The notes under the pieces: model-generated | What the model saw: only the letters and a program-made list of their open reading frames with translations | What the model was told of the DNA's origin: nothing | Databases searched by the model: none | In this document: in pieces, positions 1 to 38,785 of the stretch | Position numbering within the stretch: position 1 is the stretch's first letter | Layout of the letters: each line of letters starts with the position of its first letter | Translations under genes and position numbers: made by a program | Origin: Burkholderiaceae bacterium | GTDB lineage: Bacteria > Pseudomonadota > Gammaproteobacteria > Burkholderiales > Burkholderiaceae_C | Length of the DNA stretch: 38,785 nucleotides | Assembly (NCBI GenBank): GCA_016790515.1 | Contig: JAEUOY010000051.1 | Span: forward strand, 1 to 38,785 | Direction of reading: 5' to 3'

Positions 1-339
1 CACTTCGGCCTGGGTGCTGCCGCTGGCCTGCAGGATCACGCGCGGGTCCTGCAGCACGATGCGCGTGCGCCCCGGTGTGGGCTCGGCAATGCTGCCGCCG
101 CAGGGCAACAGCGCGGCGATGTCGGGCTCAGCGCTCACCAGGGCATGGGCAATGCGCGGCGAGCACAGGCCCAGCAGGCGCTGGGGCGGGCTGTCCAGCC
201 CGAGCTTGGCCTTGAGCGTGGCCTGCATGTCCACCTCGCTGACGATGCCCATCTGCTCGGCGGCCAGGGCGGCGCGCAGGGTTTCCAGGGCCTGGGGCAG
301 CGGCTGGGCCAGCTCGGCGGTGAAGGCGTAGGCGGTCAT
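1..339 (-). CDS. DUF302 domain protein (partial, runs off the left edge)
   Basis: An open frame on the minus strand starts at ATG 339-337, preceded by a GAAAGG ribosome site, and continues through base 1 without a stop, so the 3' end is missing (113 codons seen). The translation contains EVDMQATLKAKLG, then GLCSPRIAHALV and LLPCGGSIAE. These match the pattern of the DUF302 family: an acidic residue followed by 'TLK.KLG', a Cys-x-Pro and 'LLPC'. DUF302 proteins are small alpha/beta proteins without an agreed function, often encoded near redox or sulfur genes. It lies downstream of the TolC-family gene on the same strand, 89 bases away across a repeat-containing gap, so it may be the last gene of the efflux operon. 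Family assignment is good; function is unknown. Confidence 0.75.
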   Translation of the reverse strand, partial: MTAYAFTAELAQPLPQALETLRAALAAEQMGIVSEVDMQATLKAKLGLDSPPQRLLGLCSPRIAHALVSAEPDIAALLPCGGSIAEPTPGRTRIVLQDPRVILQASGSTQAEV

Positions 340-368
340 GGGCGGGGGTTCCTTTCAAAGATAATTGG

Positions 369-427
369 GATCAAATCGGCCTGAAGGGCAATACCATCAA
401 GCGTAATTAGCTACTATTTTGATAGCA
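369..427. repeat. AT-rich dispersed intergenic repeat, Comamonadaceae-like
   Basis: The gap between the DUF302 and TolC-family genes is AT-rich and holds TAGCTACTATTTTGATAGC (about 397-425). This has the look of the dispersed 'tagctatt...gatagc' intergenic element common in Acidovorax- and Polaromonas-type genomes. A relative lies at 2205-2262. Recognition is from memory; the AT-rich contrast with the flanks is directly visible. Confidence 0.5.
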
Positions 428-428
428 T

Positions 429-1814
429 TTATTGCACCACTCCTGGGGTTGGCGACTGCACGCTGCGCAGCGCGGCTTCGTCGAGCTGGCCCGCCAGCGC
501 GGCCAGGCGCAGGCGCTCCAGCACCAGGCTGCTGCGCGCCTGGGCCAGCGACAGGCGGGTGGCGGCGGTGTCGTTTTCGGCGTTCAGCAGGTCGAGCACG
601 GTGCGGTGGCCCACCTCCAGGCCGGTGCGGGTGGCGTCCAGGCGCGCCTCGCTGGCCTGCAATGCCTGGCCCAGGGCCTGCACGCGCTCGGCGCCCACCT
701 GCAGGCCCAGCCAAGCGGCGTGCACATCGCGGTCCACCTGGCTGCGCGTGGCCTCGACCTGGGCGCGGGCCTGGTCCCAGCGGCGCAGGCTTTCGGCCTC
801 CTTGGCGCCGCGCCAGCCGCCGGTGTACAGCGGCACGCTGAGCTGCACGCCCACCATGGCGTTGACGCTGCGGTTGCGCGCACTGCCGTGGTCGCCACTG
901 CCGCGCAGGCGCTCGTCGCCCGCCTGCGCCACCAGGTCCACCGTGGGGGCGGCGCTGCGGCGGTGCTTGTCGGCCTCGGCCTGCGCGATGTCGGCGGCCA
1001 GTTGCTGCAGGCGGATCTGGGGGTTGCCGTCCTGCGCCTGGGCCTGCCAGTGCGCCAGCGCGGCCTGGGTGCGCGCGGGCTCGGGCACCAGCGCTGCGGG
1101 CAGGTGCGCCTGCAAGCCGTCCATGGGCAGGCCGGTGCTGTCGGCCAGCTCGCGGCGGCGCAGGTCCAGCGCCACCTGGGCGGCCAGCACCTGGGCGCGC
1201 AGTGCGCCCTGGCGCGCGCGGGCCTCGTGCGTGGCGGTGATGGGGGCGGCGCCCAGCGCGAAGCGGTCCTGCGCTTCGGCGGCGGCCTGCTGCACGGCCT
1301 CGTACTGGCGCTGCAGCACCTGGAGCGATTCCTGCGCCACGGCCAGCTCGAAGTAGCGCTGCGCGGTGCGCAGCATCAGCGCTTGCTGCGCGGCCTGCCA
1401 TTGCAGCTCGGTGCTGTCGGCCTGCAGGCCCAGTTGCTGCTGCTGGGCGCGGCGCTCGGCGTTGAGCAGGGGCTGGCGCGCCTGCAGCGCCCAGCGCGTG
1501 GCCGTGCCGCCGGTGACCGAGGTGCTGAAGTTCACGCCGTTCGACGTGCCCATGCCGGGGGCCGAGAACTGCGCGCCGCGCATGTCGCTCTCGCCCGTGG
1601 CCACGCCTGCGGATGCGGTGAGCGCCACGCCAGGGCGCCACAGGGAGCGCGCCTGGTCGCGCAGGGGTTGCGCCGTGGCCTGGGCCGCGCGGGCCACGGC
1701 CAGTTCGCGGTCGTTCTGTTGCGCGGCCTGCCAGGCCTGCAGCAGGTCGGTGGCCCGGGCTGTGGGGGCGGCCAGTGCCAGGGCCAGCAGGGAGGTGCGC
1801 CAGAGGGCTTGCAT
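429..1814 (-). CDS. TolC-family outer membrane efflux protein
   Basis: 461 residues. The outer-membrane channel of a tripartite efflux system, which would join the adaptor and RND pump encoded upstream on the same strand. It opens with a signal peptide (MQALWRTSLLALALAAPTARA, cleavage near residue 21-22) followed by DLLQAWQAAQQNDRELAVA, the usual start of a mature TolC-family protein. Two long helical, Gln/Ala-rich halves follow, each with the heptad-like repeats of the OEP domain. The length is normal for TolC. ATG 1814 has AGAAAGG seven bases upstream. It follows the AhpD-like gene by 23 bases, consistent with one operon. Codon use here (GTGGAC, GCCATC, TCC Ser) differs from the genes to the right of about 3.7 kb and suggests a different donor. 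Confidence 0.9.
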   Translation of the reverse strand: MQALWRTSLLALALAAPTARATDLLQAWQAAQQNDRELAVARAAQATAQPLRDQARSLWRPGVALTASAGVATGESDMRGAQFSAPGMGTSNGVNFSTSVTGGTATRWALQARQPLLNAERRAQQQQLGLQADSTELQWQAAQQALMLRTAQRYFELAVAQESLQVLQRQYEAVQQAAAEAQDRFALGAAPITATHEARARQGALRAQVLAAQVALDLRRRELADSTGLPMDGLQAHLPAALVPEPARTQAALAHWQAQAQDGNPQIRLQQLAADIAQAEADKHRRSAAPTVDLVAQAGDERLRGSGDHGSARNRSVNAMVGVQLSVPLYTGGWRGAKEAESLRRWDQARAQVEATRSQVDRDVHAAWLGLQVGAERVQALGQALQASEARLDATRTGLEVGHRTVLDLLNAENDTAATRLSLAQARSSLVLERLRLAALAGQLDEAALRSVQSPTPGVVQ

Positions 1815-1837
1815 TGGGAGCCTTTCTGTCCACGGGC

Positions 1838-2197
1838 TCAGGCGGTGGCCTGGGCGCTGAGTTGGCTGAATTCGTCGAACGCGGCGCTGGCCTTGGCGGC
1901 GTACATGAGCGAGGGGCCGCCGCCCATGTACACGGCCATGCCCAGCGCCTCGGCCACCTGCGCGCGCGAGGCGCCCAGTTCCACCAGCGCCTTGGCGTGG
2001 TAGCCCACGCAGGGGTCGCAGCGCGCGGCCACGGACAGCGCCATGGCGATCAGCTCCTTGGTGGTCTTGTCGAGCGCGCCGTCCTTGGTGGCGGCCTGGG
2101 CCATGGCGGAGAAGCCGCGCATCGTGTCGGGGATGTCGGCACGCAGGCTGGCAAGCTGGGCCGAGGTGGTGCGGGTGATGTCCTGGTAACTGGTCAT
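1838..2197 (-). CDS. Carboxymuconolactone decarboxylase / AhpD-like protein
   Basis: 119 residues. The central helix carries E48 and the CDPCVGYH motif (C60, C63, H67), the Glu...Cys-x-x-Cys-x-x-x-His signature of the AhpD branch. In that branch the two cysteines act in thiol-disulfide peroxidase or reductase chemistry. True carboxymuconolactone decarboxylases of the same fold lack this CxxC, so a redox role is more likely than an aromatic-degradation role. It lies between the RND pump (57-base gap) and the TolC-family gene (23-base gap) on the same strand. No signal peptide is seen, so it should be cytoplasmic. It may protect against the thiol-reactive compound that the pump exports; that is inference. 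Confidence 0.85.
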   Translation of the reverse strand: MTSYQDITRTTSAQLASLRADIPDTMRGFSAMAQAATKDGALDKTTKELIAMALSVAARCDPCVGYHAKALVELGASRAQVAEALGMAVYMGGGPSLMYAAKASAAFDEFSQLSAQATA

Positions 2198-2204
2198 GGT
2201 GTTT

Positions 2205-2262
2205 TTGGCTTCTAGGGCTTATGGGTATTGCGCAAACAGCTATTGTTTTTATAGCTATTGGG
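2205..2262. repeat. Second AT-rich dispersed repeat, overlapping the 3' end of the RND gene
   Basis: The short gap between the RND pump and the AhpD-like gene reads AACAGCTATTGTTTTTATAG with an AGCTATT/ATAGCTATT repeat structure. It is strongly AT-rich against its surroundings and resembles the element at 369-427. It includes the stop codon of the RND gene. The Comamonadaceae attribution is from memory. Confidence 0.5.
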
Positions 2263-5200
2263 CGATGCTGGCCGGGCGCAGGCGATCCAGCCGGTGGCGG
2301 TAGGCCATGTAGTACAGCGTGGGGATGACCACCAGCGTGAGCACCGTGGACACGGCAATGCCGAAGATCAGCGAGATCGCCAGGCCGTTGAAGATGGGGT
2401 CGTCCAGGATGAAGAACGCCCCCACCATGGCCGCCAGGCCGGTCAGCACGATGGGCTGGGCGCGCGTGATGGCCGAGTGCACGATGGCGCGCTCGAACGG
2501 CACACCCTCACGCACCTGCAGGTTGATGAAGTCCACCAGCAGGATGGAGTTGCGCACGATGATGCCCGCCAGCGCGATCATGCCGATCATGCTGGTGGCC
2601 GTGTACTGCGCTCCCAGCAGCGCGTGGCCCGGCATCACGCCGATGATGGTCAGCGGGATGGGCGCCATGATGATCAGCGGCGTGAGGTAGCTGCCGAACT
2701 GCGCCACCACCAGCAGGTAAATCAGGATGAGGCCCACGGCGTAGGCGGCGCCCATGTCGCGGAAGGTCTCGTAGGTGATCTGCCATTCGCCGTCCCACTT
2801 GAGGGCGTAGCCGCGCCAGGCGTCGCTGGGCTGGCGGATGAAGAACTCCTCGACCCTGCCGCCGTCGGGCGCGGTGATCTGCGCAATGGCGCTGCGCGCC
2901 TGGAACATGCCGTACAGCGGGCTGTCCACGCTACCGGCCATGTCGGCCACGACAAAGTTCACCGGCAGCAAATCCTTGTGATAGATGGGCTGCTCGCGCA
3001 GGCTGTCGCTCACGGTCACCAGTTCGCGCAGCGGCACCAGCGCGCCGCTGGCCGTGCGCACACCCAGTTGCAGCAGCGCCTGCAGGTCGCCGTGCAGCGT
3101 GGGCGGCAGTTGCAGCGTGGCGGCGGCGGGGTATTTGCTCTGGTCGTGCAGGTAGGCGGCCTGCTCACCGGCCAGGCCTGCGCGCAGCGTGGTCACGATG
3201 GCCTGCTGCGGCACGCCCAGCAGCGCGGCCTTGCGCCGGTCCACCAGCAGCAGGGTGCGCGGAGCGTCGGCAATGCTGCTGTCGTCGATGTCCACCAGGC
3301 CCTCGGTCTGGGCCAGCGCCTTGCGCACGGCCTGGGCCACCTGGCGGCGGCCTTCGGCGTCGGGCCCATAGACCTCGGCCACGATGGGGGCGAGCACCGG
3401 CGGGCCGGGCGGCACCTCCACCACCTTGACGTTCGCCCCGTGCCGGCGGCCGATGGCCTGCAGCGCCGGCCGCAGCCGGGTGGCGATGGCATGGCTCTGC
3501 TCATGGCGGGCATGTTTGTCGACCAGGTTGACCTGCAGGTCGCCCACCTCGCCGCCGCGGCGCAGGTCGTACTGGCGCACCAGGCCGTTGAAGTTGATCG
3601 GCGCGGCGGTGCCGGCATAGGCCTGGTAGTGCACCACTTCCGGCGCCTTCAGCAGCTCGTCGCCGAGCTCGCGCAGCACCGCGGCGGTGTGCTCCACCGG
3701 CGTGCCCGCGGGCATGTCGACGATGACCTGGAACTCCGACTTGTTGTCGAAGGGCAGCATCTTCAGCAGCACCAGCCCGGTGACCGGCAGCAGCAGCGAC
3801 ACGCCGATCAGCGCCGCGATGCCCAGGCCCAGCAGGCCGCGGTGGAGGCCGCCGCGGCGTTCGTCGAGCAGCGGACGGAACAGGCGCTCGAACACCGGCG
3901 TGATGCGTGCCGCCATGCCCACCGGGCCGCTTGCCGACGCGTGGGCATCGTCATGACCGCCTGCCGGCACGGCCTTCATCCACAGCCGCGCCAGCCAGGG
4001 CGTCACGACGAAGGCGATCGCCAGCGACAACAGCATGCCCAGGCTCGCGTTGATCGGGATCGGGCTCATGTAGGGGCCCATCAGGCCGGACACGAAGGCC
4101 ATCGGCAGCAGGGCGGCGATCACCGTCAGCGTCGCGAGGATGGTCGGCCCGCCGACCTCGTCCACCGCGCCGGGGATGATCTGCGCGAGGGTGCGGCCAG
4201 GGTAGAGCGCCTGGTGGCGGTGGATGTTCTCCACCACCACGATCGCGTCGTCGACCAGGATGCCGATCGAGAAGATCAGCGCGAACAGCGACACCCGGTT
4301 CAGCGTGAAGCCCCAGGCCCAGGACGCGAACAGCGTGACGGTCAGCGTCAGGATCACCGCGCTGCCGACGATCGCCGCCTCGCGGCGGCCCAGCGCGATG
4401 AACACCAGCGCCACCACCGACGCGGTGGCGAACAGCAGCTTCTGGATCAGCTTCTGCGCCTTGTCGTCGGCCGACGCGCCGTAGTTGCGGGTCTCGACCA
4501 CCTGCACCTGGTCGGGAATCACCGTGTTGCGCAACTGCTCGACGCGGCGCATCACCGCGTTGGCGACGGCGATCGCGTTCTCGCCGGGCTTCTTGGTGAC
4601 CGCGACGGTGACTGCCGGGTGCTCGACCGGCCCCGCGGCCGCGGCCGCCGAAGCCGCCGCCTCGGCCGGCTTCGCGCCGCCGCTGCCGTGCCAGACATAG
4701 CGGCTGGGCGGCAGCGCACCGTCGCGCACGCTGGCCACGTCGCCCAGGAACACCGGCTTGCCGGCGCGCACGCTGACCACCAGCTCGGCGACCTCGCCGG
4801 CGCGCGACAGGAACGGGCCGGATTCGATCGCCACCGAGCGGTTGCCGGTGATCAGGTCGCCGACCGGCAGGCCCAGGTTGGCCGACTGCAGCGCCTGGCG
4901 CAGGTCGGCCACCGTGACGCCGACGCTGGCCATCCGCGCCGGATCGATCTCGACCACCACCGCGCGGCCGGGGCCGCCGATCGTCGTCACCTCGCGGGTG
5001 CCGGGAACACGCTTCAGGTCGGCCTCGATGCTGTGCGCGACGCGCTCGAGGTCGAACGCGCCGGTGTCCGGGTTCGCGCTGTACAGCGTCAGCGCGACGA
5101 TCGGCACGTCGTCGATGCCCTTGGGCTTGATGATCGGCGCCAGCACGCCGAGGCCGGGCGGCAGCCAGTCGGCGTTGGAGTTCACCGTGTCGTACAGCCG

Positions 5201-5566
5201 CACCAGCGCCTCGGTGCGCGGCACGCCGACCTTGTACTGCACGGTGATGATCGCCAGCCCGGGGCGCGACACGCTCATCACGTGCTCGACACCGGTGATC
5301 TGGCCCAGCACCTGCTCGGCCGGCCCGGCGACCATCTGCTCGACATCGCGCGCCGAGGCCCCGGGGAAGGGGATCAGCACGTTGGCCATCGTCACGTTGA
5401 TCTGCGGCTCTTCCTCGCGCGGCGTCACCAGCACCGCGAAGATGCCCAGCAGCAGCGCCACCAGCGCGAGCAGCGGCGTGATCTGGGCCGACTGGAACAA
5501 GCCGGCGATGCGGCCGGAGAGGCCCATCGGGCTGGCGGGCACGGCGTCCGGGATCTGCACACTCAT
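2255..5566 (-). CDS. Efflux RND transporter permease (possibly a mosaic gene)
   Basis: About 1103 residues, the length of AcrB/HAE-type inner-membrane proton-driven pumps. After a short N-terminal tail and TM1 comes an extracytoplasmic loop with the 'FPGASARDVEQMVAGPAE' block typical of RND pores. The TM4 motif GILVDDAIVVVEN (near residue 440) has the paired Asp used for proton relay in drug-type pumps. The second half has GIIVRNSILLVDF near residue 1004. I chose ATG 5566, ten bases after the adaptor stop with GAAGG in front, over an ATG 21 bases upstream that would overlap the adaptor. Codon usage changes inside the gene, between about 3.43 and 3.70 kb: the C-terminal ~40% uses GTGGAC/GCCATC and TCC, while the N-terminal part uses GTCGAC/GCGATC and TCG. 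The substrate cannot be deduced. Confidence 0.93.
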   Translation of the reverse strand: MSVQIPDAVPASPMGLSGRIAGLFQSAQITPLLALVALLLGIFAVLVTPREEEPQINVTMANVLIPFPGASARDVEQMVAGPAEQVLGQITGVEHVMSVSRPGLAIITVQYKVGVPRTEALVRLYDTVNSNADWLPPGLGVLAPIIKPKGIDDVPIVALTLYSANPDTGAFDLERVAHSIEADLKRVPGTREVTTIGGPGRAVVVEIDPARMASVGVTVADLRQALQSANLGLPVGDLITGNRSVAIESGPFLSRAGEVAELVVSVRAGKPVFLGDVASVRDGALPPSRYVWHGSGGAKPAEAAASAAAAAGPVEHPAVTVAVTKKPGENAIAVANAVMRRVEQLRNTVIPDQVQVVETRNYGASADDKAQKLIQKLLFATASVVALVFIALGRREAAIVGSAVILTLTVTLFASWAWGFTLNRVSLFALIFSIGILVDDAIVVVENIHRHQALYPGRTLAQIIPGAVDEVGGPTILATLTVIAALLPMAFVSGLMGPYMSPIPINASLGMLLSLAIAFVVTPWLARLWMKAVPAGGHDDAHASASGPVGMAARITPVFERLFRPLLDERRGGLHRGLLGLGIAALIGVSLLLPVTGLVLLKMLPFDNKSEFQVIVDMPAGTPVEHTAAVLRELGDELLKAPEVVHYQAYAGTAAPINFNGLVRQYDLRRGGEVGDLQVNLVDKHARHEQSHAIATRLRPALQAIGRRHGANVKVVEVPPGPPVLAPIVAEVYGPDAEGRRQVAQAVRKALAQTEGLVDIDDSSIADAPRTLLLVDRRKAALLGVPQQAIVTTLRAGLAGEQAAYLHDQSKYPAAATLQLPPTLHGDLQALLQLGVRTASGALVPLRELVTVSDSLREQPIYHKDLLPVNFVVADMAGSVDSPLYGMFQARSAIAQITAPDGGRVEEFFIRQPSDAWRGYALKWDGEWQITYETFRDMGAAYAVGLILIYLLVVAQFGSYLTPLIIMAPIPLTIIGVMPGHALLGAQYTATSMIGMIALAGIIVRNSILLVDFINLQVREGVPFERAIVHSAITRAQPIVLTGLAAMVGAFFILDDPIFNGLAISLIFGIAVSTVLTLVVIPTLYYMAYRHRLDRLRPASIAQ

Positions 5567-5576
5567 GACCGGGCCT

Positions 5577-6632
5577 TCAGCGCGCACGTGTCGCGGCCTG
5601 CGGGTCGGTGACGACCTTCTCGCCGGGCATCAGCCCCGACAGGATCTCGATGCGATCGCCGTCGACGCGGCCCAGCCTGACCTGCCGCAGCAGCGGCCGG
5701 CCCTGGGCGTCGAGCACGTACAGGCCGGTCATCTCGGCGCGGCGCACGACGGCCTGGCGCGGCACCGTCAGCGCGGGAGCGTCGGGCGCCGCGCCGTCGG
5801 CCACCGGCAGCCACAGGCGGGCGAACATGCCGGGCGCGACACCGGCCAGCCCGGCCGGCAGGTCCAGCCGCAGCGTCACGGTGTGGGTGGCCGCGTCGGC
5901 GGTGGGCAGCTGCTGCAGGCGCAGCGGGATGACCCATTGCTGCGCGGGCGGCAGGCCGGGCAGCTCGGCCTTCGGCAGCTGGCCGGCGGCCAGCCGCGAG
6001 GCGACCGACTGCGGCACCGCGGCGCTGATGCGCAGCGCCTGCGGGTCGTACAGCGTCAGCAGCGGCCGCCCGGGCATCGCCATGTCGCCCAGCGACACCG
6101 GCACCTCGGCGATCACGCCGGCATACGGCGCGCGCACGACGTGCAGCCCGGTCTGGGTCTTCGCGGCGCCGGCCTGCGCGAGCTGCGCCGTGACCTGGGC
6201 CTGCGTGGCCTTGAACTCGGACTCGGCGCGCTCCAGCGCCGCCTGGCTGATGTAGTTCTTCTCGAACAGCTGCTTCTGGCGCGCGTACTCCTGGCTGGCG
6301 ACGGCCAGGGCGGCACGCGCGGCCTGCACCTGGGCATCGCTCGCAGCAGCGTTCTGGTCGGCCGTGCGGGCGTCGATGCGCAGCAGCAGCTGGCCGGCCG
6401 CCACCCGGTCGCCGGCCTTGACCGCCAGCTCGACCACGGCGCCGCTGACCTGGGCGGCGATCGCCGTCTGGCGCACCGCCTCGACGACGCCGTCGAAGCC
6501 GGAGGCGCCGGCACTGGCCGACGCCAGCGCCGGTGCGGCCGCCAGCCCGGCGGCCCGCAGCGCGGCGGGCAGCGGCAGCAGCACCGCCACGGCCAGCGCG
6601 GTGGCAGCGATCGACAGCAGAGGCTTGGACAT
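5577..6632 (-). CDS. RND efflux periplasmic adaptor (HlyD/AcrA family)
   Basis: 351 residues; the membrane-fusion subunit bridging the RND pump and the TolC-family channel. A hydrophobic N-terminal signal (about 1-28) is followed by the biotinyl-lipoyl half-motifs 'GVVEAVRQTAIAAQVSGAVVEL' and 'VKAGDRVAAGQLLLRID'. A coiled-coil hairpin (about 75-150, Ala/Gln-rich) follows, then the second lipoyl half with 'APYAGVIAEVPVSLGDMAMPG' and beta-barrel domains. It is the first gene of the pump operon, ten bases from the RND start. ATG 6632 has AGAGAAAG upstream. Expression is probably controlled by the ArsR-family protein encoded divergently (see the operator at 6703-6724). Confidence 0.92.
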   Translation of the reverse strand: MSKPLLSIAATALAVAVLLPLPAALRAAGLAAAPALASASAGASGFDGVVEAVRQTAIAAQVSGAVVELAVKAGDRVAAGQLLLRIDARTADQNAAASDAQVQAARAALAVASQEYARQKQLFEKNYISQAALERAESEFKATQAQVTAQLAQAGAAKTQTGLHVVRAPYAGVIAEVPVSLGDMAMPGRPLLTLYDPQALRISAAVPQSVASRLAAGQLPKAELPGLPPAQQWVIPLRLQQLPTADAATHTVTLRLDLPAGLAGVAPGMFARLWLPVADGAAPDAPALTVPRQAVVRRAEMTGLYVLDAQGRPLLRQVRLGRVDGDRIEILSGLMPGEKVVTDPQAATRAR

Positions 6633-6645
6633 GCGCTTTCTCTTT

Positions 6646-6698
6646 CCGACAAGCGCCCCATCGGTATCGAAGGGGCTGGCATCGAGATGACTTGTCGG
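6646..6698 (-). repeat. 8-bp inverted repeat in the adaptor mRNA leader
   Basis: CCGACAAG at 6646-6653 and CTTGTCGG at 6691-6698 are exact inverted copies 37 bases apart. In the minus-strand transcript they could pair just upstream of the adaptor ribosome site. The right arm also overlaps the proposed -35 of the arsR promoter (6692-6697), so it may instead be part of a DNA-binding site. Confidence 0.4.
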
Positions 6699-6729
6699 TT
6701 ATTATTTGCGCACTTAGTTAAATAGTCAA
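6692..6729. promoter_or_regulatory. Face-to-face promoters and ArsR-type operator between the pump operon and arsR
   Basis: Minus strand: TTGACT (6729-6724), 17-base spacer, AATAAT (6706-6701), a good sigma-70 promoter for the efflux operon. Plus strand: TTGTCG (6692-6697), 17-base spacer, TAGTTA (6715-6720), a weaker promoter for the ArsR gene. An imperfect palindrome TATTT-N12-AAATA (6703-6724) sits over both and is the best candidate operator. AT-rich dyads of this kind between divergent genes are typical ArsR-family sites. No transcript evidence is available here. Confidence 0.6.
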
Positions 6730-6771
6730 GCGCGAAAGATCGCAAAGACGCAAGAAAGGCGGGGCCCAGGC

Positions 6772-7152
6772 ATGATGAGTGCTCATTCACAACCGGCATG
6801 TGCGAGCATGGAAGGCCTTCCCGACGAGGCGCTGGTGCAGGTGGCGTCGTATTTCCAGGCGCTGTCCGAGCCGACGCGGCTGCAGATCCTGAACCTGCTG
6901 CGCCAGCAGGAGCGCAGCGTCGGCGAGCTGGCGCAGCTGTGCGGCTACAGCTCGGCCAACGTCTCGCGCCACCTGGCGCTGCTGGCCCAGCATGGCCTGG
7001 TCGCGCGCGAGGCGCGCGGCAACAGCGCGATCTACCGCATCGCCGACCCGTCGGTCTATGCGCTGTGCGACCTGGTCTGCGGCAGCATCGCGCGCCAGCT
7101 CGACGCCGCGGCGCAGAAGCGCGCGGCCTTCGTCAATCCGCCAGGGGGTTGA
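6772..7152 (+). CDS. ArsR-family winged-helix transcriptional repressor
   Basis: 126 residues. The winged helix-turn-helix runs from 'FQALSEPTRLQILNLL' through 'SVGELAQLCGYSSANVSRHLALLAQHGLV' to the wing 'REARGNSAIYRI'. Four cysteines (10, 57, 99, 103) are present: C57 at the recognition-helix side and the C99/C103 pair in the last helix. The classical arsenic motif ELCVCDL is absent. The cysteines could bind a soft metal or act as a thiol/persulfide switch; the neighbouring rhodanese and AhpD-like genes favour the second slightly. It is divergent from the pump operon with overlapping promoters, so it probably represses both. The ATG at 6772 or 6775 can serve as start. Its 3' end overlaps the convergent HD-GYP gene by 20 bases. 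Confidence 0.88.
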   Translation: MMSAHSQPACASMEGLPDEALVQVASYFQALSEPTRLQILNLLRQQERSVGELAQLCGYSSANVSRHLALLAQHGLVAREARGNSAIYRIADPSVYALCDLVCGSIARQLDAAAQKRAAFVNPPGG

Positions 7153-8569
7153 CGGTCGTTGCAGGCTGCTGCTGCCCAAGCGCGCGCCTCAGCGCCTCGA
7201 AGCAATCCGCGTCGATCGCGGTGCCTACGTTCCCGGCCATCAGCGCCAGGGTCTTGTCGACCGGCACCGCCCCGCGGTAGGGCCGCTCGGCGGTGATCGC
7301 GTCGAAGATGTCGGCAGTGGTGATGATGCGCGTCTCGAGCCTGATCTGGCGCGCGTCGAGGCCACGCGGGTAACCGCCGCCGTCCAGGCGTTCGTGGTGC
7401 GCGCCGGCGATGCGCGCCAGCGCCTCGAAGGCGTCGATGCGGCCGAGGATGGCCTCGGTGTAGGCCGCGTGACGCTGCACCGCCTGCCATTCGGCGGCGT
7501 CGAGCCGGCCCGGCTTGTCGAGCACGGCATTGCTGACGCCGAGCTTGCCGATGTCGTGCAGCAGCGCGCCGCGCCCCAGCCAGCGGCGCTGCGCGGGCGC
7601 CAGCCCCATCGTCTCGGCGATCCGGTCGGTGTAGCGCGCGACGCGCTCGCTGTGGCCGCTGGTGTAGGGGCTCTTCGCATCGACCACCTGGCCGAACGCC
7701 GCGGCGATGTCGTCGAGGTAGTCGTCGTCGAGCGGCTGGGTCTGCAGCGCCGGCTCCATCGCGAACAGCTCGCGTTCGAGGCGGTCCGAGCCGAGCCGGT
7801 GCCAGAAGCCGGCATCGCGGGCGACGACGGCGAAGGCGTCGGCCAGCGCCGGGTCGAACCAGCGGCCGCGGCGGCGCTGGACCTCGTCGATCGCCGCCTG
7901 CGGCCCGCTGGCGGTGAAGAACACGTCGACCACCTGGGCCAGCAGCGCGACGCGCGAATACAGCGGGATCGCCTCGCGCGCCAGGCCGTAGGGCTTGCCA
8001 CCGCCGTCCCAGTGTTCGTCCAGGCCGCGGATGCCCGCGGCGACGGCCTCGGAGAAGCGCAGCTGGCGGGCGATCTCGGCGCCGCGGGTGCAGCGCGTCT
8101 CCATCAGCTCGCGGGCGATCTCGCCGCCATGGCGGAAGATGTTGAGCACCGCGCGCAGGCGTGCGGACAGGCCGGCCTTCGTCCCGGTGTGGCCGATCAC
8201 GAAGTTCAGCACCTGCGGCAGGCTGTCGCCGACGCCCTTGAAGTCGCGCTTGAACTGCAGGTCGTCGGTCAGGTAGAGCTGGCAGATCCGCGCCGCGTTG
8301 CTGCTGCAGCCCAGGTCCTTCAGCAGCACTGCGTAGTACAGCTCACGCAGTTGCAGCAGCGGCAGGCCGAGGGCGCGACCGAGCTGCTGGCCGATCCAGC
8401 AGGCGCGCACGCAGTGCCCGGCCGGCTGGCCCTCGGTCAGGTCCAGCGCGTGGCTGAGCGCGCCCAGCAGTTCGGCCAGGCCCAGGCCGGGCACCGCCGC
8501 CGGCGCACCGGCCGGCGGCGGCGCGGGAGCGGGCCGCAGCGTCGGAGGCAGGCAGAGAAGATCGTCCAT
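7133..8569 (-). CDS. Tandem-HD phosphodiesterase (HD-GYP type)
   Basis: 478 residues, no signal or membrane segment, so cytoplasmic. The C-terminal half is a complete HD-GYP domain: a SGHSERVARYT helix, the HDIGKLG pair (H338, D339), a third His after 'AVQRHAAYTEAI', 'AHHERLDGGGYPRGL' (GYP at 399-401) and 'DIFDAITAERPYR'. Such domains hydrolyse cyclic di-GMP. The N-terminal half looks like a second, degenerate HD unit: the metal-binding HD is replaced by K84-D85 (LLKDLG), while an 'EHWDGGGKPYGL' relic of the GYP loop remains. Proteins of this two-HD type are known; the dead copy could be a sensor or dimer domain. It converges on and overlaps the ArsR gene by 20 bases. An 18-bp perfect palindrome lies just upstream of its start. 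Confidence 0.88.
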   Translation of the reverse strand: MDDLLCLPPTLRPAPAPPPAGAPAAVPGLGLAELLGALSHALDLTEGQPAGHCVRACWIGQQLGRALGLPLLQLRELYYAVLLKDLGCSSNAARICQLYLTDDLQFKRDFKGVGDSLPQVLNFVIGHTGTKAGLSARLRAVLNIFRHGGEIARELMETRCTRGAEIARQLRFSEAVAAGIRGLDEHWDGGGKPYGLAREAIPLYSRVALLAQVVDVFFTASGPQAAIDEVQRRRGRWFDPALADAFAVVARDAGFWHRLGSDRLERELFAMEPALQTQPLDDDYLDDIAAAFGQVVDAKSPYTSGHSERVARYTDRIAETMGLAPAQRRWLGRGALLHDIGKLGVSNAVLDKPGRLDAAEWQAVQRHAAYTEAILGRIDAFEALARIAGAHHERLDGGGYPRGLDARQIRLETRIITTADIFDAITAERPYRGAVPVDKTLALMAGNVGTAIDADCFEALRRALGQQQPATTVNPLAD

Positions 8570-8580
8570 CGCGGCTCTAT

Positions 8581-8598
8581 CGGCCGCCGCGGCGGCCG
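8581..8598. repeat. 18-bp perfect GC palindrome upstream of the HD-GYP gene
   Basis: CGGCCGCCGCGGCGGCCG is a perfect palindrome 12 bases upstream of the HD-GYP start codon and 47 bases after the rhodanese stop. There is no T-run on either side, so it is not a convincing terminator. It could form an mRNA hairpin near the ribosome site. Confidence 0.45.
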
Positions 8599-8644
8599 CT
8601 GAAGCCCCTGCGGCGCCTGACCGCCGCGCACGCCGCCGGCCCGA

Positions 8645-9025
8645 CTAGTCGAAGTTCGGCGGCTCGGGCCTGACGACGGGCTTGCCGGCCGCCACCCAGG
8701 CGTCGAAGCCGCCGGCGATCGAGACCACGTCCAGGTACCCCATCTCCTGCATCGCCACCGCCGCGAGCGCGGCACGGCCGCTGGTCTTGCAGTAGACGAC
8801 GACCTTCAGGTCGCGCGCGGTCAGCGCCGGCGTGCTGCTGAGCCTGAATTCCAGCAGGCCGCGCGAGGCGTGGATCGCCCCGGGCAGGTGCCCGCCGGCG
8901 AACTCGTCGGCCTCGCGCACGTCGATCACCACGTCGGCCCGCTGGATCGCCTGCTCGGCCTCGGCCAGCGGCACTTCGTGGACCCGGCCGCGGGCGGCGA
9001 CGACGAGATCGTGGGCAGTCTTCAT
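8645..9025 (-). CDS. Single-domain rhodanese sulfurtransferase
   Basis: 126 residues, one rhodanese domain, cytoplasmic. The fold landmarks are present: 'VVIDVREADEFAGGHLPGAIHASRG' (the CH2A-type loop) and the active-site loop YCKTSGRAALAA with catalytic C79. The six-residue loop CKTSGR fits sulfur-transfer rhodaneses rather than the longer-loop Cdc25/arsenate-type enzymes. The reaction is sulfane-sulfur transfer through a Cys-persulfide; the partner is unknown. The stop codon is TAG (complement of 8645-8647). It lies 75 bases upstream of the HD-GYP gene and 39 bases after the DUF3365 gene on the same strand, so the three may be co-transcribed. Confidence 0.9.
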   Translation of the reverse strand: MKTAHDLVVAARGRVHEVPLAEAEQAIQRADVVIDVREADEFAGGHLPGAIHASRGLLEFRLSSTPALTARDLKVVVYCKTSGRAALAAVAMQEMGYLDVVSIAGGFDAWVAAGKPVVRPEPPNFD

Positions 9026-9064
9026 GGCGGGCTTCGCTTCGGTGTTCGGGTTCGGTGACGCCGC

Positions 9065-9628
9065 TCAGGGCGCCGGCCTCTTCAAGGTGATCGCGCCGCG
9101 GATCTGGCCCGGGCTGTAGCCGACCGCGCGGTCGTCGGGATAGAGCTCGCGCAGCCTGGCGACCACCGCCGGGCTCAGCTTCTCGGGCGCGCCGTGGCAG
9201 CTCGTGCACAGCTCCTGGGTCGGCAAGGCACGGACATAGCGGTAGGTCGGCCGGCCGTCGACCGGCACGACCTCGGCGCGTTCGAGCGCCGCCGGGTTTT
9301 CGCCGGCGGCGGCCCGGCGGTCGAAGTCGACCAGCGCGGCCTTCTCCCAGTTGTCGGGCACGGCCCGGGGGTTGCGGTTGAGAAGGCTGACGCGGCGGAT
9401 CTGCCAGCCGCTCTGGGCCGACGCGGCCTGCGCCATCTGCGGCGCCTTGTCGCGGCAGACGCCGATCGCACCCTCCGGGCCGCCCTGGGCGATCGCCTCG
9501 GTCAGCACCGCCAGAAGCTTGGGCGGCACCGCCGCAGCGACGCCGCGCGCCTCGGCCACCCAGGGGTCGTCGGCAGCCAGCGCCGGCAGCGCGGCGGCCA
9601 GCAGCATCAGCCAGGGGATCACACGCAT
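9065..9628 (-). CDS. Periplasmic DUF3365 (Tll0287-like) haem-motif protein
   Basis: About 187 residues. A signal peptide MRVIPWLMLLAAALPALA precedes a mature domain with 'GAIGVCRDKAPQMAQ', 'WQIRRVSLLNRNPRAVPD' and 'YRYVRALPTQELCTSCHG'. The CTSCH is a c-type haem CxxCH motif. These blocks are those of DUF3365, a PAS-like periplasmic domain with a covalently attached haem found alone or in sensor kinases. I chose ATG 9628 because GGAG lies six bases upstream; ATGs at 9631 and 9640 are alternatives. Its role may be redox or gas sensing, inferred from the family only. It sits upstream of the rhodanese gene on the same strand. Confidence 0.82.
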   Translation of the reverse strand: MRVIPWLMLLAAALPALAADDPWVAEARGVAAAVPPKLLAVLTEAIAQGGPEGAIGVCRDKAPQMAQAASAQSGWQIRRVSLLNRNPRAVPDNWEKAALVDFDRRAAAGENPAALERAEVVPVDGRPTYRYVRALPTQELCTSCHGAPEKLSPAVVARLRELYPDDRAVGYSPGQIRGAITLKRPAP

Positions 9629-9734
9629 CATCGGCTCCATCGGGTTCACGGCCGGGCAGTGTCCCCGCTGCGCGCCGATCGGGCATTGATCGAAAGCATG
9701 CCGGCCGCCCGATCGTGCGCCACGGCGACGCGCC

Positions 9735-10547
9735 TCAAAGCCGCCGATGCGCCAGCGCCGGCAGCTGCTGCCGCACGGCGGCCAGCCGGTCGCGGTCCAG
9801 CGCACCGGCGACCACCGCCTCACCCTCGTCCTGGCAGGCCAGCCGTTCGCCCCAGGGGTCGCACAGCAGGCTGTGGCCCCAGGTGCGGCGGCCGTTCTCG
9901 TGCTGGCCGCCCTGCGCCGGCGCCAGCACGTAGCACTGGTTCTCGACCGCGCGGGCGCGCAGCAGCAGCTCCCAGTGCGCGGCGCCGGTGGTGTAGGTGA
10001 AGGCCGAGGGCACGACGACCAGGTCGCAGGGCGGGTTCATCAGCGTGCGGTACAGCTCGGGAAAGCGCAGGTCGTAGCAGACCGACAGGCCGACCCGCCA
10101 GCCGTCGACGTCGACCGCCACCGGCTCGGCGCCGGCCTGCAGCGCGCGGCCTTCGTCGTAGCGCTCGCGGCCGTTGTCGAACGCGAACAGATGGATCTTG
10201 TCGTAGCGCGCGACGCGGGTGCCGTCGGGGTTCCACACCAGGCAGCTGTTGCGCACCCGTTCAGGGTCGTCGGTGCGCAGCGGCAGCGTGCCGCCGATCA
10301 CCCACAGCCCGAGGCGGCGCGCCTCGGCCGCCAGGTGGGCCTGGATCGGGCCGTCGTCCAGCGCTTCGGCGACGGCCAGCTTGTCGCGGTCGTTGCGGCC
10401 CAACAGGCAGAAGTACTCGGGCAGCGCCACCAGCCGCACGCCGTCGGCGGCGGCCTGCGCCATCAGCCGGCTGGCGGCTGCCAGGTTGCGCGCCACGTCG
10501 GGTGTCGACACCATCTGCAGCGCGGCGATCCTCAGGGTCTGGGACAT
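9735..10547 (-). CDS. Nit2-like carbon-nitrogen hydrolase (probable deaminated-glutathione amidase)
   Basis: 270 residues of the nitrilase superfamily. The catalytic triad is complete: E44 in LPEYF, K117 in YDKIHLF, and C157 in SVCYDLRFPELYR. The YDKIHLF and RFPELYR sequences are typical of the Nit2/NitA branch, which hydrolyses the amide of deaminated glutathione, a side product of transaminases. Cytoplasmic. ATG 10547 is preceded by GGAGG; the frame stays open far upstream of this only because of high GC. It is 20 bases downstream of yhdP on the same strand. A yhdP-nitrilase-tldD order is common in Burkholderiales, but here tldD is missing from the next position. Confidence 0.9.
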   Translation of the reverse strand: MSQTLRIAALQMVSTPDVARNLAAASRLMAQAAADGVRLVALPEYFCLLGRNDRDKLAVAEALDDGPIQAHLAAEARRLGLWVIGGTLPLRTDDPERVRNSCLVWNPDGTRVARYDKIHLFAFDNGRERYDEGRALQAGAEPVAVDVDGWRVGLSVCYDLRFPELYRTLMNPPCDLVVVPSAFTYTTGAAHWELLLRARAVENQCYVLAPAQGGQHENGRRTWGHSLLCDPWGERLACQDEGEAVVAGALDRDRLAAVRQQLPALAHRRL

Positions 10548-10567
10548 CGGGGCCTCCGAATGGGGGG

Positions 10568-13500
10568 TCAGCGCGAGGCGGCGGAAGCCGCCGGCGCCGG
10601 GCCCGAGGCCGGCACCTCGGACGTCGCCGCGGCGGGCAGCGGGTCGAGCAGCTTGCGCTCGATGCGTTCGACCTGCGGGTCGGCCCAGCCGCCGGTGATG
10701 CGGAACTCGCGCGCGCTGGCCTGGCGAAGCGGCTCGCGCAGCAGCCACTGGCCGAGAAAGGCGCCGATGCCGATGGCTGGGTTGATCGCCGCGTAGGCCA
10801 GCGAGGCGCTGGCCGTGTTCAGCTCGGGCACCACGACCACCCGCAGGTCCTGGGTCTCGCGGGCGATGTCGGCGCTGCCTTCCATCAACACCAGCGCCTG
10901 CACGCCGCGCAGGCGCAGGTTCTCGGTGCTGGCGACGCCGCCGCGCACGCGGACGTCGCCGCTGATGTTGTCGAACGCGAAGCCCTGGTCGAACACGTCG
11001 CGGAAGTCCAGCAGCAGCCGCCGCGGCAGGGCCTGCAGGCTCAGCACGCCCAGCAGCCGCGCGGCGCCGGGTTCGACCTGCAGGAACTGGCCGCGCTCCA
11101 GCGCCAGACCCAGGTTGCCGCCGAGCGTGGGCAGGTCGAAACCCAGTGGCGAGCCGTCCCAGACCAGCTGGCCGGTCATCCGGCCCTTGGCGCCGCGCAC
11201 CACCTTGCCGAAGCCCAGCCGCTCGAGCAGCGCGCCGCCGTCGGCCACATCGAGGCTGAAGTCCATCGCCATGCGCCGCCGGGGCTGGCCGGCCACCGCC
11301 CGCCAGCGGCCGCTGGCGTCGAGCCGGGCGTCGGGGTTGACCAGCTGCAGCCGGTTCAGCCGCCACTCGTTGCGCGGGCCGGTCTCGTCGCCGCCGCCGC
11401 CGCGGTTGACCGCCTCGACCGCCAGCTGTCCCAGCCGGCGGCCACGCAGCTCGAAGTCGTCGATCTCGATGTCCAGCGCCGGCACCGAGGTCGGCGCACG
11501 ATCGAGCAGGCCGGCGACCGAGTCGGCCACCGTCTCGGCCTCGGCCGGCGGCAGCGACAGGCGCGCCAGCCGCGCCCTGACGCGGCCTTCGGCGCCGGCC
11601 TGGCGCGGTTCGCGGTACTCGATGCTGCCGGCCGCCTGGTCGGCCTGGACCTGGGCGCGCCAGCCTTCGTCGCCGACGGCCAGCCGCTGCAGGTCCAGCG
11701 TCAGGCCGGTGATCCGGCGCCCGGCAATCCGCAGCTCCGGGCTGCGCAGCTGCACCGACTGCGGCAGCCAGGCGCTGTCGGGGGTCGCCGGACCGGTCGC
11801 CGCGTCGGCGATCGCGGCCCAGGTCTGGCGCCAGGCATCGACGTCCAGTGCCGGCACCACCAGCAGCGCGCGGCCGCCGGCCACCGGCTCGGGCAAGGGC
11901 GCGCCCCAGGCCAGCGCGCTGCGCAGCGGCCGCGCCGGCGCAGCGCCGTTCTGCTCGACCAGCGCGGCGGCCTGCAGCGGCCCCAGCGTCAGCTGCAGGC
12001 GCTGGCGCCCCGCGGCGGCCCGGTCCTCCGGGGTGCTGGACAGGCGCAGCGGCCAGCTGGCATCCGCGGGCTTGCGCAGCGGCTCGGGCAGGTCCAGCGC
12101 GAGGCCGCTGAGCGGGCTGGTCAGCAGCCAGTCGGTGGTCGGCTGCAGCCCGGCCGAGCGGCCCCATTGCAGCCGGTAGCTCGTCTGGCCCGACAACCGC
12201 GCGGCCAGCCGCGCCGACGGCCCCGCCGCGGCCAGCCGACGCAGGCCGTCGGCGCTGGCGTTGCCGGCGACCGTGAAGCGCAGGCTGCCGTCGGCCTGGG
12301 TGCCGCCGTCGACCTGCAGCTCGCCACCCAGCGCCTGGCCGCGCAGCGCGCTCAGCTGAACGCCCTTGTGGGTGGCGTCGATGCGGCCGCGCGCGCCGGC
12401 CAGCAGCGGCAGGTCGGGGCGCAGCCGCAGGTCGTTGCCCGGCAACTGCACGCCGGCCTGCACGACGCTGTCGGCCAGGCGGGCCAGCGGCAGGTTCAGT
12501 GCCAGCTTCAGCTCGGCCGTGCCGCTGGCGCTGGCGCCTTCGGCCAGCCCGCCGGTCCAGTCGTTCAGCGGCGTGCTGCGCAGGTAGCGCAGCAGGTCGG
12601 CCGCCGGGCCGCGCGCCTGGCCGTCGATCTCGAGCACCGAATGCTCCGACAGCTCGCGGATGCGGCCCTTGACCTCGCTCAGATCGACGCCCCACAGCCG
12701 CCCGCGCAGCTGCTGGAACGACATCGAGTTGCGCTCGAACACCAGGTTGCCGTGGACCGCCGAGAAGGCCGGCCAGGGCGACTCCCAGCCCGGCTCGGAC
12801 GGCACCGGCGCCAGCGTCACGTCCTGCAGCCGGCCGGCGACGCGGAATTCGCCGTCGCGCCTGTTGACGTAGGGGAAATCCCAGAGATCGCCCTGGACGC
12901 GGAAGTTCACGTCGTGCAGCGTGCCCGAGCGCACCGCGCCCTGGACCCAGCCGCGCACGTCGGCGGCGATGCCCAGCGGCAGGTAGCGCGCGATCCGCGG
13001 CGCCTGCGCCTCGACCAGGCTGCCGTCGAGCGTCAGGATGCCCGGGTAGCGACCGCCCTTGCCGAAGCCGCTGCCGGCGCCGGTGCGCCAGGTGGCGGCG
13101 AGCGAGCCGCGGGCGTCGGCGTTGTCGAAGCGGGCGTCGACGACCTTCAGCTCGACCTGCTGCTCGACCTGCTGCTGCGCCGGGGCGATGCGCCACTGCA
13201 GCCGGGCGGCGAACCTCGACAGCGGCAGCACCGCCTCGGCGAACACGCCGGGCAGCTCGATCGCGCCGTCGGCCAGCGACAGGTCGGCACGGCCGCCGGC
13301 CTCGGTGGCGCTGAACTGCAGGTCGGCGCCGTGCCAGCCGGGGCGGCCGATGCCGCCGGGCTCGGGCGACGGCGCCGCGGCGATCGCCAGGCCGACGATG
13401 CGGGCGCTGGCGCTGTAGTGCTGCGGCGCGTCCAGCGGGCCGTCCCAGCGGGCTTTCAGCGCATGCACGGTGCCCTCGGGGTTCAGCCGCGCCAGCAGCG

Positions 13501-14731
13501 CATGCAGTCCGGCGCCGATCGGCAGCCGCTCGCCGAGATCGGCCAGCGTGGCCAGGTCGAGCCGGTCGGCGCTGAACTCGCCCGCGGTCACCGGCGCGGC
13601 GTTCGGCGCCGAAGCGGCGCCGGGCGACATCGTTTGCGCCTGGCGCCACTGCAGCGCCAGCCGGCTGGGCGCCCAGTCCAGCCCGTCGGCAGTCGCGAAG
13701 GCCAGCCGCTCGACCGTCAGCGTCACGCCCTCGGCACGCCGTTCGGCGACGAAGCGGCCGCCCAGCTCGGTCAGCTCCACCGGCTCCAGCCCGGCGGCGA
13801 GCCGCACCGAGACCTTGCGCAACGCGGCGTCCAGCGTCAGCGCCAGCGGCTGGCCGCGGTCCCAGTCGACCCAGGCACGCAGCGCCGCCTCGCCGCTGTG
13901 CAGGTCGACCGGCAGGTCGACATGGCGGCGCAGCTGCGACACGTCGGCGCGCGGCAGCTCCGCGTACAGCGTGCCCTTCCAGCGCTGCCAGCCGCCGGCG
14001 CGCGACAGCAGCGCGCCGCGCGCCTGGGCGGTGATCGTGAAGCGGCTGCCCCAGTCGGGCGGCGGCGTCGCGTCCAGCCGCAGCTCGTGGCGGCGGCCCT
14101 GGTTGCGCACCAGCAGCAGCACGTCGTCGAGCTGCAGCGGCGGCGCCGCGCGCTGCTCGTCGACCCAGCGCAGCGTGCCGCCGCGGATCAGGAACTCATG
14201 CTGCTCGAAGAACCAGTCAGCCGCGGCGCTGGCGTCCATGCCCGGCGCGGCGCTGGCCATGTCGAGCCCGGCGACGATCCAGCGGCCCTGCGCATCGCGC
14301 CGCACCTCGAGCTGCGCACCCTCGATCAGCAGCTGGGCGAAGCGCAGCCGCAGCGCCAGCAGCGAGGGCACCGACAGCGCCGCCGACACCTGCGGCAGGT
14401 GCAGCGCCTGGCGCCCGAGCGGGTCGCGCAGCACCACGTCGCGCAGCGTGAACGCGGGCACCCAGCCGGTGCTGCGCACTTCGATCCGGCCGATGCCGAC
14501 CGGATGCCCCAGTGCGCGTGCGGCCTGTGCCTCGACGGCCGGACGCCAATCGTCCAGACGCGGCAGAATCCACCAGTGCAGGGTCAGCCAGGCCAGCAGG
14601 GCCAGGCACCATGCCGCCAACACGAGCCCCAGGGTGATGCGCCAGGCCAGCCGCCAGGTCCGCCGCCCGGGAGAACGGTCGCCCCGCCCAGCCGGATGGC
14701 GCACCGCAGCGACGAACGACGAGAGAGGCAT
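10568..14731 (-). CDS. yhdP: YhdP-family AsmA-like lipid-transport protein
   Basis: About 1387 residues, slightly longer than E. coli YhdP (about 1266). A basic N-terminus and a single membrane anchor (about residues 30-53, LGLVLAAWCLALLAWLTLHW) precede a very long, beta-rich periplasmic region with repeated 'G..L....L.LD' strands and an AsmA-type C-terminal section. YhdP proteins bridge inner and outer membrane and move phospholipids outward. I chose ATG 14731 because it sits just before the anchor; a longer upstream frame adds only a low-complexity Pro/Gly stretch. It is divergent from glnE (124-base gap) and followed 20 bases later by the nit2-type gene, the usual Burkholderiales arrangement. 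Confidence 0.88.
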   Translation of the reverse strand: MPLSSFVAAVRHPAGRGDRSPGRRTWRLAWRITLGLVLAAWCLALLAWLTLHWWILPRLDDWRPAVEAQAARALGHPVGIGRIEVRSTGWVPAFTLRDVVLRDPLGRQALHLPQVSAALSVPSLLALRLRFAQLLIEGAQLEVRRDAQGRWIVAGLDMASAAPGMDASAAADWFFEQHEFLIRGGTLRWVDEQRAAPPLQLDDVLLLVRNQGRRHELRLDATPPPDWGSRFTITAQARGALLSRAGGWQRWKGTLYAELPRADVSQLRRHVDLPVDLHSGEAALRAWVDWDRGQPLALTLDAALRKVSVRLAAGLEPVELTELGGRFVAERRAEGVTLTVERLAFATADGLDWAPSRLALQWRQAQTMSPGAASAPNAAPVTAGEFSADRLDLATLADLGERLPIGAGLHALLARLNPEGTVHALKARWDGPLDAPQHYSASARIVGLAIAAAPSPEPGGIGRPGWHGADLQFSATEAGGRADLSLADGAIELPGVFAEAVLPLSRFAARLQWRIAPAQQQVEQQVELKVVDARFDNADARGSLAATWRTGAGSGFGKGGRYPGILTLDGSLVEAQAPRIARYLPLGIAADVRGWVQGAVRSGTLHDVNFRVQGDLWDFPYVNRRDGEFRVAGRLQDVTLAPVPSEPGWESPWPAFSAVHGNLVFERNSMSFQQLRGRLWGVDLSEVKGRIRELSEHSVLEIDGQARGPAADLLRYLRSTPLNDWTGGLAEGASASGTAELKLALNLPLARLADSVVQAGVQLPGNDLRLRPDLPLLAGARGRIDATHKGVQLSALRGQALGGELQVDGGTQADGSLRFTVAGNASADGLRRLAAAGPSARLAARLSGQTSYRLQWGRSAGLQPTTDWLLTSPLSGLALDLPEPLRKPADASWPLRLSSTPEDRAAAGRQRLQLTLGPLQAAALVEQNGAAPARPLRSALAWGAPLPEPVAGGRALLVVPALDVDAWRQTWAAIADAATGPATPDSAWLPQSVQLRSPELRIAGRRITGLTLDLQRLAVGDEGWRAQVQADQAAGSIEYREPRQAGAEGRVRARLARLSLPPAEAETVADSVAGLLDRAPTSVPALDIEIDDFELRGRRLGQLAVEAVNRGGGGDETGPRNEWRLNRLQLVNPDARLDASGRWRAVAGQPRRRMAMDFSLDVADGGALLERLGFGKVVRGAKGRMTGQLVWDGSPLGFDLPTLGGNLGLALERGQFLQVEPGAARLLGVLSLQALPRRLLLDFRDVFDQGFAFDNISGDVRVRGGVASTENLRLRGVQALVLMEGSADIARETQDLRVVVVPELNTASASLAYAAINPAIGIGAFLGQWLLREPLRQASAREFRITGGWADPQVERIERKLLDPLPAAATSEVPASGPAPAASAASR

Positions 14732-14855
14732 GGATGAGGAGCAAGCACCGGCGCGCAGCGGGGGATCGGGGCCGGCACCAGCCCCTGCAGGCGGCCCCCA
14801 TCGGCCGCCGGGGCCGGGGCCGCGGGTCAATCTAGCACAGAGCCTCGCGCGCACC

Positions 14856-17603
14856 ATGGGTTCCGAACATCTGCTGCCCGACACCGCCGGCGCCCGCGCC
14901 GACCACAGCCGCTTCGTCCGGCGCATCCGCCGCCGCTACGCCGCCGACCTGGCCGCGCTGCCGCCGGGCCTGCCCGACGCCGCGGTGATCACCGCGCTGG
15001 TGCAGCGGCTGGGCGCCGGCGGCAGGCCGCTGCCGTCGGCGCTGCGCGTCGCGCGCCAGCTGGTGCTCGAACGCCTGGCAGTGCTCGACGTCGAGCAGGG
15101 CGCGCCGCTCGAACACATCACCCAGGCGATGTCGGCGCTGGCCGAGGCGACGCTGGAGATCGCACTGGCCGCCGCCCGCGCCGAGGAGGACGCGCGCTGC
15201 GGCGCGCCGCTCGATGGCGCGGGCCGGGTGATCGACTTCTGGATCATCGGCATGGGCAAGCTCGGCGCGCGCGAGCTCAACGTCTCGTCCGACATCGACC
15301 TGATCTATGTCTACGAGGACGACGGTGAAACCTGCGGCGCGGTCAAGGCCAGCGCCCACGAGTATTTCGCCAACGTCGCCAAGCGGCTGTACGCGCTGAT
15401 CGGCGACACGACCGACGACGGCTTCGTGTTCCGGGTCGACCTGGCGCTGCGGCCCAACGGCAACTCGGGCCCGCCGGTGGTCAGCCTGGGCATGCTGGAG
15501 GAGTACTTCCAGGTCCAGGGCCGCGAGTGGGAGCGCTTTGCCTGGCTCAAGAGCCGGGTCGTCGCGCCGGCGGCGTCGGTGGCCTCGGGCCGGGCGCTGC
15601 CGCTGCGCTCGCTGGTGACGGCCTTCGTCTACCGGCGCTACCTCGACTACGGCATCTTCGAGGGCCTGCGCCAGCTGCACCGCAAGATCCGCGAGGAGGC
15701 GCAGCGCCGCGCCGCCGGCCGGCCCGAGCGCGCCAACGACGTCAAGCTGTCGCGCGGCGGCATCCGCGAGATCGAGTTCATCGTGCAGCTGCTGCTGGTC
15801 GTGCGCGGCGGCCAGTTCCCGGAGATCCGCACCCGCTCGACGCTCAAGAGCCTGCAGAAGCTGGCCGCGCGCGGCCTGATGAAGCCCGACACCGCGCGCC
15901 GGCTGGCCGAGGCCTATGTCTTCCTGCGCCAGGTCGAGCACCGCATCCAGTACCTGGACGACCAGCAGACCCATCTGCTGCCCACCGCCGACGGCGACCT
16001 GGCCTGGATCGCGCAGTCGCTGGGCCTGGGCGCCTGCCGGCCCGAGGCCTGCGAACTGCTGAACCGCCTGGGCGAGATCCGCGAGCTGGTGGCCAACGAG
16101 TTCGACGCGCTGCTGCACGACGGCCAGACCCCTGCCGCCCCGGGCGGGCGCAACGGCTGCAGGAACTGCGGCACCGGACCGCTGGCGATCGACAGCGACG
16201 CGCTGCTCGAACGCCTGGGCGACGCGCTGGCCGCGCGGGTGCGGCAGTGGCGCGAGCAGCCGCGCGTGCTGGCGCTGCGCGACGAGTCGCGGCTGCGGCT
16301 GGGCATGCTGATCCAGCGCACCGGCGCCTGCGTCGCCGACGGCAGCTGCACCGAGGCCGCGGCGCTGCGCTTCGTCGACTGGCTCGAGCCGCTGCTGCGC
16401 CGCGACAGCTACCTGGCGCTGCTGGCCGAGCGCGGCGAGGTGATGCGCCGGCTGCTGCGCCTGCTGGGGCTGGCGCGCTGGCCGATGCAGTACCTGATGC
16501 GCCACCCCGGCGTGATCGACGAGCTGTCCGACGAACGGCTGCTGCACGAGCGCTTCGACCGTGCCGAGTACATCGCCGACCTCGACGAGCGCCACCGCGC
16601 ATGGCAGCGCGCCGGCGAGGACAACGAGGAGGCGCTGCTCGACACGCTGCGCCATGCCCACCATGCCGAGGTCTTCCGCACGCTGGTGCGCGACGTCGAG
16701 GGCCTGATCACGGTCGAGCAGGTCGCCGACGACCTGTCGGCGCTGGCCGACGCGACGCTGGACTGCACGCTGCGCTGGGTCTGGCCGCGGCTGCGCCAGC
16801 GCCACCGCGAGCGCCCGGTGTTCGCCGTCATCGCCTACGGCAAGCTCGGCGGCAAGGAGCTGGGCTACGGCAGCGACCTCGACGTGGTGTTCCTCTACGA
16901 CGACGCCGACGAGTCCGACGCCGACCGGGCGCAGGAGGTCTACGGTCACTTCGTGCGCAAGCTGATCACCTGGCTGACGCTGCGCACCAGCGCCGGCGAG
17001 CTGTTCGACATCGACACCGCGCTGCGGCCCAACGGCAATTCGGGGCTGCTGGTCACCTCGATCGCCAGCTTCGAGCGCTACCAGGTCGGCCGCGGCAGCA
17101 ACACCGCCTGGACCTGGGAGCACCAGGCGCTGACCCGCGCCCGCTTCTGCGCCGGCTCGCCGGCGCTGGCCGCGCGCTTCGAGGCGGTGCGCCGCCGGGT
17201 GCTGGCCGCGCCGCGCGACCCGGTGGCGTTGCGGCGCGAGGTCATCGAGATGCGCGACAAGGTGCGCGCCGCGCGGCCGGTGAAGGCCGGGCGCTTCGAC
17301 GTCAAGCACAGCCCCGGCGCCATGATGGACGCCGAGTTCGCGGTCCAGTTCCTGGTGCTGGCGCACAGCGCCGACCACCCGGCGCTGCTCGACAACGCCG
17401 GCAACATCGCGCTGCTGCAGCGCGCCGAGGCCGCCGGCCTGCTGCCCGAGGGCGTCGGCGCCGCCGCCGCCGATGCCTACCGCGAGCTGCGCCGGGCCCA
17501 GCACGGCGCGCGGCTCGACGAGCAGCCGACGCAGTTCGACCCCGGGATCCTGGCCCGCGAGCGCGACGCCGTGCTGGCGCTGTGGCACGCGGTCTTCGGC
17601 TGA
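14856..17603 (+). CDS. glnE: Bifunctional glutamine synthetase adenylyltransferase/deadenylase
   Basis: 915 residues (E. coli GlnE is 946). Two nucleotidyltransferase modules are visible: the deadenylylase with GMGKLGARELNVSSDIDL (from about residue 131) and the adenylyltransferase with YGKLGGKELGYGSDLDVVF (from about residue 661), each followed by a helical PII-interaction/GlnD-like region. The G-S-D-x-D metal motifs are intact in both. The enzyme attaches AMP to or removes it from glutamine synthetase in response to nitrogen status. I chose ATG 14856, which places the conserved start block 'RFVRRIRRRYAADLA' near residue 18 as in relatives; an in-frame ATG at 14730 would add a Pro/Gly-rich tail. 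No clear Shine-Dalgarno is seen at either. It overlaps the start of the next gene. Confidence 0.95.
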   Translation: MGSEHLLPDTAGARADHSRFVRRIRRRYAADLAALPPGLPDAAVITALVQRLGAGGRPLPSALRVARQLVLERLAVLDVEQGAPLEHITQAMSALAEATLEIALAAARAEEDARCGAPLDGAGRVIDFWIIGMGKLGARELNVSSDIDLIYVYEDDGETCGAVKASAHEYFANVAKRLYALIGDTTDDGFVFRVDLALRPNGNSGPPVVSLGMLEEYFQVQGREWERFAWLKSRVVAPAASVASGRALPLRSLVTAFVYRRYLDYGIFEGLRQLHRKIREEAQRRAAGRPERANDVKLSRGGIREIEFIVQLLLVVRGGQFPEIRTRSTLKSLQKLAARGLMKPDTARRLAEAYVFLRQVEHRIQYLDDQQTHLLPTADGDLAWIAQSLGLGACRPEACELLNRLGEIRELVANEFDALLHDGQTPAAPGGRNGCRNCGTGPLAIDSDALLERLGDALAARVRQWREQPRVLALRDESRLRLGMLIQRTGACVADGSCTEAAALRFVDWLEPLLRRDSYLALLAERGEVMRRLLRLLGLARWPMQYLMRHPGVIDELSDERLLHERFDRAEYIADLDERHRAWQRAGEDNEEALLDTLRHAHHAEVFRTLVRDVEGLITVEQVADDLSALADATLDCTLRWVWPRLRQRHRERPVFAVIAYGKLGGKELGYGSDLDVVFLYDDADESDADRAQEVYGHFVRKLITWLTLRTSAGELFDIDTALRPNGNSGLLVTSIASFERYQVGRGSNTAWTWEHQALTRARFCAGSPALAARFEAVRRRVLAAPRDPVALRREVIEMRDKVRAARPVKAGRFDVKHSPGAMMDAEFAVQFLVLAHSADHPALLDNAGNIALLQRAEAAGLLPEGVGAAAADAYRELRRAQHGARLDEQPTQFDPGILARERDAVLALWHAVFG

Positions 17604-18187
17604 CCCGCCCCTGGCTGATCGTCGCCGCGCTGGCCGCCGCCGGCGCGCTGCCGGCCTGGTTCGCCGACCCGGCCGCGCTCGACTGGCAGCCCGGCCGGTG
17701 GCCGGCCCAGCCCTGGCGCGCGGTCACCGCCGCCTGGGTCCACCTCAGCGCTTTGCACCTGGGCGCCAACCTGGTCGGCGCCGCGCTGGTGGCCGCGCTG
17801 GGCGAGGTCGCCGGCTGCGGCCGGCGCGCCGCGCTGGCCTGGGCGCTGGCCTGGCCGCTGACCCATCTCGCGCTGGCGCTGCAGCCGGCGCTGCAGCATT
17901 ACGGCGGGCTGTCGGGACTGATGCATGCCGGCGTCGCGGTGGCCGCCTGGCAGCTGCTGCGCGCCGAGCGCGGCCGGCGGCGGGCGGTGGGCGCGGCGCT
18001 GCTGGCCGGCATGACGATCAAGCTGCTGCTCGAGGCGCCCTGGCTGGGCCCGCTGCGCCAGGTGCCGGGCTGGGACATCCCGATCGCGCCGCTGGCCCAC
18101 ACCAGCGGCGCCCTGGCCGGTCTGCTGTGCGCCTGGGCCTGCGGCGTCGGCGGCGATGCAGCGCGGGGCCGGCCGCCCAGCACCTAG
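17582..18187 (+). CDS. Rhombosortase-like intramembrane serine protease
   Basis: About 201 residues, starting at GTG 17582 inside the 3' end of glnE (22-base overlap); an alternative CTG lies at 17600. No ATG is possible, so a simple ATG-based gene call would miss it. The protein is a compact multi-span membrane protein: 'WVHLSALHLGANLVGAALVAAL' corresponds to the rhomboid H..xN helix, 'YGGLSGLMHAG' is the Ser nucleophile motif, and 'IAPLAHTSGALAGL' has the catalytic His. The short length and the GLSG-x-x-H layout fit rhombosortase (RrtA), which cleaves GlyGly-CTERM secreted proteins, better than housekeeping rhomboids. No GlyGly-CTERM protein is visible in the window. An ordinary small rhomboid is the alternative. 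Confidence 0.72.
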   Translation: MARGLRLTRPWLIVAALAAAGALPAWFADPAALDWQPGRWPAQPWRAVTAAWVHLSALHLGANLVGAALVAALGEVAGCGRRAALAWALAWPLTHLALALQPALQHYGGLSGLMHAGVAVAAWQLLRAERGRRRAVGAALLAGMTIKLLLEAPWLGPLRQVPGWDIPIAPLAHTSGALAGLLCAWACGVGGDAARGRPPST

Positions 18188-18198
18188 CATCGCGAGCC

Positions 18199-19107
18199 AT
18201 GTCCGATCGCAAGACCCGCCTCGACGCGGTGGCCGTCAGCTCGCTGCTGCTGTGCTGCGCGCTGTGGGGCCTGAACCAGACCGTCACCAAACTGACGCTG
18301 GCCGACATCCCGCCGCTGCTGCAGGCCGGCGCGCGCTCGCTGGTCGCCGCCGCGCTGGTCGCATTTTGGGCGGCCCGGCGCGGCATCTCGCTGTCGCTGC
18401 GCAACGGCACGCTGGCCGGCGGGCTGCTGGCCGGCGCGCTGTTCGCCGCCGAGTTCGCCTGCATCTTCGTCGGCCTGCAGTACACCCAGGCCTCGCGGAT
18501 GATCGTCTTCATCTACCTGTCGCCGTTCGTCGTCGCGCTGGGCATGCCGCTGGTGGTGCGCAGCGAGCGGCCGACGGCGCGCCAGCTGCTGGGGCTGGCG
18601 GTGGCCTTCGCCGGCGTTGCCTGGGCTTTCGGCGAAGGCCTGGGCGCGGCCGCCGGCCGCCGGCAGTGGCTGGGCGATGCGCTGGGCCTGCTGGCCGCCG
18701 TGCTGTGGGGCGCCACCACGCTGGCGATCCGCGGCAGCCGGCTGGCCAGCGCCGCACCCGAGCAGACGCTGTACTACCAGCTGGCGGTGTCGGGCGTGCT
18801 GCTGACGGCGGCGTCGCTGGCCGTCGGCGAGGCCTGGCCGGCGCTGGGCAGCCTGGGGCCGCAACCGCTGTGGCTGATGGGCTTCCAGACCGTGCTGGTC
18901 ACCTTCGCGAGCTACCTGCTGTGGTTCTGGCTGATGCGCCACTACCCGGCCACCGCGATCACCTCGTTCACGCTGCTGACGCCGCTGTTCGGCCTGCTCG
19001 CCGGCGTGTGGCTGCTGGGCGAGCCGCTCACCTTGCGCCTGGGCGTGGCCTGCGCCGCGGTGGTGCTGGGCATCGCGCTGGTCAACCGGGCGCCGCGGCC
19101 GGCTTGA
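18199..19107 (+). CDS. EamA/DMT-family transporter
   Basis: 302 residues with ten hydrophobic segments in two EamA repeats (first about 12-140, second about 155-295). The N-terminal 'CALWGLNQTVTKLTLADIPPLLQAGAR' is characteristic of drug/metabolite exporters; the second repeat has 'AAVLWGATTLAIRGSRL' and ends with 'PLFGLLAGVWLLGEPL', the usual EamA close. Inner membrane; the substrate cannot be told. ATG 18199 is 12 bases after the rhombosortase-like stop. A TAGCAT (18185-18190) overlaps that stop and could be a -10 element, which would give a very short leader. Confidence 0.9.
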   Translation: MSDRKTRLDAVAVSSLLLCCALWGLNQTVTKLTLADIPPLLQAGARSLVAAALVAFWAARRGISLSLRNGTLAGGLLAGALFAAEFACIFVGLQYTQASRMIVFIYLSPFVVALGMPLVVRSERPTARQLLGLAVAFAGVAWAFGEGLGAAAGRRQWLGDALGLLAAVLWGATTLAIRGSRLASAAPEQTLYYQLAVSGVLLTAASLAVGEAWPALGSLGPQPLWLMGFQTVLVTFASYLLWFWLMRHYPATAITSFTLLTPLFGLLAGVWLLGEPLTLRLGVACAAVVLGIALVNRAPRPA

Positions 19108-19214
19108 GCCGGTGTGAGCGGGCGCGGCGGCTGTCACCTGCGCGTCCGGACCGGCCGACCCGGCCGGCCTAGACTGCGACGCTCCACCCTTCCCCCGACC
19201 AGGAGACACCCCCC

Positions 19215-19877
19215 ATGCTCACGCTCTGCGGCTTCAGCCTCTCGAACTACTACAACAAGGTCAAGCTGGCCCTGCTGGAAAAAGGCATCCCGTTCCAGGA
19301 GGAACTGGTGATGACCGGCTCGAAGGACGACGCGGTGCTGAACTGCACGCCGCTGGGCAAGGTGCCGTTCCTGCGCACCGAGCAGGGCGCGCTGTGCGAG
19401 AGCCAGGTGATCGTCGACTACCTGGAGGCCGCCTACCCGGCGGTGCCGCTGCTGCCGGCCGACCCGTTCGCCGCGGCCAAGGTGCGCGAGCTGACGGTGT
19501 TCATCGACCTGCACCTCGAGCTGGTCGCGCGCGAGCTCTACGCCCAGGCCTTCTTCGGCGGCAGCGTCAGCGACGAGGTCAAGGAACGGGTGCGCAGGCA
19601 GCTGACGAAGAGCATCGCCGCCTTCAAGCGGCTGGCGAAGTTCGGCCCCTACGTGGCCGGCGACACCTTCACCATCGCCGATTGCGCCGCCTGGGTCAGC
19701 CTGCCGCTGGTGGCCGCCGCGACCAAGAAGGTGCTCGGCGAAGACCTGCTGGCCGCCGCCGGCGTCGACTGGAAGCCCTACGCGGCGCTGGTCGGCGCGC
19801 GGCCGCATGCGCAGAAGGTCGACGCCGACCGCAAGGCCGATGCGGCGCGCATGGCCGCCGCCGCCAAGCCGGCCTGA
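19215..19877 (+). CDS. Glutathione S-transferase family protein
   Basis: 220 residues. The N-terminal thioredoxin-like domain has 'LCGFSLSNYYNKVKLALLEKGIPFQE', the conserved cis-Pro 'PLGKVPFLRT' and 'LCESQVIVDYLE' with the ES pair that holds the glutathione gamma-Glu. A helical C-terminal domain follows. The catalytic residue is probably a Ser or Tyr near residues 8-12 (SNYYNK). Cytoplasmic; likely a detoxification or isomerisation role. ATG 19215 is preceded by AGGAGA. It ends at a strong hairpin terminator (19896-19920). A TAGACT at 19170-19175 may be its -10. Confidence 0.92.
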   Translation: MLTLCGFSLSNYYNKVKLALLEKGIPFQEELVMTGSKDDAVLNCTPLGKVPFLRTEQGALCESQVIVDYLEAAYPAVPLLPADPFAAAKVRELTVFIDLHLELVARELYAQAFFGGSVSDEVKERVRRQLTKSIAAFKRLAKFGPYVAGDTFTIADCAAWVSLPLVAAATKKVLGEDLLAAAGVDWKPYAALVGARPHAQKVDADRKADAARMAAAAKPA

Positions 19878-19895
19878 GCGGTCCCGGCAACGAAG

Positions 19896-19920
19896 AAGCC
19901 GGCCCGCGGGCCGGCTTTTT
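19896..19920 (+). terminator. Rho-independent terminator after the GST gene
   Basis: AAGCCGGCCC/GGGCCGGCTT is a perfect 10-bp stem around a GC centre (19896-19917), followed by TTTTT (19916-19920). It lies between convergent genes (the GST gene and the diiron protein gene) and could also act on the minus strand, although the T-run there (TTCTTC) is weaker. Confidence 0.85.
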
Positions 19921-19938
19921 CGTCGCCGTGCCGGGGGT

Positions 19939-20808
19939 TCAGGCCGGCAGCGGGCCTTCGGCGGGCTTGCCCGTCGCCGCCAGGTTGGCGGCGACCTCCT
20001 TGCGGTAGCGGTTCAGCTCCTGCACGCTGGCGAAGCTGCGCTCCATCAGCAGGCTGAGGTTGTGCAGGATGCGCTCGACGACCTTGTTCTCCCAGACGCT
20101 GTCGAACTGGATCTGCTTGTCCAGCCAGTGCTCGAGCCAGGCCGGGTCGGGCAGCCGGCTCTGGATCGTGTCGCGCGGGAACAGCGCCTCGTTGACATGC
20201 AGGTTGGTCGGGTGCAGCGCCTGCGCAGTGCGCCGCGCGCTGGCCATCAGCACGCCGACCTTGGCGAACGCGGCGCGCGCCTCGTCGCCGAACTTGGCCA
20301 GTGCGCGCTTCATGTAGCGCAGGTAGGCGCCACCGTGGCGCGCCTCGTCGCGGGCCAGCGTCTCGTAGATCTGCTTGATCACCGGCTCGGTGTGCCATTC
20401 GGCGGCGCGGCGGTACCAGTGGTTGAGCCGGATCTCGCCGCAGAAATGCAGCATCAGCGTCTCGAGCGCCGGCGCCGGGTCGAACTCGAAGCGGATCTCG
20501 TGCAGTTCGGCCTCGGTCGGCACCAGGTCGGGCCGGAAACGGCGCAGGTACTCCATCAGCACCAGCGAGTGCTTCTGTTCCTCGAAGAACCACACGCTCA
20601 TGAAGGCCGAGAAGTCGCTGTCGTCGCGGTTGTCGCGCAGGAACATCTCGGTGGCCGGCAGCGCCGCCCACTCGGTGATCGCGTTCATCTTGATCGTCTG
20701 CGCCTGGTCCTCGGTCAACCGGGCCGCGTCGAACTGGTCCCACGCGATGTCGGTGTCCATGTTCCAGCGGACGGCTTCGAGCTGCTTGAAGAGTTCGGGG
20801 TAGAGCAT
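19939..20808 (-). CDS. Ferritin-like diiron protein (acyl-ACP-desaturase/AurF-like fold)
   Basis: 289 residues, all-helical. Two diiron half-sites are visible: helix 2 with FFEEQKH (E76/E77, H80) preceded by the possible ligand E54 in ATEMF, and helices 3-4 with CGEIRLNHW and ARDEARHGG. The E...ExxH twice-repeated pattern is that of ferritin-like oxidases, and the DEARH spacing resembles soluble acyl-ACP desaturases and AurF-type N-oxygenases. A role in fatty-acid or lipid oxidation is possible and would suit the lipid-modification operon nearby, but this is inference. It is divergent from the glutathione peroxidase gene. ATG 20808 has AGAAGGA upstream. Length and motifs are normal for the group. 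Confidence 0.78.
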   Translation of the reverse strand: MLYPELFKQLEAVRWNMDTDIAWDQFDAARLTEDQAQTIKMNAITEWAALPATEMFLRDNRDDSDFSAFMSVWFFEEQKHSLVLMEYLRRFRPDLVPTEAELHEIRFEFDPAPALETLMLHFCGEIRLNHWYRRAAEWHTEPVIKQIYETLARDEARHGGAYLRYMKRALAKFGDEARAAFAKVGVLMASARRTAQALHPTNLHVNEALFPRDTIQSRLPDPAWLEHWLDKQIQFDSVWENKVVERILHNLSLLMERSFASVQELNRYRKEVAANLAATGKPAEGPLPA

Positions 20809-20832
20809 GGTGGTCCTTCTCGGCAGGGCATG

Positions 20833-20861
20833 ATTCTAGGTTGCCGCCCCTACGAACCCAA
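20833..20861 (-). promoter_or_regulatory. Sigma-70-like promoter for the diiron protein gene
   Basis: On the minus strand TTGGGT (20861-20856), a 17-base spacer and TAGAAT (20838-20833) lie 25 bases upstream of ATG 20808. The -10 matches the consensus at five of six positions; the -35 keeps TTG. Confidence 0.5.
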
Positions 20862-20946
20862 GCAGCCGGTCGTGCGATCGCTTTGCCCGGCCCGGGCGCC
20901 GGCCACGATGGTGCCGGCCGGCACTGCGCCAGCCTCGAAAGATGCC

Positions 20947-21537
20947 ATGAACCATGTCCCCGCCCCTGCTCCCAACTCGGTTGGCCGCCGGCTCGCCGCC
21001 GTCCTGCTGGCCCTGCTCGGCGCCGCACCCGCGCTGGCAGGACCGGGTTGCCCGGCGCTGCTGCAGCAGACCCAGCCGCGGCTGCAGGACGAGAAGCCGA
21101 TCGACCTCTGCGACCACGCCGGCAAGGTGCTGCTGGTGGTCAACACCGCCAGCTACTGCGGCTACACCCCGCAGTACAAATCGCTGGAAGCGCTGTACGC
21201 CCGCTACCGCGACCAGGGCCTGGTGGTGCTGGGCTTCCCGAGCAACGACTTCGCCCAGGAGCCCGGCAGCGACCAGGCGATCGCCGAGTTCTGCGAAAGC
21301 ACCTTCGGCGTCAAGTTCCCGATGTTCGCGAAGTCCAGCGTCGCGCCCGGCGCCGGGCGCAAGGTCAACCCGCTGTTCGTCGCGCTGGGCCAGCGCAGCG
21401 CCCAGGTGCCGCAGTGGAACTTCCACAAGTACCTGGTCTCCCGCAACGGCGAGACGGTGCTGAGCTACCGGTCGGCGGTCGACCCCAAAGACCCTGCATT
21501 TCTGAAGGACTTGGAGAAACTACTGAAGGCAAAGTGA
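20947..21537 (+). CDS. Periplasmic glutathione peroxidase-like protein
   Basis: 196 residues. A signal peptide (about 1-31, RRLAAVLLALLGAAPALA) directs it to the periplasm. The thioredoxin-fold body has the peroxidatic cysteine C71 in NTASYCGYTPQY, 'LGFPSNDFAQEPGSD', the resolving-type cysteine in 'FCESTFGVKFPMF' and the catalytic Trp/Asn pair in WNFHKYLV. The catalytic Gln of the classical FPCNQF motif is replaced by Asp (FPSNDF), a variation I believe occurs in a bacterial subgroup. It probably reduces lipid or organic peroxides using thioredoxin-like rather than glutathione donors. The start at ATG 20947 gives the best signal peptide. It is followed by the operon leader at 21538-21870. Confidence 0.88.
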   Translation: MNHVPAPAPNSVGRRLAAVLLALLGAAPALAGPGCPALLQQTQPRLQDEKPIDLCDHAGKVLLVVNTASYCGYTPQYKSLEALYARYRDQGLVVLGFPSNDFAQEPGSDQAIAEFCESTFGVKFPMFAKSSVAPGAGRKVNPLFVALGQRSAQVPQWNFHKYLVSRNGETVLSYRSAVDPKDPAFLKDLEKLLKAK

Positions 21538-21550
21538 GACTGAACGGTCA

Positions 21551-21574
21551 CAATTGAACTCATCGGTTCAATTG
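21551..21574. repeat. AT-rich inverted repeat (9-bp arms)
   Basis: CAATTGAAC (21551-21559), TCATCG, GTTCAATTG (21566-21574): perfect arms, 13 bases after the glutathione peroxidase stop. There is no T-run, and the stem is AT-rich, so it fits an operator better than a terminator. Confidence 0.6.
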
Positions 21575-21624
21575 CTTACCCAACAGCCTATGCCACTGAC
21601 CTGCCGTGATCTCGCGCAAAGCGC

Positions 21625-21652
21625 GGAACCTTTCCGTCGGGCTGGGCTCTAT
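21625..21652 (+). promoter_or_regulatory. Candidate ECF (sigma-E-type) promoter for the lipid-modification operon
   Basis: GGAACCT (21625-21631), a 16-base spacer and TCTAT (21648-21652) match the GGAACTT-N15/16-TCTNA pattern of RpoE-like sigma factors. It would give a leader of about 210 bases. A TGATCT at 21607-21612 resembles the -35 of the Rhodobacter ChrR-controlled sigma factor, but no matching -10 follows. Short motifs like this can occur by chance. Confidence 0.4.
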
Positions 21653-21870
21653 CGCGTCGTCAGGGTGCCGAGAACCTTGCCAGTGGCGGCTGAACGGGAT
21701 GCAGGGCCCAAGCGCCGACCACTGACCGACACCAGTTTCGTGCCGTGCAGCCTTTCGGGTTTCCGAACTGAAATCCTGGGGCGATTCTCCTCCTCCTCCC
21801 TCCCTCCCTCGTTGGCTCCAGGGCGCTGCACGGCCCCTTCATCTCCCTCCCGCCGCGCCGGGGTTTCGCC

Positions 21871-23196
21871 GTGAACGCGCCGCTCCGGCGCGTTGCGGTG
21901 GTCGGCTCGGGCATTTCGGGGCTCGCCGCCGCCTGGGCCCTGGCCGACGAGGCCGAGGTCGTGCTCTACGAGGCCGACGGCCGTTTCGGCGGCCACGCCC
22001 ACACCGTCGACCTGACGCTGGACGGCGTCAGCCATGGCGTGGACACCGGCTTCCTGGTGTTCAACCACGCGACCTACCCGAACCTGGTGCGGCTGTTCGG
22101 CGAGCTCGGCGTCGACACCGCGGCGTCGGACATGTCGTTCTCGGTCCAGGTGCCCGATGCCGGGCTCGAATGGAGCGGCAGCAACCTCGACAGCGTGTTC
22201 GCGCAGCGCGCCAACCTGGTCAGGCCGCGCTTCCTGGGCATGCTGCGCGACCTGCTGCGCTTCAACCGCCTGGCCACCGCGATCGCCGAGCGTGGCGACG
22301 AGAGCTCGCTGCAGCAGCCGATCGCCGACTTCCTGGCCGAACACCGGTTCGCCGGCAGCTTCCGCGACTGGTACCTGCTGCCGATGCTGGGCTGCATCTG
22401 GAGCTGCCCGACCGACCAGATGCTGCGCTTCCCGGTGGCGACGATGATCCGCTTCTGCCACAACCACGGCCTGATCCGCATCGTCGACCGGCCGCAGTGG
22501 TACACGGTGCGCGGCGGCTCGCGCCACTATGTGCGGCGCATGCTGGCGCGCATCTCCGACGCGCGGCTGAACACGCCGGTGCGCGCGGTGCGCCGCGTGC
22601 CGCCGGATTCGGCCAGCGCCGGGGTCTGGGTCGACACCGACCACGGCAGCGCCCATTTCGACGAGGTGGTGCTGGCCGGTCACAGCGACCAGAGCCTGGC
22701 ACTGCTGGGCAGGCAGGCCAGCGCCGGCGAGCGTGCGGTGCTCGGCGCGATCCGCTACCAGCTCAACCGCGCACTGCTGCACACCGACGCCAGCCTGCTG
22801 CCGCGGCGCAGCAAGGCCTGGGCGGCCTGGAACTACGTGCGCTCGCCGCTGCCTGCGCAGGAGCAGTCGGCCGTCTGCCTGCACTACCTGATCAACCGGC
22901 TGCAGCCGCTGCCCTGGCAGCAGCCGGTGCTGGTGTCGCTGAACCCGACGCGCGAGCCGGCGGCGAACACCGTGCACGGCGAGTTCGACTACGCCCATCC
23001 GGTGTTCGACCTCGCGGCGATCGCCGCACAGGCCCGCCTCGGCGAGATCCAGGGCCGCAGCCATGTCTGGTTCGCCGGCGCCTGGACCCGCTACGGCTTC
23101 CACGAGGACGGCCTGCGCTCCGGCCTGGCCGTCGCCGACGCGCTGCGCGCAGGCTGGGCTCGAGCCACCACCGCGCCCGCGCGCCTCGCGGCCTGA
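21871..23196 (+). CDS. FAD-dependent amine-oxidase-like oxidoreductase
   Basis: 441 residues. The N-terminal Rossmann motif VAVVGSGISGLAAAWAL (about 7-23) with 'VVLYEADGRFGGHAHT' is the FAD-binding signature of the amine oxidase/phytoene-desaturase superfamily. 'VDTGFLVFNHATYPNL' and a C-terminal 'WFAGAWTRYGFHEDGLRSGLAVADAL' (second FAD contact) complete it. The start is GTG 21871; no ATG is available and no strong ribosome site is seen. It is the first gene of an eight-gene operon and overlaps the DUF1365 gene by one base (TGATG). Proteins of this kind always seem to travel with DUF1365 and CFA-synthase homologues. In the operon it may oxidise (desaturate) a lipid-bound acyl chain; that function is inferred. 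Confidence 0.85.
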   Translation: MNAPLRRVAVVGSGISGLAAAWALADEAEVVLYEADGRFGGHAHTVDLTLDGVSHGVDTGFLVFNHATYPNLVRLFGELGVDTAASDMSFSVQVPDAGLEWSGSNLDSVFAQRANLVRPRFLGMLRDLLRFNRLATAIAERGDESSLQQPIADFLAEHRFAGSFRDWYLLPMLGCIWSCPTDQMLRFPVATMIRFCHNHGLIRIVDRPQWYTVRGGSRHYVRRMLARISDARLNTPVRAVRRVPPDSASAGVWVDTDHGSAHFDEVVLAGHSDQSLALLGRQASAGERAVLGAIRYQLNRALLHTDASLLPRRSKAWAAWNYVRSPLPAQEQSAVCLHYLINRLQPLPWQQPVLVSLNPTREPAANTVHGEFDYAHPVFDLAAIAAQARLGEIQGRSHVWFAGAWTRYGFHEDGLRSGLAVADALRAGWARATTAPARLAA

Positions 23197-24020
23197 TGGC
23201 CATGCCGCCGACCAGCGCCACCGCCGCCCGGGCCCAGCTGGGCATCGGCCGGGTCCGCCACCAGCGCTTGCGGCCGACGATGCACGGCTTCGACTACCCG
23301 ACCTGGTTCCTGCTGCTGCCGCTGCGCAGCCTGCGCGATCGGCCCGATCCGATGCTGAATCGCAACCGCTTCGGCTGGGCCAGCTTCCACGATGCCGACC
23401 ACGGCGACGGCTGCGCCGACTGCCTGGCCTGGCTCGACGAGCAGCTGGCCGCCGCCGGCATCGCCGACGCCGGCGGCGAGATCTGGCTGCACACCTACCC
23501 GCGGCTGCTGGGCTATGCGTTCAAGCCGGTCAGCTTCTGGTACTGCCACCGGACCGACGGTTCGCTGGCGGCGATCGTCGCCGAGGTCAACAACACCTTC
23601 GGCGCTCGCCACTGCTACCTGCTGGCCGGGCCGGACCTGGCCTTCGGCCGCGAGCTGGTCGCCACCAAGCAGTTCCACGTCTCGCCGTTCTGCCGGATCG
23701 AAGGCCGCTACCGCTTCCGCTTCATGCGCACCGGGCTGGCCTCGTCCGGCGGCGCCGGCCGCACCGTGGCCCGCATCGAGCACGACGACGCCCGCGGCCC
23801 GCTGCTGCTGACCAGCGTCAGCGGCGAGCTGGCGCCGCTGACCGCCGCGCGGCTGCACCAGGCGCTGTGGCGCATGCCGCTGCTGACGCTGGGCGTGATC
23901 GCCCGCATCCACTGGCAGGCGCTGCGGCTGTGGCTCAAGCGCGTGCCGTTCTTCGGCAGCGACGGCCGCGCCGCACGGGCGGCCACGCCGCTCGCCCATC
24001 CTCCTCGAGGCCTCAGGTAG
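23196..24020 (+). CDS. DUF1365 domain protein
   Basis: 274 residues. The family landmarks are 'HGFDYPTWFLLLPL' near the N-terminus, 'HTYPRLLGYAFKPVSFWYCHR' in the middle, 'AEVNNTFGARHCYLL' and 'FHVSPFCRIEGRYRFRF'. DUF1365 has no established biochemical function; members are conserved with the FAD oxidoreductase and CFA-synthase-like enzyme and are implicated in lipid modification under oxidative stress. ATG 23196 overlaps the previous stop; a second ATG six bases on is possible. The product has no clear signal peptide. The next gene starts six bases after its stop. Confidence 0.88.
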   Translation: MAMPPTSATAARAQLGIGRVRHQRLRPTMHGFDYPTWFLLLPLRSLRDRPDPMLNRNRFGWASFHDADHGDGCADCLAWLDEQLAAAGIADAGGEIWLHTYPRLLGYAFKPVSFWYCHRTDGSLAAIVAEVNNTFGARHCYLLAGPDLAFGRELVATKQFHVSPFCRIEGRYRFRFMRTGLASSGGAGRTVARIEHDDARGPLLLTSVSGELAPLTAARLHQALWRMPLLTLGVIARIHWQALRLWLKRVPFFGSDGRAARAATPLAHPPRGLR

Positions 24021-24026
24021 TCCCCG

Positions 24027-25253
24027 ATGCACTCTGCCACCACCCTCACCACCCTGGACCTGCCGCCGTCGGCGCCGCCGGCCGCACGCGCGGTGTTTGC
24101 GATCCTGCGCCGGCTGCAGGTCGGCACGCTCGACGTTCAGCTGCCCGACGGCAGCCAGGCCCGCTTCGGCCACGGCGCGCCGAACGAGCCGCATGCCGCG
24201 GTGCGGCTGCACAACTGGAAGGTCTGCGGCGCCGCGCTGCGCTCGGGCGACATCGGCTTCGCCGAGACCTTCATCGCCGGCGACTGGGCGGCCAACGACC
24301 TGGTCGCGCTGCTGCAGGTGTTCATCGCCAACCGCGAGGCGATGGAATCGGTGGTCTACGGCACCTGGTGGGGCAACCTGCTGAACCGCGTGCGCCACTT
24401 GTTCAACCGCAACTCGCGCGCCGGCAGCAAGCGCAACATCCACGCCCATTACGACCTGGGCAATGCGTTCTACCGGCTGTGGCTGGACGAGACCATGACC
24501 TATTCGAGCGCCTGGTTCGACGGCGACCTGCAGCAGGGCACCGCCGATGCCCAGCGCGCGAAGATGCGCCGCGCGCTCGCCGAATGCCGGGTGCAGCGCG
24601 GCGACCGGGTGCTCGAGATCGGCTGCGGCTGGGGCGGGCTGGCCGAGTGCGCGGTGCGCGACTTCGGCGCCCGGGTCACCGGCGTCACGCTGTCGGCCGA
24701 GCAGCTGGACTTCGGCCAGCAGCGGCTGGCCCGCGCCGGCCTGGCCGACCAGGCGACGCTGCGCTTCCAGGACTACCGCGACATCGCCGACGGCCCGTTC
24801 GATGCGATCGTCTCGATCGAGATGTTCGAGGCGGTCGGCCGCGAGTACTGGGCCGGTTTTTTCGAGACGCTGCGCAATCAGCTGAAGCCCGGCGGGCGCG
24901 CCTGCATCCAGTCGATCACGATCGACGACCGGCTGTTCGACCGCTACCTGGCCGGCACCGACTTCATCCAGCAGTACATCTTCCCCGGCGGCCTGCTGCC
25001 CAGCCCGGGCGCGTTCCGCGCCGAGGCGGCCAGGGCCGGGCTGGAGGTCGAGCGCGAGCTGGCCTTCGGCCTCGACTATGCCGAGACGCTGCGCCGCTGG
25101 CGGCAGGACTTCCTGCACCAGGACACGCAGGTGCGCGGCCTCGGCTTCGACACCCGCTTCATGCGCACCTGGGAGTTCTACCTCGCCTACTGCGAGGCGG
25201 CGTTCGCCAGCGGCAACACCGACGTCATGCAGTTCACGCTGCGCCGGCCCTGA
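24027..25253 (+). CDS. CFA-synthase-family lipid methyltransferase with altered active site
   Basis: 408 residues. An N-terminal lipid-binding domain (about 1-130) precedes a class I SAM methyltransferase fold with 'AHYDLGNAFYRLWLDETMTYSS', motif I VLEIGCGWGGLAE and 'SIEMFEAVGREYW'. It aligns along its whole length with E. coli cyclopropane fatty-acid synthase as I remember that sequence. However, of the residues that bind the catalytic bicarbonate there, C139 is S161 here, H266 is Q295 and Y317 is R359; only E239 (E268) and I268 (I297) remain. The bicarbonate removes the last proton in ring closure, so this enzyme may make a methyl, methylene or methyl-alkene lipid instead of a cyclopropane. 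Soluble, membrane-associated; third gene of the operon. Confidence 0.9.
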   Translation: MHSATTLTTLDLPPSAPPAARAVFAILRRLQVGTLDVQLPDGSQARFGHGAPNEPHAAVRLHNWKVCGAALRSGDIGFAETFIAGDWAANDLVALLQVFIANREAMESVVYGTWWGNLLNRVRHLFNRNSRAGSKRNIHAHYDLGNAFYRLWLDETMTYSSAWFDGDLQQGTADAQRAKMRRALAECRVQRGDRVLEIGCGWGGLAECAVRDFGARVTGVTLSAEQLDFGQQRLARAGLADQATLRFQDYRDIADGPFDAIVSIEMFEAVGREYWAGFFETLRNQLKPGGRACIQSITIDDRLFDRYLAGTDFIQQYIFPGGLLPSPGAFRAEAARAGLEVERELAFGLDYAETLRRWRQDFLHQDTQVRGLGFDTRFMRTWEFYLAYCEAAFASGNTDVMQFTLRRP

Positions 25254-25266
25254 AGGGGGGTTGACC

Positions 25267-25818
25267 TTGAACCGGCGTTCCTGCCTCTTGCTCGCGCTGG
25301 CAACGGCCGGCGGCTGGCGGAGCGCCGCCGCGCAGGCGTCGCTGCCCGCGCCGCCGCCCGAACTCGGCACCGAACTGCCCGGCGCCCGATGGCGTGGCGC
25401 CGGCACGCTGCGCTTCATGGGCCTGTATGTCTACGACGCCCAGCTGTGGAGTCCCGAGGCCGTCGGCGGCGACTTCAGCGCCCAGCCGCTGGCGCTGACG
25501 CTGGTCTATGCCCGACGCCTGGTCGGCGAACAGATCGCCGCCCGCTCGATCAAGGAGATGAACCGCATCGGCCCGATCAGCGACGCCCAGGCGGCGCGCT
25601 GGCAGCAGGCGCTGATCCCGCTGTTCCCCGACGTCGGGCCGGGCGACCGCCTGACCGGCGTCCACCTGCCGGGCCGTTCGGCGCGCTTCCACTTCAACGG
25701 CCAGTTCCGCGGCGAGGTGGCCGACGCGGAGTTCGCGCGGCTGTTCTTCGGCATCTGGCTGTCGCCGCGCACCTCGGAACCACGCCTGCGCGAGCAGTTG
25801 CTGGGAGCGCGCGGGTGA
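25267..25818 (+). CDS. Chalcone-isomerase-like periplasmic protein
   Basis: 183 residues. The start is TTG 25267, chosen because AAGGGGGG lies six bases upstream; a TTG at 25261 is the alternative. An N-terminal signal with an Arg pair (NRRSCLLLALATAGG) suggests export, possibly by Tat. The mature part has 'GAGTLRFMGLYVYDAQLW', 'ALTLVYARRLVGEQIAARSIKEM' and 'FNGQFRGEVADAEFARLFFGIWL', the pattern of the bacterial chalcone-isomerase-like family (Chalcone_3). These proteins share the fatty-acid-binding fold of plant chalcone isomerase, so a role in binding or processing acyl chains is plausible. It overlaps the MFS gene by four bases. Confidence 0.82.
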   Translation: MNRRSCLLLALATAGGWRSAAAQASLPAPPPELGTELPGARWRGAGTLRFMGLYVYDAQLWSPEAVGGDFSAQPLALTLVYARRLVGEQIAARSIKEMNRIGPISDAQAARWQQALIPLFPDVGPGDRLTGVHLPGRSARFHFNGQFRGEVADAEFARLFFGIWLSPRTSEPRLREQLLGARG

Positions 25819-27119
25819 GTCCGGACACGCTGACCAGGCCGCTCGCCGCGGCGTCCGCCGCGCCCGCGTTCAGCCTGCGCGACGGGCTGCGCTACGGCGC
25901 GCTCGGCGCCCCGCTGGCCTTCGCAGCGCTGCCGCTGTACGTGCTGCTGCCCAACCATTACGCAGCGCAACTGGGCGTGCCGCTGGCCGGCCTGGGCGCG
26001 GTGCTGCTCGGCACCCGGCTGCTCGACGCGCTGGTCGACCCCTGGCTCGGCCGGGTCGTCGACCGCGGTCTGTCCCGGCCGCGCGCGCAGGTGCTGTGGG
26101 CCGCCGCCGGCGCGGCGCTGCTGATGGCCGCCGGCTTCGTCGCACTGTTCTTCCCGCCGGCCGCCAGCGCAGAGTCGCTGCTCGCCTGGTGCGCGCTGAT
26201 GCTGGTGATCACCTGCCTGGGCTACAGCGCGCTGGGCGTGCTGCACCAGGCCTGGGGCGCCCGGCTGGGCGGCGGCGCCGCGGCGCAGGCGCGCATCGTC
26301 GGCTGGCGCGAGGGCCTGTCGCTGGCCGGCGTGCTCGCCGCCAGCGTGCTGCCGGCGCTGGCCGGCATCCCGGCGATGGTGGCCACCGCGGCGGCGCTGC
26401 TGGCGCTGGCGCTGTGGGCGCTGAGCGCGGCACCGTATCGCGCCGCGGGGCCGCGGCGGCTGACCGCCGCGCCCGACCCGCAAGGCGCCTGGGCGCGGCC
26501 CTGGCGCGTCGGTGCGTTCCGCGCGCTGATGGCGGTCTTCGTGCTCAACGGCGTGGCCAGCGCGGTGCCGGCGACGCTGGTGATCTTCTTCATCCAGGAC
26601 CGGCTGCAGGCGCCGGCGGGGCAGCCGCTGTTCCTCGGCAGCTATTTCGCCGCCGCGGCGCTGTCGATGCCGCTGTGGGTGCGCGCGGTGGCCCGCTACG
26701 GCCTGGTCCGCTGCTGGCTGGCCGGCATGGCGCTGGCGATCGCCGCCTTCGTCTGGGCGGCCCGCCTGGGGGCCGGCGACGGCGCCGCCTTCGCCGCGAT
26801 CTGCCTGATCACCGGCATTGCGCTGGGCGCCGACCTGGCGGTGCCCGGCGCGCTGCTGACCGGCGTGATCCAGCGCGCCGGCCACGCGCTGCAACACGAA
26901 GGCAGCTACTTCGGCTGGTGGACCTGCGCCAACAAGCTCAACCTCGCGCTCGCCGCCGGTCTGGCGCTGCCGGCGCTGCAGGCCCTCGGCTACACCCCCG
27001 GCGCCCGCGACGAGGCGGCGCTCTCGTCACTCGCGCTGGTCTATGCCGCGCTGCCCTGCGTGCTGAAGGCCGCCGCCGCCGCGCTGCTGTGGCACCACCG
27101 ACCCCAGCTGGAACGATGA
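25815..27119 (+). CDS. MFS transporter (GPH sugar-cation-symporter-like)
   Basis: 434 residues with about twelve membrane spans. The start is GTG 25815 in a GTGA overlap with the previous stop, with GGGAG upstream. Features include 'LPLYVLLPNHYAAQLGVPLAGLGAVLLGTRLLDALVDPWLGRVVDR', the loop 2-3 motif of the glycoside-pentoside-hexuronide type MFS proteins, and 'GWWTCANKLNLALAAGLALPAL' near the C-terminus. Relatives in ECF/ChrR-type stress operons are annotated as MFS or sugar transporters, although the substrate is unproven and could be a lipid precursor. It overlaps the DUF3833 start by four bases (ATGA). Confidence 0.87.
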   Translation: MSPDTLTRPLAAASAAPAFSLRDGLRYGALGAPLAFAALPLYVLLPNHYAAQLGVPLAGLGAVLLGTRLLDALVDPWLGRVVDRGLSRPRAQVLWAAAGAALLMAAGFVALFFPPAASAESLLAWCALMLVITCLGYSALGVLHQAWGARLGGGAAAQARIVGWREGLSLAGVLAASVLPALAGIPAMVATAAALLALALWALSAAPYRAAGPRRLTAAPDPQGAWARPWRVGAFRALMAVFVLNGVASAVPATLVIFFIQDRLQAPAGQPLFLGSYFAAAALSMPLWVRAVARYGLVRCWLAGMALAIAAFVWAARLGAGDGAAFAAICLITGIALGADLAVPGALLTGVIQRAGHALQHEGSYFGWWTCANKLNLALAAGLALPALQALGYTPGARDEAALSSLALVYAALPCVLKAAAAALLWHHRPQLER

Positions 27120-27685
27120 TGACCCTCACCACCTCCCATCGCCGCCGGCTCGGCGCCCTGGCCTTCGCGCTGGGCCTGGCGGCCCCGCTGCTGCTGACCG
27201 GATGCGCCAGCCCGACGCCGGCCGACTACGCCGCGCAGACCCCGACGCTGGACCTGCGGCAATACTTCGACGGCAAGCTGCTGGCCCACGGCATCGTCAC
27301 CGACCGCGGCGGCAAGGTGCTGCAGCGCTTCACCGTGCGCATGACCGGCCGCTGGCAGGGCGACACCGGCACGCTCGACGAACGCTTCACCTACGCCGAC
27401 GGCCGCCAGGAGACCCGCGTCTGGACGCTGACGCGCGGCGCCGACGGCCGCTACACCGGCCGCGCCGCCGATGTGCTCGGCGAGGCCCAGGGCCAGGCCG
27501 CCGGCAACGCACTGAACTGGCGCTACACGCTGCTGCTGCCGGTCGACGGCCGCACCTGGGAGGTGCAGTTCGACGACTGGATGTTCCTGGTCGACGACCA
27601 GGTGATGCTGAACCGCGCGGTGATGAGCAAGTTCGGCATCCGGCTCGGCGAGGTGCTGCTGTCGTTCCAGCGCCTGCCTGCCTGA
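27116..27685 (+). CDS. DUF3833 lipoprotein
   Basis: 189 residues. The N-terminal signal ends with the lipobox LLTGC, so it should be lipid-anchored in the periplasm or outer membrane. 'LDLRQYFDGKLLAHGIVTDRGGKVLQRFTV' and 'YADGRQETRVWTL' followed by 'DDWMFLVDDQVMLNRAVMSKFGIRLGEVLLSF' are the DUF3833 landmarks. The fold may be lipocalin-like, so lipid or hydrophobic ligand binding is possible. The start at 27116 overlaps the MFS stop in an ATGA junction; ATG 27119 is an alternative. It ends seven bases before the SDR gene. Confidence 0.87.
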   Translation: MMTLTTSHRRRLGALAFALGLAAPLLLTGCASPTPADYAAQTPTLDLRQYFDGKLLAHGIVTDRGGKVLQRFTVRMTGRWQGDTGTLDERFTYADGRQETRVWTLTRGADGRYTGRAADVLGEAQGQAAGNALNWRYTLLLPVDGRTWEVQFDDWMFLVDDQVMLNRAVMSKFGIRLGEVLLSFQRLPA

Positions 27686-27692
27686 GACACCG

Positions 27693-28481
27693 ATGATGGC
27701 CCTGAACCCCCGCATCACCGACTGGCAAGGCCGGCATGTCTGGCTGGTGGGTGCGTCCACCGGCATCGGCCGCGCCACCGCGGCGCTGCTGCACCGCCGC
27801 GGCGCGCGGGTCACGGTGTCGGCGCGCGGCGCCGCGGCACTGGAGAGCTTCGTCGCCGCCCACCCCGGCGCCCAGGCGCTGGCGCTGGACGCCACCGACG
27901 CCGCCGCGGTGCGCGGCGCCGCCCAGGGCCTGCTGCAGCGCAATGGCCGCATCGACCTGGCGATGTACTGCGCCGGCCATTACCACGCGATGAGCGCCAC
28001 TGCGTTCGACCTGGCCGACGCGGTGCGCCATCAGCAGATCAACTACGTCGGCGCGCTGAACCTGCTCGACGCGGTGCTGCCGGCGCTGCTGCGCCAGGCC
28101 GCCGCCGGCCAGCCGGCGCACCTGAGCCTGGTCGCCAGCGTCGCCGGCTACCGCGGCCTGCCCAACGCGCTGGCCTACGGCCCGACCAAGGCCGCGCTGA
28201 TCAACCTGGCCGAGGTGCTGTACCTCGACCTGCATGCCCGCGGCGCCGGCGTGTCGCTGGTCAACCCCGGGTTCGTCGAGACGCCGCTGACGGCGCAGAA
28301 CGCGTTCCACATGCCCGCGCTGATCAGCCCCGAGGCGGCGGCCGAGGCGATCGTCGCCGGCTGGGAGAAGGGCGAGTTCGAGATCCACTTCCCGAAGCGC
28401 TTCACGCGCATGCTCAAGGCGCTGCGGCCGTTGCCCGACGGGCTGTATTTCGGCGCCGTGCGCCGCGCGGTCCGTGCCTGA
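27693..28481 (+). CDS. Short-chain dehydrogenase/reductase (SDR)
   Basis: 262 residues. The NAD(P)-binding motif GASTGIG is at 20-26, the catalytic Ser lies in 'LSLVASVAGY', and the catalytic YxxxK is in 'YGPTKAALINL'. This is a complete classical SDR. The C-terminus carries 'FEIHFPKRFTRMLKALRPLP', a basic-hydrophobic tail seen in SDRs of membrane-lipid gene sets. It probably oxidises or reduces a hydroxy/keto group on a lipid-linked substrate; the exact substrate is unknown. It overlaps the NTF2-like gene by eight bases. ATG 27693 or 27696 (MM) can start. Confidence 0.92.
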   Translation: MMALNPRITDWQGRHVWLVGASTGIGRATAALLHRRGARVTVSARGAAALESFVAAHPGAQALALDATDAAAVRGAAQGLLQRNGRIDLAMYCAGHYHAMSATAFDLADAVRHQQINYVGALNLLDAVLPALLRQAAAGQPAHLSLVASVAGYRGLPNALAYGPTKAALINLAEVLYLDLHARGAGVSLVNPGFVETPLTAQNAFHMPALISPEAAAEAIVAGWEKGEFEIHFPKRFTRMLKALRPLPDGLYFGAVRRAVRA

Positions 28482-28917
28482 GCCCGCGCCGCGGCACGGC
28501 GATCCGCGGGTGCAGGCGGTCATCGCGCTGTTCGAGGGCCTGACACCCGCCGACCTGCCGGCGCTGCGCGGCGTCTATGCGGACGACGCAAGCTTCAAGG
28601 ACCCGTTCAACGAAGTGCAGGGTCTGGCGGCGATCGCTGCCATCTTCGAGCACATGTTCCGGCAGCTGGACGACCCGCGCTTCACGGTGCGGGAACTGGT
28701 CGCCGAAGGCGACGCGCTGTTCCTGACCTGGGACTTCGACTTCCGCCGCCGCGGCGCAGGGGCGATGCGCATCCACGGCGCCAGCCATCTGCGCTTCGAC
28801 GCCGGCGGCCGGGTGGCGATGCACCGCGACTACTGGGACGCGGCCGAGGAGCTCTACGAGAAGCTGCCGCTGGTCGGCGCGCTGATGCGCTGGCTGAAAC
28901 GGCAGGCCGCCGGCTGA
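28474..28917 (+). CDS. NTF2/SnoaL-like small protein
   Basis: 147 residues, start GTG 28474 inside the 3' end of the SDR gene. The cone-shaped NTF2 fold is suggested by 'VIALFEGLTPADLPALRGVYADDASFKDPFNEVQGLAAIAAIFEHMF', then 'FTVRELVAEGDALFLTWDFDF' and 'GASHLRFDAGGRVAMHRDYWD'. Members bind or isomerise small hydrophobic molecules. No signal peptide. It is the last gene of the operon, ending 16 bases before a convergent gene; I saw no clear hairpin between them. Substrate unknown; an isomerase or hydratase role acting after the SDR is a guess. Confidence 0.85.
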   Translation: MPEPAPRHGDPRVQAVIALFEGLTPADLPALRGVYADDASFKDPFNEVQGLAAIAAIFEHMFRQLDDPRFTVRELVAEGDALFLTWDFDFRRRGAGAMRIHGASHLRFDAGGRVAMHRDYWDAAEELYEKLPLVGALMRWLKRQAAG

Positions 28918-28933
28918 GCGCTGGCGGGCCGGG

Positions 28934-29401
28934 TCAGTTCTGGCCTTCGGTCAGCGTGTCGAGCTGGAAGTTGCCGCTCTTGTGGACCAGCCAGATGTCG
29001 GTGTAGACGGCCCGGCCCAGCCTCGCCGGCGGCGGAAACGGCGCGGCCTTGCGGATCATCGCCACCACCCAGGGCCCCACTTCCGGCGCAGCGGGCGGGC
29101 GCAGCACCCGCACGTCGACGATCGCGCCTTCGCCGTCGACCTCGGTCTCGGTGATCATCACGCCGTACAGCAGCGGCGGCATGCGGCCCTTGTAGATGCG
29201 CATCGGGTACGCCGCGTAGAGGTGCCGGGCGGCATCGATGCGGTAGCTCTTGTCGTTGTCGGCCTGGCTGGCGTGCGGCGTGCCGAGCAGCGGCGACGGC
29301 ACCATCGCGAACTGCGCCGCGGCCGGCAGCGATGCCATCGCGGCGGCCGCACACAGCAGCAGGGCGGGCAGCGGACGCGGCAGGCGCAGGGCAAAGGACA
29401 T
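28934..29401 (-). CDS. Secreted protein with TonB-C-terminal-like domain
   Basis: 155 residues. The signal peptide (MSFALRLPRPLPALLLCAAAAMASLPAAAQ) is followed by a domain with 'YPMRIYKGRMPPLLYGVMITETEVDGEGAIVDVRVLRPPAAPEVGPWVVAMIRKAAPFPPP'. The 'V...V..dG.i.dv.v...P.....' pattern is that of the TonB C-terminal fold. Unlike TonB it has a cleavable-type signal and no Pro-rich spacer, so it should be a free periplasmic protein. It could be a TonB-box-binding decoy or just a shared fold. It converges on the NTF2-like gene. Function unknown. Confidence 0.65.
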   Translation of the reverse strand: MSFALRLPRPLPALLLCAAAAMASLPAAAQFAMVPSPLLGTPHASQADNDKSYRIDAARHLYAAYPMRIYKGRMPPLLYGVMITETEVDGEGAIVDVRVLRPPAAPEVGPWVVAMIRKAAPFPPPARLGRAVYTDIWLVHKSGNFQLDTLTEGQN

Positions 29402-29507
29402 GGCGGTTCCAGTTTAGGCCAGACCGCCGCAGCAGCGCCGTGACGGCCGGCACGCCGGTGCGGGCGTGCAGATGGTTACAGGCCGGCGAACCGGCCGCCG
29501 CTGTCGT

Positions 29508-30470
29508 TCAGCGCAGCCAGCCCTTGCGCCTGAAGTAGATGAAGGGCGCGGCAACCGAGCCGATCATCAGCGCCAGCGCCAGCGGGTAGCCCCAGCGCTG
29601 GTCGAGCTCGGGCATGTACCTGAAGTTCATGCCGTAGATGCTGGCGATCAGCGTCGGCGGCAGCAGCGCGACGCTGGCCACCGAGAAGATCTTGATGATC
29701 TTGTTCTGGTTGATGTTGATGAAGCCCACCGTGGCATCCATCAGGAAGTTGATCTTGTCGAACAGGAACGCGGTGTGGCTGTCCAGCGAATCGATGTCGC
29801 GCATGATCTGCCGCGCCTCCTCGAACTGCTCGGCATTGAGCAGGCGGCTGCGCATCATGAAGCTGACCGCGCGGCGGGTGTCCATCACGTTGCGCCGGAT
29901 GCGCCCGTTCAGGTCCTCCTCCTTGGCGATGGCGCCCAGCGCCTCGCCGGCGGCGCGATCGTCGACGTCCTGCTTCAGCACCCGCGCGCTGACCTTCTCG
30001 AGGCTGTCGTAGATGCCCTCGAGCGCGTCGGCCGAGTACTCGGCGTCGGCGTCGTAGAGCTTGAGCAGCACGTCCTTGGCGTCCTCGATCAGCGCCGGGA
30101 TCCGCCGCGCGCGCAGCCGCAGCAGGCGGAACACCGGCAGGTCCTCGCCGTGCACCGAGAACAGCACGCCGTTCTTCAGGATGAAGGCCACCCGCACGTT
30201 GCGCGGCGTGACGTCGTCGTCGATCAGGAAGTCCGAACGGATGTGCAGCTCGCCGTTGTCCTCCTCGTAGAAGCGGGCCGATTCCTCGAGGTCTTCGTCG
30301 ACGATGTTGTCGGGCAGGGTGAGCCCGAAGCGGGCGGCGATCCAGCCCTTTTCCATCGGCGAGGGCGACTCCAGGTCGACCCAGACCGGCGACTCGCGGG
30401 CCAGGGCCTGCGCGCTGTCGATTTCCTTCTGCACCAACCGGCCCTGGGCCAGCGTGAACACATTGAGCAT
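29508..30470 (-). CDS. corA: CorA-type magnesium/cobalt transporter
   Basis: 320 residues, normal for CorA. A large cytoplasmic N-terminal funnel (1-about 255) with long helices is followed by two C-terminal transmembrane segments. The signature YGMNF lies between TM1 and TM2 ('IASIYGMNFRYMPEL'), and the protein ends in a basic tail FRRKGWLR. The family forms pentameric channels for Mg2+ and other divalent cations. I chose ATG 30470 because GGAGAG lies upstream and it fits the conserved start MLNVF; an ATG 33 bases earlier adds an unconserved tail. Confidence 0.93.
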   Translation of the reverse strand: MLNVFTLAQGRLVQKEIDSAQALARESPVWVDLESPSPMEKGWIAARFGLTLPDNIVDEDLEESARFYEEDNGELHIRSDFLIDDDVTPRNVRVAFILKNGVLFSVHGEDLPVFRLLRLRARRIPALIEDAKDVLLKLYDADAEYSADALEGIYDSLEKVSARVLKQDVDDRAAGEALGAIAKEEDLNGRIRRNVMDTRRAVSFMMRSRLLNAEQFEEARQIMRDIDSLDSHTAFLFDKINFLMDATVGFININQNKIIKIFSVASVALLPPTLIASIYGMNFRYMPELDQRWGYPLALALMIGSVAAPFIYFRRKGWLR

Positions 30471-30604
30471 GCGGCTCTCCGGCGCCGCGCCCGGCACGGT
30501 CACGGAGGACCGGCCGGGGCGGGCAAGTTCGGGGCGGTGATGTGTGACGACCGTCCCGCTCTGCCGCAGCCCGCGCGTCGCAGGCGTCAGCCGCTGAAGG
30601 GGAC

Positions 30605-30621
30605 GGTCACCGAGGGTGACC
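30605..30621. repeat. 7-bp hairpin/dyad between the HTH-receiver gene and corA
   Basis: GGTCACC-GAG-GGTGACC is a perfect 7-bp dyad with a three-base loop, 135 bases upstream of the corA start and 74 bases after the HTH-receiver stop. There is no T-run on either side, so an operator or an mRNA hairpin is more likely than a terminator. Confidence 0.4.
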
Positions 30622-30694
30622 AGGGGCCAACGGAGGGCTCCGAAACGACGATGCGCGAATTATCGCATCGCCGCGGGCCACGTCCCCGGGCGGC

Positions 30695-31333
30695 TCAAAC
30701 CGCGGCCGCCAGGGCCGCCACGCGCTCGCGCACCAGCGCTTCCAGGGCGTCGAACGGCACCGGCTTGTGGAAGACCCGCACCCCAGCTGGCAGGCCGCCG
30801 CGGCGCGCGATCTCGGCTTCGGACAGCGCGGTGACGACGACGATCTCCATCGCGTCGAACGCCGCCTCGGCGCCGCGCAGCGTGGCGATCATCCTGAAGC
30901 CGTCCATGCCGGGCATGTTCAGGTCGGTCACCAGCAGATCGGGGCGGTGCCGGCCCATGCGCAGCAGGGCATCGAAGCCGTCGCAGGCCGGCGTGAGCTC
31001 GATCGGCAGGTGCCAGCCGGCGATGACCAGCGTGAACAGGCGCAGCAGGTCGGGCTCGTCTTCGACGACCATCATCTTCAGTCGCCCGTCGGACGAGCGA
31101 TCCGGCGCCTCGGCGCCGGCGATGCGCAGGGGCTCGCCCGACAGCGCGGCACGGCGCTCGCCGATCAGCCGCTCGACCGCTGCGCGCGAGATGCGTCGAT
31201 GACCTCCGGCCGTCTTCCAGGCCGGCAGCACACCCGCTTCGACCCACAGCTGGACCGTGCGCAGCGCAACCCCCAGCCGTTCGGCCGCCTCGCGCGTCGA
31301 CAGCACATCGTCATTGGTGGCGCTCTTACGCAT
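30695..31333 (-). CDS. Excisionase-type HTH fused to a response-regulator receiver domain
   Basis: 212 residues. The N-terminus (about 8-58) is a MerR/excisionase-like helix-turn-helix: 'STREAAERLGVALRTVQLWVEAGVLPAWKTAGGHRRI'. After a 25-residue linker comes a receiver domain: acidic E91-D92-E93, phospho-acceptor D137 in VTDLNMPGMDG, the VVVTALSE Thr and the Lys of FHKPVPF. All receiver residues are intact. The order is unusual, because response regulators normally carry the receiver first and the DNA-binding domain last. No histidine kinase is adjacent. It may be an orphan regulator of nearby genes; the palindrome at 31507-31520 lies 173 bases upstream of its start. Confidence 0.88.
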   Translation of the reverse strand: MRKSATNDDVLSTREAAERLGVALRTVQLWVEAGVLPAWKTAGGHRRISRAAVERLIGERRAALSGEPLRIAGAEAPDRSSDGRLKMMVVEDEPDLLRLFTLVIAGWHLPIELTPACDGFDALLRMGRHRPDLLVTDLNMPGMDGFRMIATLRGAEAAFDAMEIVVVTALSEAEIARRGGLPAGVRVFHKPVPFDALEALVRERVAALAAAV

Positions 31334-31722
31334 TGCGCTGTCAACACCTCATCACTACGGAGCCGGACCGCATCGCGGCGGACGGGAACACGAGCCTGCG
31401 ACAGAAGAACCGGCGAGAGATCCGGCGCAAGGCCCGGAGCAGACTTTTTTTTCACTTTAACTTGGCCGGGGCCTATTTGGGCCTAATGCCCTAGTGAAAA
31501 CCCTGGTGTCAGATCTGACAGGATGAGGCGCCTGGCCCATCACCGACGCCGGCCGCCGCGGCGCCGGCGGCGTGCCGGTGTGACGATCGTCATGTCATCC
31601 CCTTGTCATCGATGCGTGAACGGGAGCACACTGGGTTTGGGCGGGTCCGGCTCGCAGGCCGTTTCCGATCGCATCGACGGGGCCCGTCCGGTTCTCCAAA
31701 ACCCTTCTGAAAGGACGCTCTG
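31334..31722. other. 389-base intergenic region between the HTH-receiver gene and hpf
   Basis: It holds an eight-T run (31445-31452), a GGGCCTA-type direct repeat (about 31468-31487), the perfect palindrome at 31507-31520 and a GC-rich inverted-repeat stretch (about 31540-31575). No gene is supported. A TTGTCA at 31603-31608 could be a -35 for hpf, but the matching -10 is poor. RpoN, which usually precedes hpf in proteobacteria, is absent. Confidence 0.6.
31507..31520. promoter_or_regulatory. Perfect 14-bp palindrome, possible operator
   Basis: TGTCAGATCTGACA is self-complementary and stands alone in the divergent region between the HTH-receiver gene and hpf. It looks like a dimeric-regulator site. 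I do not recognise the regulator. Confidence 0.5.
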
Positions 31723-32064
31723 ATGAACCTGACGATCAGCGGACATCATCTCGATGTGACGCCGGCGCTTCGTGAGTATGTGCTCACCAAGCTGGATCGG
31801 GTCACGCGGCATTTCGACCAGGTGGTCGACATCAGTGTTCTGCTGACAGTCGAGAAGCTAAAGGAGAAGGAACGACGGCAGAAGGCCGAAGTGACGCTCC
31901 ACGTCAAGGGAAAGGACATCTTTGTCGAACAGTCTCACGAGGATCTCTACGCGGCGATCGACCAGTTGATGGACAAGCTCGATCGCCAGGTCTGCCGCCA
32001 CAAGGACCGGCTGCAGGATCATCACCACCCGGCGGCCAAACGCCTGGATGCCGGCGCGATCTGA
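31723..32064 (+). CDS. hpf: Ribosome hibernation promoting factor (short HPF)
   Basis: 113 residues, the short-form length. '[32 protein letters not shown]' is the typical start, followed by '[37 protein letters not shown]', the beta-strand/helix of the ribosome-binding domain. It ends in a His-rich tail (HHHP). HPF binds the decoding centre and promotes 100S ribosome dimers in stationary phase. ATG 31723 has AAAGGA upstream. It ends at a strong terminator, so it is transcribed separately from ptsN. Confidence 0.95.
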
Positions 32065-32091
32065 TCGCCCACGCCCCGGCAAGCGCCTCGA

Positions 32092-32118
32092 CGGCCCCCC
32101 CGGGGGCCGCTGTTTTTT
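32092..32118 (+). terminator. Rho-independent terminator after hpf
   Basis: CGGCCCCC pairs with GGGGGCCG (32092-32099 with 32102-32109), with a tight two-base loop, followed by CTG and TTTTTT (32113-32118). It lies 28 bases after the hpf stop. Confidence 0.85.
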
Positions 32119-32177
32119 CGCCCAGGGCCCGTTCTGATGCCTCGTGACAACATCCCGCAACCCGGGGTGCTGCCGAA

Positions 32178-32206
32178 AGTGCACTGCAGCAATCGGTTTC
32201 TATAAT
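32178..32206 (+). promoter_or_regulatory. Sigma-70 promoter for ptsN
   Basis: A perfect -10 TATAAT (32201-32206) lies 62 bases upstream of the ptsN ATG, after the hpf terminator. The -35 region at a 16-18 base spacing (32177-32184, AAGTGCAC) does not match TTGACA well. Confidence 0.55.
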
Positions 32207-32268
32207 CATTTTCCTGTCATTGGATCCGTGGTTGCGCCGGCCCGAACTGGTGCAATGCGGGCAACACC

Positions 32269-32739
32269 ATGAACCGTCTCGCCGCCATCCTGCCCGCTGC
32301 CAATGTCGTCGTGGATGTCGACGCAACAAGCAAGAAGCGCGCCTTCGAGCATGCCGGTTTGTTGTTCGAGAACCAGCACGCGATCGCCCGGGCCACCGTG
32401 ACCGACAACCTGTTCGCGCGCGAGCGGCTGGGCTCCACCGGGCTGGGGCACGGCGTGGCGATCCCGCACGGCCGGATCAAGGGGCTGAAGAACCCGCTGG
32501 CGGCGGTGATCCGGCTCAGGCAGCCGGTGCCCTTCGACGCACCCGACGACGAACCGGTGAGCCTGCTGATCTTCCTGCTGGTGCCCGAGGCGGCTACCCA
32601 GCGCCACCTGGAAATCCTGTCGGAGATCGCCGAGATGCTGTCCGACCGGGAGTTGCGCGAGCGACTGAAGACCGCCGAGGACGCCGACGCGCTGCACAAG
32701 CTGATCGCCGGCTGGGCGCCGCTGAAGTCGGTGGCCTGA
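32269..32739 (+). CDS. ptsN: PTS-Ntr EIIA protein
   Basis: 156 residues. The EIIA fold is clear: 'MNRLAAILPAANVVVDVDATSKKRAFEHA' and the phospho-acceptor H67 in LGHGVAIPHGRI, then 'DEPVSLLIFLLVPEAATQRHLEILSEIAEML'. PtsN receives phosphate from PtsO/HPr and regulates potassium uptake and nitrogen or stress responses. Its neighbours hpf and hprK fit the conserved PTS-Ntr cluster. It ends 41 bases before hprK and is probably co-transcribed with it. Confidence 0.95.
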   Translation: MNRLAAILPAANVVVDVDATSKKRAFEHAGLLFENQHAIARATVTDNLFARERLGSTGLGHGVAIPHGRIKGLKNPLAAVIRLRQPVPFDAPDDEPVSLLIFLLVPEAATQRHLEILSEIAEMLSDRELRERLKTAEDADALHKLIAGWAPLKSVA

Positions 32740-32780
32740 AGGATCCGGATGCCGCCGAACGGGCTCCGCGGGGCTGAGGC

Positions 32781-33734
32781 TTGAAGCCCACCTCGATCAG
32801 TGCCGAGGCGCTGTTCGAAGCCCATCGCGAGTTGCTGCGCTGGGAGTGGGTCGCCGGCCACGCGCATCCCGAGCGCCGCTTCGACGAAGCGGCGGTGCGC
32901 GACGCGCAATCGGCCGCCGACCTGGTCGGCTACCTGAACTACATCCACCCGTACCGGGTGCAGATCGTCGGCCGGCACGAGGTGCCCTACCTGTCCAGAT
33001 CGACACCCGAGGACCAGGAACGGCGCATCTCGCGCATCGTCACGCTCGAGCCGCCGGTGCTGATCACCGCCGACGGCGTCGCGCCGCCCGACCGTCTGGT
33101 GGCGATGTGCGACCGCGCCGAGATCCCGCTGTTCGTCACCGCCGAGTCGGCCGGCCAGGTGATCGACATCGTGCGCAGCTACCTGGCGCAGCTGTTCGCC
33201 GAGCGCGTCACGCGGCACGGCGTGTTCATGGACATCCTCGGCCTGGGCGTGCTGCTGACCGGCGAATCGGGCCTCGGCAAGAGCGAGCTGGGGCTGGAAC
33301 TGATCTCGCGCGGCCACGGCCTGGTGGCCGACGATGCAGTCGATCTCTACAAGATCTCGCAGAGCGCACTCGAAGGGCGCTGCCCCGATCTGCTGATGAA
33401 CCTGCTCGAGGTGCGCGGCATCGGCCTGCTCGACATCAAGGCGATCTTCGGCGAGACCGCGGTGCGCCGCAAGATGCGGCTCAAGCTGATCGTCCACCTG
33501 GTGCGCAAGGAGACGATGGAGCGCGATTTCGAGCGCCTGCCCTACGAGCCGCTGTTCGAGGACATCCTGGGCATCCCGGTGCGCAAGGTGGTGATCACGG
33601 TCGACGCCGGCCGCAACCTGGCGGTGCTGGTCGAGGCCGCGGTGCGCAACACCATCCTGCAGCTGCGCGGCATCGACACCTACCAGGAGTTCATCGAGCG
33701 CCACCAGCGCGCGATGCAGCAACCCGAGGATTGA
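32781..33734 (+). CDS. hprK: HPr kinase/phosphorylase
   Basis: 317 residues. The Walker A motif GESGLGKS spans residues 161-168, followed by '[20 protein letters not shown]', the conserved block that binds the HPr partner and metal; a C-terminal '[31 protein letters not shown]' closes the protein. The N-terminal 130 residues are the variable domain typical of the family. The start is TTG 32781: an in-frame stop lies two codons upstream and no ATG is usable, so this start is forced. HprK phosphorylates a Ser on HPr in the PTS-Ntr system. Convergent with fur. Confidence 0.94.
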
Positions 33735-33778
33735 CGCCGCTGGTTGGCGCCGCTGGTTGGCGCCGCTACTTGGCGCGG
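33731..33778. repeat. 13-bp tandem repeat across the ends of hprK and fur
   Basis: Units TTGACGCCGCTGG, TTGGCGCCGCTGG and TTGGCGCCGCTAC are followed by a partial TTGGCGCGG. The first unit contains the hprK stop; the third contains the fur stop (complement of 33766-33768). Only single-base changes separate the units. Confidence 0.75.
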
Positions 33779-34194
33779 TGCGGGCAGGCCGGCTTGGTGC
33801 AGACGGCGTACAGCGACAGCGCATGGTCCTGCAGCTCGAAGCCGTGGGCGCTGGCCACCGCGCGCTGGCGCTGCTCGATCTCCGGGTCGTAGAACTCCTC
33901 GACCCGGCCGCAGCTCAGGCAGACGAGGTGGTCATGGTGCTGGCCCTCGTTGAGCTCGAACACCGACTTGCCGGATTCGAAGTGGCTGCGCGTCAGCAGC
34001 CCGGCCTGCTCGAACTGCATCAGCACCCGGTAGACGGTGGCCAGGCCGATGTCGGCGCCCTCCAGCAGCAGGGCCTTGAAGACATCCTCGGCGGTCATGT
34101 GCCGTTGCGACGTGCGCTGGAAGACCTCGAGGATCTTGATGCGCGGCAACGTGGCCTTCAGCCCACTGCTCTTGAGCTCGTCGGCATGGGTCAT
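33766..34194 (-). CDS. fur: Ferric uptake regulator
   Basis: 142 residues from ATG 34194, chosen because [25 protein letters not shown] matches the start of betaproteobacterial Fur; a longer start at 34218 adds eight unconserved residues. The winged helix is followed by the regulatory metal site '[22 protein letters not shown]' and a second cysteine pair CTKPAC near the C-terminus for structural zinc. Fur represses iron-uptake genes when loaded with Fe2+. It is divergent from bamE, the usual Burkholderiales arrangement. Its last codons sit in the tandem repeat. Confidence 0.95.
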
Positions 34195-34228
34195 CGGGGG
34201 GGCGGAGCGGTGCGGCATGGTGCTTGGC

Positions 34229-34234
34229 TAGAAT
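34229..34234 (+). promoter_or_regulatory. Probable -10 element for bamE
   Basis: TAGAAT at 34229-34234 lies 71 bases upstream of the bamE start in the fur/bamE divergent gap. No convincing -35 is seen at 16-18 bases. Confidence 0.35.
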
Positions 34235-34304
34235 CGGCGGATCATATCCAGCCGCGCGCCGCCCGCCCAGCGCCGCGCCCGGCGCCATTCGCACGGCAGA
34301 CCCC

Positions 34305-34865
34305 TTGAGCACATCGTCCTTTGTTCGTCGCAGCGCGCGCCAGGGCCTCGGCCTGATGCTCGCGCTGGCGCTGCTGGGTTGCGCGAGCCGTTCCGACGAT
34401 CCGGCGCTGCAGTCCGGCGACACCCTGTTCGGCTTCATCACGCCCTACCGCATGGACATCGTGCAGGGCAACGTCGTGACCCAGGAACAGGTGGCGCGGA
34501 TCAAGCCCGGCATGAGCCGGCTGCAGGTGCGCGACGTGCTCGGTTCACCGATGCTCACCGACCTGTTCCACGCCGACCGCTGGGACTACATCTTCACGAT
34601 CCGGCGCCAGGGCACCGCGCCGCAGCGCCGTGACGTGGTGGTGCACTTCAAGGACGACAGGCTCGACCGCATCGAGGCCGCCGACCTGCCGACCGAGCGC
34701 GATTTCGTCGCCTCGATCAGCCGCCCGATCGGCTCGCGCGGCGAGCCCACGCTCGAACTGTCGGAGGAACAGAAGAAGGCCTTGCCGAAACCGGCCAAGG
34801 TGGCGGCCGAGCCGCCGCAGCCGATGGGCGCGATCCGCAGCTACCCGCCGCTGGAGCCGTCGTGA
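34305..34865 (+). CDS. bamE: Outer membrane assembly lipoprotein BamE (SmpA/OmlA)
   Basis: About 186 residues. A signal peptide ends in the lipobox LALLGC; the mature part has '[60 protein letters not shown]', which is the BamE/SmpA fold with the typical 'I.PGMs..qV...LGtP.l.d.F...rWdYv' block. The C-terminus is longer than in E. coli and charged. BamE is an accessory subunit of the BAM beta-barrel assembly machine. The start is probably TTG 34305; another TTG at 34224 adds 27 residues. The next gene (dapB) starts in a GTGA overlap. Confidence 0.9.
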
Positions 34866-35674
34866 GCACGGCGGCGCTGCGCATCGCGATCGCCGGGGCG
34901 TCGGGCCGCATGGGCCGCATGCTGGTCGAGGCCGTGCTGGCCGCACCCGACTGCGCGCTGGCCGGCGCGCTGGATGTCGCCGGCAGCCCGGCGATCGGCC
35001 AGGATGCCGGCGCCTTTGCCGGCCGCACCACCGGCGTGGCGATCACCGCCGACCTGCGCGGCGGACTGGCCGGCGCCGACGTGCTGATCGACTTCACCCG
35101 GCCGGAAGGCACGCTGGCCCACCTGGCGGCGTGCCGCGAACTGGGCGTCAAGGCCGTCATCGGCACCACCGGCTTCAGCGACGCGCAGAAGGCCGAGATC
35201 GCCGCGCAGGCCGGCCAGATCGCGATCGTGATGGCGCCGAACATGAGCGTGGGCGTCAACGTCGTGCTCAAGCTGCTGGACCAGGCCGCCCGCGCGCTGG
35301 CCACCGGCTACGACATCGAGGTGATCGAGGCCCACCACCGCCACAAGGTCGACGCGCCCAGCGGCACCGCGCTGCAGATGGGCGAGGTGCTGGCCCGGGC
35401 GCTCGGCCGCGACCTGAAGGACTGCGCGGTCTATGCCCGCCACGGCGTCACCGGCGAGCGCGACCCGTCGAGCATCGGCTTCGCGACGATTCGCGGCGGC
35501 GACATCGTCGGCGACCACACGGTGCTGTTCGCCGGCACCGGCGAGCGCATCGAGATCAGCCACAAGAGCAGCAGCCGCGCCGGCTACGCCCAGGGCAGCC
35601 TGCGCGCGGCGCGCTTCCTGGCCGGCCGCAGCCAGGGCCTGTTCGACATGAACGACGTGCTGGGCCTCGGCTGA
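34862..35674 (+). CDS. dapB: 4-hydroxy-tetrahydrodipicolinate reductase
   Basis: 270 residues, start GTG 34862 overlapping the bamE stop by four bases. The NAD(P)H-binding motif [10 protein letters not shown] is at 13-22; '[23 protein letters not shown]' is the family signature with the catalytic His and Lys. The C-terminus has '[23 protein letters not shown]'. It catalyses the second committed step of lysine and diaminopimelate biosynthesis. Co-transcription with bamE and the exbB gene is likely. Confidence 0.96.
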
Positions 35675-35676
35675 GC

Positions 35677-36333
35677 ATGCAGGGCCTGGCGACGTTCTGG
35701 GCCGAGAACGACGCGATCGGCCGCACGGTGGTCGCGCTGCTGCTGGCGATGTCGGTCAGCGCCTGGGTCGTGATCCTCTGGAAGGCCTGGGTGCTCAGCC
35801 GCGCCCGCCGCGACATCGAGCGCGCGGTCAGCGCGTTCTGGGCCGCCGACACGCTGGACGCCGGGCGCACGCGGCTGGCCGCGCTCGACCGCGAACAGGT
35901 GCTGCTGCCGCTGCTGCAGGCCGGCACGCTGGTCGAACCTGCGGGCACGCTGGCCACCCGCGCGACGCTCAGTTCGCAGCTGACGCGGCGGCTGCGCGAC
36001 GCGCTGCACCGCAGCCTGGCCCACCTGCAATACGGCCAGGTGCTGCTGGCCTCGATCGGCAGCACCTCGCCGTTCATCGGCCTGTTCGGCACCGTCTGGG
36101 GCATCTACCACGCGCTGATCAGCATCGCCGCGGCCGGCGCGCTGACGATCGACAAGGTCGCCGGACCGGTCGGCGAGGCGCTGGTGATGACCGCCGCCGG
36201 CCTGGCGGTGGCGATCCCGGCGGTGCTGGCCTACAACCTGTTCGGCAAGTGGGTGGCCGCCTGCGAGGCCGGGCTCGAAGGCTTCGCGCACGACCTGCGC
36301 GAGATGGCGCTGGACGGCGCGGCGAAGGCTTGA
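35677..36333 (+). CDS. exbB: ExbB/TolQ-family proton channel protein
   Basis: 218 residues, three transmembrane segments: about 15-38 (VVALLLAMSVSAWVVILWKA), then the large cytoplasmic loop, and the pair around 'GSTSPFIGLFGTVWGIYHAL' and 'VGEALVMTAAGLAVAIPAVLAYNLF', which holds the conserved G.FGTV.G and the polar Thr/Ala line of the proton path. It pairs with the ExbD protein encoded six bases on to energise a TonB-like transducer. No tonB is next to it in the window. ATG 35677 follows the dapB stop by two bases. Confidence 0.9.
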   Translation: MQGLATFWAENDAIGRTVVALLLAMSVSAWVVILWKAWVLSRARRDIERAVSAFWAADTLDAGRTRLAALDREQVLLPLLQAGTLVEPAGTLATRATLSSQLTRRLRDALHRSLAHLQYGQVLLASIGSTSPFIGLFGTVWGIYHALISIAAAGALTIDKVAGPVGEALVMTAAGLAVAIPAVLAYNLFGKWVAACEAGLEGFAHDLREMALDGAAKA

Positions 36334-36338
36334 GCGCG

Positions 36339-36758
36339 ATGTCGTTCGGGCGGCTCGAGCGCAGCGGCACCTCGCAGCCGATGAGCGACATCAACATGAC
36401 GCCGCTGATCGACGTGATGCTGGTGCTGCTGGTGATCTTCATCATCACCGCGCCGCTGATGAGTTCCAGCCTGCGGCTGGACTTGCCGAAGACCGCCGGC
36501 GCCAAGCCGACCGATGCGCCGACCTTCGTCACCGTCGCGGTCAGCCCGCAGGGCGAGCTGTTCTGGGGCGACGAGGCGGTCGACGGCGAGCAGCTGAAGG
36601 CGCGCATCCGCGAGGCCGCGACCCGCGACCCGGCCACCGAGGTGCAGCTGCGCGCCGACCAGACCGTGCCCTACGGCCGCATCGCCGAGCTGATCGGGCT
36701 GGTGCAGGACGGCGGGCTGTCGCGCATCGGCTTCGTCACCGAAGCAGCCGCGAAGTAG
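36339..36758 (+). CDS. exbD: ExbD/TolR-family protein
   Basis: 139 residues. A short cytoplasmic N-terminus is followed by one membrane span 'INMTPLIDVMLVLLVIFIITAPL' containing the conserved proton-path Asp (LID), and a periplasmic domain with 'FVTVAVSPQGELFWGDEAVDGEQLKARIREAA'. This is the complete ExbD layout. It follows the ExbB gene with a five-base gap, so the two form one complex. Length is normal. Confidence 0.92.
   Translation: MSFGRLERSGTSQPMSDINMTPLIDVMLVLLVIFIITAPLMSSSLRLDLPKTAGAKPTDAPTFVTVAVSPQGELFWGDEAVDGEQLKARIREAATRDPATEVQLRADQTVPYGRIAELIGLVQDGGLSRIGFVTEAAAK

Positions 36759-38785
<2,027 letters not shown>

Follow-up and report, generated by a model that had tools for sequence, protein, structure and literature searches.

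A ufa-type lipid operon and an apparently undescribed structured small RNA in a Burkholderiaceae genome

Eight closely packed genes of lipid-related families stand on one strand of the window (the whole stretch of DNA analysed, 38,785 nucleotides from a Burkholderiaceae bacterium), and raise the question of what such an operon makes and how it is controlled. We consider it moderately probable that the locus combines a ufa-type lipid operon with a free-standing small RNA, which would be driven by an RpoE-type promoter, carry an mRNA-masking loop, and allow read-through into the operon.

Gene layout and conservation of the operon

All eight predicted proteins score above the Pfam cut-offs for their families (Amino_oxidase/NAD_binding_8, DUF1365, CMAS, Chalcone_3, MFS_2, DUF3833, adh_short and SnoaL_2). 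In order on the plus strand the genes encode an FAD-dependent oxidoreductase that is UfaD-like by family and position (21871..23196), a DUF1365 protein that is UfaO-like by family and position (23196..24020; PF07103, E 2e-76) and overlaps the FAD gene by 1 nt, and, after a gap of 6 nt, a CFA-synthase-like methyltransferase (24027..25253) in which two carbonate-site residues are replaced. A chalcone-isomerase-like protein, predicted to be exported from its signal-peptide-like N-terminus, follows after 7 nt with a TTG start (25261..25818), then an MFS_2 (GPH-type) transporter (25815..27119; 4-nt overlap) and a putative DUF3833 lipoprotein with a lipobox-like LTGC (27116..27685; 4-nt overlap). 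The last two genes encode a short-chain dehydrogenase/reductase (SDR; 27693..28481; gap of 7 nt) and an NTF2-like SnoaL_2 protein (28474..28917; 8-nt overlap). With starts refined the largest gap is thus 7 nt and the remaining junctions include overlaps, and the earlier note, which had described gaps of 13 nt or less or overlaps, was right on this point. Upstream on the same strand, an in-frame coding segment with an approximate start (20992..21537) encodes a glutathione peroxidase with a hydrophobic N-terminus.

All eight genes are present with their order kept in 27 of 34 loci from other genomes, so the arrangement is not a chance one. Contig ends cut five of the 34 (L065, L067, L068, L074 and L079), and in the first two of these no NTF2-like gene was seen after the SDR gene. 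In one locus (L094) Chalcone_3 and NTF2 were not detectable, and in another (L092) DUF3833 alone was seen.

A structured small RNA ahead of the operon

A structured small RNA occupies positions 21742..21845 on the plus strand, as indicated by alignment, covariation and G-U pairs, and has a terminator-like end. Its three stems, P1 (21742-21751/21825-21834), P2 (21754-21758/21763-21767) and P3 (21775-21782/21815-21822), are predicted to fold into a three-way junction in which the long outer stem followed by Us would act as a terminator, and a CU-rich 32-nt loop (21783..21814, core UUCUCCUCCUCCUCCCUCCCUCCCUCGUU) is a conserved candidate site for pairing with mRNA. In an alignment of 71 sequences, with kinship ignored, 93.2% of cells are paired and two-sided changes occur in 21 of 24 pairs; the covariation of 0.567 compares with 0.274 ± 0.009 for shuffled and at most 0.161 for slid alignments, again with kinship ignored. 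In a count with 14 sequences, 118 of 500 shuffles did as well as the real alignment on one of five measures, the number of pair types. The plus strand has 132 G-U but only 10 A-C cells and is therefore the strand of the RNA; the same counts rule out a CsrB-like minus-strand reading of the GGA-rich complement. The loop is well kept while its closing stem covaries, and shorter loop variants exist; the U-tract of the window's copy is weak (CCCCUUCAUC). The genes, and the structure, strand, conservation and position of the RNA, can be read from the DNA itself. This RNA gene, directly ahead of the operon, does not figure in the earlier note.

No Rfam family, RF02278 included, matched at E 10 in 601 nt of the window, and RF02278 had no match in 20 other RNA loci at E 5. 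An Rfam scan of 20 loci gave five sub-threshold matches, one of which, Thr_leader on the opposite strand in L196, overlaps the margin of the RNA by 7 nt. The double-hairpin 'toxic small RNAs' of RF02278 (ncS27, and the related Bordetella S17) are Burkholderiales sRNAs that, like the window's RNA, have CU-rich unpaired stretches and a terminator. However, they are described as two simple hairpins with three to five copies per Burkholderia genome, whereas the window's RNA is a closed three-way junction present once per genome. Cuckoo/CcsR RNAs are characterised by CCUCCUCCC loops and a co-transcribed DUF1127 gene, and the string CCUCCUCCC is present within the loop of the window's RNA. Among the matches listed for this string in the open-licence literature, no titles but two on rhizobial sRNAs seemed to bear on it; those for a longer loop string, searched as DNA, were unrelated by title, and nothing relevant on sRNA work in the RNA-carrying genera was found there among the matches listed. 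The small RNA is apparently undescribed, and would form a previously unclassified family.

Of 250 genomes of the bacterial family, 179 carry the RNA, each as a single copy; this large environmental family takes in Rubrivivax, Roseateles, Hydrogenophaga, Polaromonas, Variovorax, Aquabacterium and relatives, and has named, cultured strains. Strongly structured, conserved, with no Rfam match, and found in most of the family genomes sampled, the RNA in our view matters more than the operon.

Transcription and function of the small RNA

A candidate ECF sigma-E-like promoter of the small RNA, and probably of the operon too, was recognised by sequence pattern (GGAAC-N18-TCTAT) at 21625..21652 on the plus strand, and transcription from this GGAAC-N18-TC element would most likely depend on an RpoE-type envelope-stress ECF sigma factor. 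The window genome encodes such a factor (TIGR02939, 264.9 bits; cut-off 236.15), and a scan of 501 nt upstream of that match detected no GGAAC-TC site. Among the 71 RNA homologues, 32 are preceded by GGAAC-N15-18-TC[ACT], where shuffled sequences give 1.9 on average, with kinship ignored; the site is missing ahead of the other 39, and GGAAC alone is missing ahead of 17. Loci with an adjoining MerR gene have GGAAC less often (three of eight, versus 51 of the 63 others, kinship ignored), and the promoter is thus not universal. The enterobacterial sigma-E-dependent sRNAs MicA and RybB have RpoE-type promoters and repress by masking start sites. The likeness of the window's RNA to these lies in the proposed promoter type and the proposed start-site masking, and not in any established kinship of sequence or structure. 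If it is stress-induced, the RNA would be their betaproteobacterial counterpart, and its position would link general repression with the defence of membranes against oxidants.

In the proposed mechanism the CU-rich loop would mask purine-rich ribosome-binding sites of target mRNAs. A search with one strict pattern for complements of the loop before ATG in 21 genomes gave 12 matches versus three for the reversed control, with zero to two per same-genus genome and one being the RNA gene's own complement, and supports no particular target. The lack of a pairing target from this search would suit a loop that binds a protein instead of mRNA (a CsrA-, Hfq-, ProQ- or cold-shock-type factor, for example), as would the very close conservation of the loop across the family, which seems more than an RNA that pairs with varied targets should need. 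We regard protein binding as possible though somewhat unlikely, because CU-rich unpaired stretches of other Burkholderiales sRNAs are assigned an action at ribosome-binding sites, by prediction for ncS27 and with support from a reporter assay on one target for S17 (PMC5688073, PMC11722255).

In 40 of the 71 loci the RNA is immediately 5′ of the FAD gene and on the same strand, with 9-133 nt between the end of the RNA match and the FAD match, and in 36 of the 71 a glutathione peroxidase gene is upstream of the RNA, also on the same strand. From the position ahead of FAD and the terminator-like stem one could take the RNA for a riboswitch or attenuator, a leader that acts in cis on the FAD operon, and not for a small RNA that acts in trans, but this is unlikely. 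In 26 of the 71 the nearest assigned downstream gene (CorA or GST), which is within 350 nt in 24 of them, converges on the RNA, and since this gene points toward the RNA, the RNA cannot be a leader at these loci; a riboswitch acting only in cis was rejected on account of the convergent neighbours. Moreover, the RNA persists in seven genomes, 94-100% complete, in which DUF3833 was not found and no operon gene is present at the RNA locus (a list that leaves out G006, which is 88% complete and whose contig ends inside the operon). Being found also where the operon is not adjacent, the RNA is a free-standing small-RNA gene that, at the window locus, sits in the 5′ leader of the operon. The operon does not need the RNA either, as seven family genomes have the operon with no RNA found.

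For the free-standing small RNA, promoter use, the sigma factor, the pairing mechanism and read-through are candidate features. The last stem of the RNA ends 36 nt ahead of the FAD start codon, a space with almost no room for a separate promoter, so the operon is probably transcribed by read-through past the RNA, which would then double as its attenuated leader. A weaker U-tract was considered as a mark of read-through and rejected: the longest U run is 3.5 in the 40 linked loci versus 4.4 in the 31 others, a difference that we do not use because relatedness is uncontrolled and runs of five to six occur in several of the linked copies.

The lipid pathway

The operon is an ordinary full-set relative of the known furan fatty acid (ufa) protective-lipid clusters. 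The genes for the FAD (UfaD), DUF1365 (UfaO) and CFA-like (UfaM) proteins occur together, matched by family and position, and the correspondence of Ufa names to these families follows the published description (PMC7380195); the assignment is based on families and on a comparison with distant loci. The CFA-like enzyme would methylate a cis double bond in the acyl chains of membrane phospholipids, the FAD enzyme would perform a desaturation step, and the DUF1365 protein would add O2 and close the furan ring. The other five proteins (the transporter, the DUF3833 lipoprotein, and the chalcone-isomerase-like, SDR and NTF2-like members) would have accessory roles. The predicted products are methylated or furan fatty acids.

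It is quite unlikely that the CFA-like gene encodes an ordinary CFA synthase and that the operon yields cyclopropane fatty acids. The protein does belong to the CMAS family (E 1e-82) and has relatives among solved structures (5z9o, 7qos, 6bqc), but its scores fall well short of the cut-offs of the curated CFA equivalogs (275.7 versus 600, and 233.1 versus 400). The carbonate-site residues of cyclopropane synthase are Cys, Glu, His and Tyr (E. coli C139, E239, H266 and Y317), and in all 32 of 32 operon proteins, the window's included, Cys is replaced by Ser and His by Gln, while Glu and Tyr are kept; given this presumed site, the protein departs from a standard cyclopropane fatty acid synthase.

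For comparison outside the order, 20 loci were hand-picked, mostly top by E-value, from 65 matching genomes (73 in all). The gene order NTF2-SDR-FAD-DUF1365-CFA is found in seven of the 20 and chalcone-isomerase-like genes in three, and these counts do not support the earlier suggestion that the SDR, NTF2-like and chalcone-isomerase-like proteins provide extra steps to a new lipid. Such genes are common companions of furan-lipid clusters, seen beside ufa-type genes elsewhere in the proteobacteria too, and their presence alone is therefore no sign of a novel product. The ufa genes of Rhodobacter sphaeroides and Rhodopseudomonas palustris (UfaM, UfaD, UfaO; RSP1091-1087) share the FAD, DUF1365 and CFA-like proteins with the window, and RSP1089 (402 aa) and RSP1088 (186 aa) resemble the MFS and DUF3833 proteins by size alone. 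In contrast to those, the window's operon encloses the CFA-like gene, adds Chalcone_3 and NTF2-like genes, and has no ECF11/ChrR that we could find. The operon by itself widens the range of known furan-lipid clusters to a clade that is regulated differently.

Regulators associated with the operon

Of the 20 loci from outside the order, 12 have within about 5 kb of the FAD-DUF1365 pair a gene resembling ChrR or an ECF11 sigma factor, which supports the earlier view of a membrane-lipid stress operon akin to those of ufa and ECF-ChrR regulons. This association with ECF-ChrR does not hold in the window's clade, however: neither ChrR nor its sigma factor was found in any of the 34 loci from relatives (29 of these loci extend as far as the FAD gene), and a CarH/LitR-like MerR gene is near 11 of the 34 and a TetR gene near two. 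The earlier note had described the operon as without its sigma factor and suggested looking for a ChrR pair, and indeed ChrR (TIGR02451) has no match above cut-off in the window genome, although with the assembly 82% complete, in 176 contigs, its absence is unproven. An ECF11/ChrR pair hidden in the missing part of the assembly would fit this incompleteness and the distant operons, but is highly improbable as the driver of the operon, as among 60 genomes ChrR exceeds the cut-off in none of the 35 with DUF3833 and in two of the 25 without, and no TGATC[CA]-N15-19-CGTA site (ECF11/ChrR promoter consensus TGATCC-N-CGTAAT; PMC4336711) lies between the glutathione peroxidase gene and FAD. The RpoE2-ChrR regulon of Shewanella oneidensis (pgpD, phrB, cfa) groups a periplasmic glutathione peroxidase and a cfa operon in one oxidative-stress regulon, a pairing that the window resembles, but its TGATCC...CGTAAT promoter was not found between the window's glutathione peroxidase and FAD genes, nor ChrR in the genome.

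B12-binding domains score above cut-off in two of three MerR proteins examined from the relatives' loci. LitR-type MerR proteins are likewise associated with the light-induced pmlR1/pplR1 ufaM clusters of Pseudomonas (class II LitR, short LOV proteins), in which SDR, FAD, ufaM and hypothetical genes share one region. Unlike these, the window genome yielded just a 264-nt HTH-level MerR match, on another contig, with no B12-domain MerR beside the operon, and the RNA gene takes the upstream position; no TetR gene was noticed on inspection of the window's ORF list. We tentatively suggest, with less than even confidence, that the three-way-junction sRNA family marks one bacterial family, that envelope stress or light-type MerR control operates according to lineage, and that read-through couples mRNA repression to furan-lipid synthesis.

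A candidate operator, the palindrome CAATTGAAC-N6-GTTCAATTG (21551..21574), lies just 3′ of the peroxidase gene. TTGAAC-N6-GTTCAA, with at most two mismatches, is present in the window and in nine of 29 relatives' leaders, and in eight of these nine it is located 16-37 nt past the peroxidase stop codon.

A conserved RNA upstream of the FAD gene

Side-by-side comparison of the leaders upstream of the FAD oxidoreductase gene reveals a block that is far better conserved than its surroundings, corresponding to a structured RNA at 21742-21845 (+ strand) in the window. In a first alignment of 14 sequences (the window and 13 other loci; 135 columns), which was not fitted to the structure, 93.8% of cells in the drawn structure are paired, with a covariation of 0.418 compared with 0.239 ± 0.019 in shuffled alignments; four of five measures beat all 500 shuffles, and the number of pair types was reached by 118 of the 500. 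RNAalifold recovers two main stems and part of a third from the alignment alone. A larger alignment of 71 sequences was fitted to the structure and hence favours it; in this, 93.2% of cells pair, both partners change in 21 of the 24 pairs, covariation is 0.567 (0.274 ± 0.009 when shuffled and at most 0.161 when slid), and all five measures beat every shuffle. The stems contain 132 G-U cells as against 10 A-C cells, placing the RNA on the plus strand. The CU-rich loop (21783-21814) is very closely conserved, and shorter variants occur.

A first covariance model finds one copy each in 28 of 60 genomes, these being 28 of the 36 from the window's family and none of the 24 from other families, and a single copy per genome in 179 of 250 family genomes. 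A second model, built from the 71 sequences and applied to 300 genomes of the order, finds eight of the nine family members listed and gives two weak matches (28.3 and 26.1 bits) among the remaining genomes; these searches used Infernal's stricter filters, with which weak matches are lost. Exact-pattern matches are present in 71 records, with carriers including Rubrivivax, Roseateles, Pelomonas, Hydrogenophaga, Polaromonas, Variovorax, Aquabacterium, Caldimonas, Ideonella and Aquincola. An Rfam scan of the window gave no match, and a scan of 20 other loci gave five sub-threshold matches, none of which spans the RNA and one of which touches its edge on the opposite strand. Searches of an open-licence library and of Rfam 15 gave no earlier description of the family, making this RNA a strong candidate for a small-RNA family that is new.

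Relationship of the RNA to the operon

The RNA is a separate gene that is frequently but not invariably upstream of the operon (21871-28917, + strand), as indicated by loci where it stands without the operon beside it, operon-bearing genomes in which it was not found, and its converging neighbours. Seven genomes (G010, G015, G023, G024, G032, G034 and G035; 94-100% complete) contain the RNA but have no match to DUF3833, the operon marker, and their RNA loci lack FAD, DUF1365 and CFA-like genes; G006 (88% complete) was excluded from this set because its contig stops inside the operon. G003, G014, G019 and G030 have no FAD match at the RNA locus and carry DUF3833 elsewhere, and no RNA was found in seven DUF3833-bearing family genomes (G005, G007, G013, G022, G025, G029 and G033). 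In 40 of the 71 RNA genomes the nearest assigned downstream gene is FAD, on the same strand; in 26 it is CorA or GST, converging on the RNA (within 350 nt in 24), and in the other five it is another gene or none. The assignment considered 19 query genes within 900 nt, and other genes may therefore intervene. Upstream, a glutathione peroxidase gene (20992-21537 in the window) is a recurrent neighbour, at 36 of 71 RNA loci; in Shewanella, according to passages of PMC4336711, the RpoE2-ChrR regulon includes both a periplasmic peroxidase and a cfa operon.

Within the 161 nt preceding the first stem, 54 of 71 loci have GGAAC (shuffles give 11.7, and at most 19) and 32 have GGAAC-N15-18-TC[ACT] (shuffles give 1.9, and at most 6). 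The longer motif resembles RpoE-type promoters. The window's genome has an RpoE gene, and no such site was found in the 501 nt upstream of it. GGAAC is rarer beside an adjacent MerR gene (3/8 versus 51/63 loci), and upstream GTACA/TGTAC is commoner at RNA loci lacking GGAAC (11/17 versus 9/54), both comparisons being uncorrected for relatedness; the pattern hints at two control modes and an exchange of regulators. The final stem of the window's RNA ends at 21834, and the FAD gene begins at 21871. A promoter of the operon's own would have little space between them, and the simplest source of operon mRNA would be read-through from the RNA's promoter.

By analogy, the RNA would most likely act by pairing with ribosome-binding sites. 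The precedents, described in passages of PMC5688073 and PMC11722255, are Burkholderia ncS27, which is predicted to cover ribosome-binding sites with its CU-rich stretches, and Bordetella S17, which directly represses one target in a reporter assay.

Operon composition and predicted chemistry

The operon is an ordinary, full-set member of the ufa-type clusters, and its regulation differs from the ChrR model. The tight packing of its eight genes described in the earlier note, with gaps of 13 bases or less, is borne out, as neighbouring genes are at most 7 nt apart and overlap at four of the seven junctions. DUF3833 is present in 35 of 60 genomes examined, the window's included, and placing the window's proteins by tblastn on the loci of the other 34 shows the eight-gene order to be complete in 27. 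Five loci are truncated at contig ends (two of them also showing no NTF2-like gene), one has no detectable Chalcone_3 or NTF2 gene, and another shows DUF3833 alone.

A DUF1365 search of 249 genomes of the phylum matched 73, of which 65 are outside the order, and 20 loci from outside the order were read for gene content. The order NTF2-SDR-FAD-DUF1365-CFA is present in seven of these, a Chalcone_3-like gene in three, MFS in five and DUF3833 in six. In Pseudomonas mendocina, according to passages of PMC9758184, light induces a region with phrB, an SDR gene, an FAD protein gene and ufaM. Given this recurrence in outside-order and light-induced ufaM loci, the SDR, NTF2-like and chalcone-isomerase-like genes are better regarded as recurrent companions than as the extra steps previously proposed.

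Passages of PMC7380195 assign methylated furan fatty acids of R. sphaeroides and R. palustris to UfaM (a CFA-like methylase), UfaD (an FAD protein) and UfaO (DUF1365), with RSP1087-1089 dispensable. Protein-family membership suggests ufa-type chemistry for the operon as well. The window's CFA-like protein scores far under the NCBI curated cyclopropane synthase cut-offs. In an alignment of this protein with 5z9o, 7qos and 6bqc, Ser takes the place of the carbonate-site Cys, and Gln that of the carbonate-site His. Both replacements are invariant in all 32 operon CFA-like proteins, including the window's, making plain cyclopropane synthesis less likely; they point away from that reaction without proving UfaM activity.

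In one relative (L061) approximately 1.9 kb (6261-8155) separates the CFA-like and chalcone-isomerase-like genes, and a lipocalin-like ORF, recognized by eye, lies upstream of a MerR gene. About 1.8 kb past the window's operon, an ORF at 30695-31333 (- strand), retained in many loci of the genus, has by eye a MerR/excisionase-like HTH start and an apparent response-regulator receiver domain.

Protein regulators

The association of such gene sets with ECF/ChrR regulons holds outside the order, where a ChrR- or ECF11-like gene is within approximately 5 kb at 12 of 20 loci (tblastn, E 1e-4, 27-54% identity), but not within it, as neither ChrR nor its sigma factor was found near the operon at any of the 34 loci there, of which 29 extend as far as FAD. 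The search for an ECF sigma-ChrR pair advised in the earlier note gave no ChrR (TIGR02451) match in the window's genome, the assembly of which (5.0 Mb, 176 contigs) is 82% complete. ChrR scores above the cut-off in two of 60 genomes, both without DUF3833, with weaker matches in 18 more; the two are G010 (locus L032) and G023 (L031). Searching between the peroxidase and FAD genes with the consensus from passages of PMC4336711 gave no ECF11-type promoter.

Within the order, MerR genes are near the operon at 11 of 34 loci and TetR genes at two, and MerR is within approximately 5 kb at three of the 20 loci outside it. B12-binding domains score above the Pfam cut-off in two of three MerR proteins examined from within the order, and the third has a sub-threshold match; a MerR search of the window's genome gave just a short match at HTH level, located on a different contig. 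In passages of PMC9758184, the class II LitR protein PmlR2 represses the P. mendocina region's promoter in vitro until a blue-light-activated LOV protein lifts the repression. Between FAD and a divergent CarH/LitR-like MerR gene, loci L061, L088 and L093 have the GACAA/TTGTC-containing site TTGTCTAGGACAAA and L081 has ACTAGGACAAG, all unlike the Pseudomonas operator TGTACA.

The window also contains a palindrome, TTGAAC-N6-GTTCAA, at 21551-21574, which recurs 16-37 nt past the peroxidase stop codon in eight relatives. A similar site lies approximately 40 nt before the FAD match at locus L089 of G003, beside a divergent TetR gene, and the palindrome is a possible TetR operator.
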